From a bacterium (GTDB lineage Bacteria > SZUA-182 > DTGQ01): 64,000 nucleotides of DNA. How positions within the stretch are numbered: the first letter of the stretch is position 1; the number at the start of each line of letters is the position of its first letter. Location: the NCBI GenBank assembly GCA_023512255.1, contig JAILZY010000009.1, forward strand, positions 6,575 to 70,574, given 5' to 3'. The position numbers and the translations under genes are program-made. The notes under the pieces were generated by a model that searched no databases, was not told the origin of the DNA, and saw nothing but the letters and a program-made list of their open reading frames with translations. Below, in pieces: positions 1 through 64,000 of this stretch.

Positions 1-1080
1 AAGGAACTGCTGATTCGCTACCGGATAGATGGGGTTTTGCATAAGATTCTCTCCCCATCCAAACAACTGCAATCAGCTATTATCTGCCGGATCAAGATCT
101 TGTCCAATTTGGACATTGCCGAGCGAAGGCTTCCCCAGGATGGAAGGTTTACGGTCAAGTTCGGCAGTCGAGAGATTGATCTTCGAGTCTCTAGCGTGCC
201 AACGATTTTTGGTGAGAAGATCGTTTTACGGCTCCTGGAGAAAAGCTCTTTCAACTTCCGCTTGGAAGAGCTGGGTATGGACAATCATCAGCTGAAGATC
301 TTCAGGCATCATATGTATCTGCCCTACGGCATGATTCTCCTGACTGGCCCTACGGGAAGCGGAAAATCAACCACCCTCTATTCCATCCTCTCCCGGATAC
401 GATCACCGGAGAAAAATATCATCACCATTGAAGATCCGGTAGAGTACCAGATAGAGGGAATAAACCAGATCCAGGCGAATTTCAAGATCGGCCTTTCCTT
501 TGCTCAGGGCCTGCGGTCAATCCTGCGGCAGGATCCCGACGTCATTATGGTTGGCGAGATCAGGGATCAGGAAACTGCTGAGATTTCGATCCGCTCTGCT
601 CTGACCGGGCATCTTGTTTTCAGCACGCTGCATACTAACGATGCGGTCGGAACCCTTATCCGCCTAATTAATATGGGCATTGAACCCTTTCTGGTTTGTA
701 ACTCCCTGACCTTGGCTGTGGCTCAGCGGCTGGTGCGTCGCATCTGCGTCCATTGCAAGGAGGCCTATACTCCTAGCGAAACCCTGATCGAACACTTTGG
801 TCTACAGCCTGACCGGAATGAAAGTGTAGTTTTCTATCGTGGTCGGGGCTGTGAGAAATGTAACTATACCGGATATTTTGGCCGGATTGGCATATTCGAG
901 CTCCTGGTAGTGAATCAATCTATTCGGAATCTAGTTCTCCAGAACGCTTTGCCTGATATCATCAAGAGAAAGGCTATTGAAAATGGAATGACTACCTTGC
1001 TGGAGAGCGGCCTGCACAAAGTGATTCAGGGGATTACCTCTATTGAGGAAATTTTCAGAACATGCATGGAGGAAGATTAG
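1..1080 (+). CDS. gspE: Type II secretion / type IV pilus assembly ATPase GspE (PulE family), 5' end cut by window edge
   Basis: Cytoplasmic hexameric ATPase that powers pseudopilus assembly for type II secretion. The frame is open from base 1, so the N-terminal domain lies outside the window; 359 residues remain. In this fragment I see the Walker A motif GPTGSGKST near residues 114-122, the Asp-rich Walker B stretch DPDVIMVGEIRD, the His box LVFSTLHTNDA, and a tetracysteine zinc site at C249/C252 and C284/C287, as in GspE and PilB. The gspF homologue follows after 6 bases, so the two are translated together. GspE is preferred over PilB because of the strong PulE-like sequence, but no other pilus or secretion gene in view separates the two roles. 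Confidence 0.93.
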   Translation, partial: KELLIRYRIDGVLHKILSPSKQLQSAIICRIKILSNLDIAERRLPQDGRFTVKFGSREIDLRVSSVPTIFGEKIVLRLLEKSSFNFRLEELGMDNHQLKIFRHHMYLPYGMILLTGPTGSGKSTTLYSILSRIRSPEKNIITIEDPVEYQIEGINQIQANFKIGLSFAQGLRSILRQDPDVIMVGEIRDQETAEISIRSALTGHLVFSTLHTNDAVGTLIRLINMGIEPFLVCNSLTLAVAQRLVRRICVHCKEAYTPSETLIEHFGLQPDRNESVVFYRGRGCEKCNYTGYFGRIGIFELLVVNQSIRNLVLQNALPDIIKRKAIENGMTTLLESGLHKVIQGITSIEEIFRTCMEED

Positions 1081-1086
1081 TCACCT

Positions 1087-2334
1087 ATGCCTGTTTTTCA
1101 ATATAAAGCTAAGCGGTTTGATGGAAAAACCATAGCCGGCGTCATCGAGCTCGATAGTGAAATGACGCTTATCGACCGTCTCCACCGCAAGAATGCTGTT
1201 CTCTTGTCAGCCAGTCAGATTGAGGATGGCAGACAGGCTAAAATTACCAAGGCTGGCTTTGGAGAAAAACTGCGGACCAGATTTAACAAAATCTTCAATT
1301 CCATATCTTCTAATGAAATTTTACTCTTTACTCATCAGATGGCCGCCATGTTCGGAGCTGGAGTCCCCCTCTCCCGCTGTCTTGAATCATTAGGCAAGGA
1401 TTTAAAAAACAAAAAATTCCGCGATATTGTTTCCGAAATTCACCGCGATATTGAAAGTGGGGACGATCTATCCGAGGCTATGGCCAAGCATCCTCATGTT
1501 TTCAGCAAACTCTACATTAACATGATCCATGCCGGTGAATCGAGCGGGACACTAGCAACCATTCTCAGCCAGTTATCCTTTTATCAGGAAACAGCCACAG
1601 AGGTACGGGGCAAGCTCAAGGCTGCTTTGGCTTACCCCATCGCTCTGATCTCATTCACTCTGGTGGTCATGTTAATCTTGCTTTTGGTCATTATCCCCCA
1701 GTTCAATCAGATCTATAGCCGGCTAAATACTCCTCTGCCGCTGCCAACAAAAATTTTGATGAAAATCAGCACAACCATCAGGTATGGGTATTACTGGTAC
1801 CTGATAGGTTTCTTCAGCCTGTGGGTCTTGTGGGGGCTTATCTTGCAAACTTCATGGGGAAGATATACCTGGGATAGACTCAAATTGCGAATTCCTATTA
1901 TCGGTCCTATTATACTTAAAGGGATTTTCACTCAATTTTCAAGAACCCTTTCCATTCTCTTGAAAAGCGGCTTGCCTGTTATCCAGTCACTGCGAATTAT
2001 CAGTGAGTCAACTCCTAATGCGTATATCAAGAAAAAGGTTGAGGAGTGTGCAATCAAGATACAAAAAGGAGCTACGATCTCCGAGGCCTTCGCCGAAGGG
2101 GAGGTTTTCCCTGAACTCATGCTCCAGATGATTTCTTCAGGTGAGGAGTCAGGGACCCTATTTGCCATGCTGGCCAAAGTGGCTGACTTTTATCAGCAAC
2201 AGGTAAGTACCACTGTAGCTACGCTGACTTCCATTATAGAGCCTGTATTAATTGTCATTATGGGTCTGATTATTGGCTCAATCGCCATCTCGGTCTTCCT
2301 GCCGATTTTCAAGATGGGAGGAGCATTTCACTAG
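1087..2334 (+). CDS. gspF: Type II secretion inner-membrane platform protein GspF
   Basis: Polytopic inner-membrane protein that couples the GspE ATPase to pseudopilus growth. The 415 residues match the family's usual length of about 400. It begins MPVFQYKA, the typical GspF/PilC N-terminus, and carries two T2SSF domains (about 70-190 and 270-395). Hydrophobic segments lie near 178-205, 233-255 and 382-408, the last ending in the usual IFKMG-like tail. It directly follows gspE with 6 bases between them. No gspG-type pseudopilin follows, so the rest of the secretion genes are upstream of the window or elsewhere. Confidence 0.93.
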   Translation: MPVFQYKAKRFDGKTIAGVIELDSEMTLIDRLHRKNAVLLSASQIEDGRQAKITKAGFGEKLRTRFNKIFNSISSNEILLFTHQMAAMFGAGVPLSRCLESLGKDLKNKKFRDIVSEIHRDIESGDDLSEAMAKHPHVFSKLYINMIHAGESSGTLATILSQLSFYQETATEVRGKLKAALAYPIALISFTLVVMLILLLVIIPQFNQIYSRLNTPLPLPTKILMKISTTIRYGYYWYLIGFFSLWVLWGLILQTSWGRYTWDRLKLRIPIIGPIILKGIFTQFSRTLSILLKSGLPVIQSLRIISESTPNAYIKKKVEECAIKIQKGATISEAFAEGEVFPELMLQMISSGEESGTLFAMLAKVADFYQQQVSTTVATLTSIIEPVLIVIMGLIIGSIAISVFLPIFKMGGAFH

Positions 2335-2803
2335 GGAGAGCAGCCGCTAAGGGAAGAGGACAGCCAATAAAGTAAGAGGGCAGCCACTTAAGGAAGAGTA
2401 GCTACTATAAGAAGGAAGAGGGTAGCTGCTAATTATAAGCCATTAATTAATGGTGGGGAGCAAAGGGAGGCCTTACCAAACAGGGCACGATTACCAAACT
2501 ATGGAGAAATTATCGAGCAGCCGCTAATTGCAGCCCTAGAAGTTTCCCTCATACAGAGGGGAGCCATGCTATCATCATCAATCAACTCAAAATCAATCAA
2601 CTCAAACCCTATGCGAAGTTTCCCTCACACAGAAGGGATGTATGGTGGCCTGTGCAGTCTTATCCTGCTCGAAGGGAGAAGCTACCCTCATACATAGGGG
2701 AGCCTTCCTTACATTAAGAGAGCCATCCTCCATTAAATAAAAAAGGCAGGGGAAAGGGGATGAGAGGTTGGGTATTCATTGAGGGGGGAGTATATACCAG
2801 TCC
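2335..2803. repeat. Gene-free spacer with two kinds of degenerate tandem repeat
   Basis: No convincing ORF. From the gspF stop to about 2440 there are five degenerate copies of a roughly 20-base unit resembling GGGAAGAGGGCAGCCACTAA, most ending in TAA. From 2539 to 2702 a second unit, AGTTTCCCTCATACAGAGGG-like, occurs at 2539-2570, 2614-2638 and 2678-2702; each contains a small CCCTC/GAGGG dyad. Between them ATCAACTCAAA is directly duplicated near 2580-2605. Function unknown; the dyads could fold in RNA. Confidence 0.6.
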
Positions 2804-3100
2804 ATGGTCGAAATTCGTAAGTATCCTATCAAATCTAAGAAAGTAAATTTAAAGGTAGTTATCTTCACTTCCGATACAAAAATTATCGGTACTATTCATA
2901 TTCCGGGTGGAAGGCTTACTGATTTTCTAAACAGTAAGGGTTCATCAGAGGTTGAATTATTTATTCCGATAACTGATGCTTCAATATATGAAAAAAATTC
3001 TGATAATATGCTATATTTTACAAAATTTTTGAGCATCAACAGGGAGCAGATCATGTTTATTTTCCCCCTGGATGATGACTCCGAAGTAGCTGTTGAATGA
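2804..3100 (+). CDS. Small conserved-looking protein of unknown function (98 aa)
   Basis: A short protein with alternating hydrophobic strands (KVVIFTSDTKIIGTIHIP, EVELFIPITDASIY, REQIMFIFP) that suggests a compact beta fold, similar in style to the DUF6812 group; I cannot assign a role. There is no signal peptide or membrane segment, so it is probably cytoplasmic. A purine-rich GAGGGGGGAG ends 13 bases before the ATG, a rather long spacing. It lies between the gspEF pair and the TPR lipoprotein gene, all on the same strand. Confidence 0.6.
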   Translation: MVEIRKYPIKSKKVNLKVVIFTSDTKIIGTIHIPGGRLTDFLNSKGSSEVELFIPITDASIYEKNSDNMLYFTKFLSINREQIMFIFPLDDDSEVAVE

Positions 3101-3170
3101 GTCAAAGCTCATAAGAGTCAAAAATTTTCCATGAGAAATAAACAGATCATGGGAGGGGGGATAAAGAAAG

Positions 3171-3986
3171 ATGCCCAGAGGAAAGCAGGTGCTTAAAACC
3201 TCTCCATTATGCCTGCTTCTCCTGTTGCTGTTTTTGGTCTCCTGTGCCAATACTAAAGCCTGTGACCAAATGAAGCTTGATCTTGCCGAGGTGAAAGAGC
3301 AGATGCAGGCCTGTAGAAAGAAGCAGAATCAGATAGCTGCCTCAGCCGAGCAGATGCAGCGAAGCTTTTCGCGGCTAGAGGAGAAGGTCGCTCATCTTGA
3401 AGAGCGGCTGCGGAATTTAGAGCGAAGCGAGTTAGAGTCGATCTCAAGCCAAAGTCAAGAAGGCACTGATACTGATCAAGACCAGAAGCTAAAGCCGTCG
3501 AGGGCTGATCAGCTTGGTGGTGGGGTATCTAAACAACAGGCTTCTGTCAAGGAGACTGCCTCCAGCAGAGAGACTGAAAGCTATTCTACTGGTGGAGATG
3601 ATTTATACAACCAGGCCTTGGCAAAGCTTCGTCAAGGGGATGTTGATGAGGCCTCGGAGATGTTTCAGGAGTATCTCGAATCCTTCCCTAATACCCCTCT
3701 TACTGATAACGCTGCTTACTGGTTAGCTGAGTGTTTTTACCATCAGCGAAAATTCACTCTGGCCGCTGACTATTTTCAAAGGGTCATCGATCGTTATCCT
3801 AATGGCGATAAGGTAGCCGCGGCTACCCTAAAGTTAGGATATTCCTATTTTAATCTTGGTGACTTGCGCACCGCAAGATCCATTTTACAAGATCTTATGG
3901 CCGAATACCCCAAAAGTGAGGAGGCGCTGTTGGCTCAAAAAATGGTGGATAGAATTAATTCCCCACACATCAATCTCACCCATTAA
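3171..3986 (+). CDS. Coiled-coil and TPR outer-envelope lipoprotein, YbgF/CpoB-like
   Basis: Probable periplasmic lipoprotein. The N-terminus (LLLLLFLVSCANTK) is a lipoprotein signal with lipobox LVSC, cysteine about residue 25. It is followed by a charged coiled coil (about 35-85), a Ser/Gln/Lys-rich linker, and three tetratricopeptide repeats (about 140-265) with the YbgF pattern DDLYNQAL...FPNTPLTDNAAYWLAECFYHQ. This is the architecture of CpoB/YbgF, which links Tol-Pal to peptidoglycan synthesis, but no tol or pal gene is adjacent and CpoB itself is usually not lipidated. The next gene encodes another cell-wall-type protein, in the same orientation. Confidence 0.8.
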   Translation: MPRGKQVLKTSPLCLLLLLLFLVSCANTKACDQMKLDLAEVKEQMQACRKKQNQIAASAEQMQRSFSRLEEKVAHLEERLRNLERSELESISSQSQEGTDTDQDQKLKPSRADQLGGGVSKQQASVKETASSRETESYSTGGDDLYNQALAKLRQGDVDEASEMFQEYLESFPNTPLTDNAAYWLAECFYHQRKFTLAADYFQRVIDRYPNGDKVAAATLKLGYSYFNLGDLRTARSILQDLMAEYPKSEEALLAQKMVDRINSPHINLTH

Positions 3987-4003
3987 TCAAGGAGGTTGCA
4001 CCG

Positions 4004-5116
4004 ATGGCCAGGCAAAGGAAAAATTGGTTATTCATTAGCTTGTTCTCTGTTTTTGGCGCCATAGGGATGTTGCTATACTCACTTCCGCTTGAGGCAGAAC
4101 AGGCCCCATCAGTATATATCGTCCAGGAGGGTGATACTTTGTGGGATATTTCAAAACGCTTTTTCAACAGTCCCTTCATTTGGCCTACTCTCTGGGAAAA
4201 GAACAAGCATATTAAAGATCCGCAATGGATTTATTCAGGACAGCCCTTGCTGCTCGGAGAAAAAAGACCGGTTGATGACAGCTTTGATCGTTCCGCTGAT
4301 CATCCGTCGGCCCGCATAGTCAAGGCCTCTCCTCCTAAATCTGCTGATAGCTCAGCCGCCGCCTTAGTGCAATCAGGAGTGCAATCAGCAGATACCTCTG
4401 CCCCAGAGGCTTCAGAATATCTGATTACCCGTGAGCAGGTAGACTCCTGTGGCTATATCCTCTCTAGGCAGCAGATGCTGGCCAGAGAGAAGGAGGAGCA
4501 GTGGGGTGCGGTGATCGATGCTAGGGAAAACAAGATTAGCTACAGCTATCCAGACCTAATTTACATCAACAAGGGCAAGGGGCAGGTTTCGCCAGGCGCT
4601 CGATTTACTGTGTTTCGGCCCTATGATCTGGTTATTCACCCTGAATCTGGCCAGGAAATCGGCTATAAGATTCAGATCCTTGGAATCATTGAGGTGCGGG
4701 AAGTCTTTGAGCAGATCGCCCTGGCTCAGATTATCAAATCGTTTTCAGAGATTCATCTAAACGACAGAATCAGACCTTATGAGCAAATTCCTATCCCTGT
4801 ACGAAGCAAGCCCAAGACAAAGCTGCAAGGGATGGTCATTGCCAGTGAGGATGGACGGATAAATTTATCCTTTCACAATATTGTTTTTCTTGATCAGGGC
4901 AAAAAGCAGAAAATCCAGGCTGGAAATTGTTTTTCCATCTACCGCCAGGATATTGTTGATAGTTTGCAGGAAAGAGATCAACAGTCTGAAACTGTGAACG
5001 AAGTAATTGGAGAATTAATGGTTCTCAAGGCAGAAGATGATACCAGTGCAGCCCTGATCACCAAGAGCAAAGATGCCATTGCTGTCGGCTATAGGTTTTC
5101 AGCCCAGCCGGAATAA
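4004..5116 (+). CDS. Secreted LysM-domain protein
   Basis: Envelope protein expected to bind peptidoglycan. A signal peptide (about 1-30, ending LPLEAEQA) precedes one LysM domain near residues 36-85 (YIVQEGDTLWDISKRFF...IYSGQPLLL). After a Ser/Ala-rich linker come about 220 residues with no catalytic motif I recognise; proteins of this layout are common next to YbgF-like genes. A strong AAGGAGG lies 7 bases before the ATG at 4004 and supports this start. It is the last gene of the plus-strand run and faces a convergent gene across a hairpin. Confidence 0.85.
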   Translation: MARQRKNWLFISLFSVFGAIGMLLYSLPLEAEQAPSVYIVQEGDTLWDISKRFFNSPFIWPTLWEKNKHIKDPQWIYSGQPLLLGEKRPVDDSFDRSADHPSARIVKASPPKSADSSAAALVQSGVQSADTSAPEASEYLITREQVDSCGYILSRQQMLAREKEEQWGAVIDARENKISYSYPDLIYINKGKGQVSPGARFTVFRPYDLVIHPESGQEIGYKIQILGIIEVREVFEQIALAQIIKSFSEIHLNDRIRPYEQIPIPVRSKPKTKLQGMVIASEDGRINLSFHNIVFLDQGKKQKIQAGNCFSIYRQDIVDSLQERDQQSETVNEVIGELMVLKAEDDTSAALITKSKDAIAVGYRFSAQPE

Positions 5117-5203
5117 GGCAGAAAGGCCAAAAGTGCTAAAAGTGAGTTTGAATAAAAACACCACACCATCAGTGCGTAACAGACACAGATACAATTAAAC
5201 AGA

Positions 5204-5225
5204 GGCGGCCCCTTTTTGGGCCGCC
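5204..5225. terminator. Strong GC hairpin between convergent genes
   Basis: Perfect 8-bp stem GGCGGCCC / GGGCCGCC (5204-5211 with 5218-5225) and a 6-base T-rich loop, placed between the ends of the LysM gene and the minus-strand secreted-protein gene. Neither side has a full T-run, so termination is inferred from position and stem strength. Confidence 0.6.
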
Positions 5226-5273
5226 CCCAAATGTCATTTTGTTAGGCGAGAGGAGTAAGAGGACTAATATAAG

Positions 5274-5996
5274 TTAGTTGAGTGTAAATTTAATCCATGT
5301 TACGCCTTGTCCTACCCTCACTCCATATGGGTCGCAGATAACTCTGTTTACCCCTATCCACCATTTCTTGTCATTCATTCCTCCTGGTCTTTCGAGATCA
5401 ACATTTTCAAGCCGAAGAAGATATGCAGATTGCAAGGTTGCATTTTGGCTATTGTTGGTGCTATTTACATACTTAGCTTTGATGATAAACTTAGCCGATG
5501 TCTTTCCTTGCGGCTTGAGAAAATTATCTACCTGAAGCATGGGACGAGGATGCTCGGGATAAGAAAAATCATTAGGAAATACCCTTAGAGGGATATTAAG
5601 AAGATATGCCGGAAGTACTTTAGTTTCATCATCAAAATCTGGGTATGGTGGCGCAATGATAGGCGCAATGATATCCAATTCTGCGTCATTAGAGGTCGTT
5701 CCTGCGTCTCCTCCATGTCCATTGTTTGTTTCGGAATCCCCTATATTCAGGACATAGCCCTGGGGAGTCTTAAATTCCACATCTACCGTTAAGGTTGTGT
5801 AATTTGTCATGTCCACTTCAACTACTCCCCTTTGTGGTCCCGGCCCTGGGACTATATTTACCGGCCCGCTACAGTTACAGCTACTATTTATAACATCCCA
5901 ATAACACGTATAACTTATTGCTGCTTGTGCCTGAACGGAAAAAAGCATTAGACATACTATTGATAATCCAAAAAAAACCCCCCACTTTTTTAACAT
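5274..5996 (-). CDS. Secreted protein of unknown function (240 aa)
   Basis: I do not recognise the family. A clear signal peptide (MLKKWGVFFGLSIVCLMLFSVQAQA) precedes a mature region rich in beta-type sequence, with four cysteines in the first stretch (YTCYWDVINSSCNCSG) and one late (VICDPYG). The pattern resembles a small extracellular beta-sandwich protein. Its upstream region is an extremely AT-rich spacer holding a 37-bp palindromic motif that recurs upstream of another secreted-protein gene in this window, which hints at shared control. It stands alone on the minus strand. Confidence 0.7.
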   Translation of the reverse strand: MLKKWGVFFGLSIVCLMLFSVQAQAAISYTCYWDVINSSCNCSGPVNIVPGPGPQRGVVEVDMTNYTTLTVDVEFKTPQGYVLNIGDSETNNGHGGDAGTTSNDAELDIIAPIIAPPYPDFDDETKVLPAYLLNIPLRVFPNDFSYPEHPRPMLQVDNFLKPQGKTSAKFIIKAKYVNSTNNSQNATLQSAYLLRLENVDLERPGGMNDKKWWIGVNRVICDPYGVRVGQGVTWIKFTLN

Positions 5997-6354
5997 ATTA
6001 TCTCTCCTTACTTAATATTTAGTTTTTAGTTAGGAGGCCTCCATTTATTTATGTTTAATATGCAATTTCTATACCAATTATTTAATATAATATATTAATA
6101 GTATAATAAATATATTATATTAAATATAATAAAAAATATAATTAATATTAAAATAAATATTTTATTATTAATTATTATTATTTAAATAAAAATTTTTTTA
6201 AATATAAATTGTAAATCAATAAATTATGAAAATCATTTCATATAATATGAAAACATTTTCATACAATAAAATTGCTTTTCCTGGTAATTAATTTCCCAAA
6301 TAAGGTTAGAGCGTTATGGATGGTGTGTATTTATGTAGCGTTATATGATGGTGC
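5997..6354. other. Extremely AT-rich spacer upstream of the secreted-protein gene
   Basis: About 360 bases without a gene. From roughly 6050 to 6230 the sequence is nearly all A and T, with runs of TTAAATATAATAAA-type sequence. It ends in the palindromic motif at 6226-6262. It separates the start of the secreted-protein gene from the end of the HD-GYP gene. Confidence 0.7.
6226..6262. promoter_or_regulatory. 37-bp motif with four ATGAAA/TTTCAT half-sites, copy 1
   Basis: Two outer and two inner half-sites are arranged symmetrically: ATGAAA, four bases, then the 17-bp inverted repeat TTTCATATAATATGAAA (6236-6252), four bases, TTTCAT. A second copy with the same length and spacing is at 27340-27376, differing at about seven positions, mostly in the two spacers. 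The form suggests an operator for a dimeric or tetrameric regulator; a small mobile or structural repeat is the alternative. Confidence 0.5.
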
Positions 6355-8379
6355 TTATTCAAAATTCTGCTGGCTCTCGATTTCTATTTTCGCCCGATTG
6401 GTGCAATCTTCATCTGGGACATCTTTGAGAGAGCCGGAAAGTTTACTCACCTTTTTCCAAACCCTGATAAATACATTGACAATAGCTGGGTCAAACTGGG
6501 TTCCAGCACACCTTCGAAGCTCTTGGAGTGCCTCTTCCGGCCTCTGAGCCTGTCGGTAGGGTCGATCAGAGGTCATGGCATCAAAAGCGTCGGCTACAGC
6601 CAATATACGGGTTTCTATCGAAACCTGGCTAGGTCCAAGGCCATCAGGATATCCTCTCCCATCATACCTCTCATGGTGATGCTTGATTCCCTCTCTGACC
6701 TCTTTCAGAAAGCTGATGTGATCGATAATCTTACTGCCAATCAAGGAGTGTTCTCGAACCATAGCCACCTCATCGGGAGACAGAGTCATTTCTTTGTGAA
6801 GGATGTTGAGGCTTACTCCGATCTTGCCGACATCATGCAGGATACTAGCATGTCGCAGTATCTCCAGACTTTTTTCCGGCAGTCCAAGCTCTCTGGCAAT
6901 TAGCAGGCTAAGTTCCGTAACTCGCTCTGAATGGCCGTAGGTATAGGGGTCTTTAGCCTCAATGGCATTGACCAGAGCACGGATAGTATCGAAATAGCTT
7001 TTCTTCAGATCATTATATAGGTTAAAGTTTTCAACTGCTACCGCAGCCTCACTAGCAATGGTGGTCAGAAGTTCAAAGTCATCGAGGGTAAATGGGGTAT
7101 TCGATTGCTTATCAATCATGCCGATAACTCCCATAATTCGATCCTTGGTGTATAGAGGAACGTACAGGACAGAGCGGGGCATGTGGTTTTTGATCTCTTC
7201 GATATGGAATCTGCCATCTTGGGAGAAATGAGGGATTAATACAGACTTTCCGGTATCGAAAACATGCTGGGCAATTTTCTGATTTAGCAGATCTTCTCCT
7301 GGGTTTAAGCCACTACGCAGGATATGGCTTACCTTCAATTGATTCAGATCGCGATCAAAGATTGACAGGTAGCCTGAGGCTCCATTCAGGATGTTAGTCG
7401 TCATCTTGAGCACAGAGCTCAGCAATTGGTCAAGATCGGCTACTGAGCCGATCTCCTTGGCAATATTATTTAAGGTGGTAAGAATGTCAATCGTTCGCTC
7501 AAGCTGGATATTCTTTTCCTCAATTTGCCGTTTATATTTTAGTTCCTCCTCTGCTCTGACCAGAGCCTGCTCCCGTCGAAGGTCCCGCTCGTGAAGTTCG
7601 CTGATCTCCGAGATCATGTAATTGAAGGTATTCCCCAGTTTCCCAAGCTCATCCGTAGTGTTTAAAAGCACGCGGGCATCCCAGTTGCCCCGGCGGACAA
7701 TGTTCATCACCTCCATCAGGGAGTGAATCGGCTTGGCGACCAGCTTCGAAAGCAGGAAATATATGGAGATACCGATCAGAAAAAGAGTTACCACTGCCGA
7801 GAGGATAATGAAAAACCGGCTCTCCATAAGAGGAACCCTCATCCAGGCGATTGATATCCGAACCTGGAGTATCCCCATAAACTTATCTTCATTGCTATGG
7901 CAAGCATAACAGTTACTTTTGCCAATAATCGGCTTCAGTATGGAAATACTAGTATAATCAGGGGTGAGCTCGATTAGCTCATTTTTCCCTTGATTTATAA
8001 AGGATAAATCCACCTTGTCCAAAACAGTGCCTACTTCATTGATATCGCCAGAGGCAATGATCTTTTTCTGGTCATCAATGATCCTGACATCCTCCATATC
8101 GACCTCATTGGCGATATTGTTAAGCAAATCCTTTACATCTTCATGTTTCCCGATCAGCATTGAGTGGTTAATACTTGTTTCAAGGGTTTGAGCAATCTCC
8201 AAAATACGTTTTTTGGCCCCTTCCACAAAGTATCCTGTCTGCATGAGTAGGCTGATATAGGTCGATATGCTGATCCAGACAGCAACCACCATAATAGTGG
8301 ACAGAATAATCTTAGATTGAAGTCGCTGACGAGGGCGGTGGATAAGATAATCGGCTAAGAATCTCGAGACCTTGAGCAT
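6355..8379 (-). CDS. Membrane-bound heme-sensor HD-GYP cyclic-di-GMP phosphodiesterase
   Basis: Predicted signalling enzyme degrading cyclic di-GMP. Order: TM1 (about 24-46); a periplasmic sensor of about 140 residues holding a CYACH heme-c attachment motif (C157, C160, H161); TM2 (about 189-211); HAMP (about 211-264); coiled coil; GAF (about 310-455); and HD-GYP (about 465-650) with HDVGKIG and HHERYDGRGYP intact. The full motif set predicts activity. The CXXCH motif implies covalent heme in the periplasm, hence sensing of redox state or a gas; that part is inference. It starts 45 bases after the oligopeptide transporter ATPase gene on the same strand and may be co-transcribed, which would tie peptide uptake to biofilm or motility control. 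Confidence 0.9.
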   Translation of the reverse strand: MLKVSRFLADYLIHRPRQRLQSKIILSTIMVVAVWISISTYISLLMQTGYFVEGAKKRILEIAQTLETSINHSMLIGKHEDVKDLLNNIANEVDMEDVRIIDDQKKIIASGDINEVGTVLDKVDLSFINQGKNELIELTPDYTSISILKPIIGKSNCYACHSNEDKFMGILQVRISIAWMRVPLMESRFFIILSAVVTLFLIGISIYFLLSKLVAKPIHSLMEVMNIVRRGNWDARVLLNTTDELGKLGNTFNYMISEISELHERDLRREQALVRAEEELKYKRQIEEKNIQLERTIDILTTLNNIAKEIGSVADLDQLLSSVLKMTTNILNGASGYLSIFDRDLNQLKVSHILRSGLNPGEDLLNQKIAQHVFDTGKSVLIPHFSQDGRFHIEEIKNHMPRSVLYVPLYTKDRIMGVIGMIDKQSNTPFTLDDFELLTTIASEAAVAVENFNLYNDLKKSYFDTIRALVNAIEAKDPYTYGHSERVTELSLLIARELGLPEKSLEILRHASILHDVGKIGVSLNILHKEMTLSPDEVAMVREHSLIGSKIIDHISFLKEVREGIKHHHERYDGRGYPDGLGPSQVSIETRILAVADAFDAMTSDRPYRQAQRPEEALQELRRCAGTQFDPAIVNVFIRVWKKVSKLSGSLKDVPDEDCTNRAKIEIESQQNFE

Positions 8380-8424
8380 AAAATCATTACCACCTGATTT
8401 GAGAGTATATTTTACTACCCAGAA

Positions 8425-10563
8425 TCAACATAACCAGCATCTCACCCAGTGATCCTTTTCCCTCTCCAGCAATTCAGGGTTTTCCTCTCGGCACCGCTTC
8501 TCTGCCCGTGGGCAGCGAGGATAGAATCGACATCCCGGTGGCAAATTGATCGGCGAGGGCACATCTCCGCTCAAGGGGGGCTGTCTGCCCCGAAGTGAGG
8601 GATCGGTTACCGGATTGGAAGAGAGCAGGGCCAAAGTGTATGGATGGGCGGCTATTTTTACCAGCTTGTCAGCCGGCATCTGTTCCACGATCTGCCCTAG
8701 ATACATAATGGCGATTTTATGGGAAATATGCTCTACTACAGCAAGATTATGAGCAATAAAAAGATAGGAAAGATTCATCTCTTCCTGTAATTTTTGCAGC
8801 AGGTTGATAATCTGGGCCTGGATGGAAACATCAAGAGCCGACACTGCCTCGTCGCAGACGATAAATTCAGGGCTCAAGGCCAAAGCCCGAGCAATGCCGA
8901 TCCGCTGACGCTGTCCGCCGGAAAATTCATGGGGATAGCGGTTGATATAAGAAGGTGATAATCCGACCTTAGCAAAGAGATTTTCAACCAATGCCCGACG
9001 CTCGCGGCCGCGGGCGATTCCATGAGCAGTCAGGGCCTCTCCAACAATATTGCCTACGGTCAACCGCGGATTGAGCGAAGAGTAGGGATCTTGGAAAATG
9101 ATCTGCATTTTTTGTCGTATCTTCCGTAAAGCTTCTCCCTTGAGAGAATACAGAGAGGTCCCCTTAAACAAAACATCTCCCGAGGTTGGCTCCATAAGCC
9201 TCAGTATCAGCCGGCCAACCGTGGTTTTCCCACAGCCCGACTCACCCACAAGCCCCAGGGTCTGCCCATGATTAATGCTCAATGACAAGCCATCGACAGC
9301 CTTGACCACAGCCTTGGTTCTTCTCCAAAATCCACGCCTTATGGGAAAGAACTTCCGTAGGTTCCTGACCTCTATGATTTTCTCAAAAGATCTGGCTGGC
9401 GAATATGGTCCACTTCCTATAAGTGCTGATCCTCTATCATCTAAACGCTCACCCTCCACTAGTGCCAGTTGCCCATCCTTCTGCTGCCCCTGGCTATCTT
9501 CCTGTAGGGAGATAATAACCTTACCCTCCTTGCCATCATCCCTTGATGATGAGCAAGGGAGGCCTTTGATCCTGTCGCCACCAGCTTTGCTGACTCTCCA
9601 GCAGGCTACCCAGCGGTTTGAGTCAATCTGGACAAGATCTGGCTCCTCTTGTCGGCATCTTTGATCAGCCAAGGAACAGCGGGGCCAGAATTTACATCCT
9701 GGGGGAAAGTTCAAGGGATTTGGCACCTGTCCCTGAATAGCCTCAAGGCGCCGCCCCCGTCCCCCAAGACAAGGCAGTGAATGGAACAAGCCGATAGTAT
9801 AAGGGTGCAGAGGCTGTCTGAACAGCTCTTCGACAGTAGCCTGCTCAACTACCCGTGAGGCATACATTACCGCCACCTGATGGGCCATCTCGGCAATAAC
9901 ACCAAGGTCATGGGTGATCAGCAGAATAGACATTCCCATCTCCTGCTGCAATTGATAGAGGAGGTTGATGATCTGAGCCTGCATGGTTACATCTAGGGCT
10001 GTGGTAGGCTCATCGGCAATCAGCACCTGCGGGTTGCAGGCAATAGCCATGCCGATCATGGCTCGCTGTTTCATCCCTCCAGACATCTGATGAGGATATT
10101 CATCAATTCGAATCTGCGGTGAAGGGATACCGACCTTGGACATAATGTCGAGGGTACGCTCTCTGGCTTCGGCCCGGCTAAGCATTCGGTGGGTAATAAG
10201 GGTTTCCATGATCTGCTCTCCGATCCGAAAAACTGGATTCAAGGAGGTCATAGGCTCCTGGAAAATCATCCCGATATTGTTACCCCGCACCTTTTGCATC
10301 GCCTGCTCAGGCAGATCAAGGAGGTTCTTCCCCTGGAATATTACCTGGCCGCCGGCAATTCTCCCGGACGGCGGCTTGATTAGGCGCATGATCGAAAGCG
10401 AGGTAACGGTTTTTCCGCAGCCTGATTCCCCGATAATGCCAAGGGTTTCCCCGCGGGACAGGGTTAGATTGATCCCATCTACCGCCCTAATTTCACCTTG
10501 GGAAGTGCGAAAGTAGGTTTTAAGATTTTTGATTTCTAGTAAGATTTCCTTATCTTGGGACAT
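8425..10563 (-). CDS. Oligopeptide ABC transporter, fused double ATPase (OppD-OppF type)
   Basis: Cytoplasmic energy-coupling subunit with both ATPases in one 712-residue chain. The first domain (about 7-260) has Walker A GESGCGKT at 45-52 and signature MSGGMKQR; the second (about 395-650) has GESGCGKT near 437-444 and signature FSGGQRQR. Each is followed by the peptide-transporter C-terminal region with its cysteine cluster ([22 protein letters not shown]). The linker between them (about 330-390) is low-complexity and polar. Fusions of this kind occur in YejF and GsiA. It sits 29 bases after the second permease gene, completing a four-gene transporter operon. Confidence 0.93.
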
Positions 10564-10592
10564 ATTCTCTTGCTTTAGCTATTTAATGCTCA

Positions 10593-11567
10593 TTATCGCT
10601 CTCGCAGCCTTGGGTTTAGTGCCTCGCGCAATCCTTCCCCGAACAGATTAAAGGCTAGTACCGTAAGCAGAATGGCTGTGCCAGAGGCAATAAACAGCCA
10701 GGGAGCATCAAAGATAAATTCCTTACCGTCAGATAGGATATTGCCCCAGGAGGCTGCCGGTGGAGGAACCCCAAAGCCGAGGAAGCTTAAGCTTGACTCG
10801 GTCAGGATGGCGCTAGCCACTTCAATGGTCGCTGTAACCAAAACTGGCGCGATGGCATTTGGGACCATATGAACAAACATAATTTTCAGCTTCGAGAGGC
10901 CAAGGGCCTCGGCCGCGACTACAAAATCCTGTTTTTTCAAAGCCAGAAATTCAGCCCGCACAAATCGGGCAATAGGTGGCCAACTGGTTAGCCCAATGAC
11001 TATCATGATGTTCCAGATACTAGGGGGCAGCAGAGCAACTACAGTCAGAATCAGAAAGAATGAGGGGAAGCAGAGCATAATGTCAACCACGCGCATGATG
11101 ATCGAATCAACATAGTAGCCTGAGTAGCCAGCCAGGGCCCCCAGAACGATACCCAGCACAACCGAAATGCCTACCGAGATAAACCCTACCAACAGGGATA
11201 CATGAGCCCCCTGAAGCATCCTGGCTAGGACATCCCGACCTAGCTTGTCAGTGCCCAAAAGGTAGATGCCAAATAGTGGGCGATCCTCTGGTGCCAGAAC
11301 AGACTCATTGGCTTTGGTTAGGGGAGGCTTTAGGGTATCGACCAGCCGGACCTTCTCTGGATCCATGATCGGCTGGCGGCCTTCAGTCAAAATAAGGCCA
11401 GCAGCAGCAATAAAGAAAAAAATGGACAAAAGGCCTAGTCCCCAAAGAGCCAGGGAATTGGTCCTAAGTTGCCTCCACAGGTCCCTCAGGCCACTAACCT
11501 GGGGAAGCAGCAACTCTTGCTCTGGCTGCGGAGCGGAAAGATTAACTGATGATCCATTTTTTTCCAT
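10593..11567 (-). CDS. Oligopeptide ABC transporter permease (OppC/DppC/YejE family)
   Basis: Inner-membrane permease of 324 residues with the family's hydrophilic N-terminal arm (LRDLWRQLRTNSLALWGLGLL), one early membrane segment and five in the BPD_transp_1 core (about 120-315). The EAA loop, which contacts the ATPase, is visible as FVVAAEALGLSKLKIMFVHMVPN, followed by LSFLGFGVPPPAASWGNIL, a hallmark of OppC-type proteins. It pairs with the upstream OppB-type permease to form the channel. Gaps are 62 bases upstream and 29 downstream. Confidence 0.92.
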   Translation of the reverse strand: MEKNGSSVNLSAPQPEQELLLPQVSGLRDLWRQLRTNSLALWGLGLLSIFFFIAAAGLILTEGRQPIMDPEKVRLVDTLKPPLTKANESVLAPEDRPLFGIYLLGTDKLGRDVLARMLQGAHVSLLVGFISVGISVVLGIVLGALAGYSGYYVDSIIMRVVDIMLCFPSFFLILTVVALLPPSIWNIMIVIGLTSWPPIARFVRAEFLALKKQDFVVAAEALGLSKLKIMFVHMVPNAIAPVLVTATIEVASAILTESSLSFLGFGVPPPAASWGNILSDGKEFIFDAPWLFIASGTAILLTVLAFNLFGEGLREALNPRLRER

Positions 11568-11629
11568 GATTATTAAAACCTATTAATATATTTTATATAA
11601 TATGTTCTTCATCTAAAGTGCTTATTTTC

Positions 11630-12607
11630 TTAGCCTTTCGATTCCGAGATTAGGGAAATTCTCGGGTCAACCACCATATATAGGAGGTCAGAAATAAAGG
11701 TGCCAACCAGGACCAGACAAGCGGCGATAAAGTTTAGACTCAGGATAAGTGGATAGTCTCTGGCCAAGATAGCGTCATAGCCAAGTCTTCCCATACCCGG
11801 CCAGGAAAAAATTGATTCGATAATAACTGATCCTCCGATCAGACCAGGCAGGGTCAACCCAAACATGGTAACAAAGGGAAGCAGAGCATTGCGCAGAGCG
11901 TGCTTGTAGTAAACCGTATCCGGCGGCAATCCCTTGGCCAGGGCAGTGCGAACATAATCCTGCTCGATGACCTCAAGCATCTGGCTCCTTACATATCGGG
12001 ACAGAATGGCTATTCCCCCTATGGCGCTCAAGACCGAGGGCAGTACCAGGTGCCAGATGCGGTCGTTGATCAGATACCACCAGCTTACTGATTCTCGACC
12101 GAAGGTCTGCAATCCGATTACCGGCACGTTAAAGACTTTGACTATGAAGATGATCAACACATAAGCCAGAAAGAAGGATGGCAGAGAAATGAAAAAATAA
12201 GAAAAGAAGGTGGTCGAGCGGTCGAAAAGAGACTGGCGACGCAGCGCAGCCTGGATTCCAAGAGGGAAAGCCAGACACCAGGTCAGCAGGGTTCCTACCA
12301 GAAAGAGTGGCAGGCTGTTGAGAAATCGTTCCGTGATTTTTTTCAATACCGGCTGATTATCTTTATATGATCGCAGCTCATTAGTGAATAGCTTTTTATA
12401 AAACAGGTAATACTGAACGGGCAAAGGTTTGTCAAGGTCAAAGGCCTTGCGCAGCCGCTGAATATCCTCTTGGGTAAATTTAGGATTCAGCGGGTCAATT
12501 TCTGATGGATCTCCAGGGGCAAGCATCACCACACTGAATGAAATTATGGAAATAAAAAATAAGGTGATTAATTTTTCAACCAGACTTTTGGCCCAAAAAG
12601 AAAACAT
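11630..12607 (-). CDS. Oligopeptide ABC transporter permease (OppB/DppB/YejB family)
   Basis: Inner-membrane permease, 325 residues. It starts with the OppB-type first membrane segment and the APGDP motif (SVVMLAPGDPSEID), then a long periplasmic loop, then the transport core with the EAA loop (DYVRTALAKGLPPDTVYYKHALRNALLPFVT) and the usual IFSWPGMGRLGYDAILARDYPL tail. It lies 65 bases after the binding-protein gene and 62 before the OppC-type permease on the same strand. Substrate is probably di- or oligopeptides; the sequence alone does not narrow this. Confidence 0.92.
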   Translation of the reverse strand: MFSFWAKSLVEKLITLFFISIISFSVVMLAPGDPSEIDPLNPKFTQEDIQRLRKAFDLDKPLPVQYYLFYKKLFTNELRSYKDNQPVLKKITERFLNSLPLFLVGTLLTWCLAFPLGIQAALRRQSLFDRSTTFFSYFFISLPSFFLAYVLIIFIVKVFNVPVIGLQTFGRESVSWWYLINDRIWHLVLPSVLSAIGGIAILSRYVRSQMLEVIEQDYVRTALAKGLPPDTVYYKHALRNALLPFVTMFGLTLPGLIGGSVIIESIFSWPGMGRLGYDAILARDYPLILSLNFIAACLVLVGTFISDLLYMVVDPRISLISESKG

Positions 12608-12672
12608 GGCTCTTGTCTCTCCTGCCTCCTTGGTTATTATTTTATGCTTATTATTTTACTAAAATTTTATTT

Positions 12673-14871
12673 TTATTCAAACCCTGTACTAAAGACCGGA
12701 TCTTGTGGAAATTTGATCCACTTGTTAAAATAAAAGCTATAGTTACCCGTTTTCGTAGGGGTAATTCTCTTGATGATTTCCCGCCCTTGATCATCCCTTT
12801 CCAGGATAGCGATTTTTTTATCTAACAGGGCTGTCCAGCGTCCGACATAGAGGAAAGTATAGGGCTGATCATCGTAAATAATTTCATGTAATTTATGACA
12901 ATATTCAATCTGTTTTTTCTCGTCATACTCTTGGCGAATTTTGAGAATCAAATCATCGGCCTGAGGGTTGTTATAGCCAACGAAATTGAGCTGATAATTT
13001 CCCGACTGACTGGAGTGCCAGATCTGATATAGATCAGGCTCAATTCCCATGCTCCATCCTAGCACCACAGCATCGAAATTGCCCACATTGATATGCTTTT
13101 CCAGAAAGACCGACCATTCCACACGATCCGCAGAGACCTTCATCCCAAGCTTTTTCCAAGCATTCTGAGCAATGATCAAAATAGCCTCACGGTAAGGATT
13201 CCCATTATTAGTAATAATGCTGAACTCAAAATATTTCCCGCCCTTGCGCAAAAAGCCCTGCTCGTCACGCTCCCAGCCTGCTTCTCGCAAAAGCTGCAAT
13301 GCCCCATCAGGATCATAGGGCAGTGGCTTGACCTCATGGTTATAAAACTCTGTCTGCTTGAGAAAAGGGCCGGTGGTAGCCTCTCCCTCTCCATAGAGCA
13401 CATATTGGATAATATCTGGAATATTAATAGCCATGGTCAAGGCCTTTCTTACCCTTTTATCCTGAAAAAGCTCGCGACGCAGATTATAGCCGATGTAGGT
13501 ATAGCTGAAGGAGAGGCCGGAAAAATTTTGAAACCTGCTGTCTTTCTTTAGCCGATTAACCTGATGGACCCGAGCTTCGTAATGATCGGTTGCTCCGGCA
13601 TAAAATTCAAGCTCCTGCGTCAGCATATCCGGTATCACTCGCCAGATAAATTCCCGGTAGTGGGGTGCACCTTCCCAATAATTTTCATTTCTGACCAGTT
13701 TGATATACTGATCGGAACGCCACTCAACAAAGGTAAATGGACCTGTACCTATGGGCCGCAGTTTGTTAAAATCGCTTTGGCGCATAGTAAATTCAGCCGG
13801 ATCAAGGTTTTTTCCCCGAGCCTCCCTGGCCAGGCTTTCCTTGTTGAGCAGATGCTCTGGCAATATGCCAATCCCCCAGGCAGTAATTGCCGGCTGAAAC
13901 AGCCGTTTATAGGTAATTTTCACCCGGTATTTATCGAGCACTTCCAGTGTCTTGACTGGCTCAAAATCAGGTATCCGGGGTGAGCGGTTAGCAGGATCCA
14001 TGATTGACTCGTAGGTAAACCGCACATCATCGGCATCAAATTCATGCCCATCGGAAAATCTTACCCCACGGCGGAGATTGAAGATAATAACCGGATTATG
14101 TTCAACCACTGGTAGATACTGGCTCAGATAGGCTGTCCGGCGCTCAGGCGTATCGTAGACAGGAGGGTCGATGGCTAAATAAGGTGAAAGCCGTTTCTGA
14201 TTGAAATACCCACTACCCAGCAGGGGCTCAAGCTGAGTGAAAAAATCCTGATTCACCTCGCGCAAGGTAGCCTTAATTCGCGCTGGATAGCGAATGCTAA
14301 CTTTGATCTTGATCTCCTTACCCTCACCCCCCTGTTCATTTGCTTCCTGCTCGGATACGACCCTCTCTTCGGTGCATGGGGGCAGAATATCAAGATGATC
14401 TATGTTTCTTAGGAAGGAATTCTCCGGCTGAGGAGATGAGGCCGCTCTTTCAATAGCTTCCTTTACCGCCTCAGGGGTTGAAAGCCCTTTGCTGATCCAA
14501 ACAGGATCGTCATTAACTACAAAGTAAACCTCTTCATAAATTTTCCAATCCGTAGCTAGACGGCCTCGCAGTTTAAGATTCTCATCTCGATCGATCAAGC
14601 CATCGAATATCTTTTCGCAGATTTCGCTACTGGCTGAGTCAGCATTCAAGATAGGATTGATTATGGCCACATCGCCAATCGAAGCAGAAATATATTGGGT
14701 AAGCCGTTGTGGATTGCCTCTAGTCTGATGATCATAATTTGGAACCCAGAAATATGACTGGACCAGAATGGCCAAAACCACTGCTGGCAGAATGATTAAT
14801 ATCCGTTTGGCAATTGCACCACTCATCGACTTTTGAGAATTTTTCCCCCTCTTCAGCCCAGGGCTTACCAT
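12673..14871 (-). CDS. Oligopeptide-type ABC transporter substrate-binding protein with an inserted segment
   Basis: Extracytoplasmic solute-binding protein of family 5 that delivers peptides to the permeases encoded just downstream. An N-terminal membrane segment (IAKRILIILPAVVLAILVQSYFWV, about 20-45) anchors or exports it. Family motifs include NLRRGVRFSDGHEFDADDVRFTYE, GTGPFTFVEW and VRKALTMAI. At 732 residues it is longer than the usual 500-600: about 130 extra residues (about 125-260) split the conserved region before the RRGVRFSDG strand. The start is uncertain; a second ATG at 14826 (MSGAIAKR) has a purine-rich stretch upstream and may be the real one. First gene of the transporter operon. 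Confidence 0.9.
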   Translation of the reverse strand: MVSPGLKRGKNSQKSMSGAIAKRILIILPAVVLAILVQSYFWVPNYDHQTRGNPQRLTQYISASIGDVAIINPILNADSASSEICEKIFDGLIDRDENLKLRGRLATDWKIYEEVYFVVNDDPVWISKGLSTPEAVKEAIERAASSPQPENSFLRNIDHLDILPPCTEERVVSEQEANEQGGEGKEIKIKVSIRYPARIKATLREVNQDFFTQLEPLLGSGYFNQKRLSPYLAIDPPVYDTPERRTAYLSQYLPVVEHNPVIIFNLRRGVRFSDGHEFDADDVRFTYESIMDPANRSPRIPDFEPVKTLEVLDKYRVKITYKRLFQPAITAWGIGILPEHLLNKESLAREARGKNLDPAEFTMRQSDFNKLRPIGTGPFTFVEWRSDQYIKLVRNENYWEGAPHYREFIWRVIPDMLTQELEFYAGATDHYEARVHQVNRLKKDSRFQNFSGLSFSYTYIGYNLRRELFQDKRVRKALTMAINIPDIIQYVLYGEGEATTGPFLKQTEFYNHEVKPLPYDPDGALQLLREAGWERDEQGFLRKGGKYFEFSIITNNGNPYREAILIIAQNAWKKLGMKVSADRVEWSVFLEKHINVGNFDAVVLGWSMGIEPDLYQIWHSSQSGNYQLNFVGYNNPQADDLILKIRQEYDEKKQIEYCHKLHEIIYDDQPYTFLYVGRWTALLDKKIAILERDDQGREIIKRITPTKTGNYSFYFNKWIKFPQDPVFSTGFE

Positions 14872-15420
14872 GTTGTTGGTTCACCAGAGCTGAAAGGACC
14901 AATGTTCACTGATAATAAATAACTCTATTGTAGATAACTTATTCCCAAAAGTCAAAATAATTCCAGCAATTATCTTGACAGTGTCAGATTTTCTTCTAGG
15001 TTCCGGCGCTTCAAGATCTTCTAACCAGGCTCTTCTTCCCACTCCAAAAAAGTTAATTCGCCTATCCCCCCTACTGGCTGGAGCTTGCTAGAATTTAGGC
15101 CGGCCGCTGCCGGAAGATAATAGCGCTCAGATATTCGCGCTGCGCGCCGTGGGGGGGCTAACCCTGCCTGATGTGCTTAATCAGTGAGATACCAGCCCTG
15201 TGCGCCCGAGGGTAGGACCCTGACAAGGTGGCCACTGTGGGGCACTCTATCACCAGCGCTGCGCCCGAGGGTAGAAACCTGATGCTGCGGCGGCAAAGCT
15301 ACTTTCCCTGCTGCTTTGGTGCAGTTTGGTTTTAGCTAGTCGCCAATACCTTGGCAGGATGCTTTCCCTGAGGTGCAGTCTACAAGACAGCTCAAGCCGC
15401 GATGAGGCCCCGCAGCTTTC
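14872..15420. other. 549-base spacer, GC-rich in its second half, with internal duplications
   Basis: No ORF I can support. About 15060-15420 is far more GC-rich than other spacers here. GCGCCCGAGGGTA occurs at 15202-15214 and 15261-15273 within longer imperfect copies, and the 3' end of secG is duplicated at 15299-15329. It could hold a structured RNA, but I matched none to RNase P, 6S, SRP or tmRNA signatures. Confidence 0.5.
15299..15329 (-). repeat. Detached copy of the secG 3' end including its stop
   Basis: About 31 bases nearly identical to 15421-15448, the last codons and TAG stop of secG. On the minus strand the copy reads APKQQGK-stop against PQQQGK-stop in the gene. It lies about 120 bases downstream of the real gene end, so it is a local duplication. 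Confidence 0.7.
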
Positions 15421-15885
15421 CTACTTTCCCTGCTGCTGTGGTGCAGTTGCTGGAGTTTGCTGGATCGGTGCTGCCGGCTGCTGTGCAGATGGAGCCGGAA
15501 TCTGCACCGGGGCGGATGATTGTTTTGGTGATGGAGCCGCAGGCTGCCCTGGCTGAGACTCAGGTTTAGCCGAAGGTGAGGGCTGCGCTGGCATTTTTGG
15601 AGACGCGGCCTGCTCTCCAGACTGAGGAGTAACATCTTGAATCAGAGACCTTTGCCTGTTCGATGACAGAACAGCCAGAGAAAGGGAGGTTAACATAAAA
15701 ATCACCGCGCAGACCACGGTTGTTTTTTCCAAAAATCCTGCCGCACCCTGGCTTCCAAAAGCCGTTTGACTTGATCCGCCGCCAAACACAGCTCCCATTT
15801 CACTTCCCTTGCCGGACTGTAAAATAATTACCAGAATCATGATCACACTGACAATCAGATGAATAGCAATAAGGACACTATACAT
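15421..15885 (-). CDS. secG: Preprotein translocase subunit SecG with a long proline/glutamine-rich tail
   Basis: Small inner-membrane subunit of the SecYEG channel. The first 75 residues are typical: one membrane segment (VLIAIHLIVSVIMILVIILQ), the conserved SGKGSEMGAVFGGGSSQTAFGS loop, and a second segment (VVCAVIFMLTSLSLAVL). The remaining 75 or so residues are a Pro/Ala/Gln/Ser-rich, probably disordered tail, longer than in most SecG proteins. Its 3' end is duplicated downstream. It lies between two transport operons on the same strand but far enough from both to have its own promoter. Confidence 0.93.
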   Translation of the reverse strand: MYSVLIAIHLIVSVIMILVIILQSGKGSEMGAVFGGGSSQTAFGSQGAAGFLEKTTVVCAVIFMLTSLSLAVLSSNRQRSLIQDVTPQSGEQAASPKMPAQPSPSAKPESQPGQPAAPSPKQSSAPVQIPAPSAQQPAAPIQQTPATAPQQQGK

Positions 15886-16081
15886 ATTTTTATCCTTCCA
15901 TTGAATGTAACGTTAATCAGCTTTGAATTATATTGTATTATTGACCATTCAATCCCCAAAAAGCACTCTTCATAATACCAGATTTTAACTTGTTTTTCCA
16001 GCAGAATTTTTTTGGCTTGCCGAAAGAGATTATCCCCGCATTTTCTACTACATTTTCTGCACCAGCCAGGCCAAATAAGGT

Positions 16082-16153
16082 AGTGCCCAGTCATATCGTA
16101 GGGGTAGTGCCCAGTTATATCGAAGGGTATGGCCTAGTCATATCGAAGGGTAT
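16082..16153. repeat. Three 24-bp tandem units overlapping the permease stop codon
   Basis: Units at 16082-16105, 16106-16129 and 16130-16153 share the core TATATCGAAGGGTA or TCATATCGTAGGGGT. The third unit contains the last codons and stop of the ABC permease gene; the other two extend downstream of it. The stop TAG is not kept in the outer copies. Confidence 0.75.
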
Positions 16154-17321
16154 GGGTTGGATCCTGCTTCGCAGCCAGGATAGCAGGATACGTTCCAAAG
16201 ACAATGCCGATAAAGGAGGCGATAACCAAAGAGATGAGAAGTAATTTGAAAGAAAAAACAGGAGCAAATTGGGATAAATAACTAATCAATTTTGATCCAA
16301 AAAATCCTAGAATAGCACCGCCAAAGGCGCCAAATATGCATAAAAGTATAGACTCAACCATAAACTGGAGCATAATCGATTTTTGGGTTGCTCCTAAGGC
16401 TCTGCGGATCCCTACCTCTTTTAGCCTTTCCGTAACTGAGACCAGCATAATATTCAGAATGCCGATCCCGCCAACTAGTAGTGAAATACTGCTGATTGCC
16501 CAAAGGACGTATTCGAATATTTTGACAAATTTTTCCTGGGTTTTAAGAAGCTGCCGCTGGCTTTCTATTTCAAAGGAGGCTTCATCTCCGTATCGGGTTT
16601 GAAAGAATTGGCGAAGCTCAGCTATGGCCTTATTAGTATCCTGGGCATGGATATAGAGTGCGCTGAGCTCATCAGCATGAAAAAGACGCTGGACAAAAGG
16701 TAAGGGGACGAGGATTTCTCGCTCTATATTAATCATTCCAATTATTAGTCTTTTAGGTTTGCTCAAGGTGCCAATGACCTTAAATTGATACCCCTGAATG
16801 GGAAGAGATTGGCCCAGCGGGGATTGGTCGTCAAAAATAAAGTCGGCTACCTCGCTTCCAACCAGACAATATTGATTTTGAGACTCAAGATCGAAATTGG
16901 AAATAAGCCTTCCGCTGTTAACTTTAACCTTGAACATCTCCTGGTATGATGGGGTAATTCCCACTACGGCGAAGCTTTCCGAATCTCCCTTGCGGTAGAA
17001 CGAGGCTTGCTCCTTAACCACAGGGGAGACGATTGAAATCGAAGGGCACTCTTGCCTGATGGCTTCAACATCCTTAAGTGACAGCTTGGCACTTTTAAGC
17101 CTTGCCCCCCTTGGGGAGGTAGCCTTTGGCTGGACACTAAGAATATCCGCCCCGAGCTCTTGAATACTCTCTATAGTTGCCCGTCTGGCCCCCTCGCCTA
17201 TCGAATACATGAGAGAAAAGGATCCAATACCAATGACAATACCTAAAATTGAAAGGATAGAACGCAAGCGATGGCTCCAGAGGCTATGCCAGGCAGTATC
17301 AATAAGGTCATAGGTCAGCAC
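16134..17321 (-). CDS. MacB-type ABC exporter permease (FtsX family)
   Basis: Inner-membrane subunit of a tripartite export system. Architecture is that of MacB's membrane part without its ATPase: TM1 near 20-40 (RLRSILSILGIVIGIGSFSLMYSIGEG), a periplasmic MacB_PCD domain of about 210 residues, then three membrane segments in the FtsX domain (about 270-385), including GIGILNIMLVSVTERLKEVGIRRALGAT. The ATPase is encoded separately and upstream, 157 bases away. Together with the adaptor and TolC-like channel genes it forms a four-gene unit that probably exports a peptide, lipid or small molecule. Confidence 0.92.
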   Translation of the reverse strand: MLTYDLIDTAWHSLWSHRLRSILSILGIVIGIGSFSLMYSIGEGARRATIESIQELGADILSVQPKATSPRGARLKSAKLSLKDVEAIRQECPSISIVSPVVKEQASFYRKGDSESFAVVGITPSYQEMFKVKVNSGRLISNFDLESQNQYCLVGSEVADFIFDDQSPLGQSLPIQGYQFKVIGTLSKPKRLIIGMINIEREILVPLPFVQRLFHADELSALYIHAQDTNKAIAELRQFFQTRYGDEASFEIESQRQLLKTQEKFVKIFEYVLWAISSISLLVGGIGILNIMLVSVTERLKEVGIRRALGATQKSIMLQFMVESILLCIFGAFGGAILGFFGSKLISYLSQFAPVFSFKLLLISLVIASFIGIVFGTYPAILAAKQDPTHTLRYD

Positions 17322-17478
17322 ACCTCAAAACCCTCCAGTAAATAAGGCTTCTCTGCCTCCCCACCTTGCGCTTTCCTCATCTGGTGCTTATCTCTCTTCG
17401 GTGTTTCCCTCTCTGGTAAATTTTCTATAATTTTTTTATAATTCGCCTCATCAGCTGTAATTTGCCTCATCAATTTGA

Positions 17479-18174
17479 TTATGACTCCTTTAAGATTTGG
17501 CCATCTTTTATATAAATTGTGCGATCTGCATAAGTAGCTAATTTTTGATCATGAGTAACCATGATAATGGTCATACCACGCTTATGGAGTTCTTTCATAA
17601 TGTTCATGATCTCAAAACCAGTTTTGCTATCCAGGTTTCCGGTCGGCTCATCGGCCAGGAGCAGAGAGGGTTGAGCAGCCAAGGCGCGAGCAATAGCCAC
17701 CCGCTGCTGTTCGCCTCCAGAGAGTTCAGCCGGACGCCGATGCCCTTTGCCGGTCAGGCCAACCTGATCGAGCATCTGGTTAACAATCGCTTTGCGTTCT
17801 GAGGGCTGAATTTGTTGATATACTAGGGGCAGCTCCACATTACGCCAGGCTGAAAATCGAGGCAAGAGATTGAAGGATTGAAAGATAAAGCCGAATTCTC
17901 GATTGCGAAGATGGGAAAGCTGGTTATCATTGAGCTGGTTTACATTTTTGCCCCGAAAATAGTAGGTGCCCGATACCCCTGATCGATCAAGGCATCCGAT
18001 AAGGTTAAGGAGGGTTGTTTTCCCTGAACCCGAAGCACCCATAATAATCAGAAATTCGCCCTTTGAAACCACAAGATCAATCTCCTTCAGTATAGGGAAG
18101 ATTATTCCTGCGCTGCGGTAAACTTTAGAAACTTTTATCATTTTGACAAGCACTTCGCTCTCTTTAGGCACCAT
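17479..18174 (-). CDS. ABC exporter ATPase (MacB/LolD family)
   Basis: Cytoplasmic ATPase of 231 residues for the MacB-type permease encoded next. It has Walker A MGASGSGKTT (about 45-54), Q-loop FGFIFQSFNLLPRFS, signature ELSGGEQQR, Walker B LLLADEPTGNLDS and the switch histidine in IIMVTHDQ. The ADEPTGNLDSKTG form is diagnostic of the MacB/LolD group. Its start overlaps the end of the adaptor gene by 11 bases, a sign of translational coupling. Confidence 0.93.
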   Translation of the reverse strand: MVPKESEVLVKMIKVSKVYRSAGIIFPILKEIDLVVSKGEFLIIMGASGSGKTTLLNLIGCLDRSGVSGTYYFRGKNVNQLNDNQLSHLRNREFGFIFQSFNLLPRFSAWRNVELPLVYQQIQPSERKAIVNQMLDQVGLTGKGHRRPAELSGGEQQRVAIARALAAQPSLLLADEPTGNLDSKTGFEIMNIMKELHKRGMTIIMVTHDQKLATYADRTIYIKDGQILKES

Positions 18175-19450
18175 CGGATTCAGAAGTCAAAAGCTTTGCA
18201 GGCACGATGCGGAAAATCTTCTGGCCGGCTGATAAGCCATTTAAAATCTCTGCTAGCTCGCCATTGTTTAAGCCCACACGCACTGGACAGAAACGGGGAG
18301 GATCGGACTCGGCCAAATACACACCGCTCACTCCTTCTTTTTTCACCAGAGCAGAAGTTGGCACCACTAAAACATTTCTCTTCTCTTCTAGGAAGATATC
18401 AACCTGTCCAGTCATCCCTAGCCTAAGTGGCGGATTGAGCTGATTGATCTGACATCTTACTAGGTAAAAGGCCTGTGAGTTTTCCGAGGCCATTGGTGAA
18501 ATAGAGGCCACATGCCCGGAGAATTGCCGGCCTCCAAGGGCTGGAATGCATATCTTGCACGGTTGATTTTCTTTAACCCGATAAACATCAAACTCATCCA
18601 CCTTGACATCGACCGTAAGGATGCTCTGATCTGAGATGGTTACAAAGATATCTCCTGCCGACACGGTAGTATTCTTTGAAAATAACTTCTCCAGAGCAGT
18701 TCTGGAATCGGAACTAGAACTGCTGCTCTGCCTGATGGAAACTACGCCTGAGACAGGGGCTAGAATCTCTCGATGGGCCATAGCCTCTTGGGCCTTTCGA
18801 AAATCAATATCAGCAACAATGAATTCCGAGCGAGCCTTTTCCAGGGCTTTTTCATCTCCCTTGGCTGCTGTTTCCGCAAACTGAGCCTTGGCGACCTCAA
18901 GGTCTGACCGAGCCCGCTTAAGGTCGAACTCAGAGCTATTAAGCTCTTGTTTTGATATAGCCTTAGCCTGATAGAGTTCCAGGTTTTCTTTATACTTTTT
19001 TTCCGCCTCTTCGCAGCGGGCCATAGCATAGTCTAGCTGGGATTTTGAAGAGATATAGGTCGATGAATTATGCCAATCTCTGATCTCAGCTAATCTTTCC
19101 TTGGCATTTAGGTACTTGATCCGTGCATTTTCAAGCTCATACTTAAGATCTTCCTCATTAAGACGAAGGAGCACTTGCCCTTTTTCAACCCAGTCGCCAT
19201 CTTTGACCAGTCTTTCCTGAACTCGGGCATTGGCCGTAAAGACAACATCCTCTGAGATTAGGTAGCCGACCTTGCCGGAAAGATGAAGAGTTGAGGAGAT
19301 GTTTCCAGCGGAAACGGTATAAATATCCTGTTGAGCCGCCTGATTCGGATTGAAACCCTTCCCCCGGTTGAGCATAATAGTAAGGATTCCAACCCCAGCC
19401 AGGGGCACAAGAATAAAAACGGAAAGGATAGATTTAGAAATCTTGCGCAT
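18164..19450 (-). CDS. Periplasmic adaptor (membrane fusion) protein, MacA/HlyD family
   Basis: Joins the MacB-type pump to the outer-membrane channel. An N-terminal anchor (about 5-28) is followed by a barrel-sandwich (lipoyl-like) half (VEKGQVLLRLNEEDL), a long alpha-helical coiled coil (about 110-215, rich in Ala/Glu/Lys), the second lipoyl half (REILAPVSGVVSI), and beta-barrel and membrane-proximal domains. The 428 residues are in the usual range. It overlaps the ATPase gene by 11 bases and lies 206 bases after the TolC-like gene; that gap contains a MITE-like insertion. Confidence 0.92.
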   Translation of the reverse strand: MRKISKSILSVFILVPLAGVGILTIMLNRGKGFNPNQAAQQDIYTVSAGNISSTLHLSGKVGYLISEDVVFTANARVQERLVKDGDWVEKGQVLLRLNEEDLKYELENARIKYLNAKERLAEIRDWHNSSTYISSKSQLDYAMARCEEAEKKYKENLELYQAKAISKQELNSSEFDLKRARSDLEVAKAQFAETAAKGDEKALEKARSEFIVADIDFRKAQEAMAHREILAPVSGVVSIRQSSSSSSDSRTALEKLFSKNTTVSAGDIFVTISDQSILTVDVKVDEFDVYRVKENQPCKICIPALGGRQFSGHVASISPMASENSQAFYLVRCQINQLNPPLRLGMTGQVDIFLEEKRNVLVVPTSALVKKEGVSGVYLAESDPPRFCPVRVGLNNGELAEILNGLSAGQKIFRIVPAKLLTSESDGA

Positions 19451-19506
19451 ATAATAACCTTCAGTAATTATTGTTTATAATATTTATTATTTATTATTTT
19501 AATATT

Positions 19507-19619
19507 CGCTCTTATTTATTAGCTACCATTGAGAGACATAACCCTAATAAAGAGCTAAGCCCATTCGAGGGTTTATGGTGTCTTGATATAGGGTTTATGG
19601 TGTCTGATATATAAGAGCG
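19507..19619 (+). mobile_element. MITE-like element, copy 1 (113 bp), with 8-bp target duplication
   Basis: Terminal inverted repeats CGCTCTTAT (19507-19515) and ATAAGAGCG (19611-19619) bound a non-coding 113-bp element. It is flanked by a perfect 8-bp direct repeat TTAATATT (19499-19506 and 19620-19627). A second copy, inverted, is at 36215-36356. The first 43 bases are identical between copies and the other end is nearly so; the middle differs by small duplications. It encodes nothing, so it would need a transposase in trans. It lies inside the tolC-macA operon gap. Confidence 0.85.
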
Positions 19620-19656
19620 TTAATATTATAATTATCCTTAATTGCTATTAATTACC

Positions 19657-21120
19657 CTAATTATCCTTTATTAATTGCCCTGTGATTAATTGCCCTGTGG
19701 CCGTAACCATGGATCTGCCCAGCGCCTTGTGCACCCTGATCTTGGAGAGGGTATGGGCGATCAGTGCATCCAGCAGATTCAGCTCTGCGGTCCGCAGGTT
19801 ATTTCTGGCATCTACCAGCTCTAGATAACTGCTCGACCCTAGCGTGTATCGAAGCTCGGTAATCTTCAAGCTTTCCTTGGCCAGCTTGATGTTGTCCTCG
19901 GCAATTTGCACCCGCTCCTGGGCATTTTCAAAGTTCGTTAGCTCTCTTTTGATTTCAAGCTTAATTGAATCTATAGTTTCCTTGATATCGGCTTCGGCTT
20001 GCTCAAGATCAATAATGGCCTGAGTTTTCGACTCTCGAATAACGCCGCCATCAAAGATAAAAAGCGGCAGATTAAGACTTGTGGTTACTGACCAGCTTGG
20101 CTCATCAGGCCGCTGATCTATGGCTTCTGATACCCGAGTGCCTGAAACCTGATACCCCCATCCTGCCGATAAAGACCAGGTAGGCCGATACGGGTCAGAA
20201 GTGGATTTTAAAGCAATCCGGGCAGACTCTAGCCTGAGCCGGGCGATTTCCATCTCAACTCGGCTCTTCAGGGCTTCTCTTTCAGCCTCCTCATAGGTAA
20301 AGGTTTCAGGAACATATTTTAATTCAGTTGTGGGCACAATCTCAAGCCCATGATCAAGTACCAGGGTATTCAGCAAGGCAGCTAAAGCATTGAGATAATC
20401 CCGCTCATCCCTCTTCAAGCTCTGTTTGGCATTGTTCAATTGGACGGTAGCAGTCATGACATCAACCTCTGGGGCTCTTCCCTTTTCTACTCTAGCTTTG
20501 GCGATCCGAAGCTGCTCTTCGGCCATCTTCACCTGGGCCTGATCAATAGTAATGGTCTGCTGAAGCCGGATAAGTTCGTAGTATTGTTCACAGACGCTGA
20601 CCACCAGATTCTGACAGGTCGTAATATAGTTAGCCTTGCTGCTGCTCAGGGAAATTGAAGCCTGCTGGAGAGATCGGTCTATGCTTCCCGACAGATCCAA
20701 AGGCAGGCTAAAGTTAACCTCAACCCCACCCCGATAAGTGTTTTCTACCGAAGGATCCATATTTATTTGATTATATACGCTATAAGAGGTAGAAATATCG
20801 CCCGACAGCTTGGGTGAGCAGCCTGCTTTGGCCATCCGGTAGCTTGATTCGGCACTCAGGAGAGTCCTTTGGGCTGTCTTCAGGTCGCGGTTATTTTTAA
20901 AGGCAAGCTTTAGCGCCTCTTCAATCGACAAATGAATCTGCCGCTTCGGCAAATCCCCTTTCTCTTGTTGACCAAAGCCCATACCAGGGGATACTAAGAG
21001 TAGTATACCTACAAAGAAGATAACTACGGCAGCTAATATAGACAGCCACAGGCTGAGAGAAAAACCCTCTATAGCCCTGTCTATAGCCCTTATAGCCCTG
21101 TCGATCGGTTTAATCTGCAA
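19657..21120 (-). CDS. TolC-family outer-membrane channel protein
   Basis: Outer-membrane efflux protein, 487 residues, the exit duct of the export system encoded downstream. It has two OEP repeats (about 65-255 and 280-470), each long and helical, with family motifs such as LAFKNNRDLKTAQRTLLSAESSYRMAKAG and GSSSYLELVDARNNLRTAELNLLDA. The N-terminus is unusual: about 20 polar residues with a repeated AIRAIDRAI precede the hydrophobic signal segment (about 22-48), so the real start may be further in. The last residues contain a doubled TGQLI from a short DNA duplication. First gene of the four-gene exporter operon. Confidence 0.9.
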   Translation of the reverse strand: MQIKPIDRAIRAIDRAIEGFSLSLWLSILAAVVIFFVGILLLVSPGMGFGQQEKGDLPKRQIHLSIEEALKLAFKNNRDLKTAQRTLLSAESSYRMAKAGCSPKLSGDISTSYSVYNQINMDPSVENTYRGGVEVNFSLPLDLSGSIDRSLQQASISLSSSKANYITTCQNLVVSVCEQYYELIRLQQTITIDQAQVKMAEEQLRIAKARVEKGRAPEVDVMTATVQLNNAKQSLKRDERDYLNALAALLNTLVLDHGLEIVPTTELKYVPETFTYEEAEREALKSRVEMEIARLRLESARIALKSTSDPYRPTWSLSAGWGYQVSGTRVSEAIDQRPDEPSWSVTTSLNLPLFIFDGGVIRESKTQAIIDLEQAEADIKETIDSIKLEIKRELTNFENAQERVQIAEDNIKLAKESLKITELRYTLGSSSYLELVDARNNLRTAELNLLDALIAHTLSKIRVHKALGRSMVTATGQLITGQLIKDN

Positions 21121-21624
21121 GAATTACCTCCTTGAGAGGGAGCAAGAATTACCTCTTTCGAGAGACTGCATAGAGAGAATACATAGAGAGACTCTCTAGA
21201 GACTGCATAGAAATATACTCTATAGAATAAAATCCATAACAGAATAACATCCATAAGGTAGTGAAGTTATTAAGATTAATAAGGTTATATGAATCTAAAT
21301 TTATTTAGTATTTTACAGTAATTAGTTAAAAATTTTTATCATTACTATTCTACCAGAAAGAAAATATCAAATCAAGCAAATTGTAATAAATTGCATTAAT
21401 TTTAATTATGGAGATGAAATCAGGAAGCTCTTAGAAAAAAAGGCTGGACAAATTGCTCTACACTTCCTCCCCTTTTTTTGGCGAGAGAAGGAAGTGGAGA
21501 GAGTGATCTTATCAAGGAGCTTTTCCCTCAGGGGGAAATTTCAAAATATCCCCATTTTATAGCCTCAATTTTACTCGCCTAATTTCAATGGGTTTTCCAG
21601 GAAATCTAAAACTCAATGGTATTT
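21121..21624. other. 504-base spacer upstream of the tolC-like gene with short degenerate repeats
   Basis: No ORF I can support. Just upstream of the tolC-like gene, GCAAGAATTACCTC occurs twice (from 21118 and 21144), followed by degenerate GAGAGACTGCATAGA-type repeats to about 21240. The rest is AT-rich. The tolC operon promoter should lie here, but I cannot place -10 and -35 boxes with confidence. Confidence 0.5.
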
Positions 21625-22800
21625 TCAGCGAGTCGAAAGTTTCTGTAAGGAGGAGTGCCGCTGATTGGGTTTGACAGCCAGATTGGCTTTGATTGGTAAA
21701 ACCTGCGGACGCTCCAGTGAGGCTTCTTGAGATGATAGCAGCTCGGTAACCTTTTTGGTCTTCAGGTCAATTAGGCAAATAATCCGTTTTTTGTCTTCCT
21801 TTCCTTTTCGCCGAGCGAAAATCAGCTTGGTTCCATCAGGCCACCAGGCAGGCTGAGCATCATCTGGGCCATCCGTTATCCGCTCAAGCCGCGATCCATC
21901 CGGGGTAAAGGTCCAGATGGTTTTAGTATCGGTGATCGGATCATGGCCGCGAAAAGCGATCCGATCCCCTTGAGGAGACCAGACCGTCTCATTGACAGCA
22001 AAGCCGCCGGGCAGTGGTTTGGTTATGGTCTTGGTTTTAAGGTCCATGATCTTGGCTGTAGCTATCGGAAAGGCAAGTGGGAAGCCCTCGATCTTGAGCA
22101 GTTGGGTTTGGACAAAAGCGATCTTAGAGCCATCCGGCGACCAGCATGGAGTCAGCTGATCAACGTTGATTTTATCCTGAGTACCTGTGTTGTTTTTATC
22201 CTGAGTACCTGTCTGGGTATCTATCTGGGTATCTAAGATAGAGCGGTTTTGGCCATTTATATCCATAAGGTAAATACGCCAGGACGTATCGGCATTAGGA
22301 TCTGCCAGCCGGGTACAGAAAGCCAAACGCTTTCCATCCGGTGAGCAACTGGGATTACAATCAAGGGCTGAATTGTTTGAGATCTGGGTAACCTTTTTGC
22401 TGTCCAAATCCAGTTTGAAGATCTGATACAACACTCGGCCTGTCTTGGGATCATCCACCGAATCTTCAAAGAAGACGCTCTTTCCATCAGGAGAAAAGCT
22501 GGGATTTTGAGCGAAAAAACTGTAGGTCAACTGTTGGATCTGCCCATCAGATCTGGCAAGATAAAGATTGATAGCCGCTGCGGTTTCGGCCTGGAATACA
22601 ACCATGCACTCTGGAATGGTCGCATGAGAGACAATCTTTACGCTTTCCTTTGGCTTGGTAGGGGGGGCCGACCGAGAGACTATGTTTACACCGCTTTCTG
22701 GTTCGGCATGGAGTAGATGAAGCGGGGCCAGGGTAATTAGCAGGGAGAAAATTATCAGTGAAACGGTCCAACCTATCTTGGAAAATGTATGGCGAAGCAT
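21625..22800 (-). CDS. TolB-like secreted beta-propeller protein (PD40 repeats)
   Basis: Secreted protein of about 391 residues with a signal peptide (SLIIFSLLITLAPLHLLHA) and five WD40-like PD40 repeats of the form PSFSPDGKSVFF, PSCSPDGKRLAF, PCWSPDGSKIAF, TVWSPQGDRIAF and PAWWPDGTKLIF. This is the fold of TolB's propeller and of periplasmic TolB-like proteins, used for protein contacts; no catalytic site is seen. I chose the ATG at 22800 because AAGGAGGA lies 10 bases upstream; an in-frame ATG at 22842 has no such site and would add 14 residues. A DTQ/GTQDK duplication in the middle reflects short tandem repeats in the DNA. Confidence 0.82.
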   Translation of the reverse strand: MLRHTFSKIGWTVSLIIFSLLITLAPLHLLHAEPESGVNIVSRSAPPTKPKESVKIVSHATIPECMVVFQAETAAAINLYLARSDGQIQQLTYSFFAQNPSFSPDGKSVFFEDSVDDPKTGRVLYQIFKLDLDSKKVTQISNNSALDCNPSCSPDGKRLAFCTRLADPNADTSWRIYLMDINGQNRSILDTQIDTQTGTQDKNNTGTQDKINVDQLTPCWSPDGSKIAFVQTQLLKIEGFPLAFPIATAKIMDLKTKTITKPLPGGFAVNETVWSPQGDRIAFRGHDPITDTKTIWTFTPDGSRLERITDGPDDAQPAWWPDGTKLIFARRKGKEDKKRIICLIDLKTKKVTELLSSQEASLERPQVLPIKANLAVKPNQRHSSLQKLSTR

Positions 22801-22820
22801 GAAAAATTTATCCTCCTTAA

Positions 22821-22860
22821 AATAATAGAAGAACAAAGCCAATAATAGAAGAACAAAGCC
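22821..22860. repeat. Perfect 20-bp tandem duplication
   Basis: AATAATAGAAGAACAAAGCC occurs twice in immediate succession, just upstream of the propeller gene's ribosome-binding site, so it falls in the promoter or leader of that gene. Confidence 0.85.
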
Positions 22861-23004
22861 GAAAGTATCAAATAGAAAGTATTTGATTATGATAATTATT
22901 ATCTGTCTAATTGTTATCTGTCCAGATTTAAGTTAGCAGTTAGATATTTAATTAGCAATCAATATCTAATTCAACCAGTACTTAATTCAGCCTCAGAATC
23001 AAAA

Positions 23005-23040
23005 GGAGGCGGGAAAGCCTTTCTTTATCTCCCCGCCTCC
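23005..23040 (-). terminator. Rho-independent terminator of the beta-helix protein gene
   Basis: Perfect 9-bp stem GGAGGCGGG / CCCGCCTCC (23005-23013 with 23032-23040). Read on the minus strand it is followed by TTTTGATT and lies about 40 bases after the stop of the beta-helix gene. Confidence 0.85.
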
Positions 23041-23081
23041 TAAAAATCAGCCCCTTTAAAAATTTTTTAATATAATCTTAA

Positions 23082-25238
23082 TCAATATGGCCAAACCCAG
23101 CTCGGATACAGCAGCCACGGCCACATAAGGTTAGAATACAGTCGCCCGGCCACACCCGCCATCAAACCCGCCGGATAGAAGGATGGAATAATAGGAGAAT
23201 AATAAATTGAGATCGGGGCTGGAATAGCAGCCGAAACAGGTCCATGGAAGTTGCTTACCCCATGGGTGTCTATATCTTCTAGGCGATAGAAGTAGGTAAT
23301 CCCAGGTGCGGCTGTGGTATCAACATAGGAATACTCTGCCTTCAGGGTAGCCCCACCCTCGGATGGGATAATCGCGGCATTGATCTTGGTGTATTCTCCG
23401 CTCTCTTTATTGCTGCGCCAGAGGTTGAATCCTGCGGTGTCGATCTCGCTCAGTGTGGTCCAGGATAGGATGATTTGTCCGCCTCCTGGGGTGGCAGTGA
23501 ATTGATCTAGTTTAATCACATTAGGTCCTTCAGCCTCATAAGCCCCCATATCACTTGCCCACTTACCGTCATTATTTCCATCCATTGGCCTGGGTTGAGA
23601 ATCTTTATCCTCAGCCACCGGCGGATCAAGCCATCTCGCCAGATCAATGCAAGGAGAGCTAGCGCTTAGGCGGTAGTCACCCAAGTCAGGATCAACAAAT
23701 TGTGGATCTCTATTGATATTGTGGTCCTCTGGATTACCATAGCCACCCTTGACGTCAGAGTAGGTAACATCAAGACCATTGCCAGATATTTCATCTGGCA
23801 AATTAAGCCAGATAATACTGTTTTTGACAACTGCATTTGATAAGTAATTATAAATTGCTCCACCACTATTGCTGGAGGCGACATTTCCACTCATAGTACA
23901 ATGGATCAATTCCAGCGGTGCGCTATTATTATAATTGTAGATTCCACCACCTTCTCCTAACTGAGCCAAGTTGACCGCTAATACACAGTTGGTCAGGGTC
24001 ATCGGAGATGAACTTTGTTGGCGATAGATCCCGCCGCCTTGCCCGCTTATAGCCTCATTATCTTTAATAGTACATTTGTCTATGGTGATTATCCCCGCCG
24101 TGGAACAATAAATTCCACCACCAGAATTAAGAGCATGATTACGTTCGATAGCAGAGGCAGTGGCTTTCAATCTGGCGTTAGTCATGCAGGCAACCCCACC
24201 GCCATTAGTGGCCGAGTTGTTATTAATCGTACATTTGATGAAATGTGGTGCAAAAGAGGAAGCTGCGCAATATATTCCACCACCATAGGATATTAAGGTC
24301 CCATTACTATTCTCAGCCGAATTATTATTTATTGTTGTATCTTTAACTATAGTGGCTTTTGAGGGGAGATCAAAGAAATATATCCCTCCGCCTCGGCCAG
24401 AATTTCCACGATTTATTGTATCTGAACTGGCCGTTGATGAATTATTACTAACCGTACAATTTCTGATGATCAGTGAAGATTTATCGCTATAAATTCCCCC
24501 ACCGTTGCCAGTACTGATGCCAGAATCGAATGGATTAAAGGGATCATCCACAGAGGGTATGGCCCTATTATTAGTAATAGTACAGTTTTCAATGGTCGCT
24601 ACTGCCCGGAAGCAGGAAATTCCGCCGCCATTGCCAGCACTGGCTTCATTTCTTCCAACAATGCAGCCAGTAATGATTACTGGTGAAGCATTATATGAAC
24701 AACAAATTCCACCCCCATCACCAGCCGTAGCTATATTATCGCTAATCGTACAGTTGGTAATTTTTGCTGAGGAGTCATTGCAATAAATCCCACCACCATT
24801 GGCAGCGCTATTATTTACAATGATACAATTTTTAATCTCTGGCGAACACGACCAGCAACTAATTCCTCCCCCATTATCAACACCGGCATTTCCATTTTGG
24901 ATAGTAAATCCATTAAGTACAGAATCTCCATAAAAAGTAACTGTGCTTCCCATATTACTACCATTAATAATTGTGGATGCCACTATCATAGGGTTATCGG
25001 GATTGGTACTTTGGACTGTTATAGACTTATCGCCCCAGAAATACACATTCTCAAAATATGTCCCACTGCGAACAATAACTACATCCCTATCAGCGGCATT
25101 AAAAATGGCTTGGTTAATAGTTGGGTAGTTATCAGGTACATAGATAGTGTTTGCTTCCAGCCAAGATACATGGACTACCAATATTACCACCATGATCATG
25201 AAAACTAAGGCTATGCTGAGCGTTAATCCTTTTTTCAT
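23082..25238 (-). CDS. Large secreted right-handed beta-helix repeat protein with fibronectin-type domain
   Basis: Surface or extracellular protein, 718 residues. A signal segment (LSIALVFMIMVVILVVHVSWLEA) precedes a parallel beta-helix (about 35-500) with many GNGGGISC / GGGIYC turns followed by NCTI-type strands, as in PbH1 and polymorphic-outer-membrane-like repeats. Next is a choice-of-anchor-type motif (DYRLSASSPCIDLA...DMGAYE) near 515-565 and a fibronectin-III-like domain (about 575-665). The C-terminus ends in an aromatic Pro/Trp/Tyr tail (WPWLLYPSWVWPY), not a PEP-CTERM signal. Beta-helices of this type bind or cut polysaccharide; no catalytic residues are evident. Its own terminator suggests a single-gene unit. 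Confidence 0.88.
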   Translation of the reverse strand: MKKGLTLSIALVFMIMVVILVVHVSWLEANTIYVPDNYPTINQAIFNAADRDVVIVRSGTYFENVYFWGDKSITVQSTNPDNPMIVASTIINGSNMGSTVTFYGDSVLNGFTIQNGNAGVDNGGGISCWSCSPEIKNCIIVNNSAANGGGIYCNDSSAKITNCTISDNIATAGDGGGICCSYNASPVIITGCIVGRNEASAGNGGGISCFRAVATIENCTITNNRAIPSVDDPFNPFDSGISTGNGGGIYSDKSSLIIRNCTVSNNSSTASSDTINRGNSGRGGGIYFFDLPSKATIVKDTTINNNSAENSNGTLISYGGGIYCAASSFAPHFIKCTINNNSATNGGGVACMTNARLKATASAIERNHALNSGGGIYCSTAGIITIDKCTIKDNEAISGQGGGIYRQQSSSPMTLTNCVLAVNLAQLGEGGGIYNYNNSAPLELIHCTMSGNVASSNSGGAIYNYLSNAVVKNSIIWLNLPDEISGNGLDVTYSDVKGGYGNPEDHNINRDPQFVDPDLGDYRLSASSPCIDLARWLDPPVAEDKDSQPRPMDGNNDGKWASDMGAYEAEGPNVIKLDQFTATPGGGQIILSWTTLSEIDTAGFNLWRSNKESGEYTKINAAIIPSEGGATLKAEYSYVDTTAAPGITYFYRLEDIDTHGVSNFHGPVSAAIPAPISIYYSPIIPSFYPAGLMAGVAGRLYSNLMWPWLLYPSWVWPY

Positions 25239-25560
25239 GGTCTCTCCTTTTTATTATAATAAATTATATATAAATTAATCCTTATAACAGGTAATTTAAC
25301 TATAAAAAATATACAAGCAAGCCGGCTTATATTTTTAAACTCACTCTCATATAGCAGACACCAAAATGGAGAACCGTGAAAGAAAGATTCTGTATTCTCA
25401 TAACTTCATGAGAGTCTCTCTCTTTTGTTATTCTTTAAGCATGGCATCTAATAAAATTAAAATGAGAGCGGTTTGAACTTTTTGAACTCTATTTCCGCAT
25501 ATTTTTAACTGGAGTAAAAAATTTTACAATTGAAACTACCCACGGGAACTTTATCGACTC
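25239..25560. other. AT-rich spacer upstream of the beta-helix gene
   Basis: About 320 bases with no ORF I can support. The first 80 are strongly AT-rich and should carry the beta-helix gene promoter. A small hairpin CTCAT-AACTTC-ATGAG lies near 25400; on the opposite strand, AGAGAGAGACTCTCATGAAG resembles the hairpin at 26241-26271. Confidence 0.45.
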
Positions 25561-25620
25561 AAAAAATGCCCCGGTGTAAGGATAAAAGCGGATTTTATTC
25601 TACTTCCTCCCCACCGGGGC
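25561..25620 (-). terminator. Rho-independent terminator of the small secreted-protein gene
   Basis: Perfect 9-bp stem GCCCCGGTG / CACCGGGGC (25568-25576 with 25612-25620) with a 35-base loop. On the minus strand it is followed by ATTTTTT (A-run at 25561-25566). It lies about 35 bases after the stop of the 137-residue protein gene. Confidence 0.85.
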
Positions 25621-25653
25621 AAGTTTATGCATATAGCAGATTTATCCTAAAGC

Positions 25654-26067
25654 TTAGAAGGTAACCCAAGCCGAATTAGGATATACTGCAATATTGGCTG
25701 TACGGGTCCAAGTTTGACCAGGCCAATCTATAGCGGGGAAACTAACAGGAGCTGAGGTTCCCGTAAACCTGATGTTTACTGTTCCAAATATTGTCATGGT
25801 CCAGTCAGCCGTAGCTACTACATTAGTAGCACCTGAGAAATTCTGGACTACCTTTTTTATTTGATAATATCCATTAGAGTTTGTAGTTGTGCTGCCAAAA
25901 ATCTGGTTAACCTGAATACTCGCCCCTGGACAGACATAAGTATACTCCATAATATTGACTGTACCATTGATAGTAACCGTTCCCTGGACAGGCTGCTGTG
26001 CTGCGGCGATTCCTGTCATTACTACTACTGCCAAAACCGAAATAATCAAGCTTGCAAACTTCTTCAT
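25654..26067 (-). CDS. Small secreted protein, carboxypeptidase-regulatory-like (137 aa), paralogue 1
   Basis: Signal peptide (MKKFASLIISVLAVVVMTGIAAA) followed by about 110 residues that form one beta-sandwich, with the pattern TYVCPGASIQVNQ...TTTNSNGYYQIKKV, which resembles carboxypeptidase-regulatory (transthyretin-like) modules. Function unknown. It is a paralogue of the neighbouring 174-residue protein on the same strand: both begin MKKF-SLII and share YxCPG, TTTNSNGxY, FxGAT and SAPV blocks in the same order, so they arose by tandem duplication. AAGGAGAAAGACG lies just upstream of the ATG. Confidence 0.75.
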   Translation of the reverse strand: MKKFASLIISVLAVVVMTGIAAAQQPVQGTVTINGTVNIMEYTYVCPGASIQVNQIFGSTTTNSNGYYQIKKVVQNFSGATNVVATADWTMTIFGTVNIRFTGTSAPVSFPAIDWPGQTWTRTANIAVYPNSAWVTF

Positions 26068-26240
26068 CGTCTTTCTCCTTAAAAATAGTTAATTAACTTT
26101 ATATAAATAAAAATTAATAAATAATTAATAATTAATAATTACATAATACAATGCATGTCCTTACATACTTTAAAAGTTACATCACAACAAAAAGTTACAA
26201 CGGGCCGTCTCGCTTCAATATTAACACCTCCTTTCTTTTT

Positions 26241-26271
26241 TCTTCATAACAGAGAGAGTCTGTCATGAAGA
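26241..26271. other. 12-bp hairpin downstream of paralogue 2
   Basis: TCTTCATAACAG (26241-26252) pairs with CTGTCATGAAGA (26260-26271), one mismatch, 7-base loop. It lies about 30 bases after the stop of the 174-residue gene. The T-run on the minus strand comes before rather than after the stem, so classical termination is doubtful. Confidence 0.4.
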
Positions 26272-26301
26272 GAGCTTTAAAGATTTTTTAAAAAAACTGA
26301 A

Positions 26302-26826
26302 TTAGTTCGAAATCCCTCTTAAAATCCCGTTTGTCGAAACAGAAGATGAAACAGTATCTATATCTACTACCGATTCTACTACCGGCTTTATTGAAATAAA
26401 ATCTCCCGGCAGTGGAATATCCGCTATACAGGTATAGATTGGGCTTGGCCATTGACTTATTGGAGGATAGTAAACAGGCGCTGATTCTCCATGAAAGTGA
26501 AGATTGATTTGCATATCGCATGGACGAAAAGGGAATTGAAGTGTAAGATCCCAATTCCCTATAGCTACCACCGTAGCACCTGGGAAATCAGGCCCTACCT
26601 TCTTTTTTGCTATATAGTCTCCGTTGGAGTTCGTAGTTGTGGGTTCAAAAAGCTGAGAAAACTTTACGTTCACCCCTGGGCAGGTGTATGCATACTGGGG
26701 ATGGTTACCAATATATACCTTACCTTTTATAATAGCTGTTCCTTCAACTGTTTTTATCTGGGCTGTTGCTATTCTTGCTATAGTCAATATCGAAAATAAA
26801 ATAATTAAGCTTATAAATTTTTTCAT
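26302..26826 (-). CDS. Small secreted protein, carboxypeptidase-regulatory-like (174 aa), paralogue 2
   Basis: Signal peptide (MKKFISLIILFSILTIARIATA) and a single beta-sandwich-like domain with YTCPGVNVKFSQLF, TTTNSNGDYIAKKKV, DFPGATVVAIGNW and HGESAPVYYP blocks shared with paralogue 1, plus about 35 extra C-terminal residues rich in Ser/Val. Function unknown; probably extracellular. It is the first minus-strand gene before the divergent non-genic region, and its far upstream AT-rich DNA carries the second copy of the 37-bp palindromic motif. Confidence 0.72.
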   Translation of the reverse strand: MKKFISLIILFSILTIARIATAQIKTVEGTAIIKGKVYIGNHPQYAYTCPGVNVKFSQLFEPTTTNSNGDYIAKKKVGPDFPGATVVAIGNWDLTLQFPFRPCDMQINLHFHGESAPVYYPPISQWPSPIYTCIADIPLPGDFISIKPVVESVVDIDTVSSSVSTNGILRGISN

Positions 26827-27339
26827 GGCTTTCTTCTTTCTTATATTATATTAAGTATAATATTAATAAATTTAAGTTACTTCTATATTTTGTAATTTAT
26901 TTTAAAATTTTTGATTTTATTTGATTTATATGAAAAATAATTTTTAATAAATTTTTTAAAAATTATAGTTTACCTAAATGTAAGTTATTTTAAATTAATA
27001 AATTAACATTAATTTATATAGATTACATTCTCTATGCAAATAATATTTTGCAAAATATATGTCATATATAAATTTTATTTTTTATAAAAATATGATATTT
27101 AAAATAATTCATTGTTTTATATTAAACTACTCATCATAATTTAGATATCCACTATGTTTTTAAGTAATAATGATAATATTTAATTCTTACTGATATATAG
27201 TTTTTTTATTTTTAATAATAAAAAATCAATACAAATTTTATATTTACTGATAAAATAATTTAATAGATTTAATTTCAAATAAATTTAAATAATTTATTTA
27301 TTATATCAATAATAATTAATTAATTTTAAATATTTAATT

Positions 27340-27376
27340 ATGAAATTTATTTCATATCATATGAAACATATTTCAT
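27340..27376. promoter_or_regulatory. 37-bp motif with four ATGAAA/TTTCAT half-sites, copy 2
   Basis: Same geometry as copy 1 at 6226-6262: ATGAAA, four bases, the 17-bp inverted repeat TTTCATATCATATGAAA (27350-27366), four bases, TTTCAT. About 30 of 37 positions match. Both copies lie at the far edge of an AT-rich tract upstream of a minus-strand gene for a secreted protein, here about 515 bases from the start of the 174-residue gene. Confidence 0.5.
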
Positions 27377-27761
27377 AGTGCCTATGGCTACTAAGCTATT
27401 CCGTTTTTAAAATTATGAAGATAACTACATTAAATGAGAATTCCCAAGGTATGCAATGTAATTCACACTGATATAGTCTATGCCCTGCTAGTCAATATCA
27501 GGCGCCATGCTAGTAAATAGCTGGCGAAAAGAAGACAACGAAAAGAAGGCAAAGGCAAAGTAAGGCAAATAAAATAAAGTCATATATGCCGTCAGACATG
27601 CCGCAAGATATAATCCAATAAAAAAGTATTCATGGATTCAGGGAAGTATTGATTATTGATTTAGGAGTAAGAGTTAGGTATAATAAAAAAATTAAAAAAT
27701 CTGGCGAACATGAGATGGAATTCTCAGAGGGATCTAAAAATTCTAGTCAACCCCTTCGCAT

Positions 27762-28200
27762 CCTTACTGACATGGTTGGTTCATACTCGGCGATCTTGAC
27801 CTGGCTGTCTTTCGCCCCTTGCTTGCTCCTTCGCTCCTGGCTTGGCTCCTGGCTTTGCTCTTTCGCTCCTGGCTTTGCTATTCGCTCTTTGACTTATGCG
27901 GTTTTGCTCGCCATTTCGGCGATCCTGTGGCCTGCTCGCGGACTTCGCTCTTTACTGATGTGGGTGGCCTGCTGGCGGACTTTACTCCTTACTGACATGG
28001 TTGGTTCATGCTCGGCGATCTTGACCTGGTGTCCTTCGCTCCTGGCTGTCTTTCGCCCCTGGCTTGCTCCTTCGCTCCTGGCTTGGCTCCTGGCTTTGCT
28101 CTTTCGCCCCTGGCTTGCTCCTTTGCTCCTGGCTTGGCTCCTGGCTTTGCTCTTTCGCTCCTGGCTTTGCTATTCGCTCTTTGACTTATGCGGTTTTGCT
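27762..28200. repeat. Minisatellite: two long direct repeats built of CTCCTGGCTTTGCTC-type units
   Basis: A 147-base copy (27762-27908) and a 214-base copy (27987-28200) both start CCTTACTGACATGG and end GACTTATGCGGTTTTGCT. The longer has an extra internal duplication of the Cys/Leu/Ala-coding type units CTTGCTCCTTCGCTCCTGG. Between them, GCGGACTT...TACTGA is also doubled. Both strands read open across it (a hydrophobic Trp/Leu/Ala-rich frame on plus, a Lys/Gly/Ala-rich frame on minus), but neither has a ribosome-binding site, so I treat it as non-coding. Confidence 0.75.
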
Positions 28201-28411
28201 TTTCACCACTGAAAAGCGATCTGCTCTTCACCGGGAACGCTTCATTTAACGTTTTGGTAAAAATATTTTTTTTCATTAAAAAAATAATATCTTATTATAA
28301 ATATTGGAATAAAATCGAAAGCTAAGCCGAATAATCGAGCCCATATTTTTTACCAGCTATTCCGAATAAGCATCGTGAAAGGATTCCCCGAAAGATATTT
28401 GGACCAAAGCG

Positions 28412-29431
28412 ATGAAATTTCTAAAAGGGTATGGAAGAATTCTTGGTAAGGGCGCGATACCATTTATTGGCCTGACGGTTTTGGTACTTTTTATCATTCA
28501 TATCTATGGTGCTCTGAGAATGCCTCTCTCCTTTGTCCCACCTGAGGGGAAGATTATTGAGATCAAAAAGGGGATGCCGATCAGCGAGATTTCTCTTCTT
28601 CTCAAGAAGGAGAAGATTATTCGTGAAGCTTGGCTTTTTAAACTGCTGACCAGGATAAAATATGGTACGCTGATCAAAGCTGGAGAATATCGGCTAACTC
28701 CGGCCATCAATCTACTCCAGCTTTTTGATATACTTCAGCATGGCAAATCGATCTGTCATCGGGTAACGATTCCGGAAGGATACACTATCCGGCAGATTGC
28801 GGCCATATTGGCTGATCATGGTTTGGCTGATCGGGAAAAATTTATTAAGGCGGCCAATGATCCCGCTTTGGCCAGAAAGCTAGGTATCCAGGCCGAGAGT
28901 CTAGAAGGGTATCTTTTTCCCGATACCTATTATTTTACTAAGGGGGTGTCTGAAAAGGTGATCATTGAGGCTATGGTCTTGCGGTTTAACCAGATCATTC
29001 CCAAGGAGTGGAAAGTGCGCTCCCGTGAGATGGGATTTGATTTCCATCAGATCGTTACCTTGGCCTCACTGATTGAGAAAGAGACTTCCCGGCTGGAAGA
29101 AAAACCGCTTATTTCGGCTGCCTATCACAATCGGCTGCGGGACGGGATGCGCTTGCAGTGTGATCCGACCGTGATCTACTCGCTGGCTAGCTTTAGCGGA
29201 AATCTGACCAAGGAGCACCTGTCGATTGATTCTCCTTATAATACCTATCGTGTCTATGGTCTGCCCCCTGGTCCGATTGCCAATCCGGGGAAAGACTCAA
29301 TCCAGGCGGCCTTATATCCTGTCAAGATTGGCTATCGCTATTTTGTCTCAAAAAACGATGGGACACATCACTTCTCTTATACCTTGGAAGAACATAATCG
29401 AGCTGTAGAAAAATATCAAAAGCGGAGGTAG
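28412..29431 (+). CDS. mltG: Endolytic murein transglycosylase MltG (YceG family)
   Basis: Inner-membrane enzyme that cleaves nascent glycan strands and so sets their length. One membrane segment (about 14-34), a LysM-like region (about 45-125), then the YceG catalytic domain with [27 protein letters not shown], whose glutamate in IEKET is the catalytic residue, and the conserved [13 protein letters not shown] and [20 protein letters not shown]. Length 339 matches the family. hisG begins 4 bases after its stop, so the two are one transcript. Confidence 0.94.
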
Positions 29432-29435
29432 TTTC

Positions 29436-30305
29436 ATGAAGTTACGAATTGGCATTCCGAAAGGGAGCTTACAGGAGGCGACCATTGCCCTGTTTCGAAA
29501 GGCGGGATATCATATTTCGGTAAGTCATAGATCATATTATCCGCTCATCAATGATTATCAGATGGAAGCTATGCTTATCCGAGCCCAGGAGATGGCCATT
29601 TATGTTGAAAATGGGGTTCTGGATGCCGGTTTAACTGGCAAAGATTGGATTTTGGAGCAAGGCGCCGATGTACATGAGGTTGCCGAGTTGGTGTACGGCA
29701 AGGAGGGGCTAGCGCCGGTTAAATGGGTTTTGGCTGTGCCGAATGATTCCCCTATCCAGAGCGTCAAGGATCTTGAAGGCAAGAGAATCTCCACAGAGCT
29801 GGTCAATTTTACCAAAAATTATCTTCGGAAAGCAGGGGTCAGGGCTGAGGTTATGTTTTCCTGGGGAGCTACGGAGATCAAGGCGCCGACTCTGGCTGAT
29901 GCCATTGTTGAGTTGACCGAGACCGGCAGCACGCTGCGGGCCAATAATCTTAGGATCGTAGAAACTTTGATGGAATCGACAACACGGCTGATTGCCAATA
30001 AAACTGCCTGGAAAAACAACTGGAAACGGGAGAAGATTGAAAATCTAGCCTGCTTGCTGAAAGGATCGCTCCTGGCCGAAGAAAAGGTTGGCCTTAAGAT
30101 GAACATTACTCAGAAAAACTTAGACCGCATTGTCGCTCTGCTGCCGGCCATGCACACCCCGACCATATCGCCTCTGGTGGACAAGGATTGGGTAGCCCTC
30201 GAAGTGGTCATTGATGAAAAGGTTGTGCGAGACATCATCCCGGAGCTGAAAAAAGCGGGAGCTACTGGAATTGTGGAATATCCTTTAAACAAAGTGATCC
30301 CATAA
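29436..30305 (+). CDS. hisG: ATP phosphoribosyltransferase, long form (HisG)
   Basis: First enzyme of histidine synthesis: joins ATP and PRPP. At 289 residues it is the long form, which has a C-terminal ACT-like domain (about 215-285) for feedback inhibition by histidine and does not need HisZ. Visible features are [28 protein letters not shown], the PRPP-binding-type stretch [21 protein letters not shown], and the C-terminal [26 protein letters not shown] lies 8 bases before the ATG. No other his genes follow; instead it is flanked by mltG and a sensor kinase with gaps of 4 and 14 bases. Confidence 0.94.
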
Positions 30306-30319
30306 GATTAGTAAAAGCC

Positions 30320-32251
30320 ATGCGAGAGAAGATACTTATTGCTGAGAGCAATCCAAGATTTTTGGGGAAACTTTCGACCATTCTAATTCAAAATAATTAC
30401 CAGGTCATTGCTGCCTCAAAACCAAATGAAATACTCGATCGTCTAAAGGAGGATTCTCCCGATCTTCTTATGTGGAGCTATTCTGTTCCCTGTTTGGATA
30501 ATCCTGATCTGCTCAGAGAGATTCGCCAGAATCATGAGAATATATCTATTGTTTTTTTGGTCAATCAGGAAAATGAAGCTAGGCTAAGAGACCTCAGCGG
30601 CGATGGAGTGGATGACTATCTCGTTGAGCCATTTGATGATTTACAGGTTCTGACCACGGTCAGCAATGCCCTGAAGTTTCGCCAGATCAAACTTCGGAAC
30701 AAAATGATCTGTCAGGAATTGGTTAATGCCAACCAGAGGCTGTCCATCAAGACTCGGCAGTTTCAGGAACTGGTGGATTTCCACAACAGCATCCTGGAAA
30801 ATATCAATGTTGGTATCTTTACCATCGACTCCCGATTTAAGGTAACGAGCTGGAACAAAAAGATTCAGGAGTTGACCGGCATATGTCGCGAGGATGCGGT
30901 GGACAAAAATATTTTTTCCCTGATCCCGGTTTTACGTGAGGATAACCTCCATCAGCGGATATCTCAAGTTGTCCAGCATGGCGGGACCACCGAGCTTGGC
31001 CATATTTATAGTCTAAACCCGCAGGGTGAGCAGGTGTGCTGTGCCTATAAGATTTCACCCATCCGCAAGAGCGGAGAGATTCTGGGAGCAGTTTTCCTGG
31101 TGGATGATATTACTCAGAAGATCAATCTCCAGCAGGAGCTTAACAAAACTCAGCGGTACTTAAGTCACTTGGTGGAGAACTCCACCGATGCCATCATCAG
31201 CTTTGATCTGGACGGGGTAATCGTTACCTGGAACCAGGGAGCAGAGGCCATTTATGGATACTCTGATCGAGAAGCTATCGGTAGGAAGTGGGATATTCTT
31301 GTCCCTGCGCATCTCCATGATCAGGTAGCTCACCTTTTCAAATGGGTGAAAGAGAGTGGTTCGGTCAAAAACCTGGAACTTTCGATGATCAACCGCAAGG
31401 GGAAAGAAATTCCGGTTACTATGAGCCTGTCTCTGATCAAGGATCCTCATGGTAACATCTTCGGCTTATCCTGTATTTCCAGGGATCAGTCTGAAAAGCG
31501 CGACCTTCAGAATCAGCTCATTCATACCCAGAAGATGGCTTCACTTGGAAAGATGGCTGCTGGGATGGCTCATGACATTAATAATCCACTCTCTTCGATC
31601 CTTGCCTATGCCGAGCTGCTGGTCAATAAGACAGAGAAAATCGGTTTTACCGAGCTTACGGAACATCTGCTGCAGGTTGAAGAGGATGTGGGGCGGATCA
31701 GCAGTATGATCAGAAAAATGATCTGGTACTCCAAGCCTTCTCCTCCACAACTTGGCCAGGCTAATATAAACGAGCTCTTGGACAGAGCCGTAGAATTTGC
31801 CAATTTTCAAACCCCTCTGCGGGGCATCAAGGTGGTCCGCCAGTATGACCAGAACCTGCCAGAGACCTTAGTTGATGCCAAAGCACTGGTTCAGGCCTTT
31901 GTCAATCTCATTACCAATGCCGTAAAAGCTATGCCGAATAATGAGGGGACCTTGACGCTCACCACCTCTCATCGGACTAAAACGATCCACGGAGTTGATG
32001 AAATTCTGATCATGATCGCTGACACGGGCATTGGTATTCCTGAAGAAAACCTTGGCAAGATATTTCAATACTGCTTCACCACTGGCGAGAGCACCGGTAA
32101 GGGAAACGGCCTTGGGCTCTATGTGGTCAGGGCCATTGTTGAAGAAAGTGGCGGTAAGATCAGTGTCCAAAGTAAGGTACATGAAGGGACTACCTTTACC
32201 ATAACCCTGCCCATAAAGACTGATGTTAAACCTAATCCCTTTCTTCAATAG
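30320..32251 (+). CDS. Hybrid sensor histidine kinase with degenerate receiver and two PAS domains
   Basis: Cytoplasmic kinase, 643 residues: N-terminal receiver-like domain (about 3-120), short coiled coil, PAS1 (about 150-265), PAS2 (about 280-390), HisKA with MAAGMAHDINNPLSSILAYAELL (phospho-acceptor His in HDINNP), and HATPase with N-, G1- (DTGIGIPEENLGKIF) and G2-boxes (GKGNGLGLYVV). In the receiver, the aspartate that takes the phosphate is replaced by Ser53 (DLLMWSYSVP), the acidic pair is E9/S10, and the conserved lysine is Glu102 (YLVEPFD). It should therefore not be phosphorylated and may bind a partner instead. No response regulator is adjacent. No membrane segment. Confidence 0.9.
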   Translation: MREKILIAESNPRFLGKLSTILIQNNYQVIAASKPNEILDRLKEDSPDLLMWSYSVPCLDNPDLLREIRQNHENISIVFLVNQENEARLRDLSGDGVDDYLVEPFDDLQVLTTVSNALKFRQIKLRNKMICQELVNANQRLSIKTRQFQELVDFHNSILENINVGIFTIDSRFKVTSWNKKIQELTGICREDAVDKNIFSLIPVLREDNLHQRISQVVQHGGTTELGHIYSLNPQGEQVCCAYKISPIRKSGEILGAVFLVDDITQKINLQQELNKTQRYLSHLVENSTDAIISFDLDGVIVTWNQGAEAIYGYSDREAIGRKWDILVPAHLHDQVAHLFKWVKESGSVKNLELSMINRKGKEIPVTMSLSLIKDPHGNIFGLSCISRDQSEKRDLQNQLIHTQKMASLGKMAAGMAHDINNPLSSILAYAELLVNKTEKIGFTELTEHLLQVEEDVGRISSMIRKMIWYSKPSPPQLGQANINELLDRAVEFANFQTPLRGIKVVRQYDQNLPETLVDAKALVQAFVNLITNAVKAMPNNEGTLTLTTSHRTKTIHGVDEILIMIADTGIGIPEENLGKIFQYCFTTGESTGKGNGLGLYVVRAIVEESGGKISVQSKVHEGTTFTITLPIKTDVKPNPFLQ

Positions 32252-32414
32252 TCGCTTTGTTAGCCGAGGGGGCAGTGGGAAAGAGCAGTAACTATAAACC
32301 ATGCGGCTACCACAGAGAGCACAGGGCCAGAGGCAAATCTGGCCACTGCCAGATGAGAAGAGACAAAAATCGAGTATAAATTATCGAGTATAAATTTTTG
32401 AGGATACCTGCTAT

Positions 32415-33581
32415 ATGAAGATAACCATTGCTGAGAGGCTGAATCAGCTTCCCCCTTATCTTTTTGCCAAAATTGATGCTTTAAAAGCTCAAGCTATAAG
32501 AGATGGAGTAGATATTATTGATCTTGGAATTGGAGACCCTGACCAGCCGACCCCTCTCCGTATTAGGGAGAGGATGAGAGAGGCGGTTGAGGATAGAGCT
32601 AATCATCGCTATCCATCTTATCAGGGTCTGCGTGAATTCAGAGAGGCTGTAGCTAGGTGGTATCAGAGGAGATTCGGCGTTAATCTTGATCCTGAAACCG
32701 AAGTGCTCTCACTGATTGGGTCCAAGGAAGGCATTGCCCATATTCCGTTAGCTTTTCTCAATCCTGGCGATATTTGCCTTGTCCCTGACCCCGGCTATCC
32801 TGTCTATCAGGCCGGAACTACCCTGGCTGGCGGTCTGGTTCATCGACTCCCCCTTTTGCCAGAGAAGCGGTTTCTCCCTGATTTAGCCCAAATCTCTGAC
32901 CCTGCAGTACTGTCAAAGGCTAGGCTGCTATTCATTAACTATCCAAACAATCCTACCGCAGCCACGGCAGAGCCTGAGTTTTTCCGCCAGGTAGTTGACT
33001 TTGCCCGAGAACACAATATCATTGTCTGCCATGACAATGCTTATTCAGAAATTACTTTCGATGGCTATCAGGCTCCAAGCTTCCTTCAGATAGAGGGAGC
33101 CAAGGAGGTAGGAGTTGAGTTTCATTCTCTCTCTAAGACTTATAACATGACTGGATGGCGGATCGGTTTTGTTGTTGGTAACGCTGAGATCATTGCTGCC
33201 TTGGGCAAGGTTAAAACTAATATCGATTCGGGCATCTTTCAGGCGGTCCAGAGGGCTGGTATCGAAGCCTTGAATATGGATCAGGAATGTGTCCGCGAAA
33301 TGTGTAGACTCTATCAGGACCGTCGCGATGTCCTCTGCCAGGGGCTTGAATCTCTTGGGCTTAGGGTAGAAAGACCAAAAGCGACTTTTTATCTTTGGAT
33401 TAAGGTCCCAGACGGGATTACCTCGGAAGCCTTTACCCTGCGGCTTCTCAGGGAGGCTGGGATTATCTGCACCCCAGGCACTGGATTTGGCGCCTGGGGA
33501 GAGGGATTTATCCGCATGGCTTTGACTATCCCCAAAGAGAGAATGGCCGAGGCTGTAGACCGGATCAGAAAGATTCTGTGA
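32415..33581 (+). CDS. dapL: LL-diaminopimelate aminotransferase (DapL)
   Basis: PLP enzyme that converts tetrahydrodipicolinate directly to LL-diaminopimelate, a short route to lysine and peptidoglycan found in some anaerobes, chlamydiae, cyanobacteria and plants. The 388 residues show IDLGIGDPDQPTP, the PNNPTAA motif, HDNAYSEI, and the PLP lysine in SLSKTYNMTGWRIGF. The pattern is class I/II aminotransferase, DapL subgroup. GAGGA lies upstream of the ATG. folK follows 78 bases later and then panB, all biosynthetic genes on the plus strand. Confidence 0.9.
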   Translation: MKITIAERLNQLPPYLFAKIDALKAQAIRDGVDIIDLGIGDPDQPTPLRIRERMREAVEDRANHRYPSYQGLREFREAVARWYQRRFGVNLDPETEVLSLIGSKEGIAHIPLAFLNPGDICLVPDPGYPVYQAGTTLAGGLVHRLPLLPEKRFLPDLAQISDPAVLSKARLLFINYPNNPTAATAEPEFFRQVVDFAREHNIIVCHDNAYSEITFDGYQAPSFLQIEGAKEVGVEFHSLSKTYNMTGWRIGFVVGNAEIIAALGKVKTNIDSGIFQAVQRAGIEALNMDQECVREMCRLYQDRRDVLCQGLESLGLRVERPKATFYLWIKVPDGITSEAFTLRLLREAGIICTPGTGFGAWGEGFIRMALTIPKERMAEAVDRIRKIL

Positions 33582-33659
33582 AAATATTCCGCGAGTAGTT
33601 TTAGGCGCCTTAAAAAGAGACTACTTTAACCTTTTGAGTAAAGCCGTGGAGTAAAACTT

Positions 33660-34163
33660 ATGGCCACAGAAGCTTATCTGGGGCTTGGATCAAATCTCGG
33701 CTCCCGGATTCTAAACTGCTATCGGGCCATCTATCAACTTCATCATTCAGGCTCTGTGGCTTTGGTTGAGCGATCCTCGTTCTATGAAACCGAACCCTAT
33801 GGGTATGAGGAGCAGAACAGGTTCATCAACCTGGTTCTGAAAATCAGAACCGATCTCTCCCCGCAGGCATTGCTCTGCCTGACTCAAAGTGTGGAAAAAA
33901 GCTTGGGCAGGGAGGTAAGTTTCAGGTGGGGGCCAAGGGTTATTGATATTGACCTTCTCCTTTTTGGAGATGAGCAGATAGAGGAAGAAGGTCTGGTTAT
34001 TCCTCATCCTCAGCTGCACCTTCGCCGGTTTGTTCTCTATCCCCTGGCTGAGATCGCCCCAGATCTTAGACATCCAGCGCTTGGTAAAACCATAAGCGAG
34101 CTTCTCCAAACCTGTCCAGACCGAAAGGAGGTTAGAAACCTTGAGCCTAGAGGAAAGCGCTAA
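33660..34163 (+). CDS. folK: 6-hydroxymethyl-7,8-dihydropterin pyrophosphokinase (FolK)
   Basis: Cytoplasmic enzyme of folate synthesis that transfers pyrophosphate from ATP to 6-hydroxymethyldihydropterin. The 167 residues carry the family's AYLGLGSNLGSR start, FYETEPYG, NLVLKIRTDLSPQALL, the metal-binding GPRVIDIDLLLFGDE, and IPHPQLHLRRFVLYPLAEIAP. Its last 50 bases contain a ribosome-binding site and would-be start identical to those of panB, showing that folK and panB once overlapped before a 1 kb insertion separated them. Confidence 0.94.
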   Translation: MATEAYLGLGSNLGSRILNCYRAIYQLHHSGSVALVERSSFYETEPYGYEEQNRFINLVLKIRTDLSPQALLCLTQSVEKSLGREVSFRWGPRVIDIDLLLFGDEQIEEEGLVIPHPQLHLRRFVLYPLAEIAPDLRHPALGKTISELLQTCPDRKEVRNLEPRGKR

Positions 34164-34164
34164 G
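34113..34164 (+). repeat. 52-bp direct repeat, left copy (folK 3' end)
   Basis: Identical at 51 of 52 positions to 35170-35221. It covers the end and TAA stop of folK, an AAAGGAGG site and a TTG start now followed by only a few codons. With the right copy it brackets about 1 kb of inserted DNA. Confidence 0.9.
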
Positions 34165-34268
34165 CGGAGGTAAAGCCACCTTTTGGGGAAGTTTTGCATG
34201 TGCTCTCTCTTGCGATACAGTATAAAATAGTATAGAATCGATAAATAAGAGGAACGAGTAAGGTCGCT

Positions 34269-34871
34269 ATGGATTTGGTATCAAATGGAATTATAATTGT
34301 ACTTAAATATCTTCTCCCTGGTTTTGTATCTGCATGGATTTTTTATGGCCTTACTGCCTGGCAAAAGCCACCTGAATTTGAACGAGTAATTCAAGCTTTT
34401 ATTTTCAACATGTTTGTTCAGGTTCTGGTCATCTTTACTTCCTGGACATTTTTTCTATTTGGCAAATATGTCCATAGTTTTGGCTCTTGGACAGCAAATG
34501 TTTCTTTATTTTGGTCTCTCATAGTTGCAATTCTTTTTGGTTTGGCGGTTTCATATTTTGCTAATAATGATACGATACACGCTTTTTTAAGAAGAAAAAA
34601 TATTACCCAGCAGACATCGTATCCTTCCGAGTGGTTCGGAGCGTTTCGACAGAATAAAACTTACGTTGTCTTGAACCTCAAGGGCGAACGGAGGCTTTAT
34701 GGTTGACCCTTGGAGTGGCCAGCTCAGCCGCATAATGGCTATTTTTCAATTATGGAAGCAGAATGGTTAGATGGAGAAAAAAGAATACCGTTGGAAAATG
34801 TTACCAACATTCTTGTTCCAGCAAGTGAGGTAGTATTTGTTGAATTTGTAGCCTCAAAAGATGATCATTAG
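34269..34871 (+). pseudogene. DUF6338-like membrane protein gene interrupted by one in-frame TGA
   Basis: The first 145 codons encode a protein with three membrane segments (GIIIVLKYLLPGFVSAWIFYGLT; FNMFVQVLVIFTSWTFFLF; VSLFWSLIVAILFGLAVSYF), resembling DUF6338. A TGA stands at 34704-34706. The same frame then stays open for 54 more codons to TAG at 34869 and continues the expected C-terminal domain (EWPAQPHNGYFSIMEAEWL...). A TGG at the stop would give an intact 200-residue protein. Other genes here end in TGA, so the code is standard: this is a nonsense mutation, a read-through site or a sequence error. It sits in the insert between folK and panB with a small gene behind it. Confidence 0.7.
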
Positions 34872-34889
34872 AAGCCTATCTTTTGAGAA

Positions 34890-35054
34890 ATGGATAAGGG
34901 TAAAAAAATGGGCCGTAAAGAACCGCAACCACCGCCTGGTAAACCTATACCATATTCCGATTACGGACGGAAGGAAATTATAAGAGAAGGTATTACCCCC
35001 AAAGCGATGAATATTGTCAAGCCGCCGCCGCCACCGCCACCGCCGAAGCGATAA
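34890..35054 (+). CDS. Small proline-tailed protein (54 aa), partner of the DUF6338-like gene
   Basis: Short ORF starting ATG at 34890 and ending TAA. The product is basic and polar, with GRKEPQPPPGKPIPYSDYG near the start, an EGITPKAMN segment, and a C-terminal run of eight prolines before KR. I do not recognise a family. It starts 18 bases after the TAG of the DUF6338-like gene on the same strand and lies inside the same insert, so the two probably travelled together. The reading frame is clean, which favours a real gene. Confidence 0.55.
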   Translation: MDKGKKMGRKEPQPPPGKPIPYSDYGRKEIIREGITPKAMNIVKPPPPPPPPKR

Positions 35055-35169
35055 GACGGCAAGCTGAGATCAAGGTGGATATAAGTCTTTACTTGTAGAC
35101 CTGCCTAGTTGCAGCCAGGCTTGTCTGGTGCAGAGCTAGGCAGATAGGAAGTTCATCCACAATCACATC

Positions 35170-35221
35170 TGTCCCGACCGAAAGGAGGTTAGAAACCTTG
35201 AGCCTAGAGGAAAGCGCTAAG
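35170..35221 (+). repeat. 52-bp direct repeat, right copy (panB 5' end)
   Basis: Right-hand partner of 34113-34164, one mismatch. It carries panB's ribosome-binding site AAAGGAGG (35181-35188) and TTG start. The 135 bases between the small gene and this repeat hold no gene. Confidence 0.9.
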
Positions 35222-36016
35222 GTAACCATCCCCGGCTTAAAGCAGATGAAGCAGGATGGGCGGAAGATCACCATGCTCACCGCCTATGACTATCCGACGG
35301 CTGTCTTGCTGGACAAAGCTGGGATAGATATTCTGCTGGTAGGAGATTCCCTTGGCATGGTGGTGCTTGGTTATGAAAATACTCTGCCTGTAACCATGGA
35401 CGAGATGCTCCATCATACCAAAGCAGTGAAGAGAGGCTGCAAGCGAGGGCTGATTGTGGGTGATATGCCCTTTTTGTCCTTCAATGTGGATAGCACCCAG
35501 ACCATTGAAAATGCAGGCCGATTTATCAAAGAAGGAGGTGCTGAGGCGGTCAAGCTAGAAGGGGCCACAGAGCCTGTCTTGCGAACTATCCGGTGTCTAG
35601 TGGAAGCAGGCATTGCGGTCATGGGGCATATCGGCTTGACCCCGCAACTGGTGCACCAGATGGGCGGGTTCAAGGTTCAAGGAAGAGAAAAGGAGAGCGC
35701 TGAGCTTCTGATCGAGGGAGCTGGAAAACTCGAAGATGCAGGCGCTTTCGCCCTGGTCCTTGAGGGAATCCCGGCAGACCTTGCCCGAATCATTACCCAA
35801 AAGCTCTCTATTCCTACGATAGGTATTGGAGCCGGGCCGCACTGCGACGGTCAGGTCCTGGTTACCCATGATCTGCTTGGGCTCTCAGGTGCTCCAAAGC
35901 CAAAATTCGTCAAGCAGTACGCTTCCCTGCACCCCTTGATTCTATCAGCCCTTAGCTCTTTTCGCCAGGAGGTGCTGGAGGGGAAATTCCCCACCGATGA
36001 GTATAGCTACCACTGA
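35198..36016 (+). CDS. panB: 3-methyl-2-oxobutanoate hydroxymethyltransferase (PanB)
   Basis: First step of pantothenate (coenzyme A) synthesis: adds a hydroxymethyl group from methylene-tetrahydrofolate to ketoisovalerate. The 272 residues match the family; motifs are ITMLTAYDYPTA, LLVGDSLGMVVLGY, PFLSFN, GGAEAVKLEG, VMGHIGLTPQ, ALVLEGIP, PTIGIGAGPHCDGQVLV and HDLLG. I accept the TTG start because AAAGGAGG is 9 bases upstream and no ATG gives a full N-terminus. Folate supply by the neighbouring folK gene fits its cofactor need. Confidence 0.94.
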   Translation: MSLEESAKVTIPGLKQMKQDGRKITMLTAYDYPTAVLLDKAGIDILLVGDSLGMVVLGYENTLPVTMDEMLHHTKAVKRGCKRGLIVGDMPFLSFNVDSTQTIENAGRFIKEGGAEAVKLEGATEPVLRTIRCLVEAGIAVMGHIGLTPQLVHQMGGFKVQGREKESAELLIEGAGKLEDAGAFALVLEGIPADLARIITQKLSIPTIGIGAGPHCDGQVLVTHDLLGLSGAPKPKFVKQYASLHPLILSALSSFRQEVLEGKFPTDEYSYH

Positions 36017-36103
36017 TTAAGTAATTCGCCTCATGTCTATCATTCGTGAACACCGACTATCACTCGTGAACACTGAAATCACAATAATCTTATATCTTCT
36101 ACA

Positions 36104-36198
36104 CTTTTGCAGAAATTTCTTATCGCCTTGAAATCCTTGAAAGTTACCTCTAATAGCAAATCCAGTAAAATCAAGGCGTTGGAGAAAAAGTGCAAAAG
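36104..36198. repeat. 95-bp inverted-repeat element
   Basis: Outer arms CTTTTGCA/TGCAAAAG and inner arms CGCCTTGA/TCAAGGCG lie at matching distances, giving imperfect 28-base arms at 36104-36131 and 36171-36198. Part of the inner sequence, GCCTTGAAATCCTTGAAAGT, recurs near 57546, so it belongs to a dispersed repeat. Confidence 0.6.
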
Positions 36199-36214
36199 CA
36201 TAAATATCTTGATT

Positions 36215-36356
36215 CGCTTTATATATCAGATACCATAAACCCTATATCAGAACAACCATAAAATATCAGAACAACCATAAATCCTCGAAGGGGCTTAGAA
36301 GGGGCTTAGCTCTTATTAGGGTTATGTCTCTCAATGGTAGCTAATAAATAAGAGCG
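36215..36356 (-). mobile_element. MITE-like element, copy 2 (142 bp), with 8-bp target duplication
   Basis: Inverted relative to copy 1 at 19507-19619. Its ends are CGCTTTATATA (36215) and ATAAGAGCG (ending 36356), flanked by a perfect 8-bp direct repeat TCTTGATT (36207-36214 and 36357-36364). It is longer than copy 1 because two inner segments (GGGGCTTAGAA and CAACCATAAA types) are duplicated. Confidence 0.85.
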
Positions 36357-36447
36357 TCTTGATTTCCGCTTTCGCTCAAGAATGATGGCATATTGAAATT
36401 ACTCGACTTTTCACTAGACCTTATCGTAATCACATCACAGACACCGC

Positions 36448-36576
36448 CACTTTTTTCTCATCACGCGTATCCTCATAACGTGTATGAGGAATAGCCATAC
36501 ACGTGGCCTATTGGCTCGTCAAGGCTACACTTTTCCCTCATCACGTGGGACAAGTCAACACTCTTTCCTCATCATG
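36448..36576. repeat. Three degenerate CTCATCACG units
   Basis: CCACTTTTTTCTCATCACG, ACACTTTTCCCTCATCACG and ACACTCTTTCCTCATCATG recur at 36448, 36527 and 36559. The first unit also carries a CATAACGTGTATG dyad. Unit spacing is irregular. No function can be assigned. Confidence 0.5.
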
Positions 36577-36710
36577 TGGAGAGGAATAGATACACTCACC
36601 GAATTTCTCATATACAAATAAATTATAAATTTATCCGATTATGTATATTGTTTTGATATTCATAAGCATATATCTAAACTTTAAACTTTATATCTAATGG
36701 TCTTCTCAGG

Positions 36711-37511
36711 GTGGGGGAAAATACCAAACCGTTTGCAGCGACTACAGGCAGGATAAGGGCATGTCTTTGGCTGATAAGTCAGAGAGTGGGGCTTATTATC
36801 CAACAACTAAAATTTTCTGTTTCCCATCCCTGTCTGGCCTGGTACGAGATTGTCGACGATTTTCTATATCCGACCTGGATAGGCCGCAAGAGAGGGCTAT
36901 TTATGGAGGGAAAAGTGATCCTTAGGGGATTGCCCATTATAGATATAACCCAGGGGGCATCGATCAGTATCGGCAAGAATGTAATGCTTAACTCCCGCAA
37001 CAGAGGATACCATATCAATCTTCATTCGCCGGTGAAACTCTTTGCTGACAGGCCTGGAGCTGAAATTACCATTGGGGAAAATACCAGGATTCACGGAACC
37101 TGCATTCATGCCCACCGCAGAATCAGCATTGGCCGAGGATGTTTGATAGCGGCCAATAGTCAGATTTTCGATGCCAGTGGACATGAACTTTCTTTTCCCC
37201 AGGTCGAAAACAGGATTCATACAACTGGCCAAGCCAAACCAATTACCATTGAAGATAATGTCTGGATTGGGGCAAACTGCCTTATTCTGCCGGGCGTGCA
37301 TATTGGCCGCGGAAGTGTAATCGCGGCCGGGAGCGTCGTGGTGAAAAGTGTACCACCTATGGTGATTGCGGGTGGTAATCCGGCCCGAGTGGTCAGGAGC
37401 TATTCTGGCCAAGCTAATCCTGTCCATCTGTCTGGAGCCCCCGGCCCGGGTGATCAGGAGATATTCAGCCATGCGGATTCAAATCATTTAAACCCAAAGC
37501 AATTCTCATAG
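36711..37511 (+). CDS. Hexapeptide-repeat acyltransferase (left-handed beta-helix)
   Basis: Probable O- or N-acyltransferase for a sugar or lipid. The core (about 75-235) has hexapeptide repeats that form a left-handed beta-helix: ISIGKNVML, ITIGENTRIHG, ISIGRGCLIAANSQIFDASGHE and the WbbJ/maltose-acetyltransferase-type ITIEDNVWIGANCLILPGVHIGRGSVIAAGSVV, ending GNPARVVRSY. The histidine in DASGHE fits the catalytic position. The first 65 residues are poorly conserved, and the GTG start lacks a clear ribosome-binding site, so an internal start is possible. It may serve the polysaccharide locus 9 kb downstream. Confidence 0.82.
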   Translation: MGENTKPFAATTGRIRACLWLISQRVGLIIQQLKFSVSHPCLAWYEIVDDFLYPTWIGRKRGLFMEGKVILRGLPIIDITQGASISIGKNVMLNSRNRGYHINLHSPVKLFADRPGAEITIGENTRIHGTCIHAHRRISIGRGCLIAANSQIFDASGHELSFPQVENRIHTTGQAKPITIEDNVWIGANCLILPGVHIGRGSVIAAGSVVVKSVPPMVIAGGNPARVVRSYSGQANPVHLSGAPGPGDQEIFSHADSNHLNPKQFS

Positions 37512-37595
37512 GTCGCAGGGTTAGGTTTTGGGAGAAAATGGAAGCTTTGGAGGACCTTTTTTGAGGATAATGACAGCCAGGAGGGGAGAAGATTT

Positions 37596-40500
37596 ATGAA
37601 GAGATGCTCTTTTTTCATTCGAGAAAGGAAAGGGGTTGCGGTTTTTGGGGCATTGATCCTCTGTTTTCTTTTGGTCTTAGTCTCAAAAAGGATACTTTGC
37701 CCCAAAACCGTGGCTGCTGATGTTCATTTTCAGGATGCGGCCACTCATGCCTGGCCGTGCCAGGGGCATGATTCGGGGCATAGTGGCCAGAGCCAGTTTT
37801 TGGGAAGCCAAACCGATACCTTGAAGTGGAGATGGTCAGCAGGGGGGAAGGTTTACTCATCCCCTGCTGTTGGGGCTGATGGCACAGTCTATATCGGCAG
37901 CGACCGTGGTTGGGTCGTTGCTCTTCGAGTCCGTGATGGGTGTCCCATCTGGAGCTTTGAAACCGCAGGCAGTGTGTATTCATCCCCTGCTCTGGGAGCA
38001 GACGGCACGGTGTATATCGGCAGCCTAGATGGTCGGCTCTATGCCCTGCGAGGCCAGGATGGCAGCTTGAAGTGGAGCTACAGATCTGGTGATGAGATTT
38101 ATGGCTCGCCTGCCATTGGGGCAGATGGCACGGTGTATATCGGCAGCCTAGATGGTCGGCTCTATGCCTTGCGAGGCCAGGATGGCAGCTTGAAGTGGAG
38201 CTATAGAACAGGATATTGGATTTATGGCTCGCCTGCCGTTGGAGCAGACGGCACGGTGTATATTGGCGGCCTCGATGGTCGGCTCTATGCCCTGCGAGGC
38301 CAGGATGGCAGCTTGAAGTGGAGCTATAGAGCTGGGGATGAGATTTATGGCTCGCCTGCCATTGGGGCAGATGGTACAGTATATATTGGCAGCCTCGATG
38401 GTCAGCTCTACGCCTTGCGAGGCCAGGATGGGAGCTTGAAGTGGAGCTACAGAGCTGGGGGCGGCATATCCTCATCACCAGCTATTGGAGCAGATGGCAC
38501 GGTGTATATCGGCAGTCTCGATGGCTATCTCTATGCTTTTGGTTCTCCGGCAGGATTGGGAGCTGATAGCATCTGGCCATGCTGGAGGCTTAATGCTCAG
38601 CATACTGGCCAAAGTCTCCTGGTCGGGCCGAAAACCCCTACCCTGAAATGGAAGTGCCAGATCGGGGGAGAGGTATACTCTTCGCCAATTGTTGCCCTTG
38701 ATGGCACGATCTATATTGGAAGCTACGACTCTAAGATCTATGCCCTCAAACCTGATGGTAGTGGTGTGAAGTGGAGCTATCAAGCTGGGGGGCAGGTGAG
38801 GTCAACGCCTGCCATTGCCAGCGATGGTACCATCTATGCGGCAGCTTTTGATGGCCTGGTTTATGCTCTCAAATCATTGAATGGCAGTCTGAAGTGGAGT
38901 TATCAGACCGGCAACCAGATCTATTCCTCACCATCTGTTGGGCCCGACGGCACGGTCTATATTGCCGGGCTTGACGGCAAGGTTTATGCCCTCAAGCCTG
39001 ATGGGAGCCTGAAGTGGAGCTATAAAGCTGATAGCGGTATCTACTCTTCACCGGCTCTTAGTCAAGAAGGGCTGGTTTATGTCGCCAGCGGTGATGGAAA
39101 GCTCTATGCCCTAAATTCCCAGGATGGCAGACTGGTTTGGAGTTATCAGACCAGAGAGCGGATCTACTCATCACCTGCTCTTGATGCTTATGGCACGCTC
39201 TATATCGGCGGTCTCAACGGCCGTCTTTATGCCCTAAGCAGTGCTGACGGGAGCCTGAGATGGAAGTATCAGACTGGCGGTGCGCTTTACTCCTCACCCG
39301 CGGTCGGTTCTAACGGCAGTGTGTATATTGGCAGCCTCGATGGTCGGATTTATGCTCTTAACGCTCAGGATGGTGGTCTTGTGTGGAGCTATCAGACCGG
39401 CGGAGGAATCTATTCTTCGGCAGCGCTGGCCGCGGATGGAATAATTTATATTGGCAGCCTCGATGGTCGGATTTATGCTCTTAACGCTCAGGATGGCGGT
39501 CTTGTGTGGAGCTATAAGGCCGCAAGCCGCATTGATTCCTCACCAGCTATAGCTGACGGGGGCATAGTTTATGTCGCAGACTTGAGCGGCACAGTTTATG
39601 CCTTCGCTGATCCAGCACTGGATAAGTCGCCTCAACTGAGCTGTCCAGGCCCGATCGTGGTCTTAGCTACTGGTCCTAAAACTAAGGTATATTTCCCCGA
39701 AGCCATAGCTATTGATGATCAGGACCCTAAGCCGCAGATAACTTACGACCATGTCTCTGGGTCTGAATTTCCGGTTGGGACAACTATAGTTAAGGTTACG
39801 GCCAGGGATAATTCGGGTAATGTAAGCCTTTGTTCCTTTCCGGTAACGGTTAAGGATATCGAGCCGCCTAGGATTCTTTGCCCCTCTGATATTGTTGTCT
39901 CAGCCACTGGGCCAAAGACGCGGGTAAATTTTGTGGCTACAGCTTCTGACAATACAGATCAAAGCCCACAGATAGTCTCCGATTATCAGCCAGACTCTGA
40001 GTTTCCCCTTGGAGTTACGAAGGTCAAAGTAATGGCCAAAGACGCCTCGGGTAATTCCAGCACCTGTTATTTTACAGTAACAGTCAAGGATACAACCCCG
40101 CCTCTAATCATCTGCCCATCCGATATGATTGTCTCCGCCGCTGGCCCAAAGACCAGGGTGAATTATTCGGCTACCGCGAGTGATGATATTGATCCTAAGC
40201 CTCAGATACTTTATGATCCAGCCCCTGGCTCAGAGTTTCCCCTTGGCACGACTCAGGTTACGGCTACAGCCAAAGACTCATCAGGCAATTCGACTACCTG
40301 CTCTTTTAAGGTTACTGTCCGCGATAGCACCGCGCCCATAATCAGATGTCCTCAGAGTCTGGTTATTCCGGCTGAGGGCCGCATGACTAGGGTAAGTTAT
40401 ACGGTTACAGCTACGGATAATGTAGACCAGGAGGTGAAAGTTATCTGTGAGCCTGCCTCTGGTTCCGAGTTCACTCTTGGAACACACACAGTTAGGGCAT

Positions 40501-41942
40501 CGGCTATTGATTCGGCTGGAAATTCTACGGACTGCACATTTGAGGTCCTGGTGAAAGACATCGAGCCGCCTATAATCAGGTGTCCGGCCACGGTTGAAGC
40601 TACGGCTTCTGGCTCTCTGACTAAGGTTAATTTTACGGCTACAGCCGAAGATAAAGTTGATCCAAGCCCCCGGCTGATTTACGACCATGTACCGGGGTCA
40701 GAATTTCCTGTTGGCATAACGACGGTCAAGGTTACTGCCATTGACTCGGCAGGCAACTCAAGCATAAGCTACATTACTGTGAATGTAAAAGACCCTGGCG
40801 CTCCTACTCTTATCTGTCCGGCTGATATGATTGTCTCAGCCACTGGGGCAAAGACGAGGGTAGATTTTTCAGCTCAGGCCACAGATGCCACAGACCCTAA
40901 TCCGACCGTAATCTACAACCCAGCTCCCGGCTCAGAATTTCCCCTTGGGACAACATGGGTTACAGTTGTGGCCAAAGACTCATCGGGCAATTCGAGCACC
41001 TGCTCTTTTAAGGTTACGGTGCGGGATAGTGAGCCGCCACGAATCATCTGTCCGGCTGATATGATTGTCTCAGCCACTGGGGCAAAGACTCGGGTAGATT
41101 TTTCAGCTCAGGCCACAGATGCCGCAGACCCAAGACCGCAGATAGTCTACGACCCTGCGCCTGGCTCAGAATTTCCCCTTGGGACAACGAGGGTTACGGT
41201 TGTAGCTACTGATGCTTCGGGCAATAGGGCAACCTGCACCTTTAACGTAGTTGTCCAGGATACTGATTTGCCCTTGGTGGCCCTGACTCTTGGCGAAAAA
41301 CCTCCATATGATACCAGTCAGGGGATGAGAATCTTTTACACAGCCAGCGACATCTGCGATCCTGCCCCCAAGGTCAAGGTGGAACTTTCCAACAACGGCG
41401 ACCCTGCGGTCGATATTACCGCCTCATCACCCATTCTGCTCAGCCTGCAAGAGCTGGCCGGTAAAAATACGGTTACCGTGACCGCAACCGATGCTTGCGG
41501 CAATGTAAGAAAAGAGACAGTGAGTTTTGAGGTGACTCTCAAGCTTATTGGAGATCAGATCGTGGTCAAACCTGAAACCCTGAGAATCTATCCGGGCATA
41601 TTTACTGTCTCTTTGGCCTTCCCACCGCCATACGATGTCTCAACTATCCGGGAGGTAGAAGCCGATGGAGCTCGTTATAAAAAGATCACCTACCAGAGTG
41701 AAAACAAGAAGACAATTTGTGAATTCAATAGATCCGACATCAAGACTCTACCTTTGGATAACCAATTCGAGATTAGAGGCTCCTTTGTTTACAAAGGGAC
41801 AGAATGCACCTTTTTCGGCACTGACACTATTCAGTGGGTGCGGCAGATACCAACTCAGCAGAATGGATGGTTGAGTGGTGGTGGGCGGCGGCCAGTTTTT
41901 GATGGAACTATATGTCATGGGCTGCTGTGTGATGAGTGGTGA
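37596..41942 (+). CDS. Giant secreted PQQ-propeller and HYR-domain repeat protein (1448 aa)
   Basis: Secreted or surface protein. After a signal segment (GVAVFGALILCFLLVLV) come two runs of PQQ-type propeller repeats (SLKWSYRxGxxIYxSPAIGADGTVYIGSLDGRLYALRGQDG pattern in brief form), six units (about 75-325) and eight (about 345-670), each opened by a WPxxxxxxxHTGQS motif. Then seven HYR domains of about 78 residues (about 675-1225) with xxCPxDxxVxATGxKTRVxF and SGSEFPLG-type cores, an Ig-like segment, and a unique end. PQQ-like repeats without enzyme residues usually mediate binding, and HYR domains are adhesive. Neighbouring repeats are close in DNA, showing recent expansion. A GGGGAGAAG site precedes the ATG. 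Confidence 0.9.
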   Translation: MKRCSFFIRERKGVAVFGALILCFLLVLVSKRILCPKTVAADVHFQDAATHAWPCQGHDSGHSGQSQFLGSQTDTLKWRWSAGGKVYSSPAVGADGTVYIGSDRGWVVALRVRDGCPIWSFETAGSVYSSPALGADGTVYIGSLDGRLYALRGQDGSLKWSYRSGDEIYGSPAIGADGTVYIGSLDGRLYALRGQDGSLKWSYRTGYWIYGSPAVGADGTVYIGGLDGRLYALRGQDGSLKWSYRAGDEIYGSPAIGADGTVYIGSLDGQLYALRGQDGSLKWSYRAGGGISSSPAIGADGTVYIGSLDGYLYAFGSPAGLGADSIWPCWRLNAQHTGQSLLVGPKTPTLKWKCQIGGEVYSSPIVALDGTIYIGSYDSKIYALKPDGSGVKWSYQAGGQVRSTPAIASDGTIYAAAFDGLVYALKSLNGSLKWSYQTGNQIYSSPSVGPDGTVYIAGLDGKVYALKPDGSLKWSYKADSGIYSSPALSQEGLVYVASGDGKLYALNSQDGRLVWSYQTRERIYSSPALDAYGTLYIGGLNGRLYALSSADGSLRWKYQTGGALYSSPAVGSNGSVYIGSLDGRIYALNAQDGGLVWSYQTGGGIYSSAALAADGIIYIGSLDGRIYALNAQDGGLVWSYKAASRIDSSPAIADGGIVYVADLSGTVYAFADPALDKSPQLSCPGPIVVLATGPKTKVYFPEAIAIDDQDPKPQITYDHVSGSEFPVGTTIVKVTARDNSGNVSLCSFPVTVKDIEPPRILCPSDIVVSATGPKTRVNFVATASDNTDQSPQIVSDYQPDSEFPLGVTKVKVMAKDASGNSSTCYFTVTVKDTTPPLIICPSDMIVSAAGPKTRVNYSATASDDIDPKPQILYDPAPGSEFPLGTTQVTATAKDSSGNSTTCSFKVTVRDSTAPIIRCPQSLVIPAEGRMTRVSYTVTATDNVDQEVKVICEPASGSEFTLGTHTVRASAIDSAGNSTDCTFEVLVKDIEPPIIRCPATVEATASGSLTKVNFTATAEDKVDPSPRLIYDHVPGSEFPVGITTVKVTAIDSAGNSSISYITVNVKDPGAPTLICPADMIVSATGAKTRVDFSAQATDATDPNPTVIYNPAPGSEFPLGTTWVTVVAKDSSGNSSTCSFKVTVRDSEPPRIICPADMIVSATGAKTRVDFSAQATDAADPRPQIVYDPAPGSEFPLGTTRVTVVATDASGNRATCTFNVVVQDTDLPLVALTLGEKPPYDTSQGMRIFYTASDICDPAPKVKVELSNNGDPAVDITASSPILLSLQELAGKNTVTVTATDACGNVRKETVSFEVTLKLIGDQIVVKPETLRIYPGIFTVSLAFPPPYDVSTIREVEADGARYKKITYQSENKKTICEFNRSDIKTLPLDNQFEIRGSFVYKGTECTFFGTDTIQWVRQIPTQQNGWLSGGGRRPVFDGTICHGLLCDEW

Positions 41943-42096
41943 GCTTGGTGAGTTTGGGCAGAATATCTTGGTTTTTGGGGAGAAGAGCTTGAACATGGAA
42001 TTACTCGAGTATGCAATTAAATGATAAATTTATCTGATAAGTTTATGCTGTCGTGGCAGGGTGATTTTGTTGCTGTCGCGGGCATGTTGATAGAGA

Positions 42097-42630
42097 ATGA
42101 CTACTTCTGCAAACACGCCGGTGGTAAGGCAAAAGATCACTATCTGGGGAGGCCGGCGGGTAACTGCTATGGTTGGAAGTGCACGCTTATATGTGGTCTC
42201 CCATAAAAGAAAGCTTTTAATCGTAGCCCTCAAGTATAAGGGGAAGAGGGGAATATCGATATCTCATAGCCTCAGACCTGAGCTGGAGAACAGAGGATGT
42301 TTTGCATGGCCATACCTTCAGGTGGCTCATAGAGGTTTTCAATGATGACTAGAAGCAGTATGAAGGATGATGGCAGTTGACCAAACAGCCCGGCGAAGAA
42401 GGATCAAGCAGAAGCCTGATCCTGGGCCTGCTGCTAGATCACTGCCTCCTTTTTTCATCCTTAGCAATTGGCCCGCTTGCAAAACAAACTGCCCGCTTGT
42501 ACAGTGGGAAGCCTATGAGTACAGTGGAAAGCCTACGAGACAAAACCAAGTAGAGTGCCTGCTGGAGTTTATCCAAGATCTGCTCTCAGCTTCAGATCCC
42601 CAAGAGAAGCTTACCCTTCTCACTTGAGGC
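42097..42630 (+). pseudogene. Decayed transposase, C-terminal fragment (first IS remnant)
   Basis: Broken across at least two frames. One frame gives RLYVVSHKRKLLIVALKYKG; a shifted frame gives LSWRTEDVLHGHTFRWLIEVFNDD, a TAG, KQYEG, a TGA, then WQLTKQPGEEGSSRSLILGLLLDHCLL. The HT-RWLIEVF...W-LTKQPGEEGSSRSL pattern is that of a DDE transposase C-terminus; the stops sit where tryptophans would be expected. No inverted repeats were found around it. Confidence 0.6.
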
Positions 42631-42889
42631 AGTAGAGAATGTCTTTCAACTGGCATCATCGAAGAAACACATGATAGGCAGGGATCTAGGGAGGCTTGAG
42701 CCCCTCATTTAAGTACAAGGCTAAAGCTTGTGCCTCTGTTTAGACAACTGTCTTTGAGGAGGGAATGGGTTACCCTAATAAAAGTAAAGATTATTTCACT
42801 AACCTATGTTTGCATAAACTAAAAACTTGAGGATCGAGCAAAAACCTGTTATAATTTACTATAATGCTTCAACTTTGGTTTTTTCAGGC

Positions 42890-43470
42890 ACAATTTTTGT
42901 TTATGGTGTTATGAAAAAGCGTTTCAGCTTAAAGATATCTACAACTACGCCGACAGCTACTTGCGGGAATGGTTTCCCAAATTACCTTCCTATGTAGCCT
43001 TTGTCCAGCGTATTAATCGGTTCGATAGCCTATTTCCCATGCTTATTGAACTCATTCTCAATTATTTTTCCGAATCTGACCTCACCCCCAAAATCCGGCT
43101 TATCGACTCTATGCCCATAATCTTAGCTAAGGCCAAAAGAAGTGCCAAGGCTAAGGTTGCTAACCAGCTGGCACAATAAAAGATATTGTGCCTCTAAGGA
43201 TATCTACTATTACGGCGTCAAACTCCATATCTTGGGCCTCAAAAGAGAAGGAACCCTTCCTCTGCCACAGTATATTGGCCTCACCTCAGCAAGTGAGCAG
43301 ACGGGAGTGTTTTTGATCAAATTGCCCACCTATTGAAAGGAGAAGAAGTCTATGCAGACAAAGCCTACATTGACGATGCCATGAAACAACTTCTTGAGCA
43401 AGAACAACAAGTGCAGATCCATACCCCAATTAAAAAGAAAAAGGTCAAGAAAAAAGAGAGGAAAATATGA
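42890..43470 (+). pseudogene. Decayed DDE transposase (IS4/IS982-like), second IS remnant
   Basis: Three pieces in shifting frames: YADSYLREWFPKLPSYVAFVQRINRFDSLFPMLIE...RLIDSMPIILAKAKRS; then DIYYYGVKLHILGLKREGTLPLPQYIGLTSAS; then HLLKGEEVYADKAYIDDAMKQLLEQEQQVQIHTPIKKKK. These match, in order, the middle and C-terminal parts of a DDE_Tnp_1-type transposase (DS, YYGxKLH, DKAY). At least two frameshifts and the missing ends show it is dead. Its TGA overlaps the ATG of the following protease gene. Confidence 0.7.
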
Positions 43471-46172
43471 AACGCAGATTAAAGAACATACTGATGATAT
43501 TGCTTATCTTAACACTGTATGCCGTTATCGCTGAAGCCAGCGATCCACTTCCCGTAACCATAAAACCGGTAAGCGTTGTACCGGTTATGAAACAGTTTAA
43601 GATTCCTTATGTGCCGGTCGAAAATTTGACAATTTCCTCACTTACTGCCCAGCAGTCGGTAGCGCTTAAGAACTTTAAGCAGACCTTGCCGGGGATAGCA
43701 GCCCTGAAGTCTTATTGTAATCTGGCGACCTATCAGACCTCCGTCAAAAATCAGCTACCACGTGGGAGCTGTGCAAGTTTTGCCTTTCTCGGGGCAATAG
43801 AGGCCTATTATAAAAGACATTACAACCTGGAATTAGACCTGTCTGAAGAGTATTTCATCCATATCGTACATTCCACTCAACCCACTTGTAACCCTGACCT
43901 TCTTCACGAGAATATCTCCTCCTGGTGCGGCGCAAGTTGTCTTACCACACCGATGACCTCGGGAGAGGTTTATATGGCTCTTAACGGCATCGCTATTCCA
44001 GAAGAAAAATATGCCCCTTACTTTGGCGATGGGAGTACTTACCCTGACCATAGCCAGGCAGATCTGGATAAAATCGTCTCCGACAGTGGCCTTGTCTGTG
44101 ACTCTTGTTCCGAGTCTGCTTCTACGGCGATCCCTCTTCTATCTCAGAAAGCGGTTGATAACTATGAATACGACCCGAGATATATCCCTCTTGAGGCCAG
44201 GAAAAACGCCCGCTACGGCGCGACAAAAGTGCAGCTCTTATCGGTTGCGGATACTCAGGATACAGCCTTCCTGGAACAGTGTCTGTGGGGTGGTCATGAG
44301 GTTGATATATTTCTTGATCTCAATAGACTGGATATTGGCGATGGTAATTTTTTCAGCAATGGAACTCCCGTAAGCAAGCATCCTGACGGCAACCCCATTG
44401 CCGTATGGCCAAAAGATGGAGTTAACGAAGGCCACATAGGTCATACCATGCTATTGATAGGCTATGATAAAACCAGACAGTTATTTTTACTCAAAAATTC
44501 CTGGGGCAGTTATTTACCTTACTTCTGGGTGCCGTATAATTACGTTAAGAATTGCAGTACGGGCGGAGTGATCGTCCTCGATGTCAGGGACCCGAACCTC
44601 GGCCCATCCCCGGAAGCCATGTGGATCGGTAAATGGAATATGGATCATGACGGATGGCTGGGAGAGCTGGTCATTCGAAGGACCAGAAGCAGAGCGCAGA
44701 GTAATACCGGAGATATTTACACGGAAACTACGCTGGGTACTCCCGCCAGGCTAGGCACCTATTACTCACAGGATGGCACTGCCCATGCTGTAACAGGCTA
44801 TATTTCCGATAGTGTAGGGTATAAGATCAAACTGTTTATCGACTTTGATAACCCCGAAGGCGCTCCGCAAGCGGAGAGCACGCCAATTACCCTGAAAGGA
44901 CAGGAATTCGATCTCGAAATGTTCGCTTCACCATCAAATTCGACTACCTTCGGAAACTACGCGGCCGGCACTACGGTCTGGCGCAATTATATGTTTGGTG
45001 CCCTCATATCCCGCCCCTCTGCACCCATCCGGATCAAGCATATTCCCGGAACCTTCTCTCTCGATGACTGGAAAAAGAGCTTTATGCTGTTCTATAGCGG
45101 CGGAAGTACGGCATATTTTAAAATAACCGATATAGCCTCTTCAGAGAGCGGTGCCTACTATTCAGTAACTGACACCTATAACGGAACTGTCGGGCATCAT
45201 TGCGGAATCGACAAGAAGCAGACAAACCGCCTGTTCTTCTTCGGAGCCTTCCAGCCCGCTTTATTCTACCACACCCATGAAACCGGTATTGCGAGCGGTT
45301 TGGGTGTTTTTGGTATATCCCTCCCTTCTTCTCTCATCGTCAAAAAACCCACCCTCACCGTCCTCCCCTATCTTAATTCTATGGCAATATTTTCAATCAC
45401 CTGCGATACCGAGGGAGCTGTGATCCACTACACGACGGATGGAAGTGAGCCAACCGAAAACTCGCCAATTTATACCGAACCCCTGGTCCTGCCTCGCGAC
45501 AGTGTCATCAAGACCAAAACCTTCATAGATGACCTGCCAGCCAGTGAGACTGTCACAGGAACTTATAACTGGGCTGGAGTATGCGAAGAAGGTGATATCG
45601 GAGAACTGGATATTGAAGGAAGGAAAGGAATCATAGGAGATAAAGTCAAAATCCCGGTGAAGGTTCAAGTTGCAGGCAAGAAAATCTTCAGCCTTGGCTT
45701 TGAAGTTGTTTATGATCCGAGTGTCTTGAACTATACAGGCTATGAGAGAGGAAACCTGACTGCTGACTTTGATATGTTCGAGGTTAACCCGTTAAATCCG
45801 GGGAGAATACTCACAGGCGGATTCTCCAACAAAGGCACTGATGCCAATGGTTACCTGGTCTGGTTAAACTTCGAGGTTGTGGGAGGCCGGGAAAACGAGT
45901 GTTATCCACTGCTCCTGAAAAATGTGAATGACGATCTAAGCAGCCTTTGCAGAACCGACGGATGCTTTTGCCTCAATAAGGCCTGTAATGGCGATCTCAA
46001 TGGGGATGGAGCAATTACCCCGTCCGATGCACTCGCGGCCTTCAAGTGTTATCTCGGCTCCGGCCCCTGTTCAGATTGTTCTGATGTCAATAGAGATGGT
46101 GGGGTAACACCGTTGGATGCCCTTTGCATTTTTAAAAAGTATCTTGGCCAGAGTTCCTGTTTAGACGACTGA
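43467..46172 (+). CDS. Secreted papain-like protease with cohesin-like and dockerin modules (901 aa)
   Basis: Signal peptide (about 1-24, ending VIAEAS). Peptidase C1 domain about 80-375 with the active-site set Q96, C102 (QLPRGSCASFAF), H326 (GHTMLLIGYD) and N344 (LKNSWG). Then about 250 residues of unknown beta-rich sequence, a chitobiase-C-type Ig module (VIHYTTDGSEPTENSPIYTEPL), a cohesin-like domain (VKIPVKVQVAG...FSLGFEVVYDPSVLNYTG, about 710-810), and a dockerin with two Ca-binding repeats, GDLNGDGAITPSDAL and SDVNRDGGVTPLDAL (about 840-895). All catalytic residues are present, so activity is likely. Dockerin and cohesin in one chain suggest self-assembly or attachment to other secreted proteins. 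A strong terminator follows. Confidence 0.88.
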   Translation: MKRRLKNILMILLILTLYAVIAEASDPLPVTIKPVSVVPVMKQFKIPYVPVENLTISSLTAQQSVALKNFKQTLPGIAALKSYCNLATYQTSVKNQLPRGSCASFAFLGAIEAYYKRHYNLELDLSEEYFIHIVHSTQPTCNPDLLHENISSWCGASCLTTPMTSGEVYMALNGIAIPEEKYAPYFGDGSTYPDHSQADLDKIVSDSGLVCDSCSESASTAIPLLSQKAVDNYEYDPRYIPLEARKNARYGATKVQLLSVADTQDTAFLEQCLWGGHEVDIFLDLNRLDIGDGNFFSNGTPVSKHPDGNPIAVWPKDGVNEGHIGHTMLLIGYDKTRQLFLLKNSWGSYLPYFWVPYNYVKNCSTGGVIVLDVRDPNLGPSPEAMWIGKWNMDHDGWLGELVIRRTRSRAQSNTGDIYTETTLGTPARLGTYYSQDGTAHAVTGYISDSVGYKIKLFIDFDNPEGAPQAESTPITLKGQEFDLEMFASPSNSTTFGNYAAGTTVWRNYMFGALISRPSAPIRIKHIPGTFSLDDWKKSFMLFYSGGSTAYFKITDIASSESGAYYSVTDTYNGTVGHHCGIDKKQTNRLFFFGAFQPALFYHTHETGIASGLGVFGISLPSSLIVKKPTLTVLPYLNSMAIFSITCDTEGAVIHYTTDGSEPTENSPIYTEPLVLPRDSVIKTKTFIDDLPASETVTGTYNWAGVCEEGDIGELDIEGRKGIIGDKVKIPVKVQVAGKKIFSLGFEVVYDPSVLNYTGYERGNLTADFDMFEVNPLNPGRILTGGFSNKGTDANGYLVWLNFEVVGGRENECYPLLLKNVNDDLSSLCRTDGCFCLNKACNGDLNGDGAITPSDALAAFKCYLGSGPCSDCSDVNRDGGVTPLDALCIFKKYLGQSSCLDD

Positions 46173-46226
46173 GCCGCGAGCGTTTAAGCTCTCAGTCTTC
46201 GTCTCCTCATTTTTCCGCCGCCTTAT

Positions 46227-46281
46227 AGGACTGTACATCCTACTTATATCCGACTCACCGTAGGGTGTACAGTCCTGTTTT
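46227..46281 (+). terminator. Rho-independent terminator of the protease gene
   Basis: A 16-bp stem with one G-U type mismatch (AGGACTGTACATCCTA, 46227-46242, with 46261-46276), an 18-base loop, then GTTTTTCC. It lies 55 bases after the protease stop. Confidence 0.88.
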
Positions 46282-46644
46282 TCCGATTATTATTCCGATT
46301 ATTATATTCAAGTGATCCAAACAGCGTAAAGATCGAGTAAGGCAAGACCTACTGGTTTTTTCGCTAAGTGCGTAACACAATTGCACAGCGGATCAATTAC
46401 GCTATCAATTGTAGGTGCGGACCTTGTGCCCGCCTAGCTTGCGTACTTTATTAGCGAAAGAACCACTTACGGATGGGCTGGGGAATATATAACCGATGCG
46501 CCCGACGAACATGTAAGGGCTATTGTACAATATCTTTATGATAGTGTAATAGAAAACAGTTAATATGGAATTTACGGGGCGAAGCTCTGCCTGGCTAAAG
46601 ATACTTGAAAGTAGGGAGCTTAAGAGAAATAGCCTGAATAGCCG
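46282..46644. other. Spacer before the polysaccharide locus, with an inverted-repeat mini-element
   Basis: No convincing gene. TCCGATTATTA is doubled near 46285-46305. Arms TGGTTTTTTCGCTAA (46353-46367) and TTAGCGAAAGAACCA (46451-46465) form an inverted repeat with one mismatch around about 80 bases. The frame ending TAA at 46563 reads EYITDAPDEHVRAIVQYLYD, which looks protein-like but has no start or recognised family; it may be a gene fragment. Confidence 0.5.
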
Positions 46645-47712
46645 ATGATCAAAGAGGTTAATACCCTGTCAGGATTCAACCAGATTGAGCATCTGTGGGA
46701 TGACCTTTATCGGCGCTCCCAGGTCAGGAATCTTTTTTTGACTCACGCCTGGCTCAGGCTATGGATCAAGCATTTTGGTGCCGGGCAGACCTTCGCTTTA
46801 CTATATCTGCCAGATGGGGCCGATAGGTTAGAAGCTGGCGCTGTTTTGAAGCGGCATGGTAAGGTGATAAGCTTTATTGAAAGTGATTTTTCCGCACACC
46901 CTGATTTTTTGGCCACACCAGCCTCAACAGGGAGAATTGGTGAGTTTTTGGCTTATCTCAAAGCAACATACTTTCCATCCAAATTCGTTTTTGCCGACAC
47001 CAGCATTAATTCAATCCTATGCAGAAGCGTTACTCGGCTGACCAAAGAACGCTGGCTGCCAATCTTCAAATATCCCTTTGCCATGAGGTCAGTAAATGTT
47101 GCTGGGACATTTGATTCGTATTTGGCTGCTCAGGGAGCAAAGGTCAGGTCAGAGATGAGGCGCAAGGTGCGTCGGGCGCAGAGGGATTACCAGCTCAGTC
47201 TGAGGCCCTTCGCCCAACAGGGTGAGCGGGATGAGGTATTTGAGCTTATCAGGAGGGTTGAGCAGGATTCCTGGAAAGCTCAGGTTGGATCGGCCATTAT
47301 TTATAATGGAGATCAGATGTATTTTTATCAGGAGGTCTTTGATTATTATGCTAAGCGGAATGAGGCCAGGGTTTATTGCCTATATTTTAACGATCAACCC
47401 GTATCATTTGTTTTCGGCATCCTATCAGAGCGAAGATACTATGCGCTGAAAACCTCTTACCGGCTCCTCTACCGTGATTATGCTCCGGGACTGGTTTTGT
47501 TTTTCAAGGTACTTGAGTCGTTTTTCCACAACAAGGAAGCAGATAGGCTTGAATTTCTTGGCTCTGATGCTCGATGGAAGGAGGAATTTTCTAATCATCG
47601 GGAAGATTTTTGTACCCTTGAACTCTATCCGATGGGGTTGAAGTCGATCTCCTACCATGTGCTTTATCGCTATATCCGCCCGATTGTCAAGAGATTAAGA
47701 ATTCGGTCATGA
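46645..47712 (+). CDS. FemAB/BioF2-like GNAT-family transferase of a polysaccharide locus
   Basis: A 355-residue protein with a C-terminal acetyltransf_6 (BioF2-like) domain about 155-310: RSEMRRKVRRAQRDY, EQDSWKAQVG, ARVYCLYFNDQPVSFVFGILSERRYYALKTSY, and LEFLGSDARWKEEFS. Such proteins recur in exosortase-A-associated polysaccharide loci and are related to FemX-type enzymes that use aminoacyl-tRNA, so transfer of an amino acid or acyl group to sugar or peptide is possible. It overlaps the deacetylase gene by four bases (ATGA), so the two are translationally coupled. First gene of the 13-gene locus. Confidence 0.82.
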   Translation: MIKEVNTLSGFNQIEHLWDDLYRRSQVRNLFLTHAWLRLWIKHFGAGQTFALLYLPDGADRLEAGAVLKRHGKVISFIESDFSAHPDFLATPASTGRIGEFLAYLKATYFPSKFVFADTSINSILCRSVTRLTKERWLPIFKYPFAMRSVNVAGTFDSYLAAQGAKVRSEMRRKVRRAQRDYQLSLRPFAQQGERDEVFELIRRVEQDSWKAQVGSAIIYNGDQMYFYQEVFDYYAKRNEARVYCLYFNDQPVSFVFGILSERRYYALKTSYRLLYRDYAPGLVLFFKVLESFFHNKEADRLEFLGSDARWKEEFSNHREDFCTLELYPMGLKSISYHVLYRYIRPIVKRLRIRS

Positions 47713-48794
47713 ATACCTTTCAAAAAGTCAAGTCCAGGATTAAGCGGTTTGTTGTGCCTGCCTTGTTTCGCTGTGGCTATTATTCCTGGCTCCTGCACAC
47801 TAAGGGAAGGAGCAACCGATGTTTGATTCTGATGTATCATCGTATTGGTAGCCGGAATGATGCCGGAGGATGCCTTGGCGGTCAGGATGGAATCAGCCGG
47901 TCAAGTTTTGAAAAACAGATGCAGTTTCTGAGAGAGCATATGACCCCGATGCCTCTTTCTGTTTTAGTCAAAAGCCTTAAATTTAGACGCCGTATTCCTC
48001 CGAGGGCGGTGGTGGTTACCTTTGACGATGGATACGCGGATAATTACCTGAATGCCTATCCGGTGTTAAAAAAGTACCGCATTCCGGCCACCATTTTTTT
48101 GGCTACCGGCTATATCAGCACTGGGAGGCGGTTTTGGTGGGATCAACTGAGGGCCATGATTAGGCAAAACCCTGATCTGCCATTGCTTATGGCTAAAAAG
48201 GGCCTTCTACCCCCAGAGATCAAGGAAGGGTGGTTTTCGGCTGGACCGAGAAACCAGCACGAGCTGGTAGAATCGTTGATCTCCCATATCTGGCAGCATC
48301 AGAATATGCGTCCTGATAAATGGATAGAGCTTCTGGAGCAGGAAATTGAACATAATCTCCTGCCAAGCGATGATTATGCTCCTTTGAGCTGGGAGCATGT
48401 TCAGGAGATGAGCCGCCATGATTTTGATTTTGGCTCGCATACGGTCAGCCACCCTAATATGGTGCACCTTTCCTCTCGTGAGGTTGAGGAAGAGCTTGGA
48501 GTTTCCAAGAGAACTATCGAGCAGCATCTTGGCCGGCCAGTGGAAGGTTTTGCCTATCCAATAGGCCGGGGAGAGCACTACGATAGCCGGATAAAAGCGC
48601 TAGTGCAGAAAGTAGGCTTTCAGTATGCCTGCACAGCTCAATTGGGCTGCATTTGGCCTGAAAAGTGGGATATATTTTCCCTTAATCGGATTTCACCCCC
48701 AAGCTCTCTACCCTATTTTGTGCGGGACATAAGCTTTTATCTAACCTTTCCCTATCCGGTAACAAGTCATGGCAATCGCATCATAATTGGCTAG
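47709..48794 (+). CDS. Polysaccharide deacetylase (NodB family)
   Basis: Removes N- or O-acetyl groups from surface polysaccharide. The NodB core (about 60-330) has LILMYHRIG, the metal and catalytic Asp motif VVTFDDGYADN, RIPATIFLATGYI, the HTVSHPNM histidine motif, and the later EEELGVSKRTIEQHLGRPVEGFAYPIG block. Residues needed for Zn binding (D-H-H) appear complete. Length 361. No clear signal peptide; a hydrophobic stretch near the start may anchor it. It is coupled to the FemAB-like gene by an ATGA overlap. Confidence 0.9.
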   Translation: MNTFQKVKSRIKRFVVPALFRCGYYSWLLHTKGRSNRCLILMYHRIGSRNDAGGCLGGQDGISRSSFEKQMQFLREHMTPMPLSVLVKSLKFRRRIPPRAVVVTFDDGYADNYLNAYPVLKKYRIPATIFLATGYISTGRRFWWDQLRAMIRQNPDLPLLMAKKGLLPPEIKEGWFSAGPRNQHELVESLISHIWQHQNMRPDKWIELLEQEIEHNLLPSDDYAPLSWEHVQEMSRHDFDFGSHTVSHPNMVHLSSREVEEELGVSKRTIEQHLGRPVEGFAYPIGRGEHYDSRIKALVQKVGFQYACTAQLGCIWPEKWDIFSLNRISPPSSLPYFVRDISFYLTFPYPVTSHGNRIIIG

Positions 48795-48932
48795 TCAATA
48801 ATATCAATATGTTACATAATAAAGCTAATTATGTTTAATCCATATAAGTATTTGATATCTTTGGATATTAGCAGAATGTTAGCAGATTTTTTCAGGCCAT
48901 TGCCCTAGATAAGCGAGCAGGGCTTGTCTACG

Positions 48933-50219
48933 ATGAAGAAGATGAAGCGGGTTTTGATGATCTCTTACTATTATCCCCCCTTGCTGGATGTTGGGGCTTT
49001 GAGGGCTCTTGGATTTTCCCGCTATCTGCCAGAATATGGCTGGCAGCCTTATGTGGTTTCGGTTAAAAACCCTGACCCTGCTTACTGTCTGTTGGGGCAA
49101 GAGCCTTGCCCTGAGCAGGTCAAGATTATCTATACCCGCTCGCTGGTCAATCTGGCTCGACTCAACGGGTTGATCAACGGCGGTCTGTGTCGGCTGCTCG
49201 AATTTTTGGGTTGTGAGAATATTCAGAATCCGGCTGATATTCTCTTTTTACCCGATATCTTTGTCGGTTGGATTCCGCTCTCTTGCTGGACAGCCTACCG
49301 GCTGATTCGCCGATATGGCATTGAGGTTATCTATGTTTCAGCCAAGCCTTTTAGCTCCACACTGACTGGCGTCGTACTGAAGAGGCTGACTGGGAAATTT
49401 CTGATCCTTGATTTTAGAGATCCCATCTCCTTGGAAGCCATGGAAGGAGATGAGCCGGGAGAAAGCAACAGACTGTATTGGAAAATTATCCGAAAGCTTG
49501 AGCATCTGGTTGTCAAGCAGGCAGACTGGCTGCTGGTAACGAGCCAGAAAACCCAGGAAAAATATCTCTCACTTTATCCCTTCCTTAAGGATAGGTGTTC
49601 GGTCATCTATAATGGATTTTTTGATGAGCTTTTGCCCAAAAGCCCGGCATCTGCCTCAAGCTGTCGATTTTCCATTATTTATACCGGCAACTTCTATCCA
49701 ACCTTGCCGGGATCGGATATCTTTTTCCAGGGATTGCAGCAGGTTTTAGCCGAAGGTAAAATTCCTCGGCATAAGATTAGCTTTTTATATTTTGGCGATA
49801 ACCGAGAATGGTTTCAAGGGATGAGAGAGAAATACGGCCTGTATGACGTAGCTTGGCATTGTGGACACACGAGCCGCAGGAAGGCTCTTCAGTACATTTC
49901 AGACTCTTCCCTCTTTCTCCTGCGGTCCAGGGGGAATATGGTCAGCGCCAAGCTCTATGAGGCCTTGGCTCTTGGGAAGCCTATCCTTTCCCTGGACTCA
50001 ACTGAGGAGGTAAGTCAACTGATCAGGAGCTATTCATCGAATTTCTATCTCCTGTTCAGTGGGGACGGCCCAGCGAAGGTAGCCGAAGCTATCCATCATG
50101 CTTATACCAGATGGGAGATAGGGGACTGGCCAGCCGTCCCAAATCCGGAATATCTAGAAAAATTCAATAAGCGGCAGTTGACCAGACAACTTGCGGCCAT
50201 TTTGGATAAGGTTAGCTAG
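48933..50219 (+). CDS. Glycosyltransferase, GT4-like, of the polysaccharide locus
   Basis: About 428 residues, GT-B fold. The N-terminal Rossmann region begins VLMISYYYPPLLDVGALRALGFSRYLPEYGW, with a typical YPPxxxxGxxR opening. The C-terminal domain has FSIIYTGNFYPTLPGSD, WHCGHTSRRKALQYISDSSLFLLRSRG and KLYEALALGKPILSLDSTEE, the donor-binding E-x7-E equivalent being in KLYEALALGKPILS. Start is uncertain: ATG 48933 is used here; a TTG at 48924 or ATG at 48942 is possible. The flippase gene follows after 5 bases. Confidence 0.82.
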   Translation: MKKMKRVLMISYYYPPLLDVGALRALGFSRYLPEYGWQPYVVSVKNPDPAYCLLGQEPCPEQVKIIYTRSLVNLARLNGLINGGLCRLLEFLGCENIQNPADILFLPDIFVGWIPLSCWTAYRLIRRYGIEVIYVSAKPFSSTLTGVVLKRLTGKFLILDFRDPISLEAMEGDEPGESNRLYWKIIRKLEHLVVKQADWLLVTSQKTQEKYLSLYPFLKDRCSVIYNGFFDELLPKSPASASSCRFSIIYTGNFYPTLPGSDIFFQGLQQVLAEGKIPRHKISFLYFGDNREWFQGMREKYGLYDVAWHCGHTSRRKALQYISDSSLFLLRSRGNMVSAKLYEALALGKPILSLDSTEEVSQLIRSYSSNFYLLFSGDGPAKVAEAIHHAYTRWEIGDWPAVPNPEYLEKFNKRQLTRQLAAILDKVS

Positions 50220-50224
50220 AGAAG

Positions 50225-51691
50225 GTGCTGGAAGAGCACACGGCAGGGGAGATTTCAGTCAGACGAAGGGTCAGATTTGCGGCCACATGGCTTGCCGGAA
50301 CAAGGCTCCTTGGACAGCTTCTGACCCTGGGCATGACTGTGCTGATTACCAGGCTCCTTCAGCCGGCTGATTTTGGTCTTTACGGCATGGCCAATCTGGT
50401 CATTTCCTTTTTGACCCTGTTTGAGGGGGTTGGGCTTGATGCCGCTATTATCCAGAAGCAGAATTTAGCGGTCGAGGATGCAGATCGAAGTTTTTGGCTC
50501 ATGCTATTGATTAATCTTGGGCTGTATGGGATAACCTTTGCACTCTCTCCGCTTCTGGCTTGGTTTTTTCGCGAGAGGCAGCTTTCTGGCATGATCAGGA
50601 TTTTGGGGCTAAATTTGATTTTGGTTGCTCTGTACGGCGTGCCCTACAATCTTATGACCAGGGAGCTGGCCTTTGATCAGCGATCTAAGGCAGAGCTAGT
50701 CTCAGGGGTAGGACATAGCCTGATCTGTTTGATTATGGTTTTGGCTGGCTGGGGAGTTTGGGCCTTGGTCTACAGCAGCCTGGCCACGCCGCTAATTATG
50801 CTTGGCCTGATTTACTATTATCAGCCCTGGATTCCCAGACTCTGCTCTCCCTTCAGCGGGGAGAGCCGGGGGCTGTTAAACTTTGGCAGCCAAATCATGC
50901 TCTCCCGCCTTCTGTGGTACGCCTATTCCAACTCCGATTTTCTCATTGCTGGTCGTCTGTTGGGCAAAGAGGCCCTAGGGTACTATACCCTGGCCTTTGA
51001 AATGGCCTCTCTTCCTTTAGAAAAGGTGGTGTCGATGATTCCCCAGATTGCCTATCCCACCTTTGCCCAAGTTCAGCATGAGGAGGAGAGAGTGAGGCAT
51101 TACTTTTTGAAAACCTGCCGGCTAGTGGCGCTGATCGTCTTTCCTCTCTTTCTGGGTCTTTTCCTTGTGGCCGAAGACCTTATTAGGCTGGTTTTGACTG
51201 GAAAGTGGGCCGCGGCCATCGGCCCGCTGAAGATTCTCTGTCTTATGTCTATCCTACGCTCTTTGGCTGTCCTGGGTGCGCCGCTGACCAATGCCCTGGG
51301 CAGACCCAATATCGCCCTGCTCAATTCGCTCCTCTGTGCCCTGATTTTGCCGCCGACATTCTGGGTGGGAGCAAGATTTGGCATTCAGGGGATTTCGCTG
51401 GCCTGGCTGATCGCCTACCCTTTTTTATTTTTGATCATAACCTCAAATTCCATCCACACTATCCGAATTACCCTGAGGGAGTACTGGCTAAACCTTCTGC
51501 CTGTGATCGAGGCGAGCCTCTTTATGCTGCTGGTGATATTCGGATTGCAGAGCTTGTTTTGGTCAGCTCTAACCTTGTGGTTTCGGCTATTTTTGACCTG
51601 CTTTCTGGGAGCTGTCTGTTATGTGGGTATCTTGTGGCTGGCTAACCGCTCTTTGCTTGAAGAACTTTTGGAATTTATCAGGAGAGATTGA
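50225..51691 (+). CDS. Lipopolysaccharide/polysaccharide flippase (Wzx type, MOP superfamily)
   Basis: Inner-membrane exporter with about 12-14 hydrophobic segments along 488 residues, which flips lipid-linked sugar units to the periplasm. N-terminal Wzx motif: LLGQLLTLGMTVLITRLLQPADFGLYGMANLVISF, followed by GVGLDAAIIQ; later GKEALGYYTLAFEMASLPLEKV and PQIAYPTFAQVQ. GTG start at 50225; the gap to the upstream glycosyltransferase is 5 bases. It implies a Wzy-dependent pathway, consistent with the O-antigen ligase gene three genes on. Confidence 0.9.
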   Translation: MLEEHTAGEISVRRRVRFAATWLAGTRLLGQLLTLGMTVLITRLLQPADFGLYGMANLVISFLTLFEGVGLDAAIIQKQNLAVEDADRSFWLMLLINLGLYGITFALSPLLAWFFRERQLSGMIRILGLNLILVALYGVPYNLMTRELAFDQRSKAELVSGVGHSLICLIMVLAGWGVWALVYSSLATPLIMLGLIYYYQPWIPRLCSPFSGESRGLLNFGSQIMLSRLLWYAYSNSDFLIAGRLLGKEALGYYTLAFEMASLPLEKVVSMIPQIAYPTFAQVQHEEERVRHYFLKTCRLVALIVFPLFLGLFLVAEDLIRLVLTGKWAAAIGPLKILCLMSILRSLAVLGAPLTNALGRPNIALLNSLLCALILPPTFWVGARFGIQGISLAWLIAYPFLFLIITSNSIHTIRITLREYWLNLLPVIEASLFMLLVIFGLQSLFWSALTLWFRLFLTCFLGAVCYVGILWLANRSLLEELLEFIRRD

Positions 51692-51695
51692 CTAT

Positions 51696-53558
51696 ATGCC
51701 AGGATTATTCGGTTTTTATCGAAAGAAACCCTTTTCACTGGAAAGATCCTCGGCGCTGCTAGCCAAGATGAAGGGACAGATGCAGCACACATCAAGCGGG
51801 GTCAGCGATTCGTATAGCCTCGATCGGTTTGCCGCCGGACGGCTGACCCTCGGCATTTTGGCTCCATCGCCCCAGCCGCTGATCAGCCCCGATGGGCGGT
51901 ATATTCTCTTTTTTGATGGACAAATTTACGAATACCACACCCTGGCCAAGGAGCTGAAAGAGCGAGGATATACATTTGCCCAAAACTCAGAGGCTGAGCT
52001 GATCATGAATCTTTTTCTCGACCAGGGCAAGAGGTTTGCTCAATTGATTAAGGGGATATTTACGGTGGTCATCTACGATCAGCTCAGCCATTCGCTTCTT
52101 TTGGCCAATGACCGCTACGGCCTTTTCCCTCTCTACTGCCAGGATAGTGAGGATCAGTTTGCCTTTGCCTCAGAACTTAAGGCCCTTTTGCCAGTGATGG
52201 ATGGTGAGCGAAAGGTTAACCGCAGTGCTTTATGCGACTTTTATAATTTTCAATTTATCACCGCAGATGATACCTTTCTGGAAGGGGTCAGTCTCCTTCC
52301 CTATGCTACGGTTATGGAGATAAGCGAAAGCGGCCTGCTCCAGGAACGCTATTGGGATTATCCCTACCAGAATCAGGAGAAGGACCGGGGGCTAGATGAG
52401 CTGGCCGAGGAAGGTTATTTGCTGATCCGCAAGGCGGTCCAAAATCAGTGGAAGACAGGTTTTAAGATCGGTATCCCTTTGAGCGGTGGGCTTGATTCGC
52501 GGCTTTTGGGGACGATAGCCTCAAAGATAGCTTCACAGAATAAACAACGGGTAAATTTTTTCCATGCCGGCAGCAATCCGCGGTATCGGGAAACCCAGAT
52601 TGCACAACGGGTTTGTGGCTCGCTGGGTGGAGAGTGGCATTTTGTTGATCTTCTGTCCCAGGATATCAGCACCTTGATCCCAGAGGTGCTCAGCTTGAAT
52701 GATAGCCATTTTTCCTGTCATCAGAGCTGGCTACTTGGAGTAGCCAAACGAGCCGCCAGAGAGGGTAAGGCTAATATACTCCTTGATGGCTACTGCTTTG
52801 ATGCCCAATTAGGCTCGACATTTTCCATCCTCGGTCCCACCCCCCCTTCTGAAGAGCGGTGTAAGCTGATTCGCACCATCTATTGCGGCCTTCAGCCAGA
52901 GCTTGCCCAGCAATTTTTCACCCCTGAATTTGCCCGCTCTCTGATCCAGGTTACGGATGAAAATATCCGCCGGATGAGCAAGGAGCGGGATGGAGAGCCT
53001 GTTGAAAACTGGCTGCAATATTTTTGCTTTGTCAATCGGGCCCGCCGATACACCATCGGCAATTCCTGGGTAGGCCGCAACTATATTGAAAGCGCCTTCC
53101 CATACTTAGACTATGATCTTTTTGATTTCTGCCTGCGGCTTCCCTCTCAATACCGTTACCAGAGCAGGCTTTATCGACATATTTTCTTGCGCTATTTTCC
53201 CGCTCTGGCCAAGATCCCCTGGAGCAAAACCGGGCTTGCCCTGGATCGCTACCAGAGCAGTCTAAGCCGCTTATGGGACCTGATCAAAGGATCGGGCTAC
53301 TATCTCAACCGCCTGAGCTGTGGACAGCTTGAGTGCGGAAATCTTGATGTAGATGCTAATCGCAGATTTCGCAAAGATCCAGCCTTCAGACGGTTTTTCA
53401 TGGATATTTTGCGGGATGAGCGGACCGCAACCCGAGGGACTGTCTCTCGTCGAGGGATTGATAATCTTATTCGCTGCCTCGATTCGGGGAGGAATTATTT
53501 CCATCTGATCGAAGCTATTGTTACGGTGGAATTTTTCTTTCGCTCGTTTGTGGATTAA
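51696..53558 (+). CDS. Asparagine-synthase-like amidotransferase lacking the N-terminal cysteine
   Basis: A 620-residue protein of the AsnB family often found in exosortase-A polysaccharide loci. N-terminal glutaminase-like domain (about 1-170; FFDGQIYEYHTL, LLANDRYGLFPLY) and a synthetase domain (about 240-600) with the PP-loop SGGLDS at 263-268. The N-terminus is MPGLFGF, whereas active enzymes have MCGI: the nucleophilic Cys2 is Pro. So it probably cannot hydrolyse glutamine and may use ammonia or another amine to amidate or ligate a carboxylate. I chose the ATG at 51696 with AGGAGAG upstream; an in-frame start at 51621 would lie inside the flippase gene. Confidence 0.85.
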   Translation: MPGLFGFYRKKPFSLERSSALLAKMKGQMQHTSSGVSDSYSLDRFAAGRLTLGILAPSPQPLISPDGRYILFFDGQIYEYHTLAKELKERGYTFAQNSEAELIMNLFLDQGKRFAQLIKGIFTVVIYDQLSHSLLLANDRYGLFPLYCQDSEDQFAFASELKALLPVMDGERKVNRSALCDFYNFQFITADDTFLEGVSLLPYATVMEISESGLLQERYWDYPYQNQEKDRGLDELAEEGYLLIRKAVQNQWKTGFKIGIPLSGGLDSRLLGTIASKIASQNKQRVNFFHAGSNPRYRETQIAQRVCGSLGGEWHFVDLLSQDISTLIPEVLSLNDSHFSCHQSWLLGVAKRAAREGKANILLDGYCFDAQLGSTFSILGPTPPSEERCKLIRTIYCGLQPELAQQFFTPEFARSLIQVTDENIRRMSKERDGEPVENWLQYFCFVNRARRYTIGNSWVGRNYIESAFPYLDYDLFDFCLRLPSQYRYQSRLYRHIFLRYFPALAKIPWSKTGLALDRYQSSLSRLWDLIKGSGYYLNRLSCGQLECGNLDVDANRRFRKDPAFRRFFMDILRDERTATRGTVSRRGIDNLIRCLDSGRNYFHLIEAIVTVEFFFRSFVD

Positions 53559-53591
53559 GGTTTTGTGGATTAAGAAATTTTGTGGATTAAG
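53547..53591 (+). repeat. Three copies of the gene's 3' end spanning the stop codon
   Basis: TTTGTGGATTAAG occurs at 53547-53559 (containing the TAA of the asparagine-synthase-like gene), 53562-53574 and 53578-53590. Further GGGATTATTA repeats follow to about 53620. Confidence 0.85.
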
Positions 53592-53658
53592 GGATATTAG
53601 GGATTATTAAGGGATTATTCAAGGAGATAGTTTCTTTCGCTGTCTTTTCGCCTTGCCA

Positions 53659-54888
53659 ATGAGCTCTGGTCCAATTAGCCTGGTGGCAGTAGGAGATATC
53701 TGTCTGGGGATGGGGGTTGGGGATTTGGTCCGGCAGTTTGGTCCTGATTTCCCCTTTGCTCCCTGCAGCCGGATTCTGCATAAGGCAGACCTTGTTTTTG
53801 GCAATCTGGAGATGGTTTTCTATAATCCCAAAACGCCCCTTATCAAGGAGAGATGTTCCCAATCTTTGATGGAAGCCCCCCATACTTTTCTTCCCCTTGA
53901 TAGGGGATCGGGTGAGCCGGGGCTATTTCAGGATGATGCCATGAGCCACCTTCCCCTTCTTGATTTCAAAGTCCCCTTGGCTTATGGTCAGGGGCTTGCC
54001 CGGGCAGGATTTCGCCTGCTTAGTGCCGCTAATAACCATATCATGGACTTTGGCTTTGCCGTATGCCAGGATACCTTGGACTTTTTAAAAGAGCAGGGGA
54101 TTATGACCGCAGGATGCGGAAGGAATCTGGCTGAGGCGAGAAAACCAGCTATTCTGACGGTGCGGGGAAAGCAGATCGGCCTTCTGGCCTATGCCGATGA
54201 CAGTGGTCAGTTTGCCCGGCCTGGGCAAGCTGGGGTAGCTCCGATCAAGAAAAAATATCTACTTGAGGATATCAAGGCTCTGCGTCCACAGGTTGATATT
54301 CTGGTTGTGTCTCTTCATGCCGACCTTGAATTTGTAGCCTATCCCGCGCCCTGGCGGGTTAGGTTGTCTCGGCGGCTCATCGAGGCGGGAGCAGATGTCG
54401 TACTCCAGCATCATCCGCATGTGCCCCAAGGGATTGAGCGCTACCGCGAAGGACTGATTGCCTACAGTCTGGGGAGTTTCGTTTTCCCCATTTGGGGAAA
54501 CAGCTATGCCCAGCAGCGACCTTATACGGATCAAAGTCTTATCCTTAATCTTCACCTTGATAGGCACAGGATTTTAGGGTATGAGATTTGGCCGGTGCGA
54601 ATCAATACTTACCATCAGCCGCTGCTCATGGAGGGTGAAGATCGACAGGAATTCCTTCGGTATCTTCGAGCGATTTCCCTACCCCTTGGCTGTCCTGATC
54701 TTCTGGATCGGCTATGGGCGAAAAGCTGTAGGCAGGCGGCAAGTGCCTACTGCTCCTGGCTGAAAGGGATTTACTGGCAGGAGGGATGGCCGGGGGTATT
54801 TCGGCAGATCGCTCTTTTAGCCAAGAGCACGGAAAAGCGGCGCTGGGTGCTTGGTCTTGTATCTGGCCTGGGGCGGTTTGGATTTTAA
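53659..54888 (+). CDS. CapA-like metallophosphatase-fold protein (poly-gamma-glutamate capsule family)
   Basis: Residues about 5-330 form a PGA_cap domain: ISLVAVGDICLGMGVGD, ADLVFGNLEM, GFRLLSAANNHIMDFG, ILVVSLHADLEFVAYPAPWRVRLSRRLIEAGADVVLQHHPHVPQGIERY and GLIAYSLGSFVF. Metal-binding positions (D, N-H, H, HHPH) are present. CapA itself retains poly-gamma-glutamate at the cell surface; in polysaccharide loci the role is less clear, perhaps hydrolysis or transfer of a substituent. Start could be the TTG at 53653 or the ATG at 53659; no good ribosome-binding site decides. The ligase gene follows after 6 bases. Confidence 0.85.
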   Translation: MSSGPISLVAVGDICLGMGVGDLVRQFGPDFPFAPCSRILHKADLVFGNLEMVFYNPKTPLIKERCSQSLMEAPHTFLPLDRGSGEPGLFQDDAMSHLPLLDFKVPLAYGQGLARAGFRLLSAANNHIMDFGFAVCQDTLDFLKEQGIMTAGCGRNLAEARKPAILTVRGKQIGLLAYADDSGQFARPGQAGVAPIKKKYLLEDIKALRPQVDILVVSLHADLEFVAYPAPWRVRLSRRLIEAGADVVLQHHPHVPQGIERYREGLIAYSLGSFVFPIWGNSYAQQRPYTDQSLILNLHLDRHRILGYEIWPVRINTYHQPLLMEGEDRQEFLRYLRAISLPLGCPDLLDRLWAKSCRQAASAYCSWLKGIYWQEGWPGVFRQIALLAKSTEKRRWVLGLVSGLGRFGF

Positions 54889-54894
54889 TCCCCG

Positions 54895-56163
54895 ATGATG
54901 CTCTCTTTCTATCTCTGGACCCTGATTATAATTGGCCGCCCCCAGGATATCTTTCCCGATCTTCTGTTTCACCTTCATCCGGGTAAGATAGCGGCTTTGC
55001 TTACTATCGGGCTCTATGGATTGAACATCAAGAAAAGGGTTAATGAGGATCTGTTCAAAAGCCCTGAGGTTTTGATTTTTCTGCTCTTTGGACTTCTTAT
55101 GGTCGCCTCTGGTTTATTCGGTGTCTATCCACGGCAGAGCCTAGAGTTTTTGAAACAGGATTTTTTAAAACTGGCTATATACTTTCTGATCCTAAGCCGG
55201 ATTATAATTACCCCCGATGATATCCGCAAGCTTGCCTGGGTGATTGTCTTAGCTGCGGTTATGATTTCTCTGGCCAGCCTTCGGTTGAAGGCTCAGGGTG
55301 AGCGGATCAGTGTCGGCACCATGTATGACCCAAATGATCTGGCTATGGTCCTGGTCATATCCTTCCCCTTTCTTCTGCACTTTTTCCTTGAGGGCGGAAG
55401 GGTTCAGAAGGCAGCTTTGGCTGGAGCTGGGGCTATTGTCTTGTCAGCCTTTTTACTCACCAAGTCGCGGGGAGGCTTCTTAGGCCTGGTAGCTGTTATC
55501 CTAGCCTTTGCAGCCACAGGCTCCTCCGGGGAGCCAGATGGGGGGAAAAAGTGGTCCAAGAGGGTGGTTATTCTGCTCCTGACTCTGGCTCTGGCTGGTT
55601 TGGCCACCAGCCAGTACTGGCAACGCATCCGAACTATTTTCTCTCGCCAGGACCGAGGCTCCATGAGAGAAGTGATCTGGAAGCGAGGGCTGGTTCTATT
55701 TGCCGAACACCCTTGGCTGGGGGTTGGGGTTGACTGCTTTTCCACTGCCTATGGCCGGGCTCTTGAGCAGGGAAAGTTTTATCATCTTGGGAATGTATAT
55801 GATCGGGCTTGGAAAGCGGCTCACAATAGCTTTTTGCAGGTAGGAGCCGAGATGGGCATTTTCGGCTTTCTGATTTTCCTTTTCCTGATCGGCCTATCTT
55901 GCTGGAATTTCCAGCAGGCCAAGTACCTAGCCCGGGTCGCCTCGGCTCCGGATATCCAGCAGCTGGCCGAGATGTTTTCCCTAGGATTGATCGGCTTTCT
56001 AGTCTGCGGCTTTTTTCTCTCTCAGGCCTATTCAGTCTTTCCATACCTCTTTTTGGCTGTTTCGGGTCTTTTGCGCCGCCAGGCGGCAAGTTGCCAAGTG
56101 GCAAGTTGCCAAGTGGAAAGCGGCCAGAAGGATGGAAGAAGCCAGAAGGATGGAATAAGATGA
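54895..56163 (+). CDS. O-antigen ligase / polymerase family membrane protein
   Basis: About 422 residues with roughly 11 membrane segments. The Wzy_C domain (about 190-380) includes LLTKSRGGFLGLVAVILAF and the periplasmic loop EHPWLGVGVDCFSTAYGRAL...AHNSFLQVGAEMGIFGFLIFLFL with the conserved H-N-x-F/Y-L motif of WaaL-type ligases. It either polymerises repeat units or transfers glycan to an acceptor; exosortase-A loci carry a similar O-glycosylation ligase. The C-terminus has SCQVASCQV and QKDG duplications from short DNA repeats. Its TGA overlaps the next ATG (ATGA). Confidence 0.88.
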   Translation: MMLSFYLWTLIIIGRPQDIFPDLLFHLHPGKIAALLTIGLYGLNIKKRVNEDLFKSPEVLIFLLFGLLMVASGLFGVYPRQSLEFLKQDFLKLAIYFLILSRIIITPDDIRKLAWVIVLAAVMISLASLRLKAQGERISVGTMYDPNDLAMVLVISFPFLLHFFLEGGRVQKAALAGAGAIVLSAFLLTKSRGGFLGLVAVILAFAATGSSGEPDGGKKWSKRVVILLLTLALAGLATSQYWQRIRTIFSRQDRGSMREVIWKRGLVLFAEHPWLGVGVDCFSTAYGRALEQGKFYHLGNVYDRAWKAAHNSFLQVGAEMGIFGFLIFLFLIGLSCWNFQQAKYLARVASAPDIQQLAEMFSLGLIGFLVCGFFLSQAYSVFPYLFLAVSGLLRRQAASCQVASCQVESGQKDGRSQKDGIR

Positions 56164-57533
56164 GTCAAAAGCAGCCAGCAGTGGTGGGCCAGCGAGTCGA
56201 AGACTGGGGGCTTGAAAATCGGCAGGGGCTGCTTATCATTGACGGTGTAAGTTGTCTGGATCTGGTCAGGGAATTTGGCACTCCCCTGCATGTGGTTCAC
56301 GAGAGGCGGCTTCAGAGCAACATCAGGCGCTTTAGAGCCGCGTTTTCAGGATATGAGCCTGGGGTGCAGATTTTCTATTCCTACAAATCAAATGGCATCC
56401 CTGGAGTATTGAAGCTTCTACACCAGAGGGGAGAAGAAGAGGGAGAAGAAGGACTTGGGGCCGAGGTCATATCGCCTTATGAATTGTGGCTAGCCATGCG
56501 GATGGGAGTGGATCCCCGGCGGATTGTCTATAATGGCCTGGATAAGCCGCCTGATAGTCTGAGACTGGCTCTTGGGGCCGGAGTGAGAATCAATGCCGAC
56601 TCCCTTATAGAGCTGAAGCGGCTTGAAGCTGTGGCCAAAGAGCTTGGCGTTGGCTGTGAAATAGGAATTAGGGTTTGCCCTCAGGTTGGCTGGAATTCCC
56701 AGTTCGGCCTGGGACTTGCTAATGGGCAGGCTGAGCAGGCCATAGACTATATTAGCCGCTCCTCATACCTTACCTGCACCGGCCTGATGTGTCATGTTAC
56801 TACCCGAGCCACGGAAGCAAAGCCTCATATCAGAGCCTGCTTGGAGCTTGTGCGGTTTGCGGCCAAAGTTTGCCGCCGCTACGGCCTCAAGATCAAAACC
56901 CTTGATCTTGGGGGAGGCTTTGGGGTGCCAACCGTCAAGGGGCTCTCTTACTGGGAGAGCCTTTGCTACCGGCTCTTGAACCACCCACCAAAGCCACCAA
57001 AGGCTGGAGAGTGCCAGCCGATTGAGAGCCTGGCCGAGCAAATCCTGAGCGCACTCGGCAGGGAGTGCGAGCGGCTGAAGATCGACCCACCCATCCTCTG
57101 CCTTGAGCCGGGCAGAATTATTACTAGCGATGCTCAACTGCTGCTGTTAACGGTGGCGGGAGTAAAGCCCGGCGACAAAAGATGCCTCTTTGCCATTACC
57201 GATGGCGGAAGGTTTACTACTAACTACCCCCTGGATCATGAGTACCATGCCGCTTTTGTGGCCAATAGGCTGAATGATCCCCCTGGGCAGGAATATTTCG
57301 TGGTCGGAAGGCTGTGCTCCCCTGGTGATTGGGTTTTTCGAAGCATTCGTCTGCCTTGGCTTCAGGCTGGAGACATATTGGCTATTATGGATTCGGGCGC
57401 CTATTTTACCCAGTTTTCGACCAATTTCTCCTTTCCACGAGCCGCGGTTGTGGCTGTGAGGGATGGTGTGGCCAGGGTTTTACGGCAGAGGGAAACCTAT
57501 GAGTATATGATCGGCATGGATATTTGGTCTTGA
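56160..57533 (+). CDS. PLP-dependent decarboxylase of the polysaccharide locus (LysA/ODC fold)
   Basis: A 457-residue group III PLP decarboxylase, similar to diaminopimelate decarboxylase and to the exosortase-A-associated decarboxylases. Barrel domain: PLP lysine K76 in FYSYKSNGIPG, GLGAEVISPYE, NGLDKPPDSL, and GGGFGVPT. C-terminal barrel: CLEPGRIIT and the substrate-binding cysteine C386 in GRLCSPGDW. True substrate unknown; it may make a diamine or amino-sugar precursor for decoration. The ATG at 56160 overlaps the upstream TGA; an in-frame extension to 55899 would run inside the ligase gene and is rejected. Confidence 0.87.
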   Translation: MSQKQPAVVGQRVEDWGLENRQGLLIIDGVSCLDLVREFGTPLHVVHERRLQSNIRRFRAAFSGYEPGVQIFYSYKSNGIPGVLKLLHQRGEEEGEEGLGAEVISPYELWLAMRMGVDPRRIVYNGLDKPPDSLRLALGAGVRINADSLIELKRLEAVAKELGVGCEIGIRVCPQVGWNSQFGLGLANGQAEQAIDYISRSSYLTCTGLMCHVTTRATEAKPHIRACLELVRFAAKVCRRYGLKIKTLDLGGGFGVPTVKGLSYWESLCYRLLNHPPKPPKAGECQPIESLAEQILSALGRECERLKIDPPILCLEPGRIITSDAQLLLLTVAGVKPGDKRCLFAITDGGRFTTNYPLDHEYHAAFVANRLNDPPGQEYFVVGRLCSPGDWVFRSIRLPWLQAGDILAIMDSGAYFTQFSTNFSFPRAAVVAVRDGVARVLRQRETYEYMIGMDIWS

Positions 57534-57560
57534 AATTCTTGCCATGCCTTGAAATTCTTG
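57529..57560 (+). repeat. Duplicated 3' end of the decarboxylase gene
   Basis: CTTGAAATTCTTG occurs at 57529-57541, spanning the TGA stop, and again at 57548-57560. The second copy runs into GCCTTGAAATTCTTGAAAGT, which is shared with the inverted-repeat element at 36104-36198. Confidence 0.75.
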
Positions 57561-57845
57561 AAAGTTATCTTTCGTAATTACTACCGGACACATTTTATCT
57601 TCTGGTTTTGTATATGCCTTCTAATATTACAACGAGACATTGTTCCTTATACTAGCCATTTCATCTGTCCTGCGGTGTAGAGAATCGACGCGTTATCCTC
57701 ATAAATTCCTACTTCAAGCAGGAAAGATGTTTGGGAAGTCTCGTTGTAAGACTAAGTGCAGGCATTTCATGTCATTCTCGCCTAGGCGGGAATCCAGAGG
57801 GTTGCTGCAATTAAAGGAAATAGGTAAGATCGAGGAAATAAAAAT
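57534..57845. other. 312-base spacer with an inverted-repeat mini-element and a REP-like palindrome
   Basis: No gene. TTACAACGAGAC (57627-57638) and GTCTCGTTGTAA (57738-57749) are a perfect 12-bp inverted repeat 99 bases apart. At 57774-57793, ATTCTCGCCTAGGCGGGAAT followed by CCAG resembles the dispersed ATTCCCGC...GCGGGAATCCAG palindromes known from many genomes. The ribosome-binding site GAGGA for the ATP-grasp gene lies at the end. Confidence 0.65.
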
Positions 57846-59045
57846 TTGCGGGTCTTGATCACCAATGGCCAAAATCGCATCGCTTATGCAGCCTTAAGGA
57901 GCCTTGGCTGTCGTGGGATTTCAGTCTGCGCGGCTGACTTCATTCCCTGGGCTATGTGTTTTTCCTCTCGCTATTGCCAGGGGCACTTTCGCTATCCATC
58001 ACCGTTCCGCAAACCCCAGGAGTGCATTAACTCCCTAATCGAAAATGGCCGGCGGCAAAATTGCCGTATCCTGCTGCCTATTTATGAGGAGACCTTTCTG
58101 ATTGCTAAATATCAGGACAAGCTAAAATCCCATTTTTCTCTGGCTGTGCCTGAGTATGAAAAGATGCTGATGGTTCATGACAAAAAGCGTCTCTATGAGC
58201 TTGCCCAAAGGCTTGAGATACCAACCCCGCGCTTTGCTGCCTTGAGTGCTCCTCACCCTTCCCATTATCCCTGGCTTGAGGAAGCCCGATATCCGCTATG
58301 GTTAAAGCCACGGCAGGGTGGAGGAGCCTGGGCCGTAGTGCCGATGGCCTCCTTTGAAGAGCTGCTGAGGCGATGGACTCGGCCTGATCTGCCCTATGGG
58401 CTTCCTCCTGATCGCTTCCTGGTACAGGAGCATGTGCCCGGGCCGATTTTTTGTGTGGCCATGCTGTTTTGTCGGGGAAAGCTGCGGGCCCGCTTCACCT
58501 ACCGGCAGGTGAGGAATTATCCCTTGCGTGGAGGAGTGGCTACACTGCGGGTCAGCGATCGACACCAAGGGGCCGAAAGCAGCTTGCAGCGGCTTCTTGA
58601 AGCCCTAGAGTGGCACGGTGTCTGCCAGGCGGATTTTGCCATAGATCAGGAATCTGGGCTAGCTTATCTTTTGGATGTTAATCCGCGATTTTGGAGTGCC
58701 ACCCACCTTGCGGTCATCTGTGGAGTAGATTTCCCCTATCTAGTGTATCAACTAGCGGCCTTCGGCGATATTGAGCCAGCTCTTGAGCACCCAATAGGCA
58801 TTCAGTCCCGCTGGTTTTGGGGAGAGCTTCGGGCTTTCTGGGAGGCTTTCCGCCAGCCTGGTGAGAGAATCAAGGCTCTCAAAACCTATAGCCGAATCAG
58901 GGGAGCTGATAGCCATTTCGATGACCTATGCCTGAAAGATCCTCTGCCTCCTCTTATATTTTTTATAGACAGCCTGAGGAGGATGCTAAAACAGCGCTCC
59001 CTAACCCTGCGGCCCCATGACTCTCTGGATGGGGTTTGGGAGTAA
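57846..59045 (+). CDS. ATP-grasp carboxylate-amine ligase of the polysaccharide locus
   Basis: A 399-residue ATP-grasp protein. N-terminal pre-ATP domain MRVLITNGQNRIAYAALRSLG; central lid and ATP-binding region with RYPLWLKPRQGGGAWAVV and FLVQEHVPGPIFCVAMLF; metal-binding YLLDVNPRFWSATHLAVICGVDFPYLVYQLA (D/N-x-N pair in DVNPRF). Such enzymes join a carboxylate to an amine; substrate unknown, likely linked to amino-acid decoration of the glycan. Start is TTG at 57846 with GAGGA 12 bases upstream and the family's usual MRVLIT beginning. Confidence 0.85.
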   Translation: MRVLITNGQNRIAYAALRSLGCRGISVCAADFIPWAMCFSSRYCQGHFRYPSPFRKPQECINSLIENGRRQNCRILLPIYEETFLIAKYQDKLKSHFSLAVPEYEKMLMVHDKKRLYELAQRLEIPTPRFAALSAPHPSHYPWLEEARYPLWLKPRQGGGAWAVVPMASFEELLRRWTRPDLPYGLPPDRFLVQEHVPGPIFCVAMLFCRGKLRARFTYRQVRNYPLRGGVATLRVSDRHQGAESSLQRLLEALEWHGVCQADFAIDQESGLAYLLDVNPRFWSATHLAVICGVDFPYLVYQLAAFGDIEPALEHPIGIQSRWFWGELRAFWEAFRQPGERIKALKTYSRIRGADSHFDDLCLKDPLPPLIFFIDSLRRMLKQRSLTLRPHDSLDGVWE

Positions 59046-59080
59046 AAAGAGAATAAAAAGAAAGAAAAGAAAAATAAATT

Positions 59081-60268
59081 ATGCTAAGCAGGAGGAAAGA
59101 GCCAATCAGGGTCTTGCAGCTTATCGCTCCCAATACCCTTGGCGGTGCGGAAAAGGTAGTTTTGTCGCTTCAGGAGTGGCTGGCCGCGGGGGAAGATGAA
59201 AGCCCACAGTTTATCCCCTCTCTGGGAATATTCATCTGGGTCAGGAGACCACAGAATGCTTTTTTGCAAGAGGTTAGAGCCAAGGGCTATCCCCATATCA
59301 TCTTTCCCATGCGCTTTGCCTTTGACTGGGCCAATATGATCCAGCTCGCTCGCTATCTCAAGGCAAGCCGAATCAAGCTTCTACACACCCACGGCTACCG
59401 CTCGGATATCGTGGGGCTTTTCTGTGCCCGGATAGCCGGTATTCCAGCGGTTACTACCCTGCATGGCTGGACAGCTACAGACTGGAGAGTGCGTACCTAT
59501 GAGTGGGGACAGCGCCTGATACTCCCCTTTTTTGAAGCTATAATCGCCGTCTCGGAGCAGATTGCCGATCAGCTCGTCAAACAAAGGGGGATTGCACCCA
59601 GCAAAGTCAGACTGCTGCCCAATGCGGTCAGGATTCCACAGGAAGATGTGGATTGGACCGAGCGGCACAGAGTACGGCGCCAGTTTGGCTGTGATCCTGA
59701 GGCCTCAGTAGTTGGCTTTGTTGGGCGCTTGAGTTCGGAAAAAAATCCGGCTGATTTGCTCAAAGCCATAAGCCTGCTCACTCCCAGACTGCCCAAGCTG
59801 GTGTGTTGGATAGTCGGAGAAGGGCCACAGCGGTTATCTCTTGAGAGGCAGGCCAGAGAGCTTGGTATTGCTCGGCAGGTTTTCTTTCTCGGATTTCAGG
59901 CAGACATGGGCCGTATTTATCAGGCTCTTGATGTCCTGGCCATTACTTCTCGCACCGAAGGGACGCCCCTGGCCCTCCTTGAGGCCATGTCCTTCGGGCT
60001 ACCGGTGGTTTCAATGCGGGTAGGAGGGATAGTCGATCTGCTGGATGAAGGAGTCAATGGTCTGCTAGTCAACCCAGGTGATACGGCAGCTATGGCCGAT
60101 AGCCTTGCGCGGGTGCTGACCGATCCACAGCTAGCCAAAGAGCTTGGGAGGGCAGCCAGAAAAAAAGTGCAGACCCATTTTGCCATAGATGTATGGATCA
60201 GCCGCCTTCGGCAAGTGTATCGGGAGTGTGTGGAAGCGCATCTTTTCAGGCAGACTCTAAGAGCTTAA
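59081..60268 (+). CDS. Glycosyltransferase family 4
   Basis: A 395-residue GT-B enzyme. The N-terminal half opens with IRVLQLIAPNTLGGAEKVVLSL (nucleotide-free GGAE loop), then ILHTHGYRSDIVGLFCARIAGIPAVTTLHGW. The C-terminal half has VVGFVGRLSSEKNPADLLKAI, WIVGEGPQRLSLE, VFFLGFQADMGRIYQALDVLAITSRTEGTPLALLEAMSFGLPVV, where EGTPLALLE is the E-x7-E donor motif. Similar proteins occur in exosortase-A loci. It probably adds one sugar of the repeat unit at the cytoplasmic face. 35 bases separate it from the ATP-grasp gene. Confidence 0.9.
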   Translation: MLSRRKEPIRVLQLIAPNTLGGAEKVVLSLQEWLAAGEDESPQFIPSLGIFIWVRRPQNAFLQEVRAKGYPHIIFPMRFAFDWANMIQLARYLKASRIKLLHTHGYRSDIVGLFCARIAGIPAVTTLHGWTATDWRVRTYEWGQRLILPFFEAIIAVSEQIADQLVKQRGIAPSKVRLLPNAVRIPQEDVDWTERHRVRRQFGCDPEASVVGFVGRLSSEKNPADLLKAISLLTPRLPKLVCWIVGEGPQRLSLERQARELGIARQVFFLGFQADMGRIYQALDVLAITSRTEGTPLALLEAMSFGLPVVSMRVGGIVDLLDEGVNGLLVNPGDTAAMADSLARVLTDPQLAKELGRAARKKVQTHFAIDVWISRLRQVYRECVEAHLFRQTLRA

Positions 60269-60390
60269 TTTTAATTCTTACCATATTTTTGGCTATCGGA
60301 CACTTTTTACTACAGATGTATTTATTTATATTTATTGGTGTAATTTAGAAGTAATCATCATTCCTCTCGGCAACCAAAAAATCAAGTCCA

Positions 60391-61611
60391 ATGAACATTT
60401 TATTTTTATCCACCATTATCCCCTATCCGCCTGTGGATGGACATTCGCACAGGACCTATTACCTCCTGAAGTATTTGGCTGAAAATCACCGCATTCACCT
60501 GATCGGCTTTGTGAAAAAGCCTGATGATTGGGACTCGGCACGAGCACTTAGCAAATTCTGCGCCAGTGTGCACCCATTTCTTCTTCCCGAAGATTTTTCT
60601 CGGATCTCTCTTGGGCTTTCGCTGACCCAAAGTCTCTTTTCTTCCGATCCCTTTGTAGTCAGAAAATACCTCCATCCACCAGCCCAGGCAGCTATGGAGA
60701 GGATTTTGCGAACCGAGCCAATCCATCTCATTCACTGTGATATGCCGAATCTGATCGCCTATGTCAGAGGCGACAGCAGTCCACCGGCCATTGCTGTTCA
60801 TCATGATCTTGAATGGCTGCTTATGGATCGGCGGGCTCAAGCTGAGCCAAATTTCCTAAAAAGGTGGTATTTTTCCCAGCAGGCTAAAAAGTGGCGGCAA
60901 TTTCTCCCCAAGATGGAGCGGAAAACCAGGCTACATGTCGTTGTTTCCGAAGTGGACCGAAAGCGGCTGGAGGAGGCCTCTTTCTTTCACCGCCCGGCTC
61001 GGGTAGTACCGAATGGAGTGGATATAGAATATTTCCAGCCTCAACCCTCTATCCCGACAGAGAAGATGGTGGCACTCCTTGGCGGAATGCACCTTTTCCA
61101 GAATGCTGATGGGGCAGAGTATTTTCTGGAAAGTGTCTGGCCAAAAATTAAAGCCCTAGACAGTGGGATAGCCTGCCTGATAGTCGGGCAAAAGCCCTCA
61201 TCAAGGCGGCTTAAGGCACTGGCTGCAAGAGCTGGTGGCGTCAGGATGCTGGGATTTATCAGCGATGTGCGGCCCCTGCTGGCTAGAGCAGGGTTGATGG
61301 TAGTTCCAATTCGAATCGGCAGCGGAACAAGGCTCAAGATTTTATCCGCTATGGCTATGGGCAAGGCTGTGGTGTCAACCTCTATCGGCTGTGAGGGGAT
61401 CGAGGCCAAAGCAGGAGAGGAGCTTCTGGTGGCTGATACGGCTGATGATATGGCTAGGCAGGTGGTTGAAGTGCTGCAAAATCAGGCCTTGCGGTTGCGG
61501 CTTGGAGAAAATGCCCGCAGGCTAGTTGAGGAAAGATACTCCTGGGCCAAAATAGCCAGGATCATGGAAGATACTTACCAGGAAGCGGTGGAAGATTTCT
61601 ATGCCTCTTAG
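60391..61611 (+). CDS. Glycosyltransferase, family 1/4, exosortase-A-locus type
   Basis: A 406-residue GT-B enzyme resembling the glycosyltransferases (TIGR03087 group) found in exosortase-A polysaccharide loci. Features: MNILFLSTIIPYPPVDGHSHRTYYLLKYLAENH, a His-rich CDMPNLIAYV...AVHHDLEW region, VVPNGVDIEYFQP, and the donor site VVPIRIGSGTRLKILSAMAMGKAVVSTSIGCEGI. Its end overlaps the SDR gene by 11 bases, so the two are coupled. Upstream is a 122-base spacer in which a GATTTAG-type promoter could sit, but none is clear. Confidence 0.88.
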   Translation: MNILFLSTIIPYPPVDGHSHRTYYLLKYLAENHRIHLIGFVKKPDDWDSARALSKFCASVHPFLLPEDFSRISLGLSLTQSLFSSDPFVVRKYLHPPAQAAMERILRTEPIHLIHCDMPNLIAYVRGDSSPPAIAVHHDLEWLLMDRRAQAEPNFLKRWYFSQQAKKWRQFLPKMERKTRLHVVVSEVDRKRLEEASFFHRPARVVPNGVDIEYFQPQPSIPTEKMVALLGGMHLFQNADGAEYFLESVWPKIKALDSGIACLIVGQKPSSRRLKALAARAGGVRMLGFISDVRPLLARAGLMVVPIRIGSGTRLKILSAMAMGKAVVSTSIGCEGIEAKAGEELLVADTADDMARQVVEVLQNQALRLRLGENARRLVEERYSWAKIARIMEDTYQEAVEDFYAS

Positions 61612-62341
61612 CGGCAGGGTGATTATCATTACCGGAGCAAGTCGCGGGATTGGCCGAGCCACAGCCAGGCTTTTGGCCGCGAAGAGAGCCAGGGTTGTCT
61701 TGGCCGCCCGTAATGGGGAGGATCTGCGAAAGATCAGCCAGGAAATCAGAAGCCGGCAGGGCTTTTGCATGGCCGCAGTCACCAATGTGCAGAGTGAGAG
61801 GAGCGTCAGAGCGCTGGTGAGCCGGGTTGTCAGTCGGTTTGGTCGTATTGATGTGCTGATTAATAATGCGGGAGTCTGCATCTTTGGGCCGCTTGTCCAC
61901 ATCAGCCTGGCTGATTGGGAAAGAGTCATCAGAACTAACCTGAGGGGAGTATTTCTCTGTAGCCGCGAGGTTATTCCAGTTATGCTCAGACAAGGGCGGG
62001 GACAGATCATCAATGTGGCTTCTCAGGCAGCAAGATTCAGCTTTCCTAACCTGGCTGCCTATTGCGCCTCAAAGTTTGGAGTGCTCGGCTTTTCCGAATC
62101 CTTAAAGCGGGAGCTTGCACCCTACAATATAACCATCTCCTGTCTCTGTCCAGGTTATGTGGATACTGAGCTGCTTAGGGTATTTCCTGCCGATATGCTA
62201 AAGAGAGCCAATATAGCCTCACCTGAGGAGGTAGCTGAGCAGCTTTTCGGGCTAATCATGAATCCCCAGGCTCGGCCAGAGAACCTCCTTTCGCCCTTAA
62301 AAAGGATCATCCGAAAGGTGTTTGGTCTATGGAGCCCATGA
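61601..62341 (+). CDS. Short-chain dehydrogenase/reductase
   Basis: Cytoplasmic NAD(P)-dependent oxidoreductase, 246 residues, classical SDR. Cofactor motif TGASRGIG (about 11-18), NNAG (about 89-92), catalytic Ser in NVASQAARFS and Y-x3-K in YCASK (about 153-157). Substrate unknown; within this locus a sugar or lipid-linked substrate is plausible. It overlaps the upstream glycosyltransferase gene by 11 bases. Its end runs into a repeat-rich spacer of GGAGCCCATGATG-type sequence. Confidence 0.9.
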   Translation: MPLSGRVIIITGASRGIGRATARLLAAKRARVVLAARNGEDLRKISQEIRSRQGFCMAAVTNVQSERSVRALVSRVVSRFGRIDVLINNAGVCIFGPLVHISLADWERVIRTNLRGVFLCSREVIPVMLRQGRGQIINVASQAARFSFPNLAAYCASKFGVLGFSESLKRELAPYNITISCLCPGYVDTELLRVFPADMLKRANIASPEEVAEQLFGLIMNPQARPENLLSPLKRIIRKVFGLWSP

Positions 62342-62528
62342 TGTCGATGGAACCATGACATGATGGTGGCCCATGCATATTAAGACCGCAAGATTGGTAG
62401 GGGCACAGCATGCTGTGCCCCTACTGGGAACCCATGCATTATGGAGACCGCAAGCCCACTGCCCACTGCCTACATTGAGCCCATGCATATTAAGACCGTA
62501 ACGGCAGCCCGCAGAGCGAACATATTTC
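62342..62528. repeat. Spacer made of CCCATGCATATTAAGACCG repeats and a 28-bp perfect palindrome
   Basis: CCCATGCATATTAAGACCG occurs near 62370 and 62480, with a variant (CCCATGCATTATGGAGACCG) between. At 62397-62424 the half GTAGGGGCACAGCA is followed directly by its reverse complement, a loop-free 28-bp palindrome. Similar GGGGCACAGCATGCTGTGCCCC repeats are dispersed in other genomes. The next gene's start region also reads CCCATGCATATGGAGCC. Confidence 0.75.
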
Positions 62529-63767
62529 ATGGAACCCATGCATATGGAGCCTATGATTAGGCTTGGTTTAATCTCCTGCTGGTATAGGGAGAAAAGCTGC
62601 GGCAGATTTGCCCATAATCTTGCCTGCGCCCTCAAAAGTCTTGGGGTTGAAATTACAGTCATTTCCGCCAATTGCCTTTGTTTTCGCGATCATCCTTTTC
62701 AGCCCGAGCTGTTTTTCTCCCCATGCCGCAAGCTCAGATTTCCTGATTTATACTGGAAACCCGCTCCCCTGGCCATAAGCTACCTGCGGGCTGTCGGAGA
62801 GCTGGCCACCGATGCCCTCAAGGGTTTGGGCTATCTAGCAAAGGCAAGCTCATGCTCCATCCTCCACTATCAGCAAACTCAAGGATCATTCGGCTTTCTC
62901 CCCCTGCTCTCTTTTCTATCATATCCCACCCAAGCCAGGCGGGTTATCAGTATTCATGAGATCGACACCGTGCAAACACAGCTCAAGATTAAATCCCGAA
63001 CCTTTTCTACAGCCTGGCTAAACAGGATTTACCATAAAGCCGACGCCATTATCGTTCAAACTTGCGCTCTCGGAAAAAGACTCGAAGAGCTTGGGGTCAG
63101 TTCGTCAAAAATTCACCTCATTCCTCACGGCACTCACCTGCCTTCCCGTAGACCATCACCTGCATCTTGGCTGAAGGGGGCAGGCAGTGGTTCATGGCCG
63201 CCACAGTATCGGATTGCCTTCTGCGGCGGTCATCATCTGACCTCAGGTAAGGGCTTTGATACCCTGCTTGATGCCCTGCTCATTCTCAAAGGGCAGGGAA
63301 TAGAGCCAGAAGTTATGATCTATGGGCTGAATGAAGGCTATGGCCAGGAGAAGGGTCAAAAGCTTCTCCATGAGCTTGGACTAAGCCATCGGTTCACCTG
63401 GTTTGACTATCGAAGCGATGATGCTCTGTTTGAAGAATTGCAAAAAGCTTTGGTTATGGTTATCCCCTATACCAGCAGCGAGGCCGGAGCTGCGGTAACT
63501 GAGGCTATGGCCAATGCCGTTGCCGTGATCGCCACCCGAAATGCCGGGCTGCCTGAATACCTTGGGGAAGACGGCCTCTATATCGAAGAAAATAACCCCA
63601 GAGAGTTGGCTGAAGCTATTAAACGGCTTATCCAAAACCCCGATCTGCGGGATGATCTGGGTAGGCGATTGTATCGGAGGGCTTCACAATTATACACCTG
63701 GGAGGCTATAGCCAGAAAGACCCTGGATGTATATGAGGAGCTTTTGGGGAAGGTGAATTTGAGGTGA
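62529..63767 (+). CDS. Glycosyltransferase family 4
   Basis: About 412 residues, GT-B fold. It opens with IRLGLISCWYREKSCGRFAHNLACALKSLGVEITVIS; later SIHEIDTVQTQLK, VQTCALGKRLEELGVSSSKIHLIPHGTHLP, IAFCGGHHLTSGKGFDTLLDAL, FDYRSDDALFEELQKALVMVIPYTSSEAGAAVTEAMANAVAVIAT (E-x7-E donor motif in SSEAGAAVTEAM) and YTWEAIARKTLDVYEEL. Four in-frame ATGs near the start (62529, 62538, 62544, 62553) lie in repeat DNA; 62553 (MIRLGL) gives the usual N-terminus and may be the true start. Last gene of the locus in view; the final AGGTGAATTT at its stop is duplicated. Confidence 0.87.
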   Translation: MEPMHMEPMIRLGLISCWYREKSCGRFAHNLACALKSLGVEITVISANCLCFRDHPFQPELFFSPCRKLRFPDLYWKPAPLAISYLRAVGELATDALKGLGYLAKASSCSILHYQQTQGSFGFLPLLSFLSYPTQARRVISIHEIDTVQTQLKIKSRTFSTAWLNRIYHKADAIIVQTCALGKRLEELGVSSSKIHLIPHGTHLPSRRPSPASWLKGAGSGSWPPQYRIAFCGGHHLTSGKGFDTLLDALLILKGQGIEPEVMIYGLNEGYGQEKGQKLLHELGLSHRFTWFDYRSDDALFEELQKALVMVIPYTSSEAGAAVTEAMANAVAVIATRNAGLPEYLGEDGLYIEENNPRELAEAIKRLIQNPDLRDDLGRRLYRRASQLYTWEAIARKTLDVYEELLGKVNLR

Positions 63768-64000
63768 ATTTCAGGGAATTAAGATGAATCCAGCGATCAT
63801 AAAATGCTGGTCAAAAGCGAAAGCCTGGGTAATTCCATATTCCTCATAAAAATATGCCATATAAAAAGATAAGTGTTAATTATAAACCTAATTGACAATT
63901 ATATCAATTACATAAGGTAATGGACAGATGTTCCCCATGTTGAAAAAATAATGTTGAAAATATAAAGGGGAGGAGAGAAAATAAAGAGAGAAGAAAGTTA
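63768..64000. other. Spacer at the right window edge
   Basis: No gene or repeat beyond the duplicated AGGTGAATTT across the preceding stop (63751-63760 and 63762-63771). The last 40 bases are purine-rich GGGGAGGAGAG sequence, like a leader to a gene beyond the edge. Confidence 0.4.

Follow-up and report, generated by a model that had tools for sequence, protein, structure and literature searches.

An accessory gene pair was inserted at an ancestral overlap of folK and panB, the overlap was duplicated and both host genes survived. The insertion is well supported by the repeat at the junction and by the undivided junctions of related genomes. The pair comprises a DUF6338 gene, interrupted in this copy, and a gene for a short proline-tailed peptide. 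Judged from its recurrence in other genomes, the combination is a real, widespread two-gene module that has so far been undescribed. The explanation that we consider best for the data taken jointly, and regard as probable, is insertion of the pair at the folK-panB overlap together with a peptide acting on the DUF6338 barrel, the copy in the window being broken. The window is the whole 64,000-nucleotide stretch of bacterial DNA that was analysed; for coordinates see Table 1.

Table 1. Features of the folK-panB region in window coordinates.
Feature	Position	Strand	Basis
folK (HPPK), 3' end overlapping the ancestral panB start	33660..34163	+	ORF; Pfam HPPK 1.2e-37
Left copy of the repeat: end of folK plus the fossil ribosome-binding site and TTG start of panB	34107..34164	+	repeat comparison
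Inserted 999-bp stretch	34165..35163	+	missing at G002/G003 junctions; composition
DUF6338 gene, interrupted	34269..34871	+	PF19865 44 bits, TGA read as W
In-frame TGA replacing a Trp codon, residue 146	34704..34706	+	alignments; genome search marks 1 TGA
Gene for the proline-tailed partner; 48 aa if started at the second ATG, 54 aa if started at 34890	34908..35054	+	ORF; peptide comparison
Imperfect palindrome CTGCCTAG...CTAGGCAG, 3' of the pair, just before the right repeat copy	35101..35143	+	possible terminator or relic
Right copy of the repeat: fossil end of folK plus the functional ribosome-binding site and start of panB	35164..35221	+	repeat comparison
panB (ketopantoate hydroxymethyltransferase), TTG start	35198..36016	+	Pfam Pantoate_transf 9.1e-116

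The insertion site between folK and panB

The insert is bracketed by a direct repeat of 58 nt with 55/58 identical bases (95%) and a spacing of 1057. Counted from CTGTCC (34112), the two copies match at 51 of 52 bases, in agreement with the original prediction of a 52-bp repeat shared by folK and panB and including the panB ribosome-binding site and start codon. The repeat includes the signals for panB translation, namely its ribosome-binding site (GGAGG) and its TTG start. The stop codon of folK (34161-34163) falls within the former coding start of panB, so that the overlap comprises 23 nt (34141-34163), and the left copy of the repeat ends 1 nt past this stop. A 45-mer of the repeat, searched with up to three mismatches in the 3.83-Mb genome, occurs at two sites only. 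Since it is confined to these sites, the repeat is not a chance similarity. The search for the repeat at unrelated sites, which had been named as a way to refute the insertion, returned only the two junction copies, and additional copies of the insert were likewise not found elsewhere in the genome.

Two genomes of the same family (G002 and G003) contain aat, folK and panB contiguously, with folK overlapping panB, one junction and no insert. Because both keep the unbroken single-copy overlap, the 1 kb in the window represents a later insertion; the predicted ancestral overlap, later split, is thereby supported. The GC content is 40.9% for the insert and 37.5% for the DUF6338 gene, compared with 49.8% for folK and 53.4% for panB, and the GC3 of the DUF6338 gene is 0.31 against 0.50 and 0.59. 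The pair was not found in the other searched genomes of the same class.

In G002 and G003 an ORF that reads by eye as panC is located 3' of panB. Unlike in these genomes, no panC-like ORF follows panB in the window (36017-36710), so that the pan operon is probably interrupted on this side of panB too. Further along, the window contains a 1448-aa ORF (37596-41942) in which a series of many near-identical repeats gives way to repeats of a second type. The palindrome between the pair and the right repeat copy was compared with shuffled sequences, and its stability was not significantly higher (z -1.76).

Length of the repeat and history of the site

Based on the arrangement of the two host genes we propose the following explanation for the length of the repeat. 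Before the insertion, the ribosome-binding site of panB would have been located inside folK, with the two genes overlapping by 23 nt. Since folK contains the start and the ribosome-binding site of panB, both genes could be spared only by an insertion that duplicates this stretch. Only products in which the overlap and the ribosome-binding site were duplicated would leave both genes functional. Selection, acting as a filter, would then account for a duplication of roughly 55 bp without a dedicated transposase.

Thirty-two other copies of the pair were searched for flanking direct repeats, and none beyond shuffled expectation was observed. As these copies are without a flanking repeat, the long repeat appears to be a property of the target rather than of the pair, and an interpretation as a transposition signature is not supported. 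According to the original prediction, the long repeat pointed to recombination or to capture of a mobile pair. A link of the repeat to mobility of the pair is not supported by the 32 copies or by the sister species G001, where the junction is duplicated without the pair.

Tyrosine-recombinase attachment sites at the 3' ends of genes have lengths compatible with a repeat of 52-58 bp. Site-specific capture of an integrase-type element that used the folK 3' end for attachment, the repeats representing attL and attR, would therefore suit the repeat length and would also regenerate the folK 3' end as observed. Nevertheless, we regard this history as very unlikely. The ORF list of the insert is free of integrase and recombinase genes, a third copy of the repeat is absent from the genome, and neither the 32 other copies of the pair nor the duplicated junction of G001 conforms to it. 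Carriage by phages or viruses was looked for in phage records (two queries) and in viral contigs, with no match in either. An empty-site test with joined flanks in Pseudomonas found the two flanks apart in most genomes.

The sister species G001 is without the pair, yet its folK and panB are also apart. They are located on different contigs and each retains one copy of the junction, whereas relics of the insert were not found beside either gene. In this species panB adjoins four tRNA genes, and folK is still located beside aat (L003/L036, L040/L048). Compared over the same 52 bases as the window copies, the two G001 copies share 41/52 with each other, and copies from different species share 39-40/52. 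Two histories fit these junction data: the junction was duplicated separately in each species, or it was duplicated once in an ancestor and the copies were later homogenised in the window lineage. In the latter case the junction would have been duplicated once before the split of the window species and G001, followed by gene conversion of the window copies and relocation of panB in G001. The similar copy boundaries in both species and the ATCTGTCC common to their panB-side copies make this single event a serious contender, although short of probable. A single shared base is weak evidence, however, and the near identity of the window copies, set against their distance from those of G001, makes conversion in the window lineage a necessary assumption. 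The locus suggests that overlapping genes shape which insertions survive: here an insertion with a duplicated overlap persisted, and in G001 duplication of the same overlap had another outcome.

The DUF6338 gene and its proline-tailed partner

The first gene of the insert belongs to the DUF6338 family as predicted, with a PF19865 score well above the gathering cut-off (44 bits vs 26.5; profile positions 7-204 of 205, TGA read as W). The prediction overlooked, however, that its reading frame is not intact but stopped at codon 146. The first open part (34269-34706) encodes 145 aa, compared with 200 aa for the read-through frame. At the TGA column, Trp is invariant in an alignment of eight rows and nearly invariant among 26; in both alignments the window sequence, translated with TGA as Trp, is itself included in the Trp count. 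Because most of the barrel domain described below is lost through the stop at W146, the window copy is probably decaying and non-functional. The TGA could also be a sequencing or assembly error. Decoding of the TGA as Trp or Sec, which would leave the gene intact, would be consistent with the clean continuation of the reading frame and with the Trp of the relatives. It is extremely improbable, as the neighbouring housekeeping genes are clean under table 11 and stops are present in other DUF6338 copies too. Sec in particular is unlikely because the aligned relatives do not have Cys at this column. In Pseudomonas, a DUF6338 match was obtained in 39/249 genomes, several of them with stops or frameshifts, and 4/30 DUF6338 loci are cut short or split.

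Directly 3' of the DUF6338 gene the window contains a short ORF with a proline-rich tail and a basic end. The existence of this ORF agrees with the original prediction, but instead of the 54-residue product a start at the second ATG (34908) is more likely, with AAGGG a few bases upstream. A comparison of 34 such peptides yielded lengths of 35-66 aa, a proline content of 25%, basic ends and a net positive charge in all but one (33/34). According to codon comparisons, the peptide is under purifying selection (median dN/dS 0.35 vs 0.125 for DUF6338). Two regular expressions for the partner motif each matched 14/34 peptides. The first one was too loose (shuffled maximum 12), and the second one (maximum 4) does not match the window peptide. 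Both were written after viewing the sequences, and hence neither is an independent test.

Among Pseudomonas loci, DUF6338 is followed by a proline-tailed ORF in 28/29 cases, vs 20/189 control ORF ends, and the motif [AE]P.{1,2}[MI]P is found at 24 of the 29 loci vs 2 of the 189 controls. A short proline-tailed ORF after DUF6338 was also observed in Planctomycetota, Nitrospirae and distant PF19865 members, the control ORF ends being from Pseudomonas only. At some DUF6338 loci (L051, L052, L065) the peptide gene is unrecognisable. A survey for DUF6338 genes followed by short proline-tailed ORFs at varied sites across genomes had been put forward as a check, and it revealed a conserved pair. Tandem series of different proline-tailed ORFs, one of three and one of four, follow DUF6338 at two loci (L157, 2096-2502; L160, 2063-2651, reverse complement). 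In L055, the DUF6338 frame ending at 2298 (reverse complement) has a proline-rich C-terminal extension and there is no separate peptide gene; the protein is apparently a natural fusion of DUF6338 and peptide.

Predicted fold, possible function and known systems

The window protein and the distant member L055 were modelled with AlphaFold (mean pLDDT 77 and 75, respectively). Each model has three long helices and, at the C terminus, a domain of six strands. In a structural comparison of the two models, the 50 best entries were nearly all Sm/LSm proteins, with Z-scores of 9.4 (r.m.s.d. 2.0, 66 aligned) and 9.5 (r.m.s.d. 2.1, 68 aligned); a Z-score near 9 indicates a shared fold and says nothing on function. 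DUF6338 is accordingly predicted to combine three membrane helices with an Sm/LSm-like barrel. A profile search against solved structures with DUF6338 (E up to 1) yielded neither an LSm protein nor any solved relative, and a literature search for membrane-anchored LSm proteins in conflict systems gave nothing relevant. The charges of the loops favour an N-out/C-in topology.

From these models we propose that DUF6338 sits in the inner membrane in N-out/C-in orientation with its barrel in the cytoplasm. The small, basic, proline-tailed peptide would be translated from an overlapping or adjacent cistron, at times in tandem or as a fusion. The membrane-anchored barrel would most likely be the target of the proline tail, and the peptide would probably dock there. 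This predicted barrel and its conserved peptide constitute a directly testable protein-peptide system.

Around the pair, both at the distinct Pseudomonas sites and at other loci, the genes vary and most of them are housekeeping genes. The scanned neighbours include an IF-2 domain, and in G687 and G826 (L115, L116) the pair has an apparent rbfA gene on its 3' side, so that it is probably part of a translation-factor operon at these two loci. On a Paludisphaera plasmid, IetA and IetS are located directly upstream of DUF6338 (L075, 2472-6717), and a relative of IetA is found near L138. These are the only two such neighbours among some 20 larger loci and the plasmid. A search with PADLOC component models resulted in a single match at noise level (E 0.015 over 50 residues). 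The original prediction named the pair as a candidate defence or stress module. The IetAS and IetA neighbours lend this idea weak support, as do the patchy occurrence in Pseudomonas, the varied sites, one with prophage-like neighbours, and the frequent decay of copies. With mostly housekeeping neighbours, IetAS-type neighbours at just two copies and neither protein above noise in PADLOC, an anti-phage or stress function appears doubtful.

The predicted DUF6338 barrel resembles Sm/LSm proteins over most of the domain. It differs from them in being tethered to three membrane helices, and RNA-binding motifs are not evident by eye. MscS-type channels combine three membrane helices with a subsequent Sm-like β-domain in the cytoplasm, an order that is shared by the predicted DUF6338 protein. 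In contrast to these channels, DUF6338 has no C-terminal α/β cage, and no Pfam match to the MscS family was obtained at E up to 1. These features would be combined in a model in which membrane-anchored Sm-like barrels form a ring similar to a cageless MscS, are gated or plugged by small proline-tailed peptides from the cytoplasmic side and belong to a mobile accessory module; we consider such a model rather unlikely.

The IetAS system adjoins DUF6338 on the Paludisphaera plasmid but is absent beside the window pair and most other copies. The module occurs in several phyla, and the literature searched describes neither its fold, its partner nor its function. The Pfam entry PF19865 gives no function and contains neither fold nor partner; the copy in the window is truncated. 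The closest described case is Pseudomonas stutzeri, in which three proline-rich proteins of <50 aa from a predicted operon with DUF6338 were detected by MS (PMC10433244). As in the window, small proline-rich genes lie beside DUF6338. In P. stutzeri, the only species in which the small gene has been detected, the proteins were called non-conserved beyond the species and possibly de novo (PMC10433244). Our comparison, drawn from peptides other than those of P. stutzeri, suggests that rapid divergence of the peptides, and not a de novo origin, lies behind this verdict: in contrast to the reported limitation to one species, the partner is seen here across phyla.
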